NCBI GenBank assembly: GCA_012845835.1
Contig: JABAKD010000004.1
Coordinates: 12,029,022 to 12,093,021 of the forward strand
Direction: 5' to 3'
DNA length: 64,000 nt
DNA from: Undaria pinnatifida
Taxonomy: Eukaryota > Sar > Phaeophyceae > Laminariales > Alariaceae
Shown here: positions 1-64,000 of the stretch, one piece after another
How the letters are laid out: each line of letters opens with the position of its first letter
How positions within the stretch are numbered: position 1 is the first letter of the stretch
Program-made: the position numbers and the translations under genes
Notes under the pieces: generated by a model
The model's database searches: none
Told to the model about the DNA's origin: nothing
Seen by the model: only the letters and a program-made list of their open reading frames with translations

Positions 1-235
1 GGTAGGGGGAGGGCTGTCCTGCCCCCGTCCCCCCCGGATGCGTACGCCTCCCCTACCGCCATATGAAACAGCGGGAGGGAGGAGGGGGAGGAGGGGCCAC
101 TCCCTCCCTTTCACCTCTTGCTTACGCCTCCCCCACCCACACAAATGAAACGCGGTCGACCTACCTACAGGTCGCGCTCCGCTAGTGAGACGCCTCCCCA
201 CCCGAGACCGCGATTCTCCTCACCCCTCCGTCCGG

Positions 236-1534
236 TTATGTCCTGACCGTTTGGGTTCCGATAGCCGTTCCCCAAGCGGTCGTTACATTACCGGGCAGAG
301 GAGACATATCCCATTCCGCCCCATCTAGTCCCTTGTCTGGGTTGTCTTTCAAACTCCCATGCCCCGTGCTCCAACACCTCCGACACCCAAACCGGGTTCT
401 CCATGTTTGCCCTAGCACGTACAATATAAACGAGTCCGACGACCACCGTCCTTCTTTCTTTATTACGGCCTCCGGTACCCCTCTCGCGGCCAGTCTTGTC
501 GCTCCGCCTATCCTTCTCGAATGCAACGCGAATTCTTCTGGAATCAGTCTCGCCCCCGCCCCACTCCCCTCCTCTCTCCACCTCTCCCCTACGCTTGCTA
601 TGCCATCCCTCAAGCACTGGGTTGCCCATCCCCTAGACCAAACCTCCCAACCATCATTTCCCCTAAATGACATCAAGGGCGCTTCTTCCGTTGAATCCCC
701 GTTACCGTACAACATAAACAGCTCCAATATTAGACCCACCGCCCCTCTTTCTCCTTCCTTCCCCCGCCCTATCCTTGTTCTCACCAGTCCCGCTCCCTTT
801 CTCCCTTGGTCCCCCTTCGATCCGTTGAACCTCACCTCCACTTTATTTGCTTCGTGTATTCTGCTTGCTACCAACTGTTCGTTATCCCTGAAGAACGCCA
901 CATCCCCCCTCCTCAAACAGTATACTTAATGGAACACCCCTTTTCCATTGGCAAATAATTCCGACGCTCGCAACATCAAAAAAAGCGTTAGCGCCAGAAC
1001 AATTCATGGCACCCTCCCGCCTACCCCTCATGCCTGAACTCTCTCCTGCATCTCCGTCAGCACCCCCCACGTCAACGGCCTTCTCACTTTCTGTCGACTA
1101 CCCATCCCTACGTGCTCCCTCTTGATACCTTGCCTGACAGATCTGATCAAAGGGTTACTCATGGGCACTGACAGCCTCAAGGACTGCTCATGGTATAAAT
1201 TGATCGCCACCAACTTCCCTACTATGGTCGACTCCTTGTTCCCTTTCCCTGCGCAACAGTATCCCATGAACTCGACCAATTCCCCTACCAGCTCCATCTC
1301 TCCCACGTCTTTCCTTAGCCAGCACCCCTTCCCTATAAAAGACCGCCAGCTCACCCACATCCTCCAACTCGCCTCGTAAGTCCTTCGAGTCGAAGCTGAA
1401 ACTCTTCCAGATGCGTACCCTCTCGCAATATCTCCGAACACATGAGCTGCTCCCCCGTTCCCAACTCCTGCACCCACCAATCGATCCCAGGACATTCTGA
1501 ATTCAGTTTCTCGATAATCTGGCCCTCTTGCCAC
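236..1534 (-). pseudogene. DIRS-type tyrosine recombinase (YR), two in-frame stops
   Basis: A tyrosine recombinase would cut and rejoin the element's circular DNA intermediate in the nucleus. The N-terminal core-binding region (about 1534-1030) contains STRRTYEASWRMWVSW. The catalytic domain follows in the same frame: the first arginine is in LRASELFAN (codon at 968-970), then the H-S-x-R box in FALHSRRIGGATRLAARG, then the nucleophile tyrosine in SDSFILYV. All these pieces share one reading frame, interrupted only by stops at 1028-1030 and 926-928, so the gene was intact until fairly recently. The RNase H of the same element lies just upstream in another frame. Function is known from DIRS families; loss of activity is inferred from the stops. 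Confidence 0.85.
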
Positions 1535-1562
1535 CTGGTCAGACCGTCTGGCAACCTATTAT

Positions 1563-2253
1563 CTACCCCCCCGCACATGCCTTGCCTGAAAACACCACCC
1601 CCCCCTTTGCTTCCAAAGCTCCCGTTATCCTCATCAATGCCCCTACCCTCGCTTGCTTCTTCCCTCCCCGTCGACACCTCCTCACCCAGGTCACCGCTGC
1701 TTCATTATCCGCCCTCATCAGAAGTGCTTCCCCTCGTATACGTGGTCTCTCTCGCTTCATGTCGACCATGACGTATGCCGCCATCACCATTGCCATTACC
1801 TCGAGCAGGTCGATGGAAATCAGATCGGCTACGGCCCGCCCCCCCTTTACCGTTCGTTTCTGCGCCTCTTCCGGCAGGTGGAATCTCCAGTACACCCCCG
1901 TTTCCATACATAACCCCCCTATTGCCGCCAAGGATGCGTCCGAAAACCACGTCCTACTCGGTCGCTGCTTAACGAAGCTAAAAAACGGTGCTGTTATCCT
2001 CTCCCCCCCGTACCCCTCCCCCCCTCCCCAAAAACCATTCCCACCACCTCACGTCAGTCATGAATTCACGCGACAGCCGTAAAACCCGTCTCGCTTCCGC
2101 CCGCTCCCTGTACTTGCCCCACGCTTCCCCCCCGCCGGCTCGCTTCGCCCCACTAAGATGCAGATTAGAAAGCTGCAGCAGCCTACGGACGAGGTACCGT
2201 CCGGGCCGGATCACAAAGGATCTTAGTTTCTCATAATTATCCGGAACTTTCAT
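1563..2253 (-). pseudogene. DIRS RT-connection / RNase H remnant
   Basis: Two overlapping-frame pieces cover the region between RT and recombinase in DIRS elements. The upstream piece (2253-1978) has RPGRYLVRRLLQLSNLH and, later, LSREFMTDVRWWEWFL, typical of the RT-RNase H connection. The downstream piece (1931-1563) has ISIDLLEVMAM and RADNEAAVTWVRR, the RNase H acidic motifs, followed by a KKQARVGALMRITGALE helix. The two pieces are in different frames, so at least one frameshift separates them. The RNase H would degrade the RNA strand during reverse transcription. Nothing RT-like precedes 2253. Confidence 0.75.
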
Positions 2254-2486
2254 TTTCTCGATAGTACCCCGTACCCAACATCCTGCACCCTACATTGGAA
2301 ACCCGAGATTTCCCCGTTCTTCTGCTGTTTTATATTTCTACCCGTTACCCCAAACACCAGGTTGCCCCAACGACAATCTTCGTCGTTGAGAGATTGATAT
2401 GGACTAAACCAGAGCGAAACTGGTTGGACAAAATGTGGCTTGACTCCGGAGTGGAGGAGTTATATTTTAGCTGATTTTTATTTTAA

Positions 2487-2595
2487 TCAATATCCGAGAA
2501 TCGAACTCGGGTCCGCGTTGATACTAATAGTTATACAATTTTTAATTCGCCTAGGGCATCTTGAAAACGAGAGCATCTAGGCTATTCTACCACTA
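2487..2595 (-). tRNA. tRNA-like sequence with A-box and B-box, unusual structure
   Basis: Read on the minus strand, TAGTGGTAGAATAG matches the D-arm/A-box of a glycine-type tRNA, and CCGAGTTCGATTCTCGG forms a perfect 5-bp T-arm carrying a B-box. The two are about 60 nt apart, with an AT-rich stretch in between. I could not form a convincing acceptor stem or anticodon arm. It is more likely a tRNA-derived relic, a SINE head, or a tRNA with an odd insert than a normal functional tRNA. Confidence 0.3.
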
Positions 2596-3042
2596 TTAAT
2601 AGAGTTTTGCTTGATCGAACATTTGGAAGTATATTACTTTGGGCGAACAGTATTAGTTGTGCTCGAGTAGTGGACGACGAAATTTGATTCCTGATTTTCT
2701 TTATCTTGATTTCAGCCCTGACTTTCCTTGATCGAAGGCTTGGGGGTACGATAATTTGAGATGAAATATTGGTGGTTTCGGGCTTGATTTATCGAACCAC
2801 AATCAAGAGTTTTTATTTCTGGTTTTAAACGGATTAATTCTACTGCACTCTTGATCGCCCATATTCTTATCGGCGATTTCCATTCCGATTGCTGCGGTTC
2901 AATTCCGCAAGCTACGGCGTTGGGTATCAATGTTCGGGTTTTTGGAGCAGAGGCAGTATCGCTTTGAAATTGACATTTGATATTTGAGGCATGTACCTTG
3001 TTTGAATAGGCAAGGTTCGGATGGTGCGATTTGGATAAACGT

Positions 3043-3275
3043 TATCATGACGTGCACACAGGCAGGGAGAAAATGTTAGTTTATGTGTTGATTTATGCCT
3101 GTGCACAACCCTGATGTGTAATGTGCATGACTGCATAGAATCTACGGAGATAGTAGAGGAGAACTATTGATATGGTCGGCGGCCCCATTCTTCGATATGT
3201 TCGAGTTGATCGCTATCATGACGTGCACACAAGCAGGGGGAATGTTGTTTTATACCTGTGCACAAATCCGATTTA
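3043..3275 (+). repeat. Pair of direct repeats with internal inverted motif
   Basis: Copies at 3043-3115 and 3213-3275 both read ATCATGACGTGCACACA, a purine-rich tract, then a TATRCCTGTGCACAA-like end. GTGCACA near the left and TGTGCAC near the right of each copy can pair, so each copy can fold into a hairpin. Function unknown. Confidence 0.6.
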
Positions 3276-3599
3276 CTTTGTGGTATTTTGGTGTAGCATC
3301 TTTGGAGATGCGGGGGAACCTATGGTTTCCCGAACGGATACAATAAAATAAATGTGTGGTCTCTAATCCCATGAGTAGGGTCACCATGTGTTGGAAGTGG
3401 GAGTGGGAAAAGCCCTTGAGGGGCACTGCACTTTCCTTCCTTCTTTTCAGTATTTCAAGGCACATTTTCTACTTCTCTATTCCCAGTCCGAAGGCGGGAT
3501 TTCGTGACTCCCGTCTCCGCGATACACCGCTAAGTAAAAAGTGTAAATTGATGTTCGATTTTAAGAGCTTACACTCAATATAACGCCAACCTCATTCCA

Positions 3600-4296
3600 A
3601 CCGAAGCAGAACTCTGCACAAATTCTTGTAAAGGAAACCAAACGCGGAAACGACTGCTCGATTCAAGAGCTTACACTCATAACACTCATATTTCGGATAC
3701 CCAAAGGAGGAGAAGCTCCCCCGACAACCAATAAAAAAGTTTGACCAACCTCGGTAGTTTTCAGAAGATGCTCCAAGGAAGAAAACACCCCAACAATTAG
3801 ACTAATCCAAGAAAATACAAAACAACATGTAGCACCAACCTTGTTCCAATCGACGCAGATCTCTGGGCATCCTATTGTAAATGAAACCAAGCGCGGGAAC
3901 GAATGCACGGTCGTTCAGCGAGCGTGTGTCTTCGTTCAAGTCAGGGTACACAAATGCTACCAAACTTCGGACTCCTTCGTGTATTGCGCGGTGAAATTAT
4001 TGTCTGTACTTTCGTCCTGGGAATTAGTAAGGAATTAGTAACGGGAGTAATCTCTGTACCATCGGGAAGGCGAGTATTTGGCTGGCGCCCCTCGCCAATT
4101 GCCCGACAAAGGAAGCTTACGGCGCATCGTCTCCATCTCTTTAAGACATAGTTAAACGATTACGCACAATATTCAGCCACAGGTTGCTGGTTATACTAAA
4201 AGCAGACTCGACGATGCCTGCCCTAGACCCGAACTAAACGATTGGGGAAGTCTGCCGCCAATCCCCACTCATCAAAATGATTTTCTCACGAAATTT
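3600..4296 (-). pseudogene. Helitron PIF1-like helicase, C-terminal half (continues from 17615)
   Basis: On the minus strand just below the left LTR of element A, the sequence encodes KIILMSGDWRQTSPIV and then FGSRAGIVESAFSITSNLW, the GD-x-RQ motif and following region of Helitron PIF1 helicases. Further on, in other frames, come EGVRSLVAFVYPDLNEDTRS and LNDRAFVPALGFIYNRM, matching the late helicase motifs. Stops and frameshifts are present. The N-terminal part ending just past Walker B lies on the far side of element A (17615-18309), so the two halves are one gene interrupted by the insertion. A partial second copy of the end of this segment occurs around 3560-3660. Confidence 0.75.
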
Positions 4297-4565
4297 TGTT
4301 AAGATACGGCCTCGAAAAGCCTGTAGGTATCCGAATTTAAGATCATTTGGATGGGTTTCGTATGATAAGGTTGGCGGTTTATATTCGGGGAAGTTAGGAA
4401 TTAAATCGGAGGCACGCGCCTCTGATCTCAGAAGCTATCCCGGGCTCTGGTGGAAACGAATAAAGCTACATCTCTACGAAGGAACGAAAGTGAGTACTCT
4501 CCGAGGACCTGCTCAATTGGCAGACCTGCAGGGGGCACTCTGTGTCCCCCACCTTTAATTTCACA
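4297..4565 (+). repeat. 5' LTR of element A
   Basis: This 269-bp LTR starts TGTTAAGATACGG and ends AATTTCACA. It matches 17346-17614 with six substitutions by my count (about 98% identity). It contains AATAAA at 4459-4464, a candidate polyadenylation signal, and a GC-rich inverted repeat just before it. Confidence 0.92.
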
Positions 4566-4567
4566 TG

Positions 4568-4585
4568 TGGCGTCGACGAGCTTGA
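4568..4585 (+). promoter_or_regulatory. Candidate tRNA primer-binding site of element A
   Basis: TGGCGTCGACGAGCTTGA begins 3 nt after the 5' LTR, the usual place for the site complementary to a tRNA 3' end (TGG pairs with CCA). Copy B has TGGCGTCG at the equivalent place next to its LTR (just below 45374), supporting the assignment. The primer tRNA is not identified. Confidence 0.65.
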
Positions 4586-6624
4586 TATGCTATTGTGGCA
4601 GCGTTCTTCCAGTCTCTCCGATTTTTTTTTCGTAGCGATTTTGCCCACAACCCCTGTTCCTTCTCGGGTGGCTTCTCAATGGAGGGAGCGCCCTTCCTCC
4701 TACAACGGCGACCACGACAGCAGTGAGATGGCAGGGGCCCCTCCTGTTGGTCGCCGCGCACGTACCACACGGACGACACCTTCCAAGTACGTGCGGACGG
4801 CTCTGCTCTGCGGAGCACACTCCTCGTCTCGAATTTTGGTCCCTCCTGTTGGTTGCTGGGCACGCACCACACAGAGGACACTTTCCGAGTACGGGCGGAC
4901 GACACTGCTCTTCGGAGCACACCCCTCGTCCCGGCCTTTGGCCGCATCAGTTCACCGCCAGCTGGTCATAGACCACTCCGCAGTGGAACTGCCCGAGCCC
5001 CACCCATGTGGGCTTGTTTGCTCCGCGCTCTGCTAGCATGTTGCACAGCACATATCCGCGAGTTGCCAGCACAAGCCCCAAGATCGGCCATCGACTCGTA
5101 CTTTTTTTTCGCGCTTTGGGGCTCGGAGGCATATGGACGACATGCCACGGACAAGCATACTGGAATCAACCCTTCGAATGACCTTCGAAGGGGACTTCGC
5201 TCGCTGAGAGAGCCCATCGCCCAGCACATCCTTTGCTGTCGGAGCCAGGCCGCCCTTCGCGGGACCCCCTTGGACTACGGGCACCGTGCTCTAGGAGCTC
5301 ATGTCGGGGCTCCTTCATTGTGATCTACCCGGGAAGGAACAGGCGGTGCTCGTGGAATGGGCTTTTTCGTTTGGCGAATTTTCCAGTACACGCGTTATCG
5401 TATGGGTTTCAGTACATACGATCCGTCTTGTGCGTCGAACAAACAGCTGCCCCATTTCTGCCGAAATTAGTACAAGCTACAAATTTGACGCACCTCGGAC
5501 CCCTGTCCGATCTTTCTCGATCAACAGCGTTCCACTACTGCTGTGCGTCGCGTAGCTTCAACCACCATCATTTTTGCAGAGGTACCAACTACAGTGCAGC
5601 ACAATGGGCTCGCTGTCAATGCCTGCCATATACCGCCGGATTCTCTGCTGTAGAAGTCACTGTACTGCAGCCAAGCCGCCTACTTTGCTCCTCCTGCCCA
5701 TCCACCACATAGCTCGACCCTTCACTGCCCAGCGTGCACAGTTACAGCACCGCAGCTCTGACACCCCCCACTGCTGTGCGAGTGGTCCTTGCAAGTTCGA
5801 TTCAAGAGTTTTTTTTTTTCGTCCTGGCCCCCCCGTGACTAGAACTTGAACCTAGTGAACGCTGAAACTCTGTGCTGGCTTTTTGGGCAAGACTGTTGGT
5901 GTGCGCGATGCACTATATTCTCCCATTCATGGGTACGCGGGGACTATAATACCACCTTCTGTGTATGCACAGCTGTGACCGTGCGGCACTCCGCACTGCT
6001 GGCAACGTAACTGTCCCTTTATCGGTGGGAGTGGGTACGGATTTTTTTTTTTCAGCTGTCCGGGCGTTAGGCCGTCTTCCTGCCGGTACATGTGCTGCCC
6101 TTCACGATATTGCTAGGGTCTACGCTGGATTTTTTTTTTTTTTTTTCTTCTTCTCTGCACATGTTCGGACAGCTACTGCCCGTTACAAAGCGCTTACTAC
6201 ACAGTTCGTGGAGATACTGCGCTTCACAGTTTTTACTAGTGCAGTGGAGAGCAGCCCGTTTGATGCGGTACCTTTGGGGGCAAACAGCCTTTCTATTCGA
6301 CTGTGGGCGTGCACATTTTTCTACAGCTGGTGTTGGTACTACACTACCCATCTTGGTGCGGTTGAAATTGCCGTTACCTGTGAACACAGCAGTGATACTG
6401 CAGCAATCAGCACTACTGTAGGCGCGACCGTCCCTCTTCAGCGCGGTCGGGGGAAACTGCCTTGTTTGGGGGGGGTTATTCTGCCCGTTTTTATACGGTT
6501 GGCTGCGCGATCCTTCACTGTGCTACCCCCCCCCCCCTGTCAGCGTGTTGGGTGACCTTTCACTGTGCTCCCCCGACCCAGGCTACGGTAGGGGGGTCCC
6601 TTTTGGGGCCTTCAATTTCAGTGG

Positions 6625-6830
6625 CTAGGGGTCACTCGCGCGAGTAACTCCTTTGTTCCTTTGCGATCTTTAGGTTTTCATGTTTTATATTGACGAAATC
6701 AATCCGCAATGCAATGGTAATCTCAGTTGCACCGAAACAAGTGCCTAAACCATTTTCATCCGTGAGGTACAGAGTCACTCGTGCGACTGGCTCAAACACG
6801 CTAGTGAAAACGGGGGTACCCCCCCTACCG
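6625..6830 (+). repeat. Small dispersed element with palindromic ends (relative at 54062-54295)
   Basis: The left end contains GGGGTCACTCGCGCGAGT and the right end GAGTCACTCGTGCGACT, each nearly palindromic. Between them are short blocks such as GTTCCTTTGCG and CATCCGTGAG. The same order of blocks occurs at 54062-54295. It looks like a small non-autonomous element lodged in the leader of A. Confidence 0.6.
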
Positions 6831-6839
6831 TAGCCTTGG

Positions 6840-8095
6840 TCCCCCCCTACACTACACCTAGGGTAAATGCTGCCCGTTTTGGTGCGATGAATGTCAGCGT
6901 GTTGGGCGATCTTACACTGTGCTTCCACCCCTACACTACACCTAGGGTAAATGCTGCCTGTTTTGGTGCGACGAGTGTCAGCGTGTTGGGTGACCTTTCA
7001 CTGTGCTCCCCCCCTACACTACACCTAGGGTAAATGCTGCCCGTTTTGGTGCGATGAGTGCTAGCGTGTTGGGCGATCTTACACTGTGCTTCCACCCCTA
7101 CACTTCACCTAGGGTAAATGCTGCCTGTTTTGGTGCGACGAGTGTCAAGCGCGTTGGGTGACCTTTCACTGTGCTCCCCCCCTACACTACACCTAGGGTA
7201 AATGCTGCCCGTTTTGGTGCGATGAATGTCAGCGTGTTGGGCGATCTTACACTGTGCTTCCACCCCTAAACTACACCTAGGTTAAATGCTGCCTGTTTTG
7301 GTGCGACGAGTGTCAGCGTGTTGGGTGACTTTCACTGTGCTCCCCCCCTACACTACACCTAGGGCAAATGCTGCCCGTTTTGGTGCGATGAGTGTCAGCG
7401 TGTTGGGCGATCTTACACTGTGCTTCCACCTCTACACTACACCTAGGGTATAGGCTGCCTGTTTTGGTGCGACGAGTGTCAGCGTGTTGGGCGATCTTAC
7501 ACTGTGCTTCCACCCCTACACTACACCTAGGGTAAATGCTGCCTGTTTTGGTGCGATGAGTGTCAGCGTGTGGGTGACCTTTCACTGTGCTCCCCCCCTA
7601 CACTACACCTAGGGCAAATGCTGCCCGTTTTGGTGCGATGAGTGTCAGCGTGTTGGGCGATCTTACACTGTGCTTCCACCCTCACACTACACCTAGAGTA
7701 AATGCTGCCTGTTTTGGTGCAATGAGTGTCAGCGTGTTGGGCGACCCTTCACTGTGCTCCCCCCCTACACTACACCTAGGGTAAATGCTGCCCGTTTTGG
7801 TGCGATGAGCGTCGGCGTGTTGGGCGAACCTTTACTGTGATAACCCCTACACTACACCTAGGGTAAATGCTGCCTGTTTTGGTGCGATGAGTGTCGGCGT
7901 GTTGGGCGACCCTTCACTGTGTTACCCCCCACGCTACACCTAGGTTAAACGCTGCCTGTTTTGGTGCGATGAGCGTCGGCGTGTTGGGCGAACCTTTATT
8001 GTGACAACCCCTACACTACACCTAGGGTAGAGGCTGCCTGTTTTGGTCCGATGAGCGTGGGCGTTTTGGGCGACGCTTTCCTGTGCTACCTCCCC
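6840..8095 (+). repeat. 83-84 bp tandem repeat array in the leader of LTR element A
   Basis: About fifteen imperfect copies of a unit containing CTACACTACACCTAGGG, TAAATGCTGCC, GTTTTGGTGCGATGAG, GTGTTGGGCGA and TACACTGTGC plus a C-tract. Starts seen at 6847, 6931 and 7014 give the period. Copies become more diverged toward 8095. A last partial unit (CACTACACCTAGG) sits immediately before the gag start at 8504. Copy B has a shorter, more diverged array at about 42340-43080. Confidence 0.9.
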
Positions 8096-8503
8096 CCGCC
8101 TAGGTTGAATGATGCCTGTTTAAGTGCGATGGCTGCAGACGTACCCTTACTGTGTTGCACCCCCTGTACTGCGGTTAGGGTCAGTGCTGCCCAGTTTTGG
8201 CTCCTTGTACTGCGGTTCGTGCGGGCGTTACCCATATACCCTACGGTCAGACTGGGCGCTGCTCTTATGTTGCGGTTATGATGATTGGTACCTTGTTACT
8301 GCTGTACTCCTCTTATACGGCTAGTTGACGTGGCTGCTACCATCACTGAGGCTGGACGGAGTCAAGGCCCATATTGTTGCTGTTTGCTGAAACACAGATA
8401 TACCGCTACTTGGAGCAGGAACACCACAACAATTTATCTGTCTCCATAGCTTCTTCACGCGTCGTTCCTACCCCCCCCCCCCCCCCTTCACTACACCTAG
8501 GCA

Positions 8504-10588
8504 CCATGTCCACCAGTGACGATGGGGGCTACTCGGGGCTGGCTGAGGTCTTCCACGCACCCCAACCTGGATGCCCACGAGACAGGGAGAGCTCGCTTGA
8601 GATGCCGCGACTCGAGACGGGGGGAACCACCGGTGGCGGGTTCCGGTGACGAGACAGAAGACGGAGCACCATACCTCCACCCGTTCCCACCAACCAAGCG
8701 GGTCGATTCGCTGGTTCGCGCTGAGAAGAAGACGGACCAACCCCCACCGGACTCGGGGGCGTCTCGACGCCAGCTCTGGCCAGCCCCGGGGGAGCGCCAC
8801 CAGCTGCCCCCCCCGCGCTCGACAGGGCACCACCGCCGCCACCTGGGCTCTCCGCGCTCGACAGAGCGCCACCCCCAGAGCTCCCGGGACCGGGACGCCC
8901 ATGCCGCCCCCTTGGACTTGGCATATCCAGCGGCGCGGGCCCAGCGGGTGCTCGACGACGCCAACCAGAAAATAGCACGCCGACGTCGGTTTGACGAAGA
9001 TATCGAGCAGGCGAAGACCGCTGCGCGCGAGTCGTCCCTGGTTGCGAAGAGGGCGCAACAAGCCCTCGCTCAATCAGTTGCGTCGGCTGCGGCGGGAGCT
9101 AACGCGGCCCCCTTGCCTTCGTCGCGCCCGCAGGGTGTCGCATGCCAGCGACCACGACCCGGGAACGACGCCTTCTTCAAGGGCATCGTCGCGTGCATGG
9201 CGTCTGCACCGCGGGTAGACTTCTCCTCAGCGTTGGCGACCCGCGGTGGTGGAAACGGCCTGCGCCCTCCTCCCGTCAGAGAGGCCGGCGTCGCGGCAAG
9301 CGGACGTCCTCAATGGAAGCGGCCTGGGCTCGCGTGGATTGTACGCCCTATGCTAGACAGACGAGAGCCGCCCCGACCCTTGCCCTCGTCAAGGCCCTGC
9401 TGATAGCCCGCGACGAGGACCCCGACCCTGTCTTTTGGCCGGACCCCGGAGGAAGAGTTGGCAGAACGAAACCGGGAAAAATGTCGCGACAGTCGCGACC
9501 GCGGGGACCGCAACCGTGGGGGTGGCGGCAAAAATATTGAGGGTGGCGACCACCATCACCGCCGCGGGGGTGACAGCGCATCGGGTGCTAGTGTGCCTGA
9601 GGGCGCCGCCGAGGGGGCAACTTCGGTCCAACAACCGGGGCAGTTGGCCGCCGCTCTGGCAGAGGAATGGCGCGAGAGGACGTTTAGCGTGGGACGGCTC
9701 GTCAACCTCCTCCCGCTCGTCTTCGTCCTCCAGCACGGACCACAGCGAGGTGGTCGTGGTAGCAGGCAAAAAGTGTCAAGAGCCATGGCAGGAGGAGCAT
9801 CTGCCTGAGGCTTTCACCCTCCTGTTGCGTCTGCTGATCACGCACTTCGATGGGGTTGACACGGAGGAGGGCTACACTAAGTTGCATACTTTTGGAATGT
9901 GTAACGGCATGCCTTTTTCTGATTTCAGTGGAGTTTCGCGTACTTATGCCGACCGCTACGGGGAGTGAGCGTGGTTTGTCTCCGGGAACGGATGTGGTGT
10001 TGGAGGTGGTTCGGGTGGCGGCGAATGAGCAATTTCCGGCTCTCCTGCCTGCGTTGTACCCTGGTTCGAAGGCAACAAACCCGCGGCCATACGCCTCGTT
10101 GGATGCTATGTGGCGGGCTTTTAGTGACTAATAAGACACCTGCCGTCAACGGCGAAACATTTTTTTCTCTCCCTGTTTCTTCGACGGGAGCGCGGTCATG
10201 CGCCCTGTCGGGGCCCCGGCCCGCAGATCATGGGCGCGGCCAGGGCCGAGTGCCGTCCCAGTCGCTTTCGTGGCAGACGGGATCGAGCCATCATTCAACT
10301 GTCATACCCATCAATGATTCATCTGACCCTTGGCTTGACCACACATCGAACTGCTGGCCACTAGAAGAGCATCATTATGCAGAAGGTTTCGCCGTTAAGG
10401 CCTCGTTTAAGACAGACGACCCTCCCCTTTGGAGCGGCCTCCTTTCACCTCGCGCTAATGCCCTCCGAGACAACTGCCACGAAGACAACCATTCCTCCAA
10501 GCATTGTAGGCATCCTTTAATTACTGCGAGTGGCTGCTTGAACCCTGAACTTGGCCAACTTGGCGACGATGACGCACACCGACGTTGA
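8504..10588 (+). pseudogene. gag: Gag polyprotein of LTR element A, frameshifted
   Basis: Gag would form the virus-like particle that packages element RNA. The start is chosen at ATG 8504 because copy B has the same beginning (MSTS followed by GYSG and AEVFHAPQPGCPRD). A proline-rich region follows, then a helical stretch around 8940-9100 (ARAQRVLDDANQKIARRRRF). The capsid-like region at about 9800-10131 contains EEGYTKLHTFGMCNGMPF and PGTDVVLEVVRVAANEQF and continues into 10140-10588. The zinc-knuckle region near 10470-10512 retains C-x4-H-x4-C (CHEDNHSSKHC) but has lost the first cysteine present in copy B. Several frameshifts break the protein, so this copy is probably non-functional. Confidence 0.8.
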
Positions 10589-11881
10589 CAAACACGCATG
10601 GTCTACTACCGCCGAGACGACAAATCTTTTCGCCCGAACAACCACAAGAAGAATCGTCGCCATCTTTCAGGATCAGGGCCAGGTAGACTGTCACAACGAT
10701 GCCACATAGACGTCGGATCACCATGGTGATATCCTGCGCTCGCCCGCCTCTTCTGCCCCCGCTCCCGCTTCTCGAATGCGCTTTGGAGCCGCCCACAACC
10801 CGGGCGAAAATAAATTTGCGCGCCAACCTGGCACATTCCGTAACGGCAATCGACAGCTCGACGGCGGTACGGCACCGTCAACACTGTCGGGGGGTACCTA
10901 TTTTGGTTTCAGAAGATGCTCGTGTTCTGTTGCTAGCCTGTCCAGTAATGCAGCACAGATTGCCTCTGTCAAGAGCCCACGGGCTCCTACGCCGTCTGCG
11001 GACGATTCTCACGGCGTAGTACCGGCGGCGGAAACTAGCGCTTCAAGCGTGGTTTCCTCCAGCCAGGTAATTTTTTTTCTTTTCTTTCTTTCTTTTTCGA
11101 CGGCGAGAACGCGCGCTTTCAGCGACGTTCCCCTCGGTCATGGTCTGAGTTCGGCAACGGGAACCGCGCTTCCAGCGCCGTTTCCCTCAGCCGCGGCATA
11201 AACTCAGCAATGGGGGTACGCGCTCCAAACGCCGCCCCCATCAACCATGGCACGGGAGCCTACGCTTTGCGCGCTCCCCCTCTAGGTACGCGCCGCGCAA
11301 CAATATAGCTGCAGCGACGGCGCGTCGCCTTTTTACGCGTATGTGTGCTTCCCCCCCTCTCCCTGACCAGGCGGTGGCGGTCGGTTTGAGGTGTGGGACG
11401 GTCGACCCTCGAAACACTTTTTCTGACCACGAGGTGGCGGTCGATTTGAGGTGTGGGAAGGCCAACACTAAAACACCGAGATCTTTTGCGAGGCTCGATC
11501 CGGTGTTTGCTCGCGATAAGAGCAGGCGCTCTGTCCTTTTTTCCATCAAGGAGGAGTCGACAAGATTAGCTACCTCGTCTCCCTTCTCCAAGAGACATGA
11601 CGGAAGAGAGCCTCCTCGGGTAAAAATATTATTGCCTTGCCCGAGCCCCGCTCCAGAAGACGCCCACAGGGTTTACGGGCCCTGCTTCGTCTTTTAACAC
11701 GCTAACCCACGTGTTTCAGGCTACGTCTGCCCCAGTGGCACAGGAAGAAGATCCGACACTGCGCGACGGGCCAGTGGTGACTCCACGGCCTCCAGTCTGA
11801 TCAGCTGGACGCTATTCCCGTAATTTTACGGAAGAATCGCGCCTCTCGTCAAGCAGAAACAGCTCAGAACCCCTGCCCCTT
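10589..11881 (+). other. Gag C-terminal / spacer region of element A, decayed
   Basis: Short overlapping frames occur in all phases and have counterparts on the minus strand in copy B (about 38770-40100). Basic, Arg/His-rich peptides (YYRRDDKSFRPNNHKKNRR near 10600) follow the zinc-knuckle region and probably belong to Gag. No enzyme domain was recognised. Confidence 0.45.
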
Positions 11882-12250
11882 CGGGTGCAGTTAGAGCAGT
11901 TTTCTTGCGATTATACGCCAAAGAGCGAAGAGGCCACGGCGCAAGCAACCGTGGGTTCGGACTCGCGTCGTGCTCCCGAGGCCTGGTGTTCCTGAGGGGG
12001 ACACTACAGGCCCAAAGAGCCGAGGACTGGTGTTCCCAGAGGGGGACATTGCAGACCCAAATGCCCAACGAGGCTACCGACGGGTTGGCACCGTCGGTTT
12101 TGGCCATTTTTCGGGTGCAGTTAGAGCGTATTCTCGCGCTTTTCCGCCAACGAGCGGAAAAAGACCAGAGGGGAAATACCACGGGTTCGTATTCGCGTCG
12201 TGCTCCCGAGGCCTGATATTCCTGGACGGGGACATTGCAGGCCCAAATTT
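11882..12250 (+). repeat. 229-bp direct repeat upstream of the NADAR domain (about 1.6 units)
   Basis: GGGTGCAGTTAGAGC recurs at 11882 and 12111, giving a 229-bp period. Each unit also carries a CGTCGTGCTCCCGAGGCCTG block. Copy B has three units (anchors near 38287, 38518 and 38747). The stretch probably encodes a variable-length linker between Gag and NADAR, with phrases such as GTLQAQRAEDWCSQ. Confidence 0.75.
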
Positions 12251-12287
12251 CAACACGGATTTTGACCCTTCTCTCGAATACTCCACA

Positions 12288-12750
12288 GCCAAAGTGGTGT
12301 TATTCTGGCAGCCCCCATCCTATTTCCCACCGTGGTCTCCCTCGTCGTTTGCCGTGGACGACGTACCATATTCTTGCGCGGAGCAGTACATGATGGCCGA
12401 AAAGACCAAGTTTTTGCAAGACCATCGAGCAGTGGGGCTCATTATGTCGTCGCCTCGTCCAAGCACACGCAAACGCATCGGTCGAGGCGTGCACAACTTT
12501 GACTCCGCTGTTGGGGACAGGGAGAAGCAAAACGCCGTGTCACCTGGCACCTACGCCAAATTCACGCAGAATCCAGCCATAAAAAAAAAATCACCTTTTG
12601 AGCTCTGACAACAAGCTTCTGGCTGTATCCAGCCCTCTCAACCCAGTGTGGGGCATGGGTCTCCGGGCGGATGGTCCCAGGGCCAACAACCCATGCCAGG
12701 GGGGAGGAAAAACTTGCTCGGTGAGGCACTTTCTGCCGTTCGCGCAGCTA
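12288..12750 (+). pseudogene. NADAR (YbiA-like) domain inside LTR element A, frameshifted
   Basis: The encoded protein matches NADAR/DUF1768 proteins in block order: a start with aromatic residues (VLFWQPPSYFPPWSPSSF), VDDVPYSCAEQYMMAEK (the family E-x-Y and K motif), a GRGVHNFDSAV segment, TYAKFTQNPAI, LLAVSSPLNPVWGMGLR (the W-G-x-G block) and finally KNLLGEALSAVR (the G/K-N-L-L-G-x-A-L helix). Known relatives are N-glycosidases acting on phosphoribosyl riboflavin intermediates or on ADP-ribosylated guanosine. Here a run of ten A at 12581-12590 (six in copy B) shifts the frame, and a second shift precedes KNLLGEAL. The position between gag and pol suggests it was part of the polyprotein. The domain call is strong; the role in the element is inference. 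Confidence 0.8.
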
Positions 12751-12928
12751 TTTGCGACAATGAGACCGGGTCGGCGCACCCGGCCTCCCCTAGTCGGTTC
12801 CGCACCTGCACTGCGAGTGCACGAACCAAGAAATCTCGTCCGCGCCGCAACCGGACCGTTCACAGCGGCCAGCGCTCGCAAAGCTTCCCCTTCGGCGTTT
12901 CCGACCTATTTCTCGGGCGCGTTGGCCA

Positions 12929-13159
12929 ATGAAAAGCCGTGAAGTTGTGGAGATAGCTTCTAGCGTCGGCCCTGACCTTGCGATGTCAGAACACTGCCCC
13001 TGTTTCGTCGAGGGTACTGTGACGCTGGACGACGTTTCGTTCACTATGAAAATCGCGTATATCAGTCGAGCAACGCTCGACTCGGAGAGGCACTCGACTC
13101 CTCTAGATTTGGGGACCGGCAGCATTGCTTGGGTTCCCAAACGCCTCCGAGGATACTGA
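12929..13159 (+). pseudogene. Possible degenerate retropepsin / linker of element A
   Basis: A 76-residue frame lies where the aspartic protease of Ty3-type elements is expected. It contains EGTVTLDDVSFTMKIAYISR and LDLGTGSIAWVPKRLRGY. The second phrase is reminiscent of, but not equal to, the D-[ST]-G catalytic motif. Copy B encodes a very similar stretch (about 37393 down to 37255), so it is a real conserved part of the element. Identification as protease rests on position and weak resemblance only. Confidence 0.4.
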
Positions 13160-13179
13160 GGGGAACAAAGTTCCGCATA

Positions 13180-13330
13180 TCCTCCGGCCACAAGACATAG
13201 GAGAGCATTGGCAAAGTGGGGACCCTCAATGCACGAGTCCAGCGGTAGCTCGAGTTCGTCACCGCGTTCGATTGCACACTCGAGTACCGCAAAGGCAGCG
13301 ACAAGGGTATCGCCGATTTTTCCGGCCCGT
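13180..13330 (+). pseudogene. RNase H C-terminal stub with in-frame stop
   Basis: One frame reads ARVQR, stop, then LEFVTAFDCTLEYRKG and SDKGIADFSG. This matches the end of Ty3-type RNase H, where a tryptophan normally follows the arginine. Here that codon is TAG (13246-13248), one base from TGG. Everything upstream (RT and the body of RNase H) is absent: the sequence passes from the protease-position segment into this stub within about 60 bp. The stub is in a different frame from the integrase that follows. Confidence 0.7.
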
Positions 13331-13490
13331 TTTCCAGAGCCTGCTATGGAGTAAGACCGCAGTGGCTTGAAAAAAATCCAACCTCGTGGGGTTGACAAGC
13401 CTCAACCCCGTTGGAGATAGCGGTATCTACCTCCTACGGACCCGCGGGCTGCGCGCTCCCCCCTCGCCGATCCCAGGAGTCGGTTCGGGT

Positions 13491-13645
13491 GGACTCGCGC
13501 CCCTCGCCAAAAGCACTGTCTTGGGTGGGCTCGTGCCCCACACCGAAAGCACTGCTTTGGGTGGACTCGAACCCCTCGCGGAAAGCACTGTCTTGGGTGG
13601 GCTCGTGCCCCGCACTGAACATGCTGCCTTGGGTGGGCTCCCTCT
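13491..13645 (+). repeat. 36-bp (12-residue) coding repeat in the pol linker
   Basis: About four in-frame copies of a TVLGGLVPHTES-like unit lie upstream of the integrase. Variants include TALGGLEPLAES, TVLGGLVPRTEH and a final AALGGL. The period is a multiple of three and the frame stays open (13386-14048), so it is a protein repeat. Confidence 0.85.
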
Positions 13646-14051
13646 CACCTCTACCGCGTTTCACGATTTTCGCACACACGAGCCACGTATAAGGATTGAC
13701 GGCCTTTCTGTTTCCCCGGGGAGATTCGTCGCTCGTGTTTCTGCCTGCGTCGCCACTACCGATGGCTGTACCGGCCGCGGGTCGATTTCACCTGCCGCCG
13801 ACACTGTTTTCGCTTCGGTTTATGCCATACCCATCGAGGGCGGCACGGGCTCCGCAGAAGCCCTGGCTGCAGCGACGCCCATCGCACAGCCGACTTATCT
13901 ATCCCGGAGTTCTTTACAGGAGACGGCCCCTGCCGCGACCACCGGTTCGACTGTGTCCGTCTCCGCCATGCTTGGCACTCCAGCCCCTCCGTCGTCGACG
14001 ACGCGCCGACGAACAGCGATAACAACGGGTAATGCACCCCCGCTGTAGATT

Positions 14052-16541
14052 ATGGATTCGGGCCCGGCGGGGCCCCTCGGCCGTCTTGCGGACGAAGTAC
14101 AACCCCGTCGCGAGTTCCACGGCCGCAGCCGACCCCGTCGCCGCCGCGACCCCTGCTCTTGTCGACTCGCCGGTCTGCACGGTGCCACTACCGTCCGACC
14201 GCGACCACGCAGAGCCTATATGGGAACTCCTTTCTTATGGCTCACGCCTTCTCCTGGTGGCACGCCGACCGCATATACTATGGCGGATGCCCTTCGCAAC
14301 GCTGCTGAATTGCGTTTCGCTGATTCCGTCGCACGTTACTCACATGGCGATTGGAAGCGAGAGCAGCACGCTGAGCCGACGTGCCACGCCATGATGCGTT
14401 ACGTTTCTATCGGCCGGCCATCGGTCCTGCCGCCCGACTTTTTGGCGTGCTACCTCTCGCACAAGCGTCCCTCCCTCTCAGACATCCAGGAGCTGGCGGG
14501 TAAGGGTCGACTACATACAACCGACGACGACTTTGTCCTACTCGTCCGTAACCCGACACTCCCGCCAACAAGCTCTGACAAACCGAACTCTGTGGGGCGA
14601 GCTGCTTGCTTGCTAAACGACGAGCCAGTTCGCATCTACGTTCCCCTGCTCATGCGCCCTTGGATCATGCAAGCTTGCCACTCGACGGCCTCCTGCCACC
14701 TTGGCACCACGCGCACGTTGCGCATGCTGGAGCGTTTTTATTGGTGGAATGGCATGAGTGTGTGCACCCGGTGGTGGCTTCGCCACTGCTTGAAGTGCCA
14801 AGCGCGGAAAACCACACGGCTGACTGTCCGCTGGCCCATCATCACAATGCCTCTGCCGGAAGGTCCAGGTATCGCCGTCAGTGTTGACTACTTCGGCCCC
14901 CTTCCGGTCACACCACGAGGCAACACCTACATCCTGCTGTTCACCGATCGCTTCAGTCGTCGGGCCGACATGTTCCCCGTCACTGCCGCTGAGTTCACCG
15001 CGGAAGGCACAGCCAATATCCTGGTGAACCAATACATCCCCTTGTGGGGGTGCCCGCGCGTCATACTCTCGGACAACGGACTGCAGTTCTTCTCCAAGCT
15101 TTCACAAGCTGTATATCAGCTGTTAGGTGTCCACAAGCTTGCTACAAGCTCCTACCATCCCAACTGTAACGGGGGCGTTGAGAGGGTAAATCACACCATG
15201 GCACAAATGCTGGCTATGGTCGTCAACGAGCGACAAGACGACTGGGACTTGCATCTGCCCCACGTCGAATTTGCTTACAACAACTCTGTCAGCGCGGCGA
15301 CGGGTTTGGCGCCCAACGAGGTCCACATGGGCAGACTCCCACGGCTCCCCCTGACGATTTTCGACCGCAAAGGTGTCGTGGGACACCAGAGTCTGGCCCG
15401 TGACCACCTGGCCTATTACGATTTGGCCACCGACCGGCAAAAGCGCGCGAACGACATTGTCCGCGCACACCACGCCCTCACCGTTTCCCGTGTTAACCGC
15501 AGAAACTCCGTCCTCGCCGACGCGCTGCGTCCAGCACCTAACTTCACTGTGGGTGGTTGGCCATGGGTATACAATTCTGCCTCTACCATCCGCCAGGGTG
15601 TGAAGGCGAATACCGACGCCAAGGTACTAAAGGCCAAACTCGCGCTTAACTGGACGGGCCCATACAAGGTCCTGGCCGTCGGTCCCTGCTCCGCCGCCGA
15701 GACCCCGGACGGCTCGCCGCTCGGGAGCAACTTCCTTTATTTGGATCTCCCTTCCGACCTGCCTGGTTCGGACGCTCGTCGGCGTGTGGCCATCGAGCGC
15801 TGCAAACCCTGTGCCAACCCCCACGACAGCGGGGACATGCCCAAATACCTACCGGCGGGGCTGACACAGTATGTGCTCAACAAATTTTCCAAGAAGTCCC
15901 CGCCGTACCACGTCACTCAAGACGACGTTTCGACTCCCCTCCAACGGCTGGAGGTGGAGCAGATCACTGGTCATCAGTCGGTACGGGGGCGAGGTGGCGT
16001 CATCGCGGTGCTATACAAGACGCATTGGGCGGGACTCTCCGAACCGTCCTGGGAGCGGGAAATGGACCTTCACCTCTCCCGCTCCCACATCTTGCGTTAT
16101 TGGGCCGGAACCCCGGACCAGCACCGCCAAACCAACCGCCTTTACCGCCGAATACGGATCGGGGCGGCACAGCGTGAGCTCTCCCGCAACAACGGGGAAC
16201 GTTTCCTAGCGCCGGGCTACGCCTGTGTTCCCCGCACCGATTGGCTCCGTCGCTACCACGACACCGTACTTCCTAAGGGAGCCCACTTTTGGTACAAGGG
16301 AGACGATGGTTTATGGTGGCTAGGAAAAATCAGCGCGAGCACTACCGAGGACAAGGTATACCTGGTCCGCTTTCTGGACGACCCGGGGCCGATTAAACTC
16401 CCTCTTCCCCCGGCGCGCTACACGACTTCAACGGGAGCCGTACGAAGCTCTTGGTGCTTGCAAGTTCACATCGCCAGTGCGTTTCCTCGGGGAATCCAAC
16501 GCAACGTAGACGAATCTCGAGGCGCGGCCGTGGCCAGTTGA
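14052..16541 (+). CDS. pol: Integrase with chromodomain and C-terminal Tudor-like domain (pol, element A)
   Basis: This would insert the cDNA into chromatin. The 829-residue frame is open. The zinc-binding H2C2 motif is H210, H216, C246, C249. The catalytic triad is D279 (SVDYFGP), D341 (LSDNG) and E377 (GVERVNH), with the expected 35-residue D-to-E gap. A chromodomain at about 630-683 (LEVEQITGHQS, then YKTHWAGLSEPSWERE) probably targets particular histone marks. A further beta-rich segment at about 745-810 (FWYKGDDGLWWLGKI, VRFLDDPGPIKL) looks like a Tudor/SH3-type fold, a weaker call. The same frame is open upstream from 13386, separated only by a TAG at 14046-14048, so the listed start need not be the natural polyprotein start. 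RT and most of RNase H are missing upstream. Confidence 0.9.
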   Translation: MDSGPAGPLGRLADEVQPRREFHGRSRPRRRRDPCSCRLAGLHGATTVRPRPRRAYMGTPFLWLTPSPGGTPTAYTMADALRNAAELRFADSVARYSHGDWKREQHAEPTCHAMMRYVSIGRPSVLPPDFLACYLSHKRPSLSDIQELAGKGRLHTTDDDFVLLVRNPTLPPTSSDKPNSVGRAACLLNDEPVRIYVPLLMRPWIMQACHSTASCHLGTTRTLRMLERFYWWNGMSVCTRWWLRHCLKCQARKTTRLTVRWPIITMPLPEGPGIAVSVDYFGPLPVTPRGNTYILLFTDRFSRRADMFPVTAAEFTAEGTANILVNQYIPLWGCPRVILSDNGLQFFSKLSQAVYQLLGVHKLATSSYHPNCNGGVERVNHTMAQMLAMVVNERQDDWDLHLPHVEFAYNNSVSAATGLAPNEVHMGRLPRLPLTIFDRKGVVGHQSLARDHLAYYDLATDRQKRANDIVRAHHALTVSRVNRRNSVLADALRPAPNFTVGGWPWVYNSASTIRQGVKANTDAKVLKAKLALNWTGPYKVLAVGPCSAAETPDGSPLGSNFLYLDLPSDLPGSDARRRVAIERCKPCANPHDSGDMPKYLPAGLTQYVLNKFSKKSPPYHVTQDDVSTPLQRLEVEQITGHQSVRGRGGVIAVLYKTHWAGLSEPSWEREMDLHLSRSHILRYWAGTPDQHRQTNRLYRRIRIGAAQRELSRNNGERFLAPGYACVPRTDWLRRYHDTVLPKGAHFWYKGDDGLWWLGKISASTTEDKVYLVRFLDDPGPIKLPLPPARYTTSTGAVRSSWCLQVHIASAFPRGIQRNVDESRGAAVAS

Positions 16542-17345
16542 CTTCCAAGCCACCACCGCTTCTCGATAGTTCTTCATTTTTCTGAGGTATGAGTTTTGCG
16601 TCTTTGTCTTTGGGTCGTTCGTAGTGTCCTGAGGGTCTCCATCGAGTTTTGGGGCGGTTATTTCCTTTTTTTTTCTGTCCTGCCGAACCCCCTGCTCAGT
16701 GCCGGGTCAGGGTTCGGGTAACACGCCGCTATCTGAGGCGCAGGGCTGTCGCCGTTTTGTCGTTGTTCAATTTCGCCCTGCCGACGCCCCCCTCAGCCCA
16801 GAGCCGGGGGGCGACCAGTGTACGGGTCTGTGTGTCATTTTTTATGTTTTGTGTGTTGTATTTGTCCTGCTTTGTTTTTTTCGTCTAAACACTTCCTCCC
16901 CTAGCGGGGCTGAAGGTGTTGCCACCTTCCATCCCGGGTATTTGTCGTTTCCTCGGCTAACCCCCCGCCTTGCCGATGGCCCGCGGGAGGTTTTTCGCAT
17001 GACTTCTCCCTTGTGTTAGCGTCTGTGTTCCCCTCCATATCGACGAGGGCTCGCCTCGCCATAGTACCTTTTTCCGTGGTTGGTTTGCCGTAGAGCCTTT
17101 CCTGCCCCCCCCGCCACACCGGCGGCATGCGGCAGGTTTTTGATGGGTGACTATTGCCTTGTTGTAGGGTCTTCGGTTCTTTCTACTGCTTTTCTTCGCG
17201 TGTTCCTGGCTTCATAGCCAGACGGTTAGAGGTGTGGGAGTGGGTTTTGAGGAGCCGCATCTTCGACTCATGGTTTAGTTCGTAGAACCGGAGTTTCCCC
17301 GAATCTCCCATATTTCTGCATATGCGACTCATCAGGGTGGGCTAG
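16542..17345 (+). other. 3' untranslated region of element A with polypurine tract
   Basis: No conserved coding potential was seen. The purine-rich AGGGTGGG just before the 3' LTR (about 17334-17342) is the candidate polypurine tract that primes plus-strand DNA synthesis. Confidence 0.55.
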
Positions 17346-17614
17346 TGTTAAGATACGGCCTCGAAAGGCCTGTAGGTATCCGAATTTGAGATCATTTGGA
17401 TGGGTTTCGTATGATAAGGTTGGCGGTTTATATTCGGGGAAGTTAGGAATTAGATCGGAGGCACGCGCCTCCGATCTCAGAAGCTATCCCGGGCTCTGGT
17501 GGAAACGAATAAAGCTACATCTCTACGAAGGAACGAAAGTGAGTACTCTCCGAGGACCTGCTCAATTGGCAGACCTGCAGCGGGCACTCTGTGTCCCCCA
17601 CCATTAATTTCACA
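17346..17614 (+). repeat. 3' LTR of element A
   Basis: This 269-bp copy matches the 5' LTR. It has AATAAA at 17508-17513 and a perfect 10-bp inverted repeat with a 4-nt loop at 17453-17476 (arms GATCGGAGGC and GCCTCCGATC). Confidence 0.92.
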
Positions 17615-18309
17615 ATATATTATCGTTTCACATTAGATCACGAAGCGTGATTTCAAGCGCTTCAACACAGTATTTATGATTGATTGCAAACTTCATCAAA
17701 TATCATCAAGTCGCATCTCCTGATGAGTTCGGCACGCTGAGAGTCTCCTTTAACGTGGCAACCAGCACCAGAAAGAACATTGTCGTTTAGGGGTGGCTTA
17801 AACATCGGATTGGCAGTCCAACCGCCAGGAAGCTGGAGAGCGGCAATGCCAGTAGAAGCAACAATCAACGCCACTTTACCCTGACCTCTCAAACGGGCGG
17901 CTATCACCATTCCCGTGAATGTTTTACCTGTACCGGCCGGCGTGTCCATCATGAAAGGTCGTGGAAGGTTGTTCGTCACTACATCAACGACAGAGTATCG
18001 TAAACACTGCGTACGCTGTTCTGTAGTAAGAGGTGGTTCGTGAGTATCTGAGTACAGCGTTTCGCCGTCTGGTTTGAAAGCAGTTAGCATCCGTTGATAC
18101 TCAGTTTGCCGATGACTAGCTTCAGGGAGATCGTCTTGTTTGTTGTTATTGCCGTGCGGTTGCAGTTTAAGGTCAATGATGCGTGAGGCCTCGTCGATGG
18201 CGGCATCTCTATCTAATCTGAACAGAAAGTCTTCAATTAGAGAGTCCTGATAATCTGACCTGACCTCGAGGGTAAGAGTGACCAAACGTCGATGCAGTTG
18301 ATGGGGCAC
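17615..18309 (-). pseudogene. Helitron PIF1-like helicase, N-terminal half
   Basis: The minus-strand frame 18309-17674 has Walker A (MDTPAGTGKTFTG), motif Ia (VALIVASTGIAALQLPGG), TANPMFKPPLN, and Walker B (LMIFDEV). Just past it, another frame encodes CVEALEITLRDLM, the region after Walker B in Helitron helicases. The gene then breaks at the right LTR of element A and resumes at 4296. In Helitrons this helicase is fused to a HUH Rep protein and unwinds DNA for rolling-circle transposition. Confidence 0.88.
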
Positions 18310-18324
18310 GTGGAAGACGGCGGC

Positions 18325-19442
18325 TTATTCCATGCAAACAAAGTGCTCGTCTTGTCCAGATATTAAACCACGTGCTCTATTAATAGTGGCGTCATGAAAA
18401 GTAGGGTGTTCAACGACGACCCCTTGTCGGCCAGTCACAGTACGCAGCTCTTGAAATGACCTACGGGCTACTTTGTGAAGAATTAGACGGAGGTAGTGAA
18501 GGTCTCCAACGGCAGGATTCTGGAATTTCAGCCTGCGTACATGATAAGTGATTCTTCGCGACACGGCGTTACCATTCTTTCAGCCTCTTTCCCTGCGGCG
18601 CTACTGTAGGGACGGGTTGATCCTTTTTTTCCTGGTTTTATGTACAATTCACAGCAGTCCAGCAACGATAGTTCGTCGAATAGTGTATTGGAAGGCCTGT
18701 CAAAGTATCGCATGAGATCTGAAACCGAGTTCTGCACAGCAAACTGCTGTTGGCCCGGAGTTGCGTTCGCCGGGAAAACAACGTTGTTTTTTTCTCTGAG
18801 GTGCGCATGTATGAGAGATACCGCAGGCGTATGGTTGCCTCCGCGGCTGAGATGTATCGTGTTTTGCGATACTGTTCAAATTCACTAGAAACGCCCGCAA
18901 CCCTGGCCTTTGCCATGTCTGCACCATTTGTCACGTACTTAAAAAGGTACTCCACGCAAGAGGCAGCAGCTGCGACATCCACACAGATATGACAATTATA
19001 TTTCAGCAGTAAATAGGCACTTTACGGCACGATCCACTGATTACCGATGGGGACGCCTCTCCATTCTCCTTCCACCCTCTCTGGCGAGTGGTTAAGTTAT
19101 CGTCGTCATTTGTACGTCTGTATTCTGCCCGGCCAGATTTGTCGTTGACGCCCGCGGTCGTTCTGGAAGGTTGAGGATACTGCTTGTTGCAATGTGTTTT
19201 GCCTGATTTGCGATTGTTTTCCATGCAAACAGAGTCTACGGTGTGACCCCCGCAAGGTCTGTGCACCATAAACTTTGAGACGGATTTACGCAGGAGTCTG
19301 CCTGCAATATCTTCGGATGGTAGTTGAGCCCAGACCGATTTGTCGATTTCATCAAGCGTGTCTGGGCCGTTGCCTCAACCTTGACTACAATGTGAGTGTG
19401 TGGCAAGCCCCGTCTCTGGAACTCGATTACACACATTGACAA
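18325..19442 (-). pseudogene. Helitron HUH Rep domain and linker, frameshifted
   Basis: Pieces in order on the minus strand: VIEFQRRGLPHTHIVV (19442-19236) contains the HUH motif as H-T-H. MVHRPCGGHTVDSVCMENN and a Cys-rich stretch (19269-19003) match the Helitron zinc-binding region. VEYLFKYVTNGAD (18982-18638) has the paired tyrosines Y-x3-Y of the nicking site, followed by YISAAEATIRLRYLSY. DLHYLRLILHKVARRSFQELR (18564-18325) is the Helitron-like linker before the helicase. Frames change several times, so the gene is dead. It joins the helicase halves at 17615-18309 and 3600-4296. Confidence 0.85.
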
Positions 19443-19850
19443 ACAGGAATACAGATATTTTGTACCAAATAGAAGGAGTAAACGAAATGTACTTGCCCTG
19501 GAAAGATGTTTAGCCTATCAACTTAACCCGTAAAGAGTCAAGTGACATAGCAAAGAGGCATTCTTGGATGTATAGTCAAAAGAAGAACGATCTGTAGATC
19601 TAGTACCTTATCGCGAAAGTCTGTTGCCGCAGATTTATCGTACCAAATAGAAGTCCCTAAGTCAACGAAATAAGGTTACCCTGCTGGAAAGATTTATATG
19701 AACTTGACACTTAGTCTAACCCGTAAAGAAGGAAGTGACAAAATGAAGCACACATACATGTGCACCTACTTCACTTCGATGAGGCGTGACGAAGCACACC
19801 CTCCCGCACACTTACTCCACTTTAATGATTCATGTGACGAAGCAGCGTGT

Positions 19851-19882
<32 letters not shown>

Positions 19883-20832
19883 ATGTTGTTGTTGTTGTTG
19901 TTGTTACTGTTCTCACATTTACTCATCGCTACAATACAACGCAGTCCGTGGTCGAAGGACAGGCTTCAACAACTCTGGAGTAGAAGGATACCTCGTATGT
20001 ATGTAGGTGTGTCCAAACGATACAATGAAGTCCGTAGTCGCAGGACAGGCTCCAGTAACTCTGGGATGGAAGAATACCTCGTATGCATGTATGTCGGTGT
20101 GTTCAGGCGAATCGCTCACTTCACTTGGATGAGACATTTGACGAAGCACTGCAGTCAGCACGCATGCATGTATATGTTCAGACGAATCAACGGGAAGTCT
20201 GAGTTTCCTCAATGACACGCAACTTCGCAGTCAGCGCCGGAAGCCAGGACACCACCGCCACAGACAGCGAGGTTAGGGAAATAGTGGGCTACGGTGAGCT
20301 GCAGACAATCATAATAATAGTCTACATAGCTGGCATACGGTGGAAGCTGCCCACATTAACCAAGGGGCAAGAATGCAGGGATCGATGACAGCGAAGAACG
20401 GCCGTAATAATGGCAGAGAAGAATGACTCGGTATTAGACTAGACTAGTAGGTTAAGTCTAGACTACAGTTTTACAAATGGCATTATTAGTCTAGGCTATA
20501 ATTATTATTGTTTTAGGTCATACACCACAATAATAGGTCTACTCTGTCCCCTCGTGGTCTTATGACCGCAGAATTTTGTTGTGTTTGTATATCTTGAGCA
20601 TAGTAAGAGGAAGCATCGGCATAGACACTGGAGGTGCTGCGTGTGCACTGTGTGTCGATGGACAGAAGAAGTGACGCATACACGCACGAACCAACAGACA
20701 TACGCACACCGAGTCCCCGACTCGAACTTCCAGGCATCTTGATGAAGCAAGTAGTTGGCCTCTCGCCCTTTCCACCGATCTACGTCAAGAACACCCAATG
20801 TCTGAGCCGATCATGCGCCCTCTAGAGACTCC
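19443..20832. other. Non-coding region with short direct repeats and a TTG tract
   Basis: No gene is supported. Two partial direct-repeat pairs are visible. The first shares TACCAAATAGAAG and TAACCCGTAAAGA (19460-19545 and 19638-19740). The second shares AGGACAGGCT and ATACCTCGTATG (about 19940-20015 and 20026-20105). A GTT/TTG microsatellite lies at 19847-19908. Confidence 0.6.
19847..19908 (+). repeat. (TTG)n microsatellite
   Basis: Near-perfect trinucleotide repeat with two GAT interruptions. Open frames through it are artefacts. Confidence 0.9.
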
Positions 20833-22100
20833 ACCACCTCTGTTGTGCTCGAGAGAATGCTCGCCGTCATCCGCCAATTCCACGACGGCATGCACGCATG
20901 CGTGCGGTTGGACGATGGAGAGCTCACTCGGATAAGTTCAACGTGGGCCAAGGTCTCGGGCAAGGATGCGTGCTCGCGCCACTGCTGTTCAACATGTTTT
21001 CACGGCGGTACTGCGTGTGGCCGAGAACCGCTTCGGCCTCGCTGATGCAACCATCATGCACAACATGGTGCAGCTCCAACGAAAAAAAGGAGAAATGCGA
21101 GGAGAAGGGCGTTTCACGCACAGGCAAAAACGACGGGCGGGGGCGTAAGGAGGAGGAGGAGCAGGGGGTGCAAATATTGTGGGGTATGCTGTACGCTGAC
21201 GATGCGTGCTTCGTATCGCGATCATCAGAAGGGGTAGAAAAGATGATGCCGGTGATCGTGATTGCGTGCTCGGCGTTTGGTCTTACGGTCTCCGAGGAGA
21301 AAATAGAGATCATGTGCCTGCAAACCAAAGGCGGGGGGAAGGTGTCGTTTACAACCAATGCAGCCGGCCAGGTATACAAAGAAACAATCGAGTTTGTGTG
21401 CTTGGGCGGGGCTATCACCCCAGACAGAGAACTTAGCATTGCAATAACGCGGCGTCTTCAGATGGCCTGGGCGTGAATCCAGCGGAACAAAGTGGAAATC
21501 TATGATCGCCCGGGTGTGCGCTCACGGTTGAAGGTGTGGTTGATGAAAGCCAAGGTGGTCGAGACGCTACTCTATGATTGCATGACGTGGAGCCTGAACA
21601 ACTCTGACTATGACAGGCTACGACGGGTTCACCACTCCATGCCCCTCCGTTGCCCCGCTTGGCGTAAACGGAAGCGCGACGACCACACCGTATCGTACGC
21701 CAACGAGCTTGCCAAGACAGCTTCCGAGAGCATAGAAAGAGGCGATAGTGCGCAAACGGGGGATATTGTTGTCGGGATTCGTAGCACGTATGTATGAGGG
21801 AGAAGCGTCTGCCACAGAGGGTGATGTTTCGGGAGCTTGTTGGGGGTGCGGGCTACTTAGGGGGGCAAGAGAAGGACTGGTTGGTGCACCTGAAGGAGGA
21901 TATATCGATATATCGGTCTTTGGTCAATGAAGTACGCAGGGTGGCGAAAGGCTGGTCGGAAGGTCGGCAGATGGTTTCAACGGGTAGAGGAGGGAGCCGA
22001 GTTATTCACGCGGAGATGGCGTGAGGCGGAGAGACGCAGACTTGGAGAGCGACACACAAAGGCCGCGGCTGCGATATCCACCGTCAGCGTCTCTAACGGC
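20833..22100 (+). pseudogene. LINE (non-LTR) reverse transcriptase remnant
   Basis: In the order expected of non-LTR RTs: LERMLAVIRQFHDGMHA, then GQGLGQGCVLAPLLFNMF (RT motif with Q-G), then WGMLYADDACFVSRS with the catalytic YADD at 21192-21203, then FGLTVSEEKIEIMCL. Beyond a stop, VWLMKAKVVETLLYDCMTW and RRVHHSMPLRCPAWRKRKR match the C-terminal region of LINE ORF2, and further pieces (KRLPQRVMFREL) continue in other frames to about 22100. No endonuclease domain is seen upstream, so it is 5'-truncated, as usual for LINE copies. Several frameshifts make it non-functional. Confidence 0.85.
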
Positions 22101-23350
22101 CGGTGGGAGGGGGGAGGGGGGGGAGGGGGGACGTCCTGCCCAAGAGACTGAAGTCTGGGTCTGGCCATCATCGTCTTAAAGTTTGTGGACCTTCCAATGG
22201 CCGTCACAAGATAGCCTAAGACCGCCCTGACTTTTTCGCTTTGTTGCGCTCTCTCCCCAGTGCCATTGATGCACTTGATACCCTCTATGAGTGCAATGCC
22301 GTCTTGTTCAGTTCGTAGGGTCTGCTACTATGACACTTTTTCTCTTTTCTTTTCCGTGCTTCCTCTTCTTGTCTTGTCTTTTCGTTTATATCCTATTTCG
22401 CTTTCGTTTCCTTCCTTTCATTTCCTTTCCTTTCTCGTCTTTCTGTGATTTGTTTCTTCTTTCCCAATTGACTTGAGTCTGACGTGCGTATGCATAGTGA
22501 TGGGTAACACGCGTAATATGTACGTGGTAGTCTTTCCTGGGTGGTAAGCGGTATAGTCGTTTCGCCGGGCGCGAGTAGTGAGATGTATGCGCCAGTATGG
22601 ACCTGGCATATCGTAGGCTGACTCCCGATGTCACTTTTTACATGTTTTCTGGCAGAGGCATGATGAATTGCGTCAGCTGAAACATATGCGTGTACCACAG
22701 TTGGTTTGTTTGCGTTTTTTTTTCCCTAGGGTATTCCTCAGCTCCAGAGTGACTGGAGCCTATCCTGTGACCAAGGATGTGATTAATCTATGCGAGTTAA
22801 TGTGAGCACAACAACAACAACAACAACAACATGCTGTTAGCCTTAGGAACGAGATTTACCGACCAGAAAATGTGGCATGATCAAATTGATGAAATGTTGC
22901 CTAAGCGCAACTTTCAAGAGACCGAAACTCACACAGGATTTCGTACCCCAGATTAAATTCAATATATAATAGGTTTTTAAGCCGGATTTCGTAGCTCCTC
23001 ACACAAAACAAATTGAACCTCCACACTGCGCCCAAACCTGTAAAACGTGAAATAAACGATGCATTCTACCCGTTGTACGTAGACCATTGTTTTGGTGATC
23101 CGTGCGGCACTGAACGGGCGCGAAACCCATCGAAATTAGCACTTTACAATCAGTTGTTTCGTTGATTTTGGCGGAGTTGTTCACTTGGAGCTGAAGCTTT
23201 TCTTGAACCGGATCTCCAGAAGGAGGATCTAAAAACTTATGAAAATTTGAAAAAAATCAAAAGGTACTAGAGAAAGTTAGCCTGTTGTTTATGGTGGCTA
23301 CAGATACGTTTTTTTCGTTTTATTTGCTCCCTTATTTCCCTACGAACCGG
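22101..23350. other. Non-coding flank with pyrimidine-rich tract and (CAA)n
   Basis: G-rich at about 22100-22135, T/C-rich at about 22320-22465, and a (CAA)n microsatellite at 22807-22830. No coding region is supported. Confidence 0.6.
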
Positions 23351-23620
23351 CCTTATTATGCCTCATTATGCCTTATTATGCCTTATTATGCCTTATTATG
23401 CCTTATTATGCCTTATTATGCCTTATTATGCCTTATTATGCCTTATTATGCCTTATTATGCCTTATTATGCCTTATTATGCCTTATTATGCCTTATTATG
23501 CCTTATTATGCCTTATTATGCCTTATTATTCCTTATTATGCCTTATTATGCCTTATTATGCCTTATTATGCCTTATTATGCCTTATTATGCCTTATTATG
23601 CCTTATTATGCCTTATTATG
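23351..23620 (+). repeat. 10-bp minisatellite CCTTATTATG, 27 units
   Basis: 270 bp of contiguous CCTTATTATG units in perfect register, with only two variant units seen (CCTCATTATG second, and CCTTATTATT around 23521). Open frames through it encode PYYALLCLIM-type repeats in all phases and are not genes. Confidence 0.97.
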
Positions 23621-23777
23621 CCGGTATCTTCTTCCTCTTTTTCGTGTTGGTTTTGACCGAAAAAAGCAGTTGTTGTCTCCTTCGTGTTGTTTAGTCCGTG
23701 CAACAGGTATCTGTTCCGCTTCGGCGTGTATGGTGTTCCTCTGGCAAAATGTACATACATGTACCTGGGGTAAAGTG

Positions 23778-23987
23778 GTGTTTGTGGAGGCGTGGAAGGG
23801 ATTCTAGTTTTACAGTCGATTTTTGGTTGATCGTCTCGAGACGAAAAAAAAAGGATAGCTCATACAGCAGCGACAGAAGAGCTGTCGCGTTTGCCAAAGA
23901 CGGCCGCCTGGGGCACAGGGGAGCGAGAGCGCGTAACACCGTAGGATTGAAAGGTGTCAAACAGTGTGCCCCTTAGAATTGATCGAC
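23778..23987 (+). repeat. Split direct repeat A1
   Basis: 210 bp from GTGTTTGTGGAGGCGTGG to TTAGAATTGATCGAC. The second copy (A2) is at 29677-29886, the same length with scattered substitutions. Confidence 0.92.
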
Positions 23988-24643
23988 TTACTCCCTTCGT
24001 AGCTGCCCTCATCGAGACCCTAGAGTACGGGATGGAGGGTGCTCCGCCCGTATGCAAGCAAAGGGTCGCTACGTTGCGCTCAGAGCTGGAGCAGGTGCAG
24101 AAACTGGTCGAGGCATATCTACGTCGCCATTTCAACACCCTGGCGGAGCACTCGGTGAAGGTTCGACAGCTGCTGCTGTCAAACATGAACATCGACGCCT
24201 GTGAGGATATGCGACTACTCGTGGCGTGGCCTCCGTTGCGACAGGCCCGTCTACACGACGAGGGCGCCGGGACAGTCGTGCAGTAGCAGCAGTCGCAAGA
24301 GCTGCAGCTGCCACCCCCGCCGCCGCCGCCGGAACAGCAGCAAACGCAACCAGCCGCGGCAGCAGCGGCAGGGGGGACAGAAGGGGGTGGAGCAGGAGGG
24401 TCGCGGCCGAACGCCGTGTGCTTTAGCAGGAACCACGTGCCTGCTGGCAGGGAAGGGGGAATAGCGGAAATAAATGACAGCACGGGTTCTGCTGTCAGGC
24501 GGGGTCGACTGAGGGGGGGGCAGGGGCGTGAGAAGAGAGGAGTATCTTCGCAGACGCCGAGAGCTCCGTGGAATTTTCTCAATGCACCCGTAGCCGGGCC
24601 GGCGTCGCCGGCCTTTTTTTATGGGGAAAATCAGTTGTCGTGA
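23954..24643 (+). pseudogene. ORF1 (Gag-like) of the PAT-like element, one in-frame stop
   Basis: The frame starts inside A1 and encodes a helical N-terminal part (RSELEQVQKLVEAYLRRHF), then a TAG at 24284-24286 in a run of CAG codons, then Gln/Pro/Ala-rich low-complexity sequence and a Gly/Arg-rich tail in the same frame to 24643. CAG to TAG is a single change, so the stop is probably recent. No zinc knuckle was seen. Gag assignment is by position only. Confidence 0.5.
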
Positions 24644-24841
24644 GGCGAAAGCAGTGCAGTACACAGTAGAACGTCTGAAGCAGAATCTGGGCAACCGCCG
24701 CGGCGGCAGAAAGAAAAACGCAGTTACAGCAGTAGTCTCGCTCAATCGTTCCACTAAAGCAGGCAGAACCCGCATGCGTCGGAACAGCTAATCAGATCAA
24801 CCCAGAAATCGAATTTCCGGTAACCCCAGTGCAAGAGAGTT

Positions 24842-25575
24842 CAGAACAGCAGGCTCTGTGTGAGCAGAGACGAAGGTTACCTTATTCGCGAACCGACCAG
24901 ATATCGGTGGTGCGGAACTCTCACACCACAGCACAGAACAGCAAGCTTTGTATGAGCAGAGACGAAGGTTACCTTATTCGCGAACCGACCAGATATCGGT
25001 GGGGCGGAACTCTCACACCACAGCACAGAACAGCAAGCTTTGTGTGAGCAGAGACGAAGGTTACCTTATTCGCAAACCGACCAGATATCGGTGGGGCGGA
25101 ACTCTCACACCACAGCACAAAACAACGAAGACCACTGATAGGGACAGCTTACGCTATACCTACAATGGGACCCGAAGGGTGCGCCAGCTAGCGTTGGGCT
25201 GCGACACACGACGCGTATGAAAATACGTGGAAGTGTGGTGAGCTAAAGCTTTATTTTTCCCCATCCGCCGGAGGATAAAAAAAAAAAAAAAAAAAAAGCA
25301 GGCTCTGTGTGAGCAGAGACGAAGGTTACCTTATTTCGCGAACCGACCAGTTATCGATGGTGCGGAACTCTCACCCTATACCACAGAACATCAGAATTTG
25401 TGTGAGCAGAGACGAAGGTTACCTTATTTCGCGCACCGGCCAGATGTCGGTGGTGCGAAACTCTCACACCACAGCACAGAACAGCAGGATTTGTGAGAGC
25501 AGAGACGAAATTCGCCTTTTTTCGCGGACCGGACAGACGTCGGTGGTGCGGAACTCTCACACCACAGCACAGATC
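24842..25575 (+). repeat. 92/93-bp tandem repeats encoding a 31-residue unit, split by an insertion
   Basis: Left block: three copies of 92 bp (starts 24842, 24934, 25026). Right block: three to four copies of 93 bp (starts near 25298, 25391, 25484). The units share GTGTGAGCAGAGACGAAGG and GGAACTCTCACACC. The 93-bp units are in frame (SRDEGYLISRTGQ, VVRNSHTTAQN). Each 92-bp unit lacks one T in a TTATTTCGC stretch. A SINE-like insertion lies between the blocks. Confidence 0.9.
25133..25297 (+). mobile_element. SINE-like / LINE-tail insertion with poly(A)
   Basis: Ends AGTGTGGTGAGCTAAAGC, TTTTTCCCCATCCGCCGGAGGAT, then about 20 A. The same tail occurs inverted at 60885-61270. It interrupts the 92-bp repeats, consistent with retroposition. 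No target-site duplication was confirmed. Confidence 0.65.
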
Positions 25576-26020
25576 ACCAAGAGCAGAGGGCCAGAATACC
25601 CGACTTCCGGGCGAGTCGGAAAAGCATCGATCGCGAAAAAGGCCTAAACCAAAATGACTGTCCACCGGTGCAGTACAGCAGATTCCCCACAGAAGCAGAA
25701 AGTACGTAGTTGAAGTATATGCACAGATCAGAGCAGACAGAGGGGCCGCGAAGGCAAGGACAAGTAGAGTCGCCTGTACAGCAGCCGGACGTTAGCACGT
25801 TGGTACCAGTCGACGCGCGGGAGAGTGGCGGGTCAGCACGCTCACGGCTTCCCTATGGGGAGACGCGCAGTCAAAAAGGTGCAGAACGCATGATACAGCA
25901 GAGGCACGTTCAACAAGAAAGACTTGGACAAGAACGCCTCGACTCATAAGAAAGAGAAGAACTTCTGTACACAAGCTAGCCAACACTTGCACCACCATGA
26001 TCCGATAAAAACAAGGAGTC

Positions 26021-27164
26021 GTGGGAGACGTAGCTCGGCTGATAGGAGGATCCTTGGTAGCACCACCGATAGACCCCGTACATATGCAGCGTTACTTAGG
26101 AGATCTAAAAGGCTTCGGGACAGTGGACGAGCTGGTCATGATAGTCACAGGAGGGGTGCCGGTGAACGCAGTAGCGTCCGGAGCAGATCTCGAGCGCGCG
26201 TTACAGTACGGAAACCACAGCAGTGTCACCGAGCACTTGCCGGCAATTTGGAAAAAAATCGGCGAAGACGCCAGGCGCCAAAAATGCTTAGTGAAATACA
26301 GAAATTAGCGGCGCACGACATCCCTAATCTCAAAGTCTCTCCGCTAGCGGGGGTCGGGACATACAAGGTTCAGATAATCAATGATATTTCGTTCGATGTG
26401 CAGAGCAGAGAAAAGAAAGAAGGTCTAAACGGAGACACTGACCCCGATACCGTTCCCCAATGCCCGTGCGTCGAAACGCTGCCCAAGTTCCTAGACGAAC
26501 TCGTGACCTTGAGAAAGAAATTCCCAAAGAAGAGGATACTGATGAGCAAGGCCGATGTGCCAGACGCTTCTCGGAACGTGCGAGTAGACCCGGACAAAGC
26601 CCACAATTTTTGCTACATCGTAGGAGAGCTAGTAGTAATTGATTTTCGTTCAACTTTTGGATGGTCGGGATCACCGGGGGTCTGGGGCGTCATGTCGGCG
26701 GCGGCCGCACACGCGTACTGCATCACCGCGATCGATTCAGCTCAGTTGTGAGACGAAGGGAAAAAAAGGATGGCTCACGTAGAGGTGGCGGAGCGTTTGG
26801 AAGACGGAAAACCAACACCAATACCGCCGGACGCAAAACACGGAACTCACAGTGGGGGGGGGAGTTCGACCCATTCTTCACAGCCGGGTTCGTAGATAAT
26901 TACTCTCAAGTCAGGGTACAGCACTCTGACGACGACACTACAGCCTTAATTGCGTCAGCCCCTCTAGGTTCGGATCACGTGCGTTTGCTCGGTCCGGGGG
27001 AGGTGGGAGTAACGCCCATACTAGCACCCAAGAAAAGCACGGACTGGGACACCACGATAGACGCGCTACGTAGCTTCACTATCAGCTCCTACACCATGAG
27101 AGTTTCGGTTCCGCACGAAAAGGTTGAAGCGATAAAGAGATTGTTGTTCGAGCAATGGCCCTAG
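26021..27164 (+). pseudogene. DIRS/PAT reverse transcriptase, frameshifted
   Basis: The N-terminal part (26021-26308) has MQRYLGDLKGFGTVDELV and ALQYGNHSSVTEHLPAIWKK, typical just before RT in DIRS elements. After a frameshift, the palm follows: TYKVQIINDISFDVQS, then MSKADVPDASRNVRV (first catalytic aspartate), then STFGWSGSPGVWGVMSAAA. After a second frameshift near 26750, the catalytic box appears as FVDN (26889-26900) instead of the usual [YF]-x-D-D, then the thumb (RVSVPHEKVEAIKRLLFEQ). The second aspartate is replaced by asparagine, which would probably inactivate it. Confidence 0.85.
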
Positions 27165-27169
27165 ACCAG

Positions 27170-28199
27170 GAGGGAAGCGATGGCGAAGGACGTCCTTAGC
27201 ATGGCCGCCAAGTTGTGGAACCTCACGTACAGTTCCGGGTTGGTAGGTACTTTGTGTGGAGGTTGCTGCGGCTGACCAAGCTGCACAATTCAGGAGATAG
27301 CAAAACCCAGAACCGTTCGATAGGACTCGGTAGAGAGTTTCACGCTGACCTTCTCTTCTGGAAGTGGGCAATCGATCACGAACTACTAATAGAAGGTGGG
27401 GTGCTTAGCGCCCCCTGCTACACGGCGATACAACGATCCGCAAGAAGGCACTACCTGTTCGACGCCAATTTTTCGAGGCAGTTGACGGTTTTTGCGTCGA
27501 GAGGAAAGTATTTTTGAGATACGACGTGCCAAAAGAACTGACCGGGCTGCATTAAAGAGAAAAGCCGATCGACGAGAAACGTTACTTGTAGCATCACATT
27601 GTAGTATCACGTTGTAGTATCACGTTGTAGTATCACATTGTAGTATCACATTGTAGTATCACATTGTAGTATCACATTGTAGTATCACATTGTAGTATCA
27701 CATTGTAGTATCACATTGTAGTATCACATTGTAGTAGTAGTATCACGATCAACCTGTTAGAGTTGGCGGGCATGGTCGTGACCGCGTGGGGCATGCTTGA
27801 ACTGGTAGGAGACAGGGCGGACGCAAAGGGTGATACGATTCTGATGCGCGTTGACAACACGGCACCAGTATCTTGGATCTCTTGATTCGGGGGGGCAAGG
27901 GACAAACGAGCATGCTTACTCATGAGAATGCTCGGGCGTCTCGAAGTCAACGGGGGCTGAAACCACACTGCAAAACATATTCCCGGCGTACGTAACACAC
28001 TAGCTGATGGTATCTCCCGTTGGCCACGTGCGGTTATGGCGAACAAGGTCAGAGAGCTCACCAACGCTGACGACTGGTCGGAACAAGACATTGGAACGCG
28101 GGGTGAGGGGATTTTCGATGCCGCACTACAGACAATGAACATTCTCAGCGAGCATGACGATTTCCTGTGGGACATAATGAGCGGCGCACAACCCGGCTG
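27170..28199 (+). pseudogene. DIRS/PAT RNase H region, interrupted by a minisatellite
   Basis: The connection region (27215-27517) has FRVGRYFVWRLLRLTKLH and LGREFHADLLFWKWAI. The RNase H core resumes after the 13-bp array: INLLELAGMVVTAWGMLELV, ILMRVDNTAPVSWIS with a stop, then AKHIPGVRNTLADGISRWP, the classic end of DIRS RNase H. Stops occur near 27884 and 27958. Function would be removal of template RNA. Confidence 0.8.
27588..27745 (+). repeat. 13-bp minisatellite (GTAGTATCACATT)n inside RNase H
   Basis: About eleven copies of a 13-bp unit with A/G variation. The array directly abuts the conserved INLLEL coding block, so it expanded inside the gene, and 13 bp is frame-breaking. Confidence 0.92.
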
Positions 28200-28329
28200 A
28201 TTCGCGTGCGTGACGGGGTATGTCCCTCGATCAGCATACGGCATGCACGTTTATCATGTCCACTGTTCTCTTTTATTGTGTCTACTGTTCGCACAAGCCC
28301 CTGCAGCAACAGGGGACAACAAGGGAGGA

Positions 28330-29388
28330 CACAAGGACGACGTAGCGCGACCATTTGAAACGCTTGCGCTCGGTTCAGTCGCGAAGAGTACACAGAAAAA
28401 CTATCTAGCGAAGTGGAACACCTGGGTAAAAGAGAGACAGGCGTAGGGAAAAGAACCGTGGTTGCACACGCTCACTGACCCCAAGGAAGTGTTGTCTGAT
28501 CTGCTCGGGTTCATGGCGTCTCGATGTTTAGTGCATAGTATTCGGCAGTATACTGTTGGAGGATACTTATCCTCCATTAATTTCTTCCAACATGTGCGCA
28601 GGATGGGAGTTGCCAATGTCGCATTGCATGATGTTAGCTGTGGGAAAGGGGATAGACCGGGCGCACGGCATGTCAAAAAAGAAAGCACAGGTTAAATTAC
28701 CGCTGTCGTGGTCACTTTTAGCACACAAGGCCGACAGGCTCTCGTAAGTATGGAAGACGGTGGGCGTGTCATGTGGTTGGGGCTCGCGGTGTCAAATTTT
28801 CTGTTGTGCAGAGCGTCAGAGCTGTGGGCATACGCGGACGTCAACGTTCACCCAGAGTTTTGTTTGTCGCGAGAGTGTCTAATGTTTTTGCGCGGGGGAG
28901 TACAGGTTGAGTTCGGGGACAGATCGACTGCCACGGCAGTGCAGATCAGATTTGTGGCGTCGAAGTGCGATAAAAAAGAGCAGGATGCACGATTACAGGT
29001 ACGCGGTTGTCCAACAAAAGGGGGATGGGAGGGGTGTTGATGGGGGCCTTCGAAGTTCTGCTGAAATTGCTCGACGTGCATCCCCAGCTCCCAGGAGAGG
29101 CGCCGCTGACAGTCCGGGCCACGTCGCGAGGTTAGAAGGTTTTCACTAGGACGGAAGCGGTGACCGCGTTGCGGTTGATGGTAGGATGCAGCGGTAGAGA
29201 CTCCATCCATGCAGTTTGCGCTTCACTCGGGAAGGATCGTGGGGGGCACCCAGTTAGCGGCGCAAGGTATTTCGGAGTTTCAAATTCAGCGCGCAGGAAG
29301 ATTGGAGTCTAGGGCTTTTATGGCATACATATGGGAAGCAGGGGAAGGGGTTGAAGTGGTCTCTGCAGCCCTCGCACAAACACAGTAG
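28330..29388 (+). pseudogene. DIRS/PAT tyrosine recombinase, frameshifted
   Basis: N-terminal core-binding part: ALGSVAKSTQKNYLAKWNTW and, after a stop at 28444, LGFMASRCLVHSIRQYTVGG. Catalytic part: LLCRASELWAYADV holds the first catalytic arginine, and after a frameshift the H-x-x-R box is FALHSGRIVGGTQLAAQG (29216-29270) with the nucleophile tyrosine in FMAYIWEAGEG. The last frame ends in TAG at about 29386-29388, shortly before repeat B1. All four catalytic blocks survive, but not in a single frame. Confidence 0.85.
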
Positions 29389-29423
29389 TTTTTAGGAGTA
29401 CGGTTAGCTCAGGCCGCCTTATG

Positions 29424-29654
29424 GTGTGGGAGGTAGATAGCCCTGCAGAAAACGGGAGCGGGGCTATCAGAGTCCGGGTTAGCGGATTCATAAAAACTTT
29501 GGAGGGGTTTCATAAGAGGTAGTTGGAGACTTGAGGCGCCACCGTCACGCGGCCGGGGGCCGCTTGTGACATACTTGTACTTTATTGTTATTTTGCACAA
29601 AAGGGAAGAAATCTGCACGTGAAAAAATAACCAGAACTCTTGAGCCATAGTAAA
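29424..29654 (+). repeat. Split direct repeat B1
   Basis: Matches B2 at 29964-30189, including GGAGCGGGGCTATCAGAGTC, ACTTTGGAGGGGTTTCATA and CCACCGTCACGCGGCCG. Confidence 0.92.
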
Positions 29655-29676
29655 TGTAACTTTACGTAGTACAGTC

Positions 29677-29886
29677 GTGTTTGTGGAGGCGTGGAAGGGA
29701 TTCTGGTTTTACAGACGATTTTTGGTCGATCGTCTCGAGATTAAAAAAATAGGATAGCCCAGACAGCAGCGACAGAAGAGCTGTCGCGCTTGCCAGAGAC
29801 GGCCGCCTGGGGCACAGGGGAGCGAGAGCGCGCAGCACCGTAGGATTGAGAGGGGTCAAACAGTGTGCCCGTTAGAATTGATCGAC
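29677..29886 (+). repeat. Split direct repeat A2
   Basis: Second copy of A1, lying between B1 and B2 as expected for PAT-type elements. Confidence 0.92.
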
Positions 29887-29963
29887 ATTCCCACCCGCCC
29901 GCCCTGTCGCTCAAGATGAGGGGGATCAGGTTTCAACAAGTCGGTGTAATTGTTGGGGGGGCT

Positions 29964-30189
29964 GTGAGAGGTAGATAACAGAAAAAAGGAGCGGGGCTAT
30001 CAGAGTCCGGGTTGGCGGATTCATAAAAACTTTGGAGGGGTTTCATACGATGTAGTTGGGGAGTTTGAGACGCCACCGTCACGCGGCCGAGGGCCGCTTG
30101 TGACAACTTGTAGCTTATTATTATCTTGCACAACAGGAAAGAGGTCTACACGTGACAAATTAAGCAGAATTCTTGAGCTCCATAGCAAA
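29964..30189 (+). repeat. Split direct repeat B2, right end of the PAT-like element
   Basis: Second copy of B1. Similarity ends near CATAGCAAAC, which I take as the right boundary of the element. Confidence 0.88.
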
Positions 30190-30742
30190 CGCTGCCTTTT
30201 CTTTCCTTTCCGATCTTCTTGCATCACATTCTTCAGAACACCTGTTGTCGCTTGTTTTGCTTTGCTTTCTTTTTTTTCTTTTATTTTTTCTTTTTCTTTT
30301 CTTGGCTTTTACATTTATGGTCTGGCCTTTGTTTGGTTGTGTTCTCGTACCCGGTACGCTAGTATTTCACTTGATTTACCTTGATGAATTGCGACAGGTT
30401 GGTTTCTCTGTCTCACAAGCGCTGTGATCACATAATAGTCAAGATGTATCTCTCTAGGATGAATCAACACGGACTCTGGATGTGGGTGTACTGATGGTGA
30501 TGATGTCATTGGGTGGAAAGAATGGTTCAATGTAAAGACAATACACACACTACATACACACGTTTGACGTGCCCACACATCGCCGAAAAACCGAAAAAGG
30601 CATCAAAATCGTCCTCATCTACGAGACGGAACTTCCCCAAAAAACAGCATAATAATATATATATATATATATATGTATGAGCCCGGGACGATGAAAAACC
30701 AAGTCCAAAAAAAAAAGCAGGAACGTTTCGAAAAAATCGACG

Positions 30743-31435
30743 ATGGCTTCTTCTCTCGAACTTGAAATACGATGGAAGAAGCCGGGCGTGACCAGCGCGC
30801 CGAAAACGGCGGTAATAGCAGTAGCTATGAGCCGCCACGACGGTGCTGCTCGCGCCCGCGACGTGGCCGTTGCCCAGTGCGTTGAGCAGACCAAGCCCGC
30901 CGATCGGCGGAGAAATTAGTCGAGTAATTACGAAAAAATCCAAAAAAACGAGAAGCGTCTGCAGCTCGACACGAGGCAGGAGAAAAGCAGGAGAAAAGTT
31001 ATTAGAGGAGCACGAACGGCGGCGAACAGCCAGCAAGCGGCCATCGGAAACTTGAGGAAGAGGGTGATAGCATCACAGCGGAATGAATCAGTGGTTTCGT
31101 TCTTCGTTTTACGCTCTTCTGGGCTTGTGGCAGTCGTTGTCAGTGTGGAAATTTTAGTCACGCGAGGCGAGGGGTCTGTGTTGGGCGTCATGCCAAATAT
31201 CTTGGAGTTAGAATTGGATAATCGTTGCCCTTCTACAGTAGGTATGTCGTCTATGTATATTCCCTACTCCTGTACCACTGGGCTTGGGGCAGTCGTTGTC
31301 ATTGTGGAAAAATCTAGTCACCCGAGGCGGGGAGTCTGTTTTGTGCGTCATGCAAAATGTCTTGGAGTTAGACTTGAATACTCGTTGCCCTTCTACAGCA
31401 GTTTGTATGTGTGTGCATTCTCTAGTCTAGTCTAG
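30743..31435 (+). pseudogene. Unrecognised reading frame with one internal stop
   Basis: From ATG 30743 the frame runs 58 codons (MASSLELEIRWKKPGVTSAP start) to a TAG near 30917, then continues in the same frame through a Lys/Arg/Gln-rich, probably coiled-coil stretch (NYEKIQKNEKRLQLDTRQEK) to 31435. The last part contains a tandem duplication of about 160 bp (31123-31250 and 31283-31412). It could be a decayed gene, a gene with a small intron across the stop, or chance. No family was recognised. Confidence 0.3.
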
Positions 31436-34400
31436 ACTAGTCTATTACTAGTGATGTACCACTGTGTCCGGAAATGTGAGAGCTTTCTGTAAAAAATACC
31501 TTGTAGTAAAACAAAATATTGAAAGAAATTGAAATATTACTGAGTATTATTATTGCTCAGATTATATTTCTAGACATAGTGGTACCTGGTAGCATGCGCA
31601 CGTATTAATCCATCTCCAACTCCCATGTTTTTCCTACTCTAAGTCTAGTCTAAGTGATTTGTCCGCGAGTCGGGAATGCGGTGCTAAAAGGGTCGAAGTA
31701 CAGCAACGTATTGATATAGGTCTAGAGTATACCAGGTATGTTTTACTACTGTACTGATGACATGGCGTTGCTTTGCGCTTTCGTCCCCCGCTGACCGAAC
31801 ATGTCTTTGACCCGGCAACAGAATTGCCACCAGCAGACAAGGACTGGAGAGCTAACTTCATCAGCAGCTAGAGCAGCTTCACGCTGTGGAACCAGCCGCT
31901 GGGACTTGCCCGTACCAAAGTGAACCAAGCAAGCACACGCGGTGTTGGTTGGCCCAACCACATGCAAAACACGTTCTCCATTCCCCAATTGACCGCATGG
32001 TAGAGGACATGGAGGACGTGCATAGAAGAAGTACCCAAGGCGGATCGCGTACATGATATCATCCGCAGCGACGGCGAGAGTCCGTGCCGAAAGGGCACCC
32101 TCCATCTCCAGCTGCTGCTGTTGTCGCTGCTGTTACGTATCATGGGTGTACGTGGTATTCATACTTGTACTAGACAAGCTAGACTACAGATGTGGCTTCA
32201 GCAGTAGTTTCGTTGTGCGTTCAGCCGACGCTCAGCATCCCATTTTTGTACTCTTTGTCAAACATTTAAATAGAAACATTTTTCACGTGGCCGACATGTT
32301 GCAGGCTCTGGGTTTTGAAATATTTGCATGGCTCGTGGCTCGTGCTGTCAACTTTCTCGGTTGTGGTTGGCTGAAAAAAACGATCCATTTCATTTCGTAG
32401 CCATCACCGGACACCCATATTGCTGGTACCGACTAGTCTATAGAATGGACCTCGTTCCCACGGCCACCTGTGCACAAAGGACGAGACAGGTACGATTATA
32501 CAGCCTGGTAAACGATACTGCTGCTGTGTGCGCCTGTGCGTGCACATCAAATTGCCTTTTCTACCCAACGACCTTCTGTTAGGTGCAAGGTGCTCTTATA
32601 GCCGGTCGCCCCGGTGGCGTACCAGGTTATCCTCGAGCCTGGTCTAGATCAGTTGCGTGATTTCGAGTCCCTCCGAGTGCATACTCGTATAAATTCGTAG
32701 GGGCCTCCTCTCGCGCACAAACCGACTTGCGGAAAGCGCGAGAGCGTGAGTTAGCAACAAAAACGATGAAAAGTCGACGAGCAGTGGGATTGCTGGGCCC
32801 TATGCGCGACTAAAATTGAAGGCAAGAACCGGCGGGGGGTAAGGGTCGACACCTGTGACCACGGCTTTGTCCGAAAGCTGAAACTTAGAAGTAAGTGTGA
32901 TGCCTGATTCTTCGAAGTAAGTATGATACGAGTCGTAGATGATGTGACATCCTCTTTTTCAGCTACAGTATATGCATCGCTGCAAGTAGGACGGCAACCA
33001 CAGCCACAAAAACTAGTCAACACATGCGTCGCACCTCAGACCCGACAACCCCGGCTTGCTGTAGGAGGAGTAGACACAGCAGCATGTCGTCAACCTTTGT
33101 GAGAGGGCATGCCATCTGAACCCTCCAGAAAGGATACTGTCGTAGTGGATAACGCTGCTGCTGCTGCTGCACTACGACTTTTTCATCGCTGTATCGTTGT
33201 CCCTCAGCTGCTGGTGCTGCTACTTTTTTGTACAGAATCGTTGTCGGTAGAACGTAGAACGGTAAGATATGTACGACAAAAATATGACGGGTTTGACGGT
33301 TTCACTGACAGTGCTTCGTATTATACCGTTTTTAATTTGGGGATTACACCACGTTGCCGATTCACCCGAAGGGGAACATATTTCGTCGTCGAATCAATAT
33401 TTGGCGTACTGGTAAATTTTGGTGTGTCATGTATTCGATAGCGGGCCGCAAATTGCCCTTGTTAGATAGTCCAGTTGACGCTGTACTGCTTCGTACATGC
33501 CAGGGGAGTCACCGGCAGATGTACTGACGTGCAGTAGGTGTCCCTCTGTAGTGCCGGTTTCCGCTATAGTGCGGGTTGCCCGCTGTGGTCCTATAGTGCC
33601 CGTGAAATCGCCTGACACAGAGGAACGCCCAGTAGCGGCAGGTTGCCGCTGTAGGGTCGGTGTCTCCCCTCACGCCGGCGCTATAGAAGGACCACTACCG
33701 CTGTAGACTGTATCTTGCCTTCATGGAGTACGCCGTAAAACATGCACGGTCGACGAGCGAGTAGTCTATACAAAGATGCAAGTGCAAAGATGCAACTGGC
33801 GGGTGGCAAGACTGAGTATCCACCAAGTAGGGGTACTCGTACAAGGGTTCGGTCGATTTCACAACTTACGAATTCCTTCATTAGTCTAAAGGTTTACACT
33901 GCGGTTCTATGGGCGAAGACTATACTATAGCTTGTGTATCGACCTAGAATCGGACAAAGTTGTTGAAGCAGTAGTGGATCAACTGCCAACGACAGCCAGA
34001 TAGCTATAATACTTGGAAGTAGCTACGTGCAAGAACGTATTACCGATACACTGCTGCAGAAAGGCGCCAATCGCCCGTAGGTTCACCCTTGCGAAAATAG
34101 AACTTTCGAGATTAGTACCGGCCACTCGCCCACCCATTCACCTAATCACCCAATCACCCACTACCACTCACCCACACACCCAACCACCCACCCAACCACC
34201 AACCCACCCACCCAAAAGCCGTTAGGTCCGGGTGTCACTCGTTAGCGCGGATATGTGTTTCTGCCGGAGCTGCTCAACTGGGGAGCTACCCATAGTATTT
34301 TCATCCGACATGCACTCTACCGCCTTCTACAACGTACAAATTGTTGGTTGCCTACAGCTGTACTAGCCCATAGGATGGTGTGTGTCGGGTTTTTATGGTG

Positions 34401-34500
34401 CATTTCCCCTTTTAAAGTCGGTTGCTTGATGAGGACTAGAGCTTAATATTCAAGTGACAACTTTTTTCATTAGAAAAGTACGGTGCTACCCCTGCCGACG
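31436..34500. other. Non-coding region, no gene recognised
   Basis: Short frames occur (for example 33109-33441, 110 codons, Ala-rich start) but none has a recognisable motif. TAGTCTAGACTAG-like palindromes lie at 31420-31448 and related motifs near 31640 and 32165. A CCCA-rich tract lies at 34122-34214. Confidence 0.5.
34122..34214 (+). repeat. CCCA/CACC-rich minisatellite
   Basis: Irregular tandem CCCA, CACC and CAAC units over about 90 bp, nearly all C and A on the plus strand. Confidence 0.85.
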
Positions 34501-34529
34501 CTTGCTACGAGATACAACTACCGGCACAA

Positions 34530-34715
34530 GCTACAGTTTGTGGCTGAATCCATCTCTGAACGGCTTTCCTTGACCCCAAATCGTCCGAAACAATCTTTCG
34601 TAGGAATAATTTTCATTCCATACCTAGGCCATTAAATTGTTTATCGTGTAGCACGTTATTTTTCCCCGCATCAGGGTTTGCGCCCAGGAAGGGGCGTTAC
34701 GTAGAGCTCCTCAAG
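34530..34715 (-). repeat. Dispersed CCCATGGCCTAGG-type repeat, minus-strand copy
   Basis: On the minus strand: CTTGAGGAGCTCTA, then AATGGCCTAGGTATGGAATG, then GGACGATTTGGGGTCAAGG and TTCAGCC. These blocks match in order the copies on the right side of the window. Confidence 0.6.
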
Positions 34716-36990
34716 TGAAGAGTGGTATTAAAAAAAAAAGGAATGCATGCCTCTCTACCGTAGCATGGATCTACCGTACATAGCCGTCCCACCCCGTCCA
34801 TGAATAGAGATCCCGCCCGATCTGTTCGGTAGACGTTACACTCTTTTTCCAATCGAAACGTTCGGGAGTGGCGGGACTCATCAACTGAAGAACTAGTCTG
34901 AGATACCCTTCAATGAATTCAGTATCATCATAATAGTGTACCAGGTATACCTATCGGCCGTGGGGTTGTTTGTCAAGGTGGGCTCACAGATTTCGTCACA
35001 AACAGGTTTAGATGTCCGTGGCCTGTTTTCAGTATCATTCTATTAATACAGTAATTTAGTTGTAAACCTAGCCCATGGGATTGGTGATCCAGTTTTGCTC
35101 GTTCAAGTTTTGTCATCTGAAACCAGCATTTCGGCTCGAAACGGACTTCCTTGTATATGAGGGGCCTTATATAGGGTGCAATCTTATCTTGGCAAGAGTC
35201 TGCCTCAAAGGTTCCACACCTCGGACATATGAAATGATCCATACTACTATGTCCCTACTCCATGATCTAGATATTTCATAGAAGATCTGTATGATCTAGC
35301 TCATGTTACCCGGTGGGAGCTGTAGTATCTGCATGCTCTAGCACATAGTTCACCCTGTGTTGGATCTGTCCTCTATGCAAGGTCCCCCTTCGGAATGAGG
35401 CTAACTTGGTATTCCGGAGGCGTCGCACTTCGAAAAGGGGAACACAACCGTTCCAACAGTATGCATGAGGGCCGTCCCCAACGAACACCAAAAAAAGCCC
35501 GTAAAAGACGCGTGCTGCGATGGAGCGTAAATCAAAGTTGTCCCGACCACGAGACGTGTCTGTCGCATTGACTTCGAAAACCAACATACTGTGTGGACGA
35601 AGTATACCACTACTATATTCGTTAGCGTCGGAATGCCCTTTTTTTTACAACATTGCTCTCAACGTTAACAATAGTGCTTTACACCTAATAATAGGCCAGA
35701 GAGGACTGATCGTACGATAGCCCCCTCCCAAGATAACAGCGATTTTCTTCAACGAGCGTTTCATGGCTGGTCGACACGAGGAAGGATGCTGCTGTGAAAT
35801 AAATGGCTTCGCATTTTTCTTTCTTGCAAAAGACTAAGGAACGATCACAAATGGGTACTATATTTCTTCAGGAGGAGGTACGGCCGGGGGCGGGTTTCAA
35901 AACTGGCGATTTCGTAAAAGAAAAGTTGAAGAGGGTACCGTAGAACGACGAAGGGGATTGTGCGTCGGGTCGCTTGGTGTTTCATTTTTCTGGAAGGCGT
36001 TGCTGTAATCTGCGGGTGAGGCACGACCAGAGAGAGGTCAAAACGATTTCATGGCGAGCCTCAAGGAAAATGAGGTGAGTCTCTACCATATAGACTATAT
36101 ACCGTTTGTAGAATGCTTCAAAACTTGATGGTGTGCTGTAAACGTATTAAATCGCATCATTGCCGTTCCGCTGATGATACCGAACATTAACAATAGCGCT
36201 GTGCAGCCCAGGGCAGGACACCGAAAAGGAAAAAAGGAGACGAGAGCGTCAGGTTGATACGACGCGCAGGGAAAAAATACGTCCTTGATTTGAGCTGCCT
36301 CTTTGCCGTCATGCTGCAAATGTTGTTCAACACGCCCTCTCCCGAACAAGATATCAGACTCTCCCTTGATCAGTGTTTCCGATGATTGTTGCTACGACGT
36401 ACAGTAGCAGGTATCCTGTTCTGCTTCATGCAGGTAAGTGTTCATTGATTAGGAGGTCGACTATCGACTAAGCATCCGTACAAGGTAAAACGGCATGGTA
36501 TACTATGTCGAGGGACGTACTCTGACGACAGAGGTAGCCGGTAGCACGTTTCGATCAAGTACTTCTGACTGACGGTGGGGTACAAACAACCAACAAGTCA
36601 AGAAACCAACTGAGCAACAACTGGCACCATTTCAATACCACGCATTGGTGTTTTCACGAGTGTTAATATGGCTCGGCATAGTCCATGCCTATTAGTAGGC
36701 CAAGGGAGTTGTTGATCGATCGGGCTACGCTTTCATATCCATATAGTCTAAGTTCAAAGCACTCCTTTGTGTGAGGTGTGAGGTATTGTGTGAGATATTG
36801 TAGGGTGTACAAGTGTGGAGCCTGAGAAACAATTCGATACACCCCTTTCGTAGTGTCAATAGCATTCATCGCATTAATACTATTAATAGTACTAGCATAT
36901 GCCTATGTATCATGCACACATCAGAGATATCACGATATGACGTTCTAGATCATGCATATACCTTATATATACCTGTACCCTTTCCGCAAT
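34716..36990. other. Non-coding region, no gene recognised
   Basis: A weak further trace of the CCCATGG repeat is seen near 35070-35090 (minus strand). Otherwise only short compositional frames. Confidence 0.45.
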
Positions 36991-37004
36991 TGCGGCAAGT
37001 TGCG

Positions 37005-37290
37005 AGGGGAGCCGTCTGATGAGATCAATCGCCTCCTGGGTACGTGTGAACTCTCTCCCAAGAGGCATGTTCGTCTGTTTCCTTTGTTGGGACTCCATCT
37101 TCTTCTTTTTTTTCTTCTTTTTCCTGCAGAAGGCATTCGTCTCGCCACTGAACGTAGTTGGAGGGAAAGGGAGAAGGGGATTGCTGGGTTGGTGTGGTGG
37201 CCGATGTGGTAGTTGGTGGTGGTGGCTGAGGATGTGCGGACCTTTGTTCCCCACAGTACCCTCGGAGGCGCTTGAGAGCCCAAACAATGC
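37005..37290. repeat. Segment shared with 48555-48800, abutting the truncated end of LTR copy B
   Basis: Both segments carry GATCAATCGCCTCCTGGGTA, GTTGGGACTCCATCTT, a T/C-rich tract, CTGCAGAAGGCATTCGTCTC and GCCACTGAACG. In B the family homology stops near here and this sequence begins. The origin of the segment is unknown. Confidence 0.7.
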
Positions 37291-37393
37291 TGCCGGTCCC
37301 CAAATCTAGACGAGTCCAGTGCCACCCCGAGTCGAGCGCTGCTCGACTGGTATACGCGCTTTCGATAGTGAACGAAACGTCGTCCAGCGTCAC
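37255..37393 (-). pseudogene. Protease-position segment of copy B
   Basis: MTLDDVSFTIESAYTSRA and LDLGTGSIVWALKRLRGY closely match copy A (12929-13159). Conservation between copies supports a real protein segment; retropepsin identity remains weak because no clear D-[ST]-G motif is present. Confidence 0.45.
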
Positions 37394-37639
37394 AGTACCC
37401 CCGACGAAACAGGGGCCGTCTTCTGACTGCTAAAGGTCAGGACCGACGACGGAAGCTATCACCAAAACTTCACGGCTTTTAGTTGGCCAACGCGCCCGAG
37501 AAATGGGCTGGAAACTCTGAAGGGGAAGCTTTGCGAGCGCCGGTCGCTGTTAACGGCCAGGCCGCGGTGCGGACGAGATTTCTTGGTTCTTGCAGTCGCA
37601 GGGCAGGCGCGGAACCGACTAGGGGAGGCCGGGTGCGCC

Positions 37640-38113
37640 GACCAGGTCTCACTGTCGCGAATAGCTTCGCGAACGGCAGAAAGTGCCCCACCGAGCTAAT
37701 TTTTGCTCTCCACTGGCATGGGTTGATGGCCCTGGAATCATCTTCCCGGCGACCAATGCCCCGCACTGGGATTAGAGGGCTGGATTTAGCCAAACGCTTG
37801 CTGTCAGAGCTCAAAAGGCGATTTTTTATGGTTGAATTCTGCGTGAAATTGGCGTAGGTGCCAGATATCACGGCATGTTGCTTCTCCCTGTCTCCAACAC
37901 CGGAGTCAAAGTTGCGCATGTCTCGACGATGCGTTCGCGTGTGCTTGGACTAGGCGACGACGTGATGAGCTCCACTGCTCGATGGTCTTGGAAGCGCCTG
38001 GTCTTTTCGGCCATCATGTACTGCTCTGCGCAAGAATATGGCACGTCGTCCACGACAAACGACGAAGGGGACCACCGTGGAAAATAGGATGGGAGCTGCC
38101 AGAACAACACCAC
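37640..38113 (-). pseudogene. NADAR (YbiA-like) domain of copy B, frameshifted
   Basis: Reading down from 38113: VLFWQLPSYFPRWSPSSF, VDDVPYSCAEQYMMAEKTRR, then a frameshift near 37920, MRNFDSGVGDREK, TYANFTQNSTIKNRLLSS and a PVRGIG block, then in another frame SKN, stop, LGGALSAVREAIRDSE. Compared with copy A, the run of A after TQNxxI is six rather than ten, keeping the frame through KNRLLSS. The family W-G-x-G tryptophan is arginine here. Copies A and B break in different places, so the ancestral domain was intact. Confidence 0.78.
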
Positions 38114-38139
38114 TTTTTGTCTGTGGTGTATTCGAGAGA

Positions 38140-38770
38140 AGGGTCAAAAGCCGTGTTGCAATTTGGGCCTGCAATGTTCTCGTCCGGGAACACCAGGCCT
38201 CGGGAGCACAACGCGAATCCGAACCCGTGGTTTCTCGCCTCGGGTCTTCTTCGCTTGTTGGCGGAAGAACGCGAGAATCCGCTCTAACTGCGTCCGAAAA
38301 ATGGCAAAACCCGACAGTGCCAACCCGTCGGTAGCCTCGTTCGACATTTGGGCCTGCAATGTCCCCTTCTGGGAACACCAGTCCTCGGCTCTTTGGGCCT
38401 GTCGTGTCCTCTTGCGGGAACACCATGCCTCGGGAGCATGATGCGAGTCCTGTCCCGCGGTTTCTCGCCTCGGTTCCTCCTCACGTGCTGGTGGAAACTC
38501 GTAAGAAGCTGCCCTCACTGCACCCGAAAACGTGTCCGACGCCGACGGTGCCAACCCGTCGGTAGCCTCGCTGGGCATTTGGGCCTGCAATGTCCCCCTC
38601 TGGAAACACCAGTCCTCGGTACGTTGGGCCTGTAGTGTCCCCCTCAGGAACAACAGGCATCAAGAGCACGACGCGAGTCTGAACCCACGGTTTCTCGCGT
38701 CGTGGCCGCTACGCTCTTTAGCGTGTAATCGAAAGAAAACTGCTCTAACTGCGCCCGAAGAGACAGGGGC
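38140..38770 (-). repeat. About 230-bp tandem repeat upstream of NADAR in copy B, three units
   Basis: Anchors (CCGAA next to the ACTGC-GCCC block) near 38287, 38518 and 38747 give the period. Copy A has fewer units (11882-12250). Encoded phrases such as GTLQAQ and EDWCSQKG recur. Confidence 0.78.
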
Positions 38771-40108
38771 TCGCTGAGCTGTTTCTGCTTGACGAGAGGC
38801 GTGATTCTTCCGTAAATTTACGGGAATAGCATCCAGCTGATCAGGCTGGAGGCCGTGGCGTCACCACTGGCCCGTCGCGCAGTGTCGGATCTTCTTCCTG
38901 TGCCGCTGGGGCAGACGTAGCCTAAAACCCGTGGGGTAGGGCGCTCAAAGACGAAGCAGGGCCCGTAGACCCTATGGGCTTCTTCTGGAGCAGGGCTCGG
39001 GCAGGTGACAACAATGGTTTTTCCCGAAGAGGCTCTTTTTCGTTATGCCACTTGAAGAAGGGAAGCGAGGTAGCTAATATTGTCGACTCTTCCTTGACGA
39101 AAAGAAAACAGAGCACCCGCTGCTATCGCGAGCAAACACCGGATCGAGCCTCGCAAAATATCTCGGTGCTTTAGTGTTGGTCTTCCCACACTTCAAACCG
39201 ACCGCCGCCTCGTGGTCAGAAAAAGTGTTTGAGGGTCGGCCGTCCCACACCACAAACCGATCGTTACCGCCTGGTCAGGAAGAGGGGGGCATGGACACGT
39301 TCGCGTAAAAAGGCGACGCACCGTCAACGCAGCTATATTGCTGCGCGACGCGTGCCTAGGGGGGAGCGCGCAAAGTACAGGCTCCCGTGCCATGGTTGAT
39401 GAGGACGGCGTTTGGAGCGCGTGCACCCCCATTGCCGAGTTTATGCCGTGACTGAGAGAAACGGTGCTGGAAGCGCGGTTCCCATCGCCGAACTCAGACC
39501 ATGGCCAAGGGGAACGTCGCTGGAAGCGCGCGTTTTCGCCGTCGTAGAAACAATTACCTGACTGAGGGGAACCATGCTCGAAGCGCTAGCTCCCGCCGCC
39601 GGTGCTACTCCGTGATAATCGTTGGCAGACGGCGTAGGAGCCCGTGGGCTCTTGACAGAGGCAATTTGTGCTGCGTTATTGGACAGGCTAGCTACAGGAA
39701 CACGAGCATCTTGTGAAATCAAAAGTTGTGTCCCCGACAGCATTGTCGACGGTGCCGTACCGCCGTCGAGCTGTCGATTGCCGGTACGGACTGTGCCAGG
39801 CTGGCGCGCGTGAGTATTTCCGCCCGGGTTATGGGTGGCTCCAAAGCGCATTCGAGGAGCAGGAGCGAGGGCAGAATAGGCGTGCGAGCGCGGGACACCA
39901 CCATGGTGATCCGACGTGTATGTGGTATCATTGTGATAGTTTACCTAGCCCTGATCCTGGTGGTACCCTCGCGATTGACCTGAAAGATGACGACGATTTT
40001 TCTTGTTGTTGTTACGGCGAGCAGATTTGTCGTCTCGGCGGTAGCAGACCATGCGTGTTTGCCACCGTCGGTGTGCGTCATCGTCGTCAAGTTGGTCAAG
40101 TTCAGGGT

Positions 40109-42213
40109 TCAAGCAGCCACACTCACAGTAATGAAAGGATGCCTACAATGCTTGAAGGAATGGTTGTCTTCGCGGCAGTTGAGGCAAAGCCCCTGGTTTT
40201 CTCGGAGGACATCAGCGCGAGGTGAAAGGAGGTCGCGCCAAAGGGGAGGGTCGTCTGTCTTAAACGAGGCATTAACGGCGAAAATTTCATCGTAATGATG
40301 CTCTTCTAGTGGCCAGCAATTCGATGTGTGATCAAGCCAAGGGTCAGATGAGTCATCGATGGGCATGACAGTTGGATCATGTCTCGATCCTGTCTGCCAC
40401 GAAAGCGACTGGGACGGCACTCGGCCCTGGCCGCGCCCATGATCGGCGGGCCGGGGCCCCGACGGGGCGGGTGACCGCGCTCCCGTCGAAGAAACAGCCA
40501 GAGAAAAAAAATGTTTCGCCGTTGACGACAGGTGTCTTATTATGCGCTTAGTCACTAAACGCCTGCCATATAGCATCCAACGAGGCGTATGGCCGCGGGC
40601 CCGTTGCCTTCGAACCAAGGTACAACGCAGGTATCACAGCCGGAAATTGCTCATTCGCCGCCACCCGAACCACCTCCAACACCACATCCGTTCCCGGAGA
40701 CAAAACACGCTCATTCCCCGTAGCGATTGACACAAATACGCTAAACTCCCGACCGAAACAAGAAAAAGGCGTGCCGTCACACATTCCAAAAGTATGCAAC
40801 TTAGTGTGGCCCTCCTCCGTGTCAACCCCGTCGAAATACGTCATCAGCAGACGAAACTGGAGGGTGAAAGCTTCAGGCCCAGATTGTCCTCCTGCCATAG
40901 CTCTTGACACCTCTTGCCTGCTACCACGGCCACCTCGCTGTGGCCCGTGTTCGGGGACGAAGACGAGCAGGAAGAGGTTGACGAGCCGTCCCACGCTGAA
41001 CATTCTCTCGCGCCGTTCCTCCGCCCTCCTTTGCCTCCACCGGAGCTGCTGCCACTGCCCCGGTTGTTGGACCAACGTTGCCCCCTCGGCGGCGCCCTGA
41101 GCCACACCAGCACCCGATGCGCCTCCCCCGCCTCCACCACCGCTGTAACCCCCGCGGCGGTGGTGGTGGTCGCCACCCCCCCCAATTTGTTTTTCGCCGC
41201 CACCATCACGGTTGCGGTCCCCACGGTCGCGACTGTCGCTGCATCACTGTTTCCCCCGGTTGCGTTCCACAAACTCTTCCTCCGGGTTTCGGCCAGAAGA
41301 CAAGGTCGGGGCCTCGTCGTGGGCCATCACCAGGGCCTTAACGAGGGCAAGGGTCGGGGCGGCTCTCGCCTGTCCAGCATAGGGCGTACAATCCATGCGA
41401 GCTCAGGCCGCTTCCACTGAAAGGGCGTCCGCTTGCCGCGACGCCGGCCTCTCTGACGTGAGGAGGGCACAGACTGTTTCTACCACCGCGGTAGCCAACG
41501 CTGAGGCGAAGTCTACCCTCGGTGCAGACGTCATGCACGCGACATTGCCTTTGAAGAAGACGTCGTTCCCGGGTCGTCGTCGCTGGGATGCGACACCCTG
41601 CGGGCGCTTCGAAAGAAAGAGCGACGCAACTGATTGGGCCAGGGCTTGTTGCGCCCGCTGACCTATCAGAGACGCCTCCCGCGCAGCGGTCTTTGCCTTC
41701 TCAATATCTTCGTCAAACCACCGTCGGCGTGCTTCACGCCGAAGAATCGTCTGGTCGGCGTTGTCGAGCGCCCGCTAGGCCCGTGCCACCGTATATGCCA
41801 AGTCCAAGGGTCCGGCATGGGCGCCCCGATCCCGGGAGCTCTGGCGGTGGCGCTCTGCCGAGCACGGTGAGCCCAGGTGGCGGTGGTGGTGCCCTGTCGA
41901 GCGCGGGGGGGGAGTCTGGTGGCTCTCCCCCGGGGCTGGCGAAAGCTGGCGTCAAGACGTCCCCGAGTCCGGTGGAGGTTGGTCCGTCTTCTTCTCTGCG
42001 CGAACCGGCTAGTTGACCCTCTTGGTTGGTGGGTCCGGATGGTGGTACGGTGGCCCGTCTTTTGTCTCGTCACCGGGACCCGCCTCCGGTGGTTCCCCCT
42101 GTCTCGAGTCACGGGATTTCGAGCAAGCTCTCCCAGTCTCGTGGGCATCCAGGTTGGGGCGCGTGGAAGACCTCAGCCTGTCCCGAGTAGCCCGTTTCCT
42201 CACTGGTAGACAT
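40109..42213 (-). pseudogene. gag: Gag polyprotein of copy B, frameshifted but with complete zinc knuckle
   Basis: Start at ATG 42213 (MSTSEETGYSGQAEVFHAP), matching copy A. Capsid-like region 41105-40548 (EEGHTKLHTFGMCDGTPF, PGTDVVLEVVRVAANEQF). The C-terminal frame (to 40109) contains CLNCREDNHSFKHC, a complete C-x2-C-x4-H-x4-C zinc knuckle that binds RNA in Gag proteins. A stop follows soon after (ITVSVAA). Frame changes occur in the Pro/Gly-rich middle. It is better preserved at the knuckle than copy A. Confidence 0.8.
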
Positions 42214-45200
42214 GTTGTTGGTTGTTGTCTGTAGGAAGGGCAGCGGAAGGAGGGGCCACACGAACCGCAGTAAAAGGGGCCAAAAATGGGCAGCACTGAC
42301 CCCAACTGCAGTGCAGGTGTGAAACACAGTAAAGGTAAGCCTGCACCCATCGCACCAAAACAGGCAGAATTTAACCTAGGCGGGAGGGGTAAAGCAGGAA
42401 AGCGTCGCCCAAAACGCCCACGCCCATCGTACCACAATAGGCAACATTTTACCTAGGTGCAGTGGGGGGGCGGGGGGGGGTAGCACAGTAAAGGGTTGCC
42501 CAATAAGCCCGCGCCCATCGCACCAAAACAGGCAGCATTTATCCCATACAAGTGTAGGGGGGCAGCACAGTAAAGATTCGTCTAACACTTCGACGCCCAT
42601 CGCACAAAACAGGCAGCAAACCGAGGTGCTGTGTAGGGGGAAAGGGGCACAGTAAAGAGTCGCCCTACACGCCGACGCTCATCGCACCAAAACAGGCAGC
42701 ATGTAACCTAGGTGCTGTGTAGGGGGGGTGGCAAGATAGAGCATCGCACAGCTAACCGTAAAAAAGCAGGCAGCATCGGCCCTAACAGTGGTTTAGGGGG
42801 TGTAGCACAGTAGAGGATCGCACAGCTAGCCGCATAAAAACGGGCAGCATCTTTCCCAACAGAAGTGTAGGGGGGAGATAGCACAGTAGAGGATCGCGCC
42901 GCCAACCGTATACAACAAGGGCAGCATCTGCCCTAGCACAGTAAAGGATCGCACGGCTAACCGTATAAACACAGACCCAACAGTAGTGTAGGGGGGGGTA
43001 GCACAGTAGAAGATCGCGCCGCCAACCGTATAAAAAACGGGCAGCATCCACCCGAATAGTGGTGTAGGGGGGAGTAGCCCAGTAGAGGGTTGCACAGGTG
43101 CCAACCAGAAAACAAGGCCATTACATAGCCCGAACAAAGTAGTGTCTCCACCGACCGCACTATAGGGGAACGGTCGCGCCTACAGTAGTGCTGCCCGCTG
43201 CATTATAGCTGCTGTGCCCAAGGTAGCGACAACACCAACCGCACGACGCAATATAACCCCCGAACAAGGGAGTTTCCCCACCGTCCGCACTATAGGGGGA
43301 CGATCGTGCCTACAGTAGTGCTGATTGCTGTAGCGTCGCTGCTGTGTTAACAGGTAACGGCAAATCCAACCGCACCAAGATGGGTAGTATAGCGTCCGAA
43401 CAAGGCAGTTCCCCCACCGACCGCACTATAGCGGGACGGTCAAGCCTACAGTATGCCGATTGCTGCAAGATTGCTCCTGTGACCATGGGTGACGACAACA
43501 CCAACCGTCGAAGAAAGGTAGTATAATACCAAGACCAGCTGTAGAAAAGGTGTGCACGCCCGCAGCCGAATAGAAAGGCTGTTTGCCCCCAAGTACCGCA
43601 TCAAACGGGCTGATCCCCACTTGCACTGTTAATATTAAAAGCTATAAAGCGCCGTATTTCCGTGAACTGTAGTAAACGCTCTGTAACGGGCAGTACCTGT
43701 CTGAACATGTGCAGTGAGAAAAAAATACAGCATAGAGCTTAGCAGCATCGTGAAGGGCAGCATATGTACTAACAGCACCATCCAGAAAGGCAGCGTTTGT
43801 GCCGAGAGTGTTATGCTTAGCGTCTCCGCCAACTGTAAACCGCATTGCAACAGACAATATCCGTGGTGGCATTTCAAACGTGAAATTGCATCATCGACCC
43901 TAGCTGCATTGTGGAAGGGCAACACATGAACCGGCAGAAGTAGGAAGACGGCCTAACGCCTGGACAGCTGAAAAGTAAATCCTTACCCCCACCGACCGCA
44001 CTAGAAAGGGGCATTTGCGTCGACAGCAGTGCAGTGTGCCGCACTATCGCAGCTGTCCCCATGAAAAAAGTGGTATTAGCCCCCGCGTAGCCATGAATGG
44101 TGGAATATATGGCATCGCACACGCCGACAGCGCGTTGTCCAAAAGAAGGCAGCACAGAGTATCAGTGTTCACTAAATTCAAGTTCTAGTCACGGGAGCGC
44201 CAAGACAAAAAACGCTCGAATCGAACCTGCCAGGAGCACTCGCGCAGCAGCGGAGGGTGTCAGAGCCGCAGTGCTGCAACTGTGGACGCTGGGACAGTGA
44301 AGGTTCGAGCTATGTGGTGAATGGGCACGAGCAAAGAAGGCGGCTCGGCTGCTGTACAGTGTCTTCTGCAGCAAAGAATCCGGCGGTATATGGCATGTAT
44401 TGACAGCGAACCCGTTATGCTGCACTGTAGTTGGTAGCGCCGCGAACATGATGGTGGTTAAGCTACGTGACGCAATGGAACGCTGTTGATCGCGAACGAT
44501 CGGGGTGGGGTCCGGGTTGCGTCACATTAGTAGCTGTGCTATTTCAGCAGAAACCGAGCACAGATTGTCTGACGCGCAAGACAGATCGGCGCATGTGCTG
44601 AAACCCATACGATAACGCGTGTATGTGCTGGAATAAAACGGCGAACGAGAAATCCCAAACATTCCGCGAGCACCGCCTGTTCCTTCCCAAGGAGGACCAC
44701 AAGGAAGAAGCCCCGACATGAGCTCCTATACCATGGTGCCCGTAGTCCAAGGGGTCCCGCTAAGGGCGGTCTGGCTCCGTCGGCAAAGGTGTATGCAGGC
44801 CGATGGGCTCCCTCAGCAAGCGAAGTCCCCGTCGCTGGTCCCTCTAAGGATTGATTCCAGTATGATTGTCCGTAGCGCGTCGTGCATATGCCTCAGCCCC
44901 GAAGCGCAAAAAAAAACACAGATCGACGGACTGTTTTGGGGCTTGTGCTGGCAACTCGCGGAGATGTGCAGTGCAACACGCTGGCCGAGCACGGAGGGAA
45001 CACGTCTGATGGGTGGGGGCTTGGGCAGTTCCGCTGCGGAGTGGTCCATGTGACACAGCTGGCGGGAAACTGATGCGACCAAAAGCCGAGACAAGGAGTG
45101 TGTTCTGAAGAACAGTGTTACCCACACTTAGTTGGAAGGTGTCGTCCGTGTGGTACGTTCCCGGCGACCAACAGGAGGGGCCCCTCCCACGTCACTGCTG

Positions 45201-45374
45201 TTGTGGTCGCCGTTGTAGAAGGAAGGGCGCTTTCTCCATTGAGAAGCCACCCGTGAAGGAACAGGGGTTGTGGGGTCGATGGAAAGCAAAAGAAAAATTG
45301 CTGCGAAAACAACTATCGTAGAGATTGGAGGAAAGCTGCCACGATAGCAAGTCAAGCCTAAGACGACGCCATAT
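42214..45374 (-). other. Untranslated leader of copy B
   Basis: About 3.2 kb between the PBS and gag. It is similar in block order to A's leader. Frames are short and not conserved. PBS TGGCGTCG lies just below the LTR edge. Confidence 0.6.
42340..43080 (-). repeat. Leader repeat array of copy B, short and diverged
   Basis: Minus-strand units share GGTGCGATGGGCG-like, TTTACTGTGC and C-tract blocks with the 83-bp array of copy A, but are fewer, less regular and mixed with a GTATAAAACGGGC-like variant. Confidence 0.7.
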
Positions 45375-45644
45375 TGTAAGGGTATTTGGGCGGGGACACA
45401 GAGTGTTCCCTGCAGGTCTGCCAATTGAGCAGGTCCTCGGAGAGTACTCAATTTCTTAGCCTTCGTAGAGACGTTGCTTTATTCGATTCCACCAGAGCCC
45501 CGGATGGCTTCCGAGATCAGAGGCACGTGCCTCCGATCTATTTCCTGACTATACTGAATATAAAACGCCAACCTTATCATACGAAACCCATGAAAAGTAT
45601 CTCAATACGGATAATTACAGGCTTTTCGAGGTCGTATCTCAACA
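45375..45644 (-). repeat. 5' LTR of copy B
   Basis: The minus strand begins TGTTGAGATACGACCTCG and aligns throughout with A's LTRs, with many more differences. It keeps the inverted repeat (GATCGGAGGCACGTGCCTC) and the polyadenylation-signal region. It lies directly beside a CTTGAGGAGCTC repeat copy. Confidence 0.88.
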
Positions 45645-45652
45645 CTCGTCGC

Positions 45653-45830
45653 TTGAGGAGCTCTCTATACCTCGGCCAAAACCGGTTTCAAAACGAAACT
45701 TCTTCTCCACCACAACTCTCACGGCCTAGGTGTGCACAACCAAACATGTTGCAAAAAGTACTGAACTTCCGACGACTTTGGGTCACGGAGCTCCGTCGTT
45801 CAGAAAACGTTTGCCAAAACGTGAAATATA
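45653..45830 (+). repeat. Dispersed CCCATGGCCTAGG-type repeat copy
   Basis: Carries CTTGAGGAGCTCTCTATACC, GGCCTAGG, TTCCGACGACTTTGGGTCAC, GGAGCTCCGTCGTTCAGAAAA and GCCAAAACGTG in order. Confidence 0.7.
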
Positions 45831-46187
45831 TAATCTAGACTACGTATAAGTGATATGTAGTCTATATATATACTAGACTATAGACTATATCTACCGTATG
45901 TATAGTCTATAGCAAGAGCGTCATTTTCAGAGCTACATATTTGCCTAGGCTTTTCTGCTGCGCAAAACGTGTAGAGAGCCAAAAAAAAATGTACTACATA
46001 CAGGAGTGCTTGCTGCAAGAAAAGTACAGCACGGCTACATACAGCCCCCCACGGCAGACCCCTCTGGAAGAGCCGGAGAGGTCAGCTTTTGCACGCTTAC
46101 ACTTTACAGTCACGCTTTGGTTGGTGGCATATACATGCTACCGCCGGGACGTGCAGCACCTTTTTCTTTCTGAGGGTGGTTGCTTGA

Positions 46188-46375
46188 GGAGCTCTATACC
46201 CCACCGAAAGAACTGTTTTCAAGGTTATTTAAAGTGCTCCCCTGTATGAACAAGCCTATGGCCTACAGCAGTAGGTATAACACGAAACAACTTTATATAG
46301 CAAAAACTGAACGAACTTACGGCCATCCCGGGTTAAGGTGCTCCGTCTTTCAGAAAACGATTCAGCCAAAACGTG
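46188..46375 (+). repeat. Dispersed CCCATGGCCTAGG-type repeat copy
   Basis: Carries CTTGAGGAGCTCTATACC, CTATGGCCTA, GGGTTAAGGTGCTCCGTC, TTCAGAAAACGATTCAGCC and AAAACGTG. Confidence 0.7.
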
Positions 46376-46879
46376 CTGCCTCCAGAGTGGCAAGCGTTCG
46401 TTTGACATCCGACATTGTGCAGCATTCCCTCAAACTCCGTCGATCTCTCACTATCAGCCCCCGAAAGAAGAACAAAACCAAGGGACATAGCTCCTCTATT
46501 GCTGTCCCCGTTACCCGACAATAGGCAGCGTAGAATAACCTTGTAACGTTTATCCCTCAGAATGAGCAGCTACGCAGAAATGCTGGCGTTCTGTGAGCTG
46601 ACGTCGCCACTTCACACTTGCATGTCGCCAAAGAGCTAACGAACCTCTAACGGACATAACTGTTGTAGACTACTGGTGGTATGACTTGTCTCTAGACAAC
46701 AGATAGCAGTTCTCCAACTTATCAACAGCCCCACAGTCCCAAACAATACATCGTAACGCTATCCCAACAACTCTAAGAATGGCCAGCCAAATTACCTGCA
46801 ACTAGACCTTCCTCGTGTTTGCAGTATTAGACACATTTCACGACACGTGCTACGCTAAACGCGCGCCATTGCTTTCCTG

Positions 46880-47095
46880 AGGCTACTGACTAAACGAGCT
46901 TGTACCCCACCCAAATTCGTGTTTTGAGTAAACTGAAAGCGCTATTGTGGTTACCGAACCCATGGCCTAGGTACATGAAATATTTGTGCGAACCTCAAAG
47001 CAAAAAAAGCGAGGTCGACATTCCGACGGTTTTGGGATAATAAGGAGCCCCCGTCAATCAGAAAAAAAGGCTTAGCCAAATGCTCGCAGTAGTTG
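46880..47095 (+). repeat. Dispersed CCCATGGCCTAGG-type repeat copy
   Basis: Carries GTACCCCACC, CCCATGGCCTAGGTACATG, TTCCGACGGTTTTGGG, GGAGCCCCCGTCAATCAG and TTAGCCAAA. Confidence 0.7.
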
Positions 47096-47379
47096 AAACG
47101 GTTAATCCCTTTTTTTGACCATTGTAGAAACCATTTTAGAACTACAAAAACAAAAACACTCCGCACTAACTCCATGCAGTTTCCCGTCAAAAACAGAGCT
47201 CAAGTAAGCAGCAACTTGTTTATTGTTCCGTCAAAAACAGAGCTTAAGTAAGCAGCAGCTTGTTTATTACAGCTTGCACCCAGACGGCAAAAGACGCATG
47301 CAGCGGTAGAGGTGACTTGGTCAAAAAATCTATATGGTCACCATTACATGATGAACATTTTTGCCCTGCAAGGTTGTTG

Positions 47380-47580
47380 GCTTGAGGACCTCTATATGTG
47401 TCCGTCACAAACCCTGACTTGGAGGAGAATCATAACTTCCTACCCGATGAGTAACCCCATGGCCTAGGAAACCAACAAAGATTGCTAAAAAAAAAACAAC
47501 AAAATTGCGACGACTTTGGGTTAACGAGCCCTGTCACACGGAACCCATTTCAGCCAAAACGTGGTATACCTTAATGTCGC
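47380..47580 (+). repeat. Dispersed CCCATGGCCTAGG-type repeat copy
   Basis: Carries GGCTTGAGGACCTCTATA, CCCATGGCCTAGGAAACC, CGACGACTTTGGGTTAACG, AGCCCTGTCA and TCAGCCAAAACGTGG. Confidence 0.7.
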
Positions 47581-48322
47581 TATCGTAGCAAGCGTCGTAT
47601 ACCTTAACAGCTCCCACCCTACCCCACGAGGTTGTTGTCAAGAGTATGAACCTTGGATTCAAATCTAAGTTAATGCGCAGTCTATTCGCACGAATAAGAT
47701 ATGCAGTTGAATCTTACGTTGAAGTTTACGATGAATCTTACGTTGAATCTTCGGTGGACCCTAGATGTAAACGTAGATTTGAGTATGTCAAGGTTGTCCC
47801 GTTGTCCCGGTATTCTACCGTACTACGGGCCTTGTTCCGAGATGATCAAGGGGTGATGCAACCCACCATGATCACTCTCCCAACTCTCCCTTCTCTCCCT
47901 GCTTTTTATTCATCTTTTTCTTCTCTCCTTGGCCTCAAGCGCCCTTTCCAAACTATCCCTTTTCTTTCTTATCACAAGTGATCTTAACAGACACTCCGGT
48001 GCCACCTCTGCATCTCTTCGCATAGAAGACAGAGCCTTCACACAACCATGGTGTTCACAGGCTACTCACAGGTTATGAGCCTCGTTGACCTCGTGAGCTT
48101 CCTTTTGCGTTGTTGAAGTTGGAGTCGTGGCGGTGTTGGCGTGAATTGTAGAAGAAAGCTCGCCGCACCTCCGATCAACAGTTGCACTCTGTGCAATATG
48201 ATCTCCCGTTCGTTTGGCACCCTTTCGTGCGAGGGCCCAGTCTAGTGCGCTGAATTCACTTGTCACTACCCACCAGAGTACCGCGCGATTAAAAATCTCC
48301 CGGGATAGTTCGGGGTCCCACT

Positions 48323-49027
48323 TTAGTGCACTTTAAAGCGGTTGTTGTCATCCCGCGAAGCATCGCATGACTTCGGGATGACGACTGTGCCGCTAAGGCT
48401 CTTACCTAAGGATCCGCTAAGGCTCTGGCTTAAAGATCCACTCGACGAAATACTTCTGTGGCTTTGCTGGCGGATTGGGCCGTAATAAATACTTCGCCAA
48501 GGATTCGGGGTCAGGGTACCGGGAGGAAGGCCTGCGAAATGTTCGTGGCGTTTAGCCCGTCTGAGGAGATCAATCGCCTCCTGGGTACGTGTGAACTCTC
48601 TCGCGTCCCAAGAGGTATGCTCGTCTGTTTCCTTCGTTGGGACTCCATCTTTTTTTTCTTCTTCTTCTTCTTCCTGCAGAAGGCATTCGTCTCGCCACTG
48701 AACGTGGTTGGGGAGGGAGGGAGAAGGGGATTGCGGGGTTGATGTGGTGGCCGATGTGGTAGTTGGTGGTGGTGGTGGTGGTGGTGGTGGTGGTGGTGAT
48801 GTGTGGTGGTGGTGGTGAGGGGGGTGGTGGGGGGAGTGGTAGTGCCGTTGTTCTCGTAGTTGAGGTTTTGTTGCTTTTGGTCGCCGTTGTCGTGGTCGTT
48901 GGTCGCGGTGCCAAGACGACATGTGACATGTTACCAACGGAGCGATTGGGGTGGGGGGTAGGGAGGGGGTCGGGTGGTTCGAATTACTTGGCGCTTGTCG
49001 CGTCCAATCTGACAAGGCACAGCGCAT
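48323..49027 (-). other. Low-complexity open frame over a (GGT)n tract, shared in part with 37005-37290
   Basis: A 234-codon minus-strand frame rich in Pro, His and Thr because it crosses a (GGT)n microsatellite (48762-48820). The part around 48555-48800 is shared with the segment beside LTR copy B. The C-terminal Ser/Leu/Gly repeats reflect a short AAGGCTC-type DNA repeat near 48390-48440. I do not think it is a proven gene. Confidence 0.3.
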
Positions 49028-50675
49028 ACACCTGTTTCACCCTGACAATAAATATAATAATACCATCACGTGGGGCATGCAATATCCCTTGTATCACCCC
49101 TGACATATATTTGATGTTAAGTGTTAGCAAGGTAGCCTAGACGCACACGAAGTATTCAAAGAGCAGCAACAATAGTCGCGGCTAGCATTAGTAGCAGCAG
49201 TGGGCAGCAGACTTGCTATTCTAGGGTTACCCTTTGGATCTACATTACACGCCAGTGTGGAACGCAGTGCAATAACAGAGTAGGCTTTGACGGTTACGGT
49301 TACAAGGACAATTTGCGGGACGGGTATATCCCTAAAACATACCTGGTACCAGGCATATTTTTGAGGCGCGTACGTTTCTCGAAGAAACTCGCGGTCATAA
49401 TAGCCTGGTGGATATCGAAGCGTAGCACTGACTGCATTTGACAAGACGACAGCTTACGAAGTAAAGGTAGACTTTGCTGGACTGGACGACAGTTCAGTAG
49501 TAGCTCTAGACAGACGTTGTGACAGTTCTCGTCGTGGAGTCAGCGCTAGTCGGCGCAAATGTCCTACCTCCCACCCGATTACTTCTGCTATTGTTGATCG
49601 TATGGTAGGCTACATACAGTAGTCGCTAGCCTACATATGAAAGTCACGTGGCTGTGTACAGGCTAGTAGTTATATTACGAGCACCTTCTTTTTGGGGCTG
49701 CGAGCGTAGCGGGTGACACGTGCTTTGGTACCATAAAGGTGGAACGTTTTTTTGTCGAGGCTATAAACATGATGAGGAGCTAAGAAAACACTTTACCTCA
49801 AAACCGGTTGAATAACAGTGCAGACTGAAAGCTTTTTCGTGATGAACACACCCATGGCCTAGGCACCCCAGAAAGGAATACTGTTGCATCTGCGGTAGTC
49901 CAAGACAGTATATCCTTCCGACGATTTTGAGTCGCGTCATTTAGAGAATAGTTTAGCCAAGAAGTGGTACACCTCAATACTGATAATACCTCAGAGCTCT
50001 ATCGTACACGCGTCCCGGGTGGTATCCAAGACACGATGGTTACACGTGACTATCTCGGGAGGCTGATGGAGGCAGTGCTATGACCACTTCGTAGGATATT
50101 TTGGGAAATAGCTTGCGACATAACCCACACGTCATCGTCGAGACGGGTGACCATGTCTACAGACAAGTAACAAAACAGGTGGAGAGGTATACTACACGTC
50201 ACCGTCGAAATGCTTGACCATGTCCACAGACAGACAGGCAACAAAACAGGTGGAGAGGTATACTATCAATATGTGTATATTCTCTTTCGAATGGTTCAGG
50301 GGGTAGTACCAATAGTGCTACATCACCACCACATGATAGCAACGTGGGACTGTATGACATCACACGACCGCTTGTGACTACAAGTGTACTTCGTGAGGGT
50401 GTGAGGATGATACCTAAAGGGCCAATAATTCAACTCCCCAGCGCACAGTACGCCTTGTAACAGTATTCTCTAACGTGCGTTACGGGATATCGTATCGTAT
50501 CCCATTGTATGCCCCGATAGGGATACGAGTATTCTCTGGACTTTTTTTCATGGCTGACGTGGCTCCTCATATGGTCGGCGTGTTACTGTGAGATCAAGAC
50601 TGCGGTGTGGGGGATGTTACGATGATGTTATGATATATGTTATGATATACCCCGGCTTCTATACCACCGGATCTG
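49028..50675. other. Non-coding region with one dispersed repeat and a short tandem duplication
   Basis: The repeat copy is at 49775-49990. A tandem duplication with AACAAAACAGGTGGAGAGG lies at about 50150-50265. No gene is supported. Confidence 0.6.
49775..49990 (+). repeat. Dispersed CCCATGGCCTAGG-type repeat copy
   Basis: Carries GAGGAGCTAAG, CAAAACCGGTTGAA, CCCATGGCCTAGGCACC, TTCCGACGATTTTGAGTC and TTTAGCCAAGAAGTGGTAC. Confidence 0.7.
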
Positions 50676-51205
50676 AGGTATCATATCATATCACAGCATA
50701 TCATATCGTAACATATCATATCATATCATATCATATCATAGCATATCATATCATAACATACCATATCATATCATATCATACCATATCTTATCATATCATA
50801 CCATATCACATCATATCATATCATAGCATATCATATCATATATATCACATCATATCATATCATATCATATCATATCATATCATAGAACATCATATCGTAA
50901 CATATCATATCATATCATATCATAGCATATAATATCATAGCATACCATATCATATCATATCATACCATATCTTATCATATCATATCATATCACATCATAT
51001 CATGTCATAGCATATCATATCATATATATCACATCATATTATATCATATCATATCATATCATAGCATATCATATCATGTCATATCATACCATACCGTATC
51101 AAATCATATCATATCATATCATATAATACCATATCATATCACATATCATATCATATCATGTCGTATTATATCATACCATATCATACTATCATACTATCAT
51201 ACTCG
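50676..51205 (+). repeat. (CATAT)n pentanucleotide satellite
   Basis: About 530 bp of imperfect CATAT units with scattered variants (CACAT, CATAG, CGTAA). Frames through it encode Tyr-His-Ile-Ser-type repeats and are not genes. Confidence 0.95.
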
Positions 51206-53097
51206 CCCGAGTGACTCTGTGTACCTCAATAAAATAAACAAGTTAGGCGATTGTTTGGCGCAGCGTGGACTCAACGATTCCGTTAGGGGTTCATATCGAA
51301 AATTTAAAAACAGCCCGAAATAAGACAGCCTATGGCCGCAAGGAACAGGGAGGTGGGCCACTCTATTACTCTCAAGCGATTGACCCCGAGCCACTGCAAA
51401 ACTAAACTTGAAAAAAAACACAACATAACAACATAACAGCCCTTATGGTAGCCCTTATGATACCGTAGCTTTTGTCGTGAGTAGGTCGTGTCTTTCAATG
51501 GCTACGAGCCGCGAATGGCTACGCTAAATGAGTGCTCTTTTAATATGGTGAGACTATGTATCCGCCATCCGACAATGTTCGATCAATCCATACTATTTTC
51601 AAGACATTACTGTTTGATGGTAGAGGGAGATGGTATCGCTGGGATCGTTCGAAAAACAAAGCTTATACCATTACTGATAGGTAGGCCATGGGATTTTTTT
51701 GTAAAGTTGTTCGTCGGGGCGGTCCAGGACGAGCACTTACTTTCAGTTTTGGCGAATTCGGTTTTGGGTCAAAACTACAGAGCGCCTCAAGCGAGAAGCC
51801 TCGGGAAACGATTGCTGATGTGTGATGATGTGTCCTGAATTGTGCTAATAATATGTGGTGATGTCCTATCCTCTGTCGTCGTAGCACGCGTCTACCCTCG
51901 GAACGAAAGAGTAACCCGTGAACTACCAATTTAATTGTGGGGGAGGTAGATAGTGCTGTGACTGTTTCGTTGGTTGTTATCGTACTTGGGTATACTGCAA
52001 CCACTGCAGAGGTACAAAGCCAGCCCCAACACATCCTTCACAGTAGTCAAACTCGCGCGCGTAACTGAGCAAGCCGATGGGGGTAGAGGTCTGGCAATTT
52101 GAGAGTCTGCTGGGTATTGAGTATTTAGTGAGTGGCCAGGTCAGCGGTAGGGGTATATCACGTTTGCGGCAAATCAATTTCGAAATGACGGCGCTCCTCA
52201 AGTGATGACAAAGAACTACGCCTGATAGTCGGAACACCGTTGGCACTTTGCACTATACTCGTCGTGGTTGCGGGTTGAACTCCATTTATTTTCTCAAAGT
52301 TAAAGTCCACTGATTGTGTAAGGTCTAGACAGACTAAAGGTCCTCAAGCGAGAAGCCCGAGGAAAAACCTACGAGGAAGCAATAAGCGTAGACCTGTGCC
52401 ATTGTGTGCGCTCTGGTCTGACCAGATAACAGTCGAACAAAGCGACAACAAAAACACGTACTGGAATCATAGCGTGCGTGCTGTCATTTTGTCGTTATAA
52501 GTTAATGATGTTTTCAGATGTTACTCGCCACCAGATAGCGTCGAAAATCATTCAGAGCGCGCCCAGTTGTTGATGGATTAGAGCGTGGTATTAGCCCGTC
52601 TGACAACAAATTGGCAAAATAAAAAAAGGTCAACCAATTGCCTACCCGAACTAAGCCTTATTTTATAACACTCTCCCACTCTGAATTGGCGGGATCGCAG
52701 GACAAAAAAGGTGGGCGCGTGAATACCAACGGGGTTTCATTTTCTGGAGACACCGCCCTGGGAGGGTATTTCTTCAAGTTCAACATGTCATCATGAGGGA
52801 AGGTCGTCAAAGCTCATGTTAGGTGGATGGTGATACTCGAAAATACCGAAAATACGACCCGGAAACTCATGGTCCTGCCGTCGACGCCCTTTGTTGAGGT
52901 ATCAGAGGGTATTATCAATAGTCCGCGTGACCAATGGTAAAAGGTTAACCAATTGCCTACCCAAACTACGTAAGCCTTATGCAAATAGCAGATGGATATA
53001 CACGAGATTCTTCTCTCATCTGCCAAAAACAGCTTTTGTACCATCGACCCTTCTTCTTCCATGTCACGACAATTTCTGCAAATTACTCCCTCCGACC
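51206..53097. other. Non-coding region with a minus-strand dispersed repeat
   Basis: The repeat copy is at 51600-51800. A separate block AAGCGAGAAGCC recurs at about 51790 and 52350. No gene is supported. Confidence 0.55.
51600..51800 (-). repeat. Dispersed CCCATGGCCTAGG-type repeat, minus-strand copy
   Basis: The minus strand carries CTTGAGGCGCTCTGTAG, CCCAAAACCG and AATCCCATGGCCTACCTATC in order. Confidence 0.65.
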
Positions 53098-53838
53098 CTA
53101 AATATAAGGGCGGTTTGGACAAAAAGCGGTATAACTCGGGTCTGCAGAACTCTTTTCCCGAACCGTTTTTTTTATTGGTTCCGCCGCACTGCTGCGCAGC
53201 GCGCAGAACAGGGGTCTTTCTGAACACACACCAGCAAGGTGCAGCCCACAACAGCAGACCGCGCCCGATCTCACCACCCCAACTTTGGAGCTCCGGTCGA
53301 ACACCTTCCCAACTGCTGTTGAGCCATGTCCGCTGCTGGGAGTGCCTCTCAAGGGACGAAACGCAAGAATTTCAGCGTTTTGGAGAGAGAAGAGGTGATT
53401 CGCCACCTTCTCGCCAACAGCAAAGACGGGGTACTGCGGCACGGTGCGTATGTGGAAGCCGCGGAGAAGTACGGGTGCAGCTGGAAGACGATAAAGGGAG
53501 TGTGGGCGAAGCATGAGCAGCGGGAGGCAGCTGGAGACCCCAGTGCGTACATCGGGAACAACCGCAAGGGCAAAAGCGGCAGAAAGGGCATCGACCTTGA
53601 GGACCTGCGTACCCGCGTGCGGGACATTCCGATGAACGAACGCCATTTCCCCGATCAGGGGATTTCACCGCACCATCCCCCCCCCCATCGAGCGTTTTTT
53701 TTTTTCTCTCTCTCCAATGCGATATTCTATCGTATGCCAAAGATATCCGAGGTCCACCTTGCCCAAATGGCACGTTTCTGCCAATAACCCTCAAACCGCC
53801 CTTATATTACGGGATTTCCAAACCGCCCTTATATTTAG
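53098..53838 (+). mobile_element. Tc1/mariner-type deletion derivative with 22-bp TIRs
   Basis: Left end CTAAATATAAGGGCGG followed by TTTGGA (53098-53119); right end is its exact reverse complement (53817-53838). TA dinucleotides at 53099-53100 and 53836-53837 fit a TA target-site duplication. An extra internal copy of the right TIR core lies at 53791-53808. It contains the N-terminal part of a transposase but no catalytic domain, so it is non-autonomous at 741 bp. Confidence 0.85.
53326..53787 (+). pseudogene. Truncated mariner-like transposase (DNA-binding part only)
   Basis: The frame starts MSAAGSASQGTKRKNFSVLE and continues REEVIRHLLANSKDGVLRHG, EAAEKYGCSWKTIKGVWAKH and GRKGIDLEDLRTRVRDIPMN. 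This matches the N-terminal helix-turn-helix region of mariner-like transposases, including the G-R-K and I-P-x-x-x-R segments. It then runs into unrelated low-complexity sequence with a T-tract and stops. The DDD/DDE catalytic domain is absent. It lies wholly inside the 22-bp TIRs. Confidence 0.75.
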
Positions 53839-54061
53839 ATAGAGTAAAACAAAAAAAATACAATAATGCAAAAAATGTTTCGCACGTACTACAGCAAGCA
53901 GGATCTGTGCGAGTATCATGCCATAGGCAACCGTTGTAGTAGTAGATGTTGTACTAGTATCAACACCATCAAGTATAATACGGGTGGCCAAGGCTACGTA
54001 TTAATACTACTACTGTTGCTGTTGCTGATGTTGTTGTTGTTGTGTGTGGGGCTATTCTTGG

Positions 54062-54295
54062 GGTGGCTCTCGGGGTCACTCGCGCGAGTGACGGCCGTGT
54101 TCCTTTGCGGTCTTAGCATTTGGCGTCGTCACAATTGTTGTAGTAGTCCTTTTGCGATAGGAATCCGCCATGGATTGGTAATCTACGTTGCGCCAAAAAA
54201 TCGCCTAAAAAAGGTATTCTTGTCCGTGAGAGAAATAAAGTGTCACTCGTGGGAGTGCCTCGAACCCGGTAGGAGAAAAAACGGGGGTATGGCAC
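54062..54295 (+). repeat. Small dispersed element with palindromic ends (relative at 6625-6830)
   Basis: Left end GGGGTCACTCGCGCGAGTGAC region, right end GTGTCACTCGTGGGAGTGCC. Internal GTTCCTTTGCGG and GTCCGTGAG match the copy in the leader of LTR element A. Confidence 0.65.
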
Positions 54296-55099
54296 TACAA
54301 TAACACCGTACGTATAGGCTTGGTCGGGTATTCCATGTGCGGCCATGAGCACGGGGAAGTAGGAAAGGGGCTGAGTGAGGAGTGAGGTGATATATCCACC
54401 TGGTCTTCACCTAGTAGTGGACATGCCTCCTGACTGCATGTTTAAGTTATCGCGAGAGCAAACTCGCCCTCCTCGACGAACTTGGGAACAGACAGCTTGG
54501 AACGCTCGTACAGCATTGATTGGGCCTCCCATAATAAACCAGAGGGCTTATTAAAACGCAACGTAGATATCAAAAAAAGTAGTGAGGTCCGTAGCCCACG
54601 CGCGGCCTAGCATTTATTTAAGGAACTGCCCCCCTGTCCCTGGATGGCCCCATCGCCTTGCTGTATTTGCAATTTGTATCTATCTCTCGTATAGTGTCAG
54701 TTTGTGACCAGATCCCTCGTCTGTCTACTATGAGGTTTCGGAACTGGCACATGTTGTGGGTGGAAAGATCCCACAAAGATCGCTATAATGTGAGGAACAC
54801 ACACTGCGTGGATGGGAGTACCGTAGTCATTCATACAGTAATGAGTGTCAGATTCCCTCTCACCCGCCAACCATTGGCAATGGAACCATCCAACACAGAC
54901 ATACGCTATCAATATGACGGCACCGAGGAGAGCATGCAGAGCATAGGCCTTGATGGTGAGTTACTACGGTGTTATAGTCTAGTCTATGCCTGCACTGAAT
55001 CGGCACAGCCTCGATCGTCACAGCCCTCCGTCGCTCTCGTGAAATGTTGACGACAGTAGACGACACTTACGCGCTACGTACGGTGGAGGGGACATCACC

Positions 55100-55400
55100 A
55101 TTATTATTAATATCACGTTTTCTTAGGCGCTCAGTTTTTTGGTTCTCTGTTCTATGAGGCAAAACGAAATGTTTTTGAGTTTGACTGCGAAGTAGAGTGC
55201 AAGTCGATGAACCGTGAAACGGACACATGGCCTGCGGTAGTAGACAGTAGGTATAAAGCCTGTAATATTTCAAAAACAAGACCAGTATATTCCGACGATT
55301 TGAGGATTACGGAGTCCGGTCATCTAGAAGATGCGCTAGCCAAAAAGAGGTACACTAGTACCTCTATCGTCGTACCACGTTGTCTAACAACGACAACAAC
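55100..55400 (+). repeat. Dispersed CCCATGGCCTAGG-type repeat, diverged copy
   Basis: Carries ACATGGCCTGCGG, ATTCCGACGATTTGAGGATT, GGAGTCCGGTCATC and GCTAGCCAAAAAGAGGTACAC in order. Confidence 0.6.
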
Positions 55401-56148
55401 AACAACAGTAACGTGCAACTCAATCTATGAATTTATGCATGGATGAACAGCAGGGGTTCGGCGGGGTGCCAGGCCAATATGACCGCCTGATTGTGGAAAG
55501 GTACCTTTATTAAGTCGGGGTCATGAGCGCAATTCCCCAGTTGTGCCAAGCGATGTTGACCCACCCCAACTCTACAACAGGTATATACACATAACATATG
55601 TGTGACACGCAAAATATGTGTGATGTGTATGTCTAGCGCGCGGATAGAGAACGAGGTCATTTGTTTCCGGCAACACACTCACTCTCACTCGTCAACCATC
55701 GTCCATGGAACCATCCAACACACAGACGCACTGAGACTACATATACCCCGTAGTACTGTATATGGGCTATTGTATTGCACCTGGCATTATTCGTAGCGGC
55801 AAATTACTTCCATCACCAAGCATCAGTCGGCAAACCCTCGACCGCCACAGTTCTCTCTCTCACTTTCTCTCGCGACCAGCGTGGAGCGTGGAGCATGGTA
55901 AATACCAAGCAACAGCAGCAGAGGACGCTACAGTAAGTAGTACATTCGTATACACCGTCGATACGGAATAATAGGTAAAATGTCTGACAACGCAACGTGT
56001 AACGTGTAACTGCATGCGAGTTATGTCATCACAATAATATAGACTACATTCCTATCGCGTGGAGAGAGTAGCCATTTGTTATGTATTTCCAGCTCCTCTC
56101 TCTCTCGTCAACCTTCGTCGCTTGAGCAACATACGTCGTATTATAAAA

Positions 56149-56285
56149 CTAAAAATACACTCCAGCTGAGAGATCGAAGATTTTGTCGAGACTCATCTTT
56201 GCAAGCTAGCTGCTGTGTGTGATGCTCCGATCGCGCGTATTACTTACTGGGTGTGTGTCCTCATCAAGGACACAGACAGCACAAG
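56149..56285 (+). repeat. Partial copy of the foldback element arm
   Basis: Shares ACACTCCAGCTG, GAGATCGAAGATT, CTCATCTTTGCAAGCT, CTCCGATCGCGCG and GTGTGTCCTCAT with 57579-57745. Confidence 0.75.
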
Positions 56286-57140
56286 AAAACGTATGAGTCT
56301 CTTCCCTCGCAACGCCGCTGTCTCTCGTTCTCGTGCCCAGAGCGGTGCCAAGCAACAACAGTGGTATTGGCGAAAGCCACTCGTGCGCCCGACTACACTA
56401 ATGCACCCTCCCACACATTGGAGTGTGATGCGTGCACAGAAGCCAACAGCCTGCAGAGCAAACAATAATGATACGCACTAATTGCAATACGATATCTCGT
56501 AGCCTAGACTAATATCAACAGCGCGTGCACTAACAGCACACCACACGCCATTCGATAGACCATACCGGCCACATTATCCACCAGCACACTCATTCGTTCT
56601 ACATTGTCGTCGTATGCTTACAAAGTCTGGTAGTTTTGGGTGTTGCAACGGTCGATTTTACTTTCCAACTCAGCTCGTACGACGTACTTATTATACGAGG
56701 TCTTACCCTCGCGAGTTTCTTCTGGACAAGCCACAAGCCGTTGTCGCAGGCATTTGTGTCTTCCCTGTTCTTCCCCCCCAGTACGCGCCTTCATTGTTAT
56801 CGCGAAAAGGGTTTGATGAACCTGTCTGGCAACTCACCTGGGTCAGATTTTTGCCTCGCCCGAGATTCCACAGCATAGCCATAAGAGCCACCGACGCCAA
56901 CGCGAAGCTCCCGAACATGGCTATGGCGGTAGTAGCGATAGCCAGCCTTTCTGTTGCTCAGAACGGGTAGATGGTGCACTGATTGGTTGGTCACGTTGTT
57001 GGAAGCAGGCGGTTATGGCAGGTTTCTGATTTTTTTTTGTTTTGGTCTCAGAGCCCGGTGGAGGGCGGTAGCTGGTTATCATGGGAGAGCGTGGTTGTGG
57101 GAAGTTGTGTTGATGTTCGCCTTTTGAGGCGGCAATACAG

Positions 57141-57336
57141 TGGGTACCTCGATTTAAGAGCACCCCAGATAGGAACACTCGGGACGTAAGAGCGACGAAA
57201 GCGGCATGTATGTCCACCGCCATACCAAAAGCCAAAACATTGCTCGTTTCAGACATTTCAGATAATGAGAGCAATAATAGGCCTTTAAGAACGCCTTTTT
57301 CGGTTGGTCACGGGTGCTCTTGAATCGGGGTAACCA
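57141..57336. mobile_element. MITE, 196 bp, with about 25-bp terminal inverted repeats
   Basis: Left end TGGGTACCTCGATTTAAGAG then CACCC; the right end read in reverse gives TGGTTACCCCGATTCAAGAG then CACCC. Only a few mismatches. No coding capacity inside. A target-site duplication was not clear. Confidence 0.75.
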
Positions 57337-57578
57337 CATAGTGCACTGTCGCGGTGGTAAGAACTGGTGACGATTTTTCCCTCGGTTGTAATGTGGGTCA
57401 GGTTTGATGGTCAGGTTTGATGGTCAGGTTTGATGTGAGGATGACGCGATTGTGAGAACAGGGATGACGCGGCGATGCGTCAGTCAGGTGTGTGTATACC
57501 AGGCATTATAGAAAACGGAACATAAAGCGGTTTACCCAACATCACCTAATATTTCGTATTATTTCGAAGAATAATATT

Positions 57579-58704
57579 ATAAAAAATGAAAATACACTCC
57601 AGCTGTGAGATCGAAGATTTCGTCGAAACTCATCTTTGCAAGCTGTGTGTGACACTCCGATCGCGCGCATTACGAGTTGTGTGTCCTCATTAAGGATATA
57701 GGTCGGCGACTCCCCTTACAACTACAGTGTAGCTATCAGGGTCATAGCATCATACTACGAGTATACTTATAGCAGTATTTAGGAGTGGCGTTAATTGCAA
57801 CGACATACGTCAAACCAACAGTAGAAGCAGTATAATATAGTAACAGTAGATTTAGCAGTAGTAGCAGTAGTATCAGTAAGTAGCAGCAGTAGCAGTAAGT
57901 AGCAGGAGGAGTAGTAGTAGCAGTAAGTCGTTGCTATCATACTTTTTTTTATACGATTGGTACCTTGCCTACTGCTTTCGTTGTGCCGGCCGTCAGCGAT
58001 GTCACATGTCGCAACCTCTATGGCAGTGACTATTCTTCGGCACTGTTAAAATAGCATATACATACCTGGTTCATACATTCTGTACACAGTATACTGTTGC
58101 AGTAGTAGTGAGACAAGGAAATTATCCGTGAAATGGTCGCATGTGTAGTCTAGCGTTCGAGCACCGTTCCGAATACGAAAAATACAAAACGATACACCGC
58201 AAAAATATTTTGTTTCCGTGCGCAGGATGATTAACGATTGAATGAACGTCGTTGTGTCACCCTGTTAACCCTGGTGCTGTTGATAGCTATAAATGGCACC
58301 AAGCGGAGTCGCGGCCCTACATCCTTCTTAGGAACATGCACACCCCGCGTGACACACGTGGTCGGGGTTTTTTGGAAGAGACCGATATTTTCCCAAGAAA
58401 CAGACACTATGTATGCCTGCCTTTACTCTTTGCCTTCCATGGCATGCATGGATGGGGCAAAGCGACCGATACATACATGCTACATTGACAGAGGTGCGCC
58501 ACTTTTTTTTCTGAGTGAGGTTATTCACTATATAATATGTTGACCCTGATAGCTACACTGTAGTTGCAAGGGGAGTCGCCGACCTATATCTTCAATGAGG
58601 ACACACAACCCGTGATACGCGCGATCGGAGTATCACACACAGCTTGCAAAGATGAGTTTCGACAAAATATTCGATCTCACAGCTGGAGAGTATTTTCATT
58701 TTTT
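57579..58704. mobile_element. Foldback-type element with about 165-bp inverted arms
   Basis: The left arm (57579-57745) and the reverse complement of the right arm (58540-58704) run in parallel from AAAATGAAAATAC through CAGCTGTGAGATCGAA, CTCATCTTTGCAAGCTGTG and GGTCGGCGACTCCCCTT to GTAGCTATCAGGGTCA with few differences. The middle is AGCAGTAGT-type low complexity plus unremarkable sequence. No transposase is seen, so it is non-autonomous. Confidence 0.85.
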
Positions 58705-59010
58705 TACCGGAGTGATAATATATTTTAGGGGATGGATGCCTTTTGGCTCTCAAAGACCAAAACTGATTTATTTGGAGAAAAAGAAGACTTCTACCGGACG
58801 GATGAAAAATCCCATGGCCCATTATATATAGGTTCTAAACAACGACAACCATGTCTTTTGCGCAAAAAAAAAATGGTCTATTTCCGACGATAGCATAAGT
58901 ATAGTATTAGACTAGTAGGTTAAAGAGCCCCGTCATTCAGACAGCATTTTCGCTAAAAAAATGTCTACCTTAATACCTCTATCGACGCGTGCTGCGAAAG
59001 AGGTGCACTC
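58705..59010 (+). repeat. Dispersed CCCATGGCCTAGG-type repeat copy
   Basis: Carries AAAAATCCCATGGCCCATTA, TTTCCGACGATAG, AGAGCCCCGTCATTCAGA and CTACCTTAATACCTCTATCG. A TTAGACTAGTAGG insertion-like stretch interrupts it near 58905-58918. Confidence 0.65.
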
Positions 59011-59029
59011 GCTTTTTTTCTAATACTAA

Positions 59030-59290
59030 CTCCTCATTTTGAGAGGTTAAGACATGTCCTTCTCAACCCAAAAACTGATATGGGAAAAAACAAAGCTGAT
59101 ATGATCCCGGATGCAAAATCCCATGGCCTGGATATACAATGAAAATCACGCCAAAAAAAAAAAAAATCTCTTTCCGACGATTAAGGGTCTTGTGTACCTC
59201 CCGTCATCATTTCAGAAACAACTTCAGACGAAAAGTCCTACCTTCATCGTAGCGAGACGAGTCTATCGTATCGTAGCACGCGTCGAACGT
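59030..59290 (+). repeat. Dispersed CCCATGGCCTAGG-type repeat copy
   Basis: Carries CAAAATCCCATGGCCTGG, TTTCCGACGATTAAGGG, CCCGTCATCATTTCAGAAAC and ACCTTCATCGTAGC. Confidence 0.65.
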
Positions 59291-59299
59291 CGAACGTGG

Positions 59300-60880
59300 A
59301 GATGTAGTATTACTGCAATCAATCACCATGCCCTGTGCTTCGTCCATGCATAAAAAATGTTCCTAATTTTCCTGTTTCGATGCCACATGATGCAACAGCA
59401 GTCAAGCCAGAACGCGATGACACGACAAGTTCTCTCACATTATGACATATACACTGGGTGTTCTCAATTTCTGCGCACCGCCTGTATTCTATGTCAGCAG
59501 ACTAGACCTAGGTATACCTGCGGACACCGTTGCGGATATTTTACAATCGGAATTAAAGGTTAAAAACCATTGCGAAGGTTGGTTATGTTCAACGTGTCAC
59601 TGGCGCGTTTTGTCTTTCTTGTGCACGACAACCAACCGTGTGCCTCACTCTCTTTTCTCCGATGCTTCGCGGATCTTTCCTTGGATCTTCCTCGAATCCT
59701 GCGCGCCACCGGCGTGCTGCCCAGCAACAACAACAACAGCCGTTTAGACACATACTTACCTTGCTCGCACCGTGGATATTGGATTATAGAAACAAAGAAA
59801 CAGACACTACGACCCACTTTAGCTTGATCGACTGAAAATCTGTTGTTTTATTTCCTACGCATTTGAGAATCGTATGTATGGATATGATTCCGATGCAACA
59901 CTTCGTATGCTTTTCGAAGTAGTATGACAAAGTCAAGCCGAACGCCATTTGCAAAGTCGGAAGCTCTCCTACATGACACGCCTGCGCAGCCTATTGAGTA
60001 TAGACCAGCAGAAAGTTCTCCGCGCCATTCGTTCTCTGCAACAAACAGCAGCAGCAGCAGTAGCAGCGGCAGTAGCAGTCTAAACGTGGTGCCAAGTATT
60101 ATACTTGACACAGCATTCGTTGCAACAACCCCTTGCAAGGCTCATCCATATCGTCTATCGCCCCTTCAACCTCGCGCTGCTTCGGCGAGGAGGCCACGTC
60201 TCAACACACGACCCGACCTACAAGCAGATCACAGATTATACTGCTGCAGCAGCTGTTTTGTCGCTGTTGTTCTGACGCTGACTCGTCATCGCCAAGAAGA
60301 TATAGCCCGTGGTCACTGGACAGCTTCCATTTACTCTGGAGTGAAAGAAAGAACGAAAGAAGCACGTGGACTGCAGGAGAAGAAGGACAAAAGAGAAACA
60401 GTGCTGGAGCACGAGTGAGAGGACCCGCTCTGGTATCTACTACATACATCAGTAGTAGCAGTTCCGCGATAGAACTGCTACTGCAGTGTATACACCTGTC
60501 GGTGCCATGCTTGGGGTCGGATTCGAAGTGGTGGCCGGCGCTCTCGTGCTCATGACGGTCTTCAACTTTCAACCGCTAAGGCCCGCCCTGCTGGAGGTGG
60601 GTGGGTTGGCGTGAATGTACCCTACCAGGTCAGCCGATAAGAAAACCAGCCTGATATTAGGATGTTTGCCATGTACCTCCTACCAATTTTGGTTGGGTAG
60701 TACTTAAGGGGGGCCATAATATTTAGGGCTCACTATAGACACTAAAACCTACGCAATTCTCTGTTCTTTCCCAACTAAACGTGTTTGGTTTTCAATCTAT
60801 GTTCCCCCATAAGTTGGGTGTATGTGGAAATATATACCACGGTATGTAGACTAGACTATGATTCTTGTAGTCTAGACTAT
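59300..60880. other. Region without a recognised gene
   Basis: Open frames exist (59442-59747 with Cys-rich NHCEGWLCSTCHW; 59924-60418, Ser-rich) but no family was recognised and codon patterns are unremarkable. AGC-rich microsatellite at about 60040-60075. Confidence 0.4.
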
Positions 60881-60884
60881 AAAA

Positions 60885-61270
60885 AAAAAAAAATCCTCCC
60901 GGCGGATGGCGGATGGGGAAAAATCAAGCTTGAGCTCACCACACTTTCTCGTATTTTTATACACGTCGCGGGCCAATTTGACTCAATTGCATGTTCGCAC
61001 TCCAGCGCTAGCTGGCCGGCGTTCCCCGTTACTACTCCCCGGCAGCGCAAGCTACTACCGCCGTGGTATACGGATGCGTGAGTATGTTGGCCCGACCTGA
61101 CCCCTGGGGATCTGGTGCGGTGGAGATAGTGGAGATAGCCACCCGGAACGGCATCATTCCGGGTAGGGTGTGGGACTTGCGCAAGCTCACCCACCAACAA
61201 AACCCCCGACCATGAGAAAACAGCCTGCATGCGGCAACAGTATTGAAGCGGGTAAAAGTCACCATCCGAG
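60885..61270 (-). mobile_element. SINE-like / LINE-tail element, minus-strand copy
   Basis: Read on the minus strand it ends GTGTGGTGAGCTCAAGCTTG then TTTTTCCCCATCCGCC, matching the insertion at 25133-25297. GCCAGCTAGCG is shared further upstream. The A/T tract at 60882-60894 adjoins the tail. Confidence 0.65.
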
Positions 61271-61499
61271 GCCAACCTAACCTAATAGTCTAGTCTAGAC
61301 CTAGACTAATCATAGTATGAATACGTTTTCGTAATCCTGGTAATATTTTTTTATTTTCCAATATAGTCTAGACTATAACATCACCAAATTTCTTCGTCTT
61401 GGTTGCTTGGCCTTGGATCATGAAATTCGGTGGCTTCGATACTACACTCTCCTTGCTTTCCGACCCGACCTAGGTTGGAAGACGTTGGAAGACGCAAAC

Positions 61500-63700
61500 C
61501 CCCTACGACTATTCACCGGAAAATGGTAACTTCGGGCAGCGTGATGCTGATTAGCGGGGAACGCTCCCACTCACACGGGTAACCCCGGCCTAGGCCGCCA
61601 CGCTTACTATGAGGTGTCCTGCATTGCTGTTCTGAACCAGGCATGCCATGACGGGCGCAGGTTGAAGCGATCAGACGGAACGGCATGGCCAACAGCAAGC
61701 CGGCTTTGTTTTGAAGAAGCACAACTTCGTAACCACGCAACAGGGCGTGATGCTGTAGTAATAGTCTAGTAGTATTTATAGTCGCTTTAGGATAACGAAA
61801 GCGCCGCAGCTTGGTGGGTTGGTTGATTCCGCGTCGTTTTGCCAAGTTCAACTTGGGTCAGCATCCCCTGCGCAGGCTCGATGCATAGCCCGTGTTACCG
61901 TGAAACTGAAGGCGCGCTAGATGCTCTCGCGGGTCGATGCCGCCGTGACGGGCGCGATTTGGAGGTATGGGACGGGAGGGCTCGGCCAGCGACGCAACCT
62001 TGGGTTGAACAACAACATCTGCATGGTTGGTTGGCTGATTTCGCCGCATTTTGCCAAATTTCGTCCATTTTCCATGTACGCAAACATTCGTAATAAGAGC
62101 TTTGTTGCTGGGCGGTATGTGACTCGAGTGTAAACGTGAACCTGAAGAATGAATGGCGCGCTGACCTTGATCTCGAGGGTGCTCACACCTGTGCTGGTCG
62201 CGACGGCTGCGGCCCATTTTAGGAAGATCGGACGGAAGGGCTGGGCCATTAGTAGACCAACAGCAGCTTGGTTGGTTGATTCCGCCGCATTTTGGTTATG
62301 TTCTGTTGCATACCCTCGTACGAGTTTTGTTGGCGGCGTGTGCCCCGGGTGGTCGTGAATCCGATTGACGGAAGGCACGCTGGCCTTGGCGTCGGGGATC
62401 CCCACACGGATGTACGGTGACTGGCGCGGCCTAGATGTGTAGCGCGGGAGGGCTCGGCCGCTTTCACCGTTTGACCGACGGAAAAATTCCAATAATTTCC
62501 TCGGCTGACGACAAACTATTAAGTTTTTAGCCTGGAACGATCGGTTGGACACCTTTGACCGCTGCATGTTTTCCCTCGACTGACCGTCGCCTGGTACGTG
62601 TGCTTTTACAACAACAGCGGCTCGGTTGCGCCCCATTTTCTACGCGCGTTCTCTTTTCCATCCATTTGTAAAAGTATTGCTGTTGGCGTGACTGTCTGGT
62701 GTCGTTTTTCATCTGAACAACGGAAGGCACGCTGGCCTTGATGATGTCGAGGATATCCACACACGGGTGCATGCCTTGACGGGCGAGGATTAGAAAGACA
62801 GGGCGGGAGGACTCGGCCAACAACGCAACCTTTTCGACGAACAACAGGGCGACTTGGCTGAATGATTACGCTGCAATAGTCTATCATATTTTTCCCATGC
62901 ACTTGTAAAAGAGCTTTGATGTTGTTGCCGGCATGTGACCCGTTTAGTTTTGAAGGTGGCTAACGGAAGGCACGCTGTGCCTTGATGTTCAGATGTGATC
63001 CGCGCGCGGTGCTACTCGTTTGTTGGTTGTGGCCATGCTGTACTCCGCACAGGTAGACTGCGGCAGTTACCTTGAGGCCGCCTCGGCGTCGGTTGCTCGG
63101 GTCACGCCGTATTATTTTGCTCTTGTTCCCAATTTACATGCGCTCGCACGAGCTGTGTTCTAACTTCTGGCGACGTGTGACTCGCGTTATCTTCAATCCG
63201 AGGAAAGGCGCACTTGTCTTGATGTTGACCGTGCGATCCGCGCGCGATGCTGCCCGCTCGTTGCTTGCAGCCATGCTGCAGTCCTCACGCAGCTGAACTG
63301 CAGCAGATGTCTTGGGGCCGCTCGGGTTTTGATCGATAGGTCACGCAGAAATTTGCTCTTATCACCATTTTCCATTCACTCGTATGGAAGAGCGACAACT
63401 GTTGTTGGCCACGTGCGACTCGTGTTATCGTTAATAATGCGATTAGTCTAAAGGCGCGCTTGCCTTGATGGCTAAGATGTGCTCAACGAGCTACGCTGCC
63501 CGTTTTTTGCCTGCTGTCACGCTGCAGCCCTCGCGATTAAACTGCAACCAGCACTCGTCTTAGACCGGCGCGACTGGTTTTGTTGATCACGCCGGAGTTT
63601 GTTAATATTCCACTTTCCATGCGATATCTATTTGCGTGATAACAGCCAGGTCTGATTATCGAAAGGCACGTGTACGTGGTGCCCCGTTTAAAGTTTGAGC
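61500..63700. repeat. Diverged tandem array, period about 240 bp, about 8 units
   Basis: GGAAGGCACGCTGGCCTTGA-like blocks recur near 61903, 62152, 62371, 62723, 62963, 63203, 63449 and 63660. Between them each unit has a CATTTTCCAT-like block and a TGTGACTCG-like block. Spacing is mostly 211-249 bp with one longer unit (352). Minus-strand frames through it (for example 61917-62636) come from the repeats. Confidence 0.8.
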
Positions 63701-64000
63701 TTCCGTTCTTGGCAGCTCCAAGAAATCTGTCGTTGAGATGAGCCGGATTCCTCAGAAAACGACGACAAGGACACGTCGTCGAAACGCAAACGCATACTAC
63801 TATCGGTGCACATCACACGTTTCGCGCAAAGCGGTTTGGGCTCCGTTTTCAGATTTCTTACAATAGTCCATGGCTCTCGTTTGTGGCCTCCTTTCTAGGC
63901 TGTCTTAGTCCCTTTGTCCCGTTGTTTCCCCCCACAGATTCAGGAAGCCCTGTCGCCGAGACGGGCCAGTCTCCAATGACGACGACGATAACCAAAAAAA
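63701..64000. other. Right edge, no feature recognised
   Basis: No gene or repeat recognised. The window ends in a short A run. Confidence 0.5.

What the first reader, a model, noticed from the sequence alone, without database searches (positions are those of the whole stretch)
12288..12750. A Ty3/gypsy-type LTR retrotransposon carries a NADAR (YbiA-like) enzyme domain between gag and pol
The blocks VDDVPYSCAEQYMMAEK, TYAKFTQNPAI, PVWGMGLR and KNLLGEALSAVR occur in NADAR order inside the LTR-bounded element A. Copy B has the same domain at the same place (37640-38113, minus) with independent breaks, so it belongs to the family rather than being a chance insertion. Known NADAR proteins cleave riboflavin-pathway N-glycosidic bonds or remove ADP-ribose from guanosine (the antitoxin partner of DarT-type transferases). 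A retroelement could use it to protect its RNA/cDNA from ADP-ribosylation or to alter host NAD-derived signals. I do not know of a described element with this arrangement.
Basis: partly seen in the sequence, partly recalled or inferred. Interest (0 to 1): 0.88.

Follow-up and report, generated by a model that had tools for sequence, protein, structure and literature searches.

The report
NADAR enzyme domain inside algal retrotransposons
Jumping genes of the retrovirus-like Ty3/gypsy type in this genome, probably a brown alga's, carry an enzyme domain of a kind that strips ADP-ribose off nucleic acids; such elements were reported in 2025 for the brown alga Ectocarpus, and the two copies in this window are broken.

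Summary
A NADAR domain (PF08719) lies at about 12303-12750 in element A, in three frames, and at 37624-38119 minus in copy B. Both copies are defective: they share a deletion of protease and RT and a changed ligand-contact residue, and A-B divergence in NADAR looks neutral (omega 1.07). Elsewhere in the 511-Mb host genome, open relatives carry NADAR in the N-terminal part of one long Pol frame, before the protease; three related Gypsy families have it. Comparison with a diverged copy gives omega 0.16 (0.08-0.26). Five active-site residues are all kept in 33 of 41 copies held, the subfamily-defining Glu in 41 of 41. The kind is known: PMC12477816 (2025) describes NADAR at the N-terminus of Pol in an Ectocarpus Gypsy lineage. 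Added here: constraint in open copies against neutral decay in deleted ones, gag-UGA-pol in one frame in two families, and a Gypsy-type polyprotein whose NADAR was probably captured separately. Best mechanism (inferred, 0.5): a Pol-borne guanine-ADP-ribose hydrolase that keeps the element's RNA/cDNA template readable.

The parts
4297..4565 (+). 5' LTR of element A (TG...CA ends)
   Evidence: 97.8% identical over 269 nt to 17346-17614
6840..8087 (+). about 84-bp tandem repeats in the long leader between LTR and gag; also in an open copy (L009)
   Evidence: the repeat finder family D3; blastn with L009
8501..10851 (+). gag remnants of element A, broken over several frames
   Evidence: A 9686-10669 matches L009 3142-4161 at 79.7%; open gag frames of two other copies read
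10852..10854 (+). CGA codon at the place of the gag/pol TGA of family I (read by eye in A; aligned in B)
12303..12750 (+). NADAR domain of element A in three frames; E115 is Val, D120 Asn, W79 Gly; E35, K42, R69 and W123 kept
   Evidence: Pfam PF08719 E=1.7e-18 on the first piece; residues mapped
13040..13055 (+). junction of an internal deletion: protease start joined to RNase H, about 2.1 kb with protease and RT missing
   Evidence: A matches L015 4170-4232 then 6320-6449
14049..16541 (+). open integrase-region frame (830 aa): H2C2 zinc finger, rve core, chromo-like tail by eye
   Evidence: PF17921 E=1e-12; PF00665 E=3.3e-7, 31 bits against a cut-off of 32.6; 14743-17138 is 97.3% identical to L010
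17346..17614 (+). 3' LTR of element A
37624..38119 (-). NADAR domain of copy B in three frames; E115 is Lys, D120 Ile, W123 Arg, W79 Gly, K65 Glu
   Evidence: tblastn pieces; residues
37355..37370 (-). same protease/RT deletion junction in copy B
   Evidence: B matches L015 4173-4236 then 6322-6460
45389..45646 (-). 5' LTR of copy B; the match to A ends at 37228 and no 3' LTR of B was seen

Best explanation
The host genome holds at least three related Ty3/gypsy families with a YbiA-subfamily NADAR domain in the N-terminal part of Pol, followed by protease, RT, RNase H and integrase. In families I and II Gag and Pol lie in one frame separated by a single UGA, so Pol, NADAR included, would be made as a minor Gag-Pol product by stop readthrough and carried into the particle (inferred). 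There NADAR most likely hydrolyses ADP-ribose from guanine in the element's RNA or single-stranded cDNA, removing blocks placed by ADP-ribosyltransferases so that RT can copy the template (inferred from the biochemistry of other NADARs). Shown by computation: the domain is present, its predicted fold is that of solved NADARs, its active-site residues are kept in most copies held, and it has evolved under constraint in the lineage of open copies while it changed neutrally between the two deleted copies of the window. Not shown: any activity, packaging, readthrough or substrate.
For: Whole-genome NADAR search: 150 of 150 scored places (1454 candidates, the rest not scored) above the Pfam cut-off, many inside open frames up to 2473 aa. 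Pfam on pieces of one open family I and one family II copy: NADAR E=2.6e-50 and 9e-49, plus RT, RNase H, H2C2, and rve 0.4 bits under its cut-off. 23 of 23 scored RT places in frames of 2100 aa or more have NADAR 1-4 kb upstream. AlphaFold2 model of the family I domain pLDDT 96.9, pTM 0.90; closest solved folds 8bau, an oomycete NADAR with ADP-ribose (E=6.9e-12, TM 0.87/0.77), and YbiA 2b3w (E=1e-7). E35, K42, E115, D120 and W123 are invariant in 59 NADARs, two of them element rows, and match E43, K50, E125, D130 and W133 of the oomycete enzyme (alignment, numbering offset by my count; PMC11543638 section 12); all five are kept in 33 of 41 element copies. Omega: L015-L045 0.16 (0.08-0.26), A-B 1.07 (0.59-2.29). 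TGA at the gag/pol boundary in 14 of 14 family I and 4 of 4 family II loci in which the site aligned. Other NADARs reverse guanosine ADP-ribosylation on RNA (PMC11833690, passages) and DNA (PMC11543638).
Against: No expression, particle or enzyme data; no host ADP-ribosyltransferase acting on element nucleic acid was looked for or found in this genome. 8 of 41 copies have lost one or more of five active-site residues, one of them (L022) in a 2365-aa frame, and L045 itself has W123 to Arg. Single copies give omega from 0.10 to 1.52 against their family reference. E. coli YbiA and T4 phage NADAR were weaker than E. coli C7 NADAR on RNA (PMC11833690), and soluble ADP-ribose derivatives are also proposed as targets of viral NADARs (PMC9503650). 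The RNA behind the stop is not unusually structured (z -1.29 and -1.60). The deleted subfamily of A and B carries the shared W79 change in both copies, so NADAR seems not to be needed in cis.
Confidence: 0.5

Rival explanations
1. NADAR destroys a small-molecule signal or metabolite (cyclic or linear ADP-ribose derivatives, or riboflavin-pathway intermediates as for YbiA) to blunt a host alarm, rather than cleaning the template.
For: The authors of PMC9503650 propose that viral NADARs, those of phages and DNA viruses above all, act on soluble ADP-ribose derivatives, and tie DUF4326 to ADP-ribose processing (passages); P0002 joins NADAR to DUF4326.
Against: As part of Pol behind a stop codon it would be made in small amounts and held in particles, a poor place for a scavenger (inference); the same paper favours macromolecular targets for RNA-virus NADARs embedded in polyproteins.
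Confidence: 0.25
2. NADAR works as an ADP-ribose reader that steers the particle or integration complex to ADP-ribosylated chromatin or break sites; catalysis is incidental.
For: Ligand-contact residues are conserved together with the catalytic ones; the same Pol has a chromo-like tail (sub-threshold).
Against: The subfamily-defining catalytic Glu (E115) is kept in 41 of 41 copies, better than the contact residues K42 and W123; the domain lies at the far end of Pol from integrase.
Confidence: 0.12
3. NADAR is a captured passenger without function, kept only because copies are young.
For: Both window copies have dead NADARs; the 12 young family I copies differ from L015 by 1-4 substitutions in NADAR; 8 of 41 copies have lost an active-site residue.
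Against: L015-L045 omega 0.16 with 95% interval 0.08-0.26 at dS 1.39, against 1.07 for A-B; E115 kept in 41 of 41 copies of three families whose NADARs are only about 45-49% identical.
Confidence: 0.06
4. The published explanation in general form: NADAR processes the RNA intermediate of transposition in some unspecified way.
For: Proposed for Ectocarpus Gypsy and oyster Tx1 LINE elements in PMC12477816 (passages).
Against: Not specific enough to fail; de-ADP-ribosylation is one form of it.
Confidence: 0.07

Closest known systems
Gypsy-12_Ec32 lineage of Ectocarpus (Dinatale et al. 2025, PMC12477816; abstract and passages seen)
   Same: [quoted passage not shown] bacterial NADARs among the nearest relatives
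   Different: Another assembly; here three families with NADARs about 45-49% identical, an in-frame UGA between gag and pol in two of them, deleted derivatives, and selection measured. The Ectocarpus sequences were not at hand, so there was no direct comparison.
Tx1 LINE ORF1 NADARs of the Pacific oyster (same paper)
   Same: A NADAR in a retroelement
   Different: Non-LTR element, other protein, divergent domain; not compared here
P0001, a 1415-aa NADAR-protease-RT-RNase H-integrase polyprotein of unnamed source
   Same: Same domain order, NADAR first
   Different: RT-region identity to family I 33% while NADAR is 52%; one NADAR clade with families I-III is rejected (AU p=0.02, group named after the tree was seen), one with family I alone is not (p=0.144)
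Oomycete NADAR 8bau / E. coli YbiA 2b3w
   Same: Fold and active-site residues
   Different: Solved as separate proteins, not part of a retroelement polyprotein
NADARs in polyproteins of animal RNA viruses (PMC9503650, passages)
   Same: NADAR embedded in the polyprotein with the polymerase
   Different: RNA viruses, not retroelements

Membership tests
NADAR (PF08719), YbiA subfamily | Pfam profile above gathering cut-off | tested here: met
   67.9 bits in the window piece, 171.3 and 166.3 bits in two open copies, cut-off 35.1
NADAR (PF08719), YbiA subfamily | Catalytic Glu, Lys and the subfamily-defining Glu | tested here: met
   E35 in 38, K42 in 38, E115 in 41 of 41 copies from elsewhere in the genome; window copies A and B keep E35 and K42 but have lost E115
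NADAR (PF08719), YbiA subfamily | YbiA-like fold | tested here: met
   Foldseek to 8bau and 2b3w, on a predicted model
NADAR (PF08719), YbiA subfamily | Guanine-ADP-ribose hydrolase activity | not testable with these tools
   No assay; recorded for other members
Ty3/gypsy (Metaviridae) LTR elements | LTRs, zinc-knuckle gag, order protease-RT-RNase H-integrase | tested here: met
   LTRs of A; CX2CX4HX4C in both gag frames and LLDTGSPQ protease motif by eye (motifs recalled; sequences); Pfam RT, RNase H, H2C2, with rve 0.4 bits under its cut-off. Element A itself lacks protease and RT. No RT tree was made
Ectocarpus NADAR Gypsy lineage | NADAR at N-terminal region of Pol | tested here: met
Ectocarpus NADAR Gypsy lineage | C-terminal chromodomain | tested here: inconclusive
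   Chromo E=0.076 and 0.12, below cut-off
Ectocarpus NADAR Gypsy lineage | RT phylogeny groups with Gypsy-12_Ec32 | not tested

The most novel reading that the evidence does not exclude
NADAR capture is a recurrent, convergent counter-defence of reverse-transcribing elements: several unrelated retroelements took up NADARs independently to undo ADP-ribosylation of their nucleic acid, which would imply a so far unknown host restriction of retroelements by RNA/cDNA ADP-ribosylation.
Probability: 0.2. Interest if true: 0.85.

Novelty: new member of a known kind. Interest (0 to 1): 0.5.

Why it matters
If NADAR in Pol is an active guanine-ADP-ribose hydrolase, it would point to ADP-ribosylation of retroelement RNA or cDNA as a host defence. 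One literature search joined retrotransposons with RNA or cDNA ADP-ribosylation: of 21 papers 10 were listed, and one of these held the word retrotransposon, once; I read none of them for this. The contrast between constrained open copies and neutrally decaying deleted ones makes the question of selection answerable from genomes alone.

Tried and rejected
Chance or pseudo-hit: rejected. NADAR as an insertion into one copy: rejected, it is in three families and in 23 of 23 scored RT places with frames of 2100 aa or more. NADAR-free copies: of the best 50 RT matches 42 have a listed NADAR 1-4 kb upstream, of all 150 it is 83; both lists are capped at 150 scored, so these are lower bounds. Five of the 67 NADAR-less RT places were read (L052-L056): two have an LTR joined to pol just before the protease, one has an internal deletion across NADAR, two have no related upstream sequence in the 1.4 kb read. 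The other 62 were not read.

Domain replacement between families: NADAR of families I and II is 49% identical while RT is 81%, and on the tree family I groups with P0122 (Ectocarpus fasciculatus) and P0068 (97/82) and then with Nannocystis-type NADARs (98/88), not with family II. But one clade for I+II (AU p=0.207) or I+II+III (p=0.21) is not rejected, and the neighbouring protease region is also only about 41-60% identical. So I do not claim it. The AU tests of II+III, I+III and I+II+III+P0068+P0122 did not finish.

RNA structure behind the UGA: not significant. Rfam on the window: 0 hits. RT in P0002: not found by Pfam or by sequence against solved structures. Counting the deleted subfamily and the UGA site over the whole genome: not completed. 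PMC5348765 (oomycete retrotransposons, passages): NADAR does not occur in it.

Full report
What is in the window. Element A is bounded by two 269-nt LTRs (4297-4565 and 17346-17614, 97.8% identical). Between them lie a leader with about 84-bp tandem repeats (6840-8087), broken gag, a NADAR domain in three frames (about 12303-12750; Pfam E=1.7e-18 for the first piece, 0.078 for the second, none for the third), and an open integrase region (14049-16541). The stretch 14743-17138 is 97.3% identical to an open copy elsewhere, while the NADAR region is only about 77-78% identical to that copy, so A looks like a mosaic. No target-site duplication is apparent (flanks, by eye). Copy B on the minus strand matches A from its 5' LTR to 37228.

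Both window copies are defective and share a history. A and B have the same junction that joins the start of the protease to RNase H (L015 4232-4236 to 6320-6322), so protease and RT are missing from both. In NADAR both have W79 changed to Gly and a 1-nt loss placed at nt 426 (A) and 424 (B), probably one event.

Open relatives exist elsewhere. The host genome is 511 Mb in 68 contigs. A Pfam NADAR search scored 150 of 1454 candidates, all 150 above the cut-off, many inside open frames up to 2473 aa. Besides the short loci, I fetched one copy in two stretches, 20 stretches of 10 kb, 20 of about 2 kb, 9 kb of a third-family copy and five of 1.4 kb. Pfam on pieces of one open family I copy and one family II copy gives NADAR, RT, RNase H, H2C2 and rve in that order; rve is 0.4 bits below its cut-off in both. 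A protease motif, LLDTGSPQ, lies between NADAR and RT (by eye; motif recalled). Families I and II are 81% identical in RT and 49% in NADAR. L046/L051 is a third family with Gypsy-like gag, NADAR, protease and RT pieces (by eye), its NADAR 45-48% identical to the other two.

Gag and Pol share a frame. The gag frame is open for at least 758 aa (L015) and 847 aa (L025), then one TGA, then Pol in the same frame. Of 22 long loci (L009, L011-L030, L051) the site aligned in 18: TGA in 14 of 14 of family I and 4 of 4 of family II; copy B has CGA, and so does A at 10852-10854 (by eye). Stop readthrough is the simplest reading; folding of 111 nt around and behind the stop gives no support (z -1.29, -1.60). 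The Ectocarpus paper's main text has no occurrence of readthrough, frameshift or stop codon.

The domain looks like a working enzyme in most copies. The AlphaFold2 model of the family I domain has pLDDT 96.9. Foldseek finds the oomycete NADAR with bound ADP-ribose (8bau) and YbiA (2b3w) and nothing else at E of 0.001 or less. In an alignment of 59 NADARs, E35, K42, R69, W79, E115, D120 and W123 of the family I domain are invariant (two rows are from the elements). By the alignment (numbering offset of 2, by my count) E35, K42, E115, D120 and W123 are E43, K50, E125, D130 and W133 of the oomycete enzyme, whose roles are given in section 12 of PMC11543638 (read). Over 41 copies from the genome E115 is kept in 41, D120 in 40, W123 in 39, E35 and K42 in 38; all five in 33 of 41. 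The losses are scattered over eight copies, as expected after insertion, but one (K42 to Asn in L022) is in a copy with a 2365-aa frame.

Selection. By Nei-Gojobori counts, L015 against the diverged copy L045 gives dS 1.39, dN 0.219, omega 0.16 (bootstrap 0.08-0.26); L045 has itself lost W123. A against B gives 1.07 (0.59-2.29). L015 against A and B gives 0.31 and 0.35. Pooled young copies give 0.47 (12 copies, family I) and 0.39 (5 copies, family II), without intervals. Against the reading: single copies with both kinds of change range from 0.10 to 1.52, and most of the intervals computed for the less diverged pairs are wide. This is expected if each copy has drifted since insertion, but the case for constraint rests chiefly on the L045, A and B comparisons with family I and on the conserved active site across families.

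Is NADAR a constant part? Of the 150 scored RT places (1651 candidates) 83 have a listed NADAR 1-4 kb upstream, 42 of the best 50; both lists are capped. All 23 RT places in frames of 2100 aa or more have it (one of these frames is read through a TAG). Five NADAR-less places that I read are deletions, or have no related upstream sequence.

Origin. Nearest named relatives are Nannocystis NADARs (59-61% identity) and an Ectocarpus fasciculatus protein (P0122, 56%); many unnamed hits reach 75-92% (120 of 1081 listed). On an 87-row tree family I joins two small predicted proteins (P0122, and P0068, a eukprot protein whose organism is not given; 97/82) and then the Nannocystis group (98/88), with family II and the third family elsewhere. 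One clade for the three Gypsy families is not rejected (AU p=0.21). Adding P0001, a Gypsy-type polyprotein of unnamed source with RT region 33% but NADAR 52% identical to family I, is rejected (p=0.02), with two caveats: I named the group after seeing the tree, and family I+P0001 alone is not rejected (p=0.144). So at least two captures are likely, not proven. P0002 (3614 aa) has OTU, NADAR and DUF4326 and a sub-threshold tyrosine-recombinase match, and P0231 joins RNase H to NADAR; these are leads.

Host. It is unnamed. I infer a brown alga from the Ectocarpus match, the tree and the architecture shared with the Ectocarpus lineage; this was not tested with host genes.

What is known. Dinatale et al. 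2025 (PMC12477816; [quoted passage not shown] they suggest processing of RNA intermediates. Of my other searches, 'NADAR domain' with 'transpos' gave 4 papers, all listed, of which only this one has a title on transposable elements. The wider ones were seen only in part: 25 of 104, 25 of 6,973, 7 of 7, 10 of 192. Among the titles listed I recognised no other report of NADAR in a retroelement. So the kind is known and the finding is a new member.

Mechanism. NADARs remove ADP-ribose from guanosine in DNA (PMC11543638; PMC11125620, passages) and in RNA (PMC11833690, passages); RNA viruses carry NADARs in polyproteins with the polymerase and are proposed to use them against host ADP-ribosylation (PMC9503650, passages). 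A Pol-borne NADAR in the particle would sit next to RT and its template. I put 0.5 on template de-ADP-ribosylation, 0.25 on small-molecule targets, 0.12 on reading ADP-ribose. Presence, predicted fold and selection are shown by computation; packaging, readthrough, activity and substrate are inference.

Noticed in passing
L015:2276-2278, L025:2543-2545; window 10852-10854: Gag and Pol in one frame separated by a single TGA in families I and II, with the shared peptide RQPGTFRT just before it; CGA in the window copies.
   Followed up: partly
P0002 (3614 aa, unnamed source): OTU, NADAR, DUF4326 and a sub-threshold tyrosine-recombinase match in one protein, with a YTDD-like stretch by eye: perhaps a DIRS-like retroelement with its own NADAR; no RT match in Pfam or among solved structures.
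   Followed up: partly
P0231 (249 aa, unnamed source): RNase H directly fused to NADAR.
   Followed up: no
window 17677-18324 minus: PIF1-like helicase fragment (E=1.4e-20) just outside the 3' LTR, perhaps a Helitron remnant.
   Followed up: no
L054, L055: Derivatives in which an LTR is joined to pol just upstream of the protease, at nearly the same place (L015 4473 and 4465).
   Followed up: partly
L015:8576-9697, L025:8246-9457: Weak Chromo match at the Pol C-terminus, followed by a Trp-rich stretch that may be a second chromatin-reader-like module (by eye).
   Followed up: partly
window 50634-51230 and 23280-23682: Arrays of tandem repeats with a 10-bp period.
   Followed up: no
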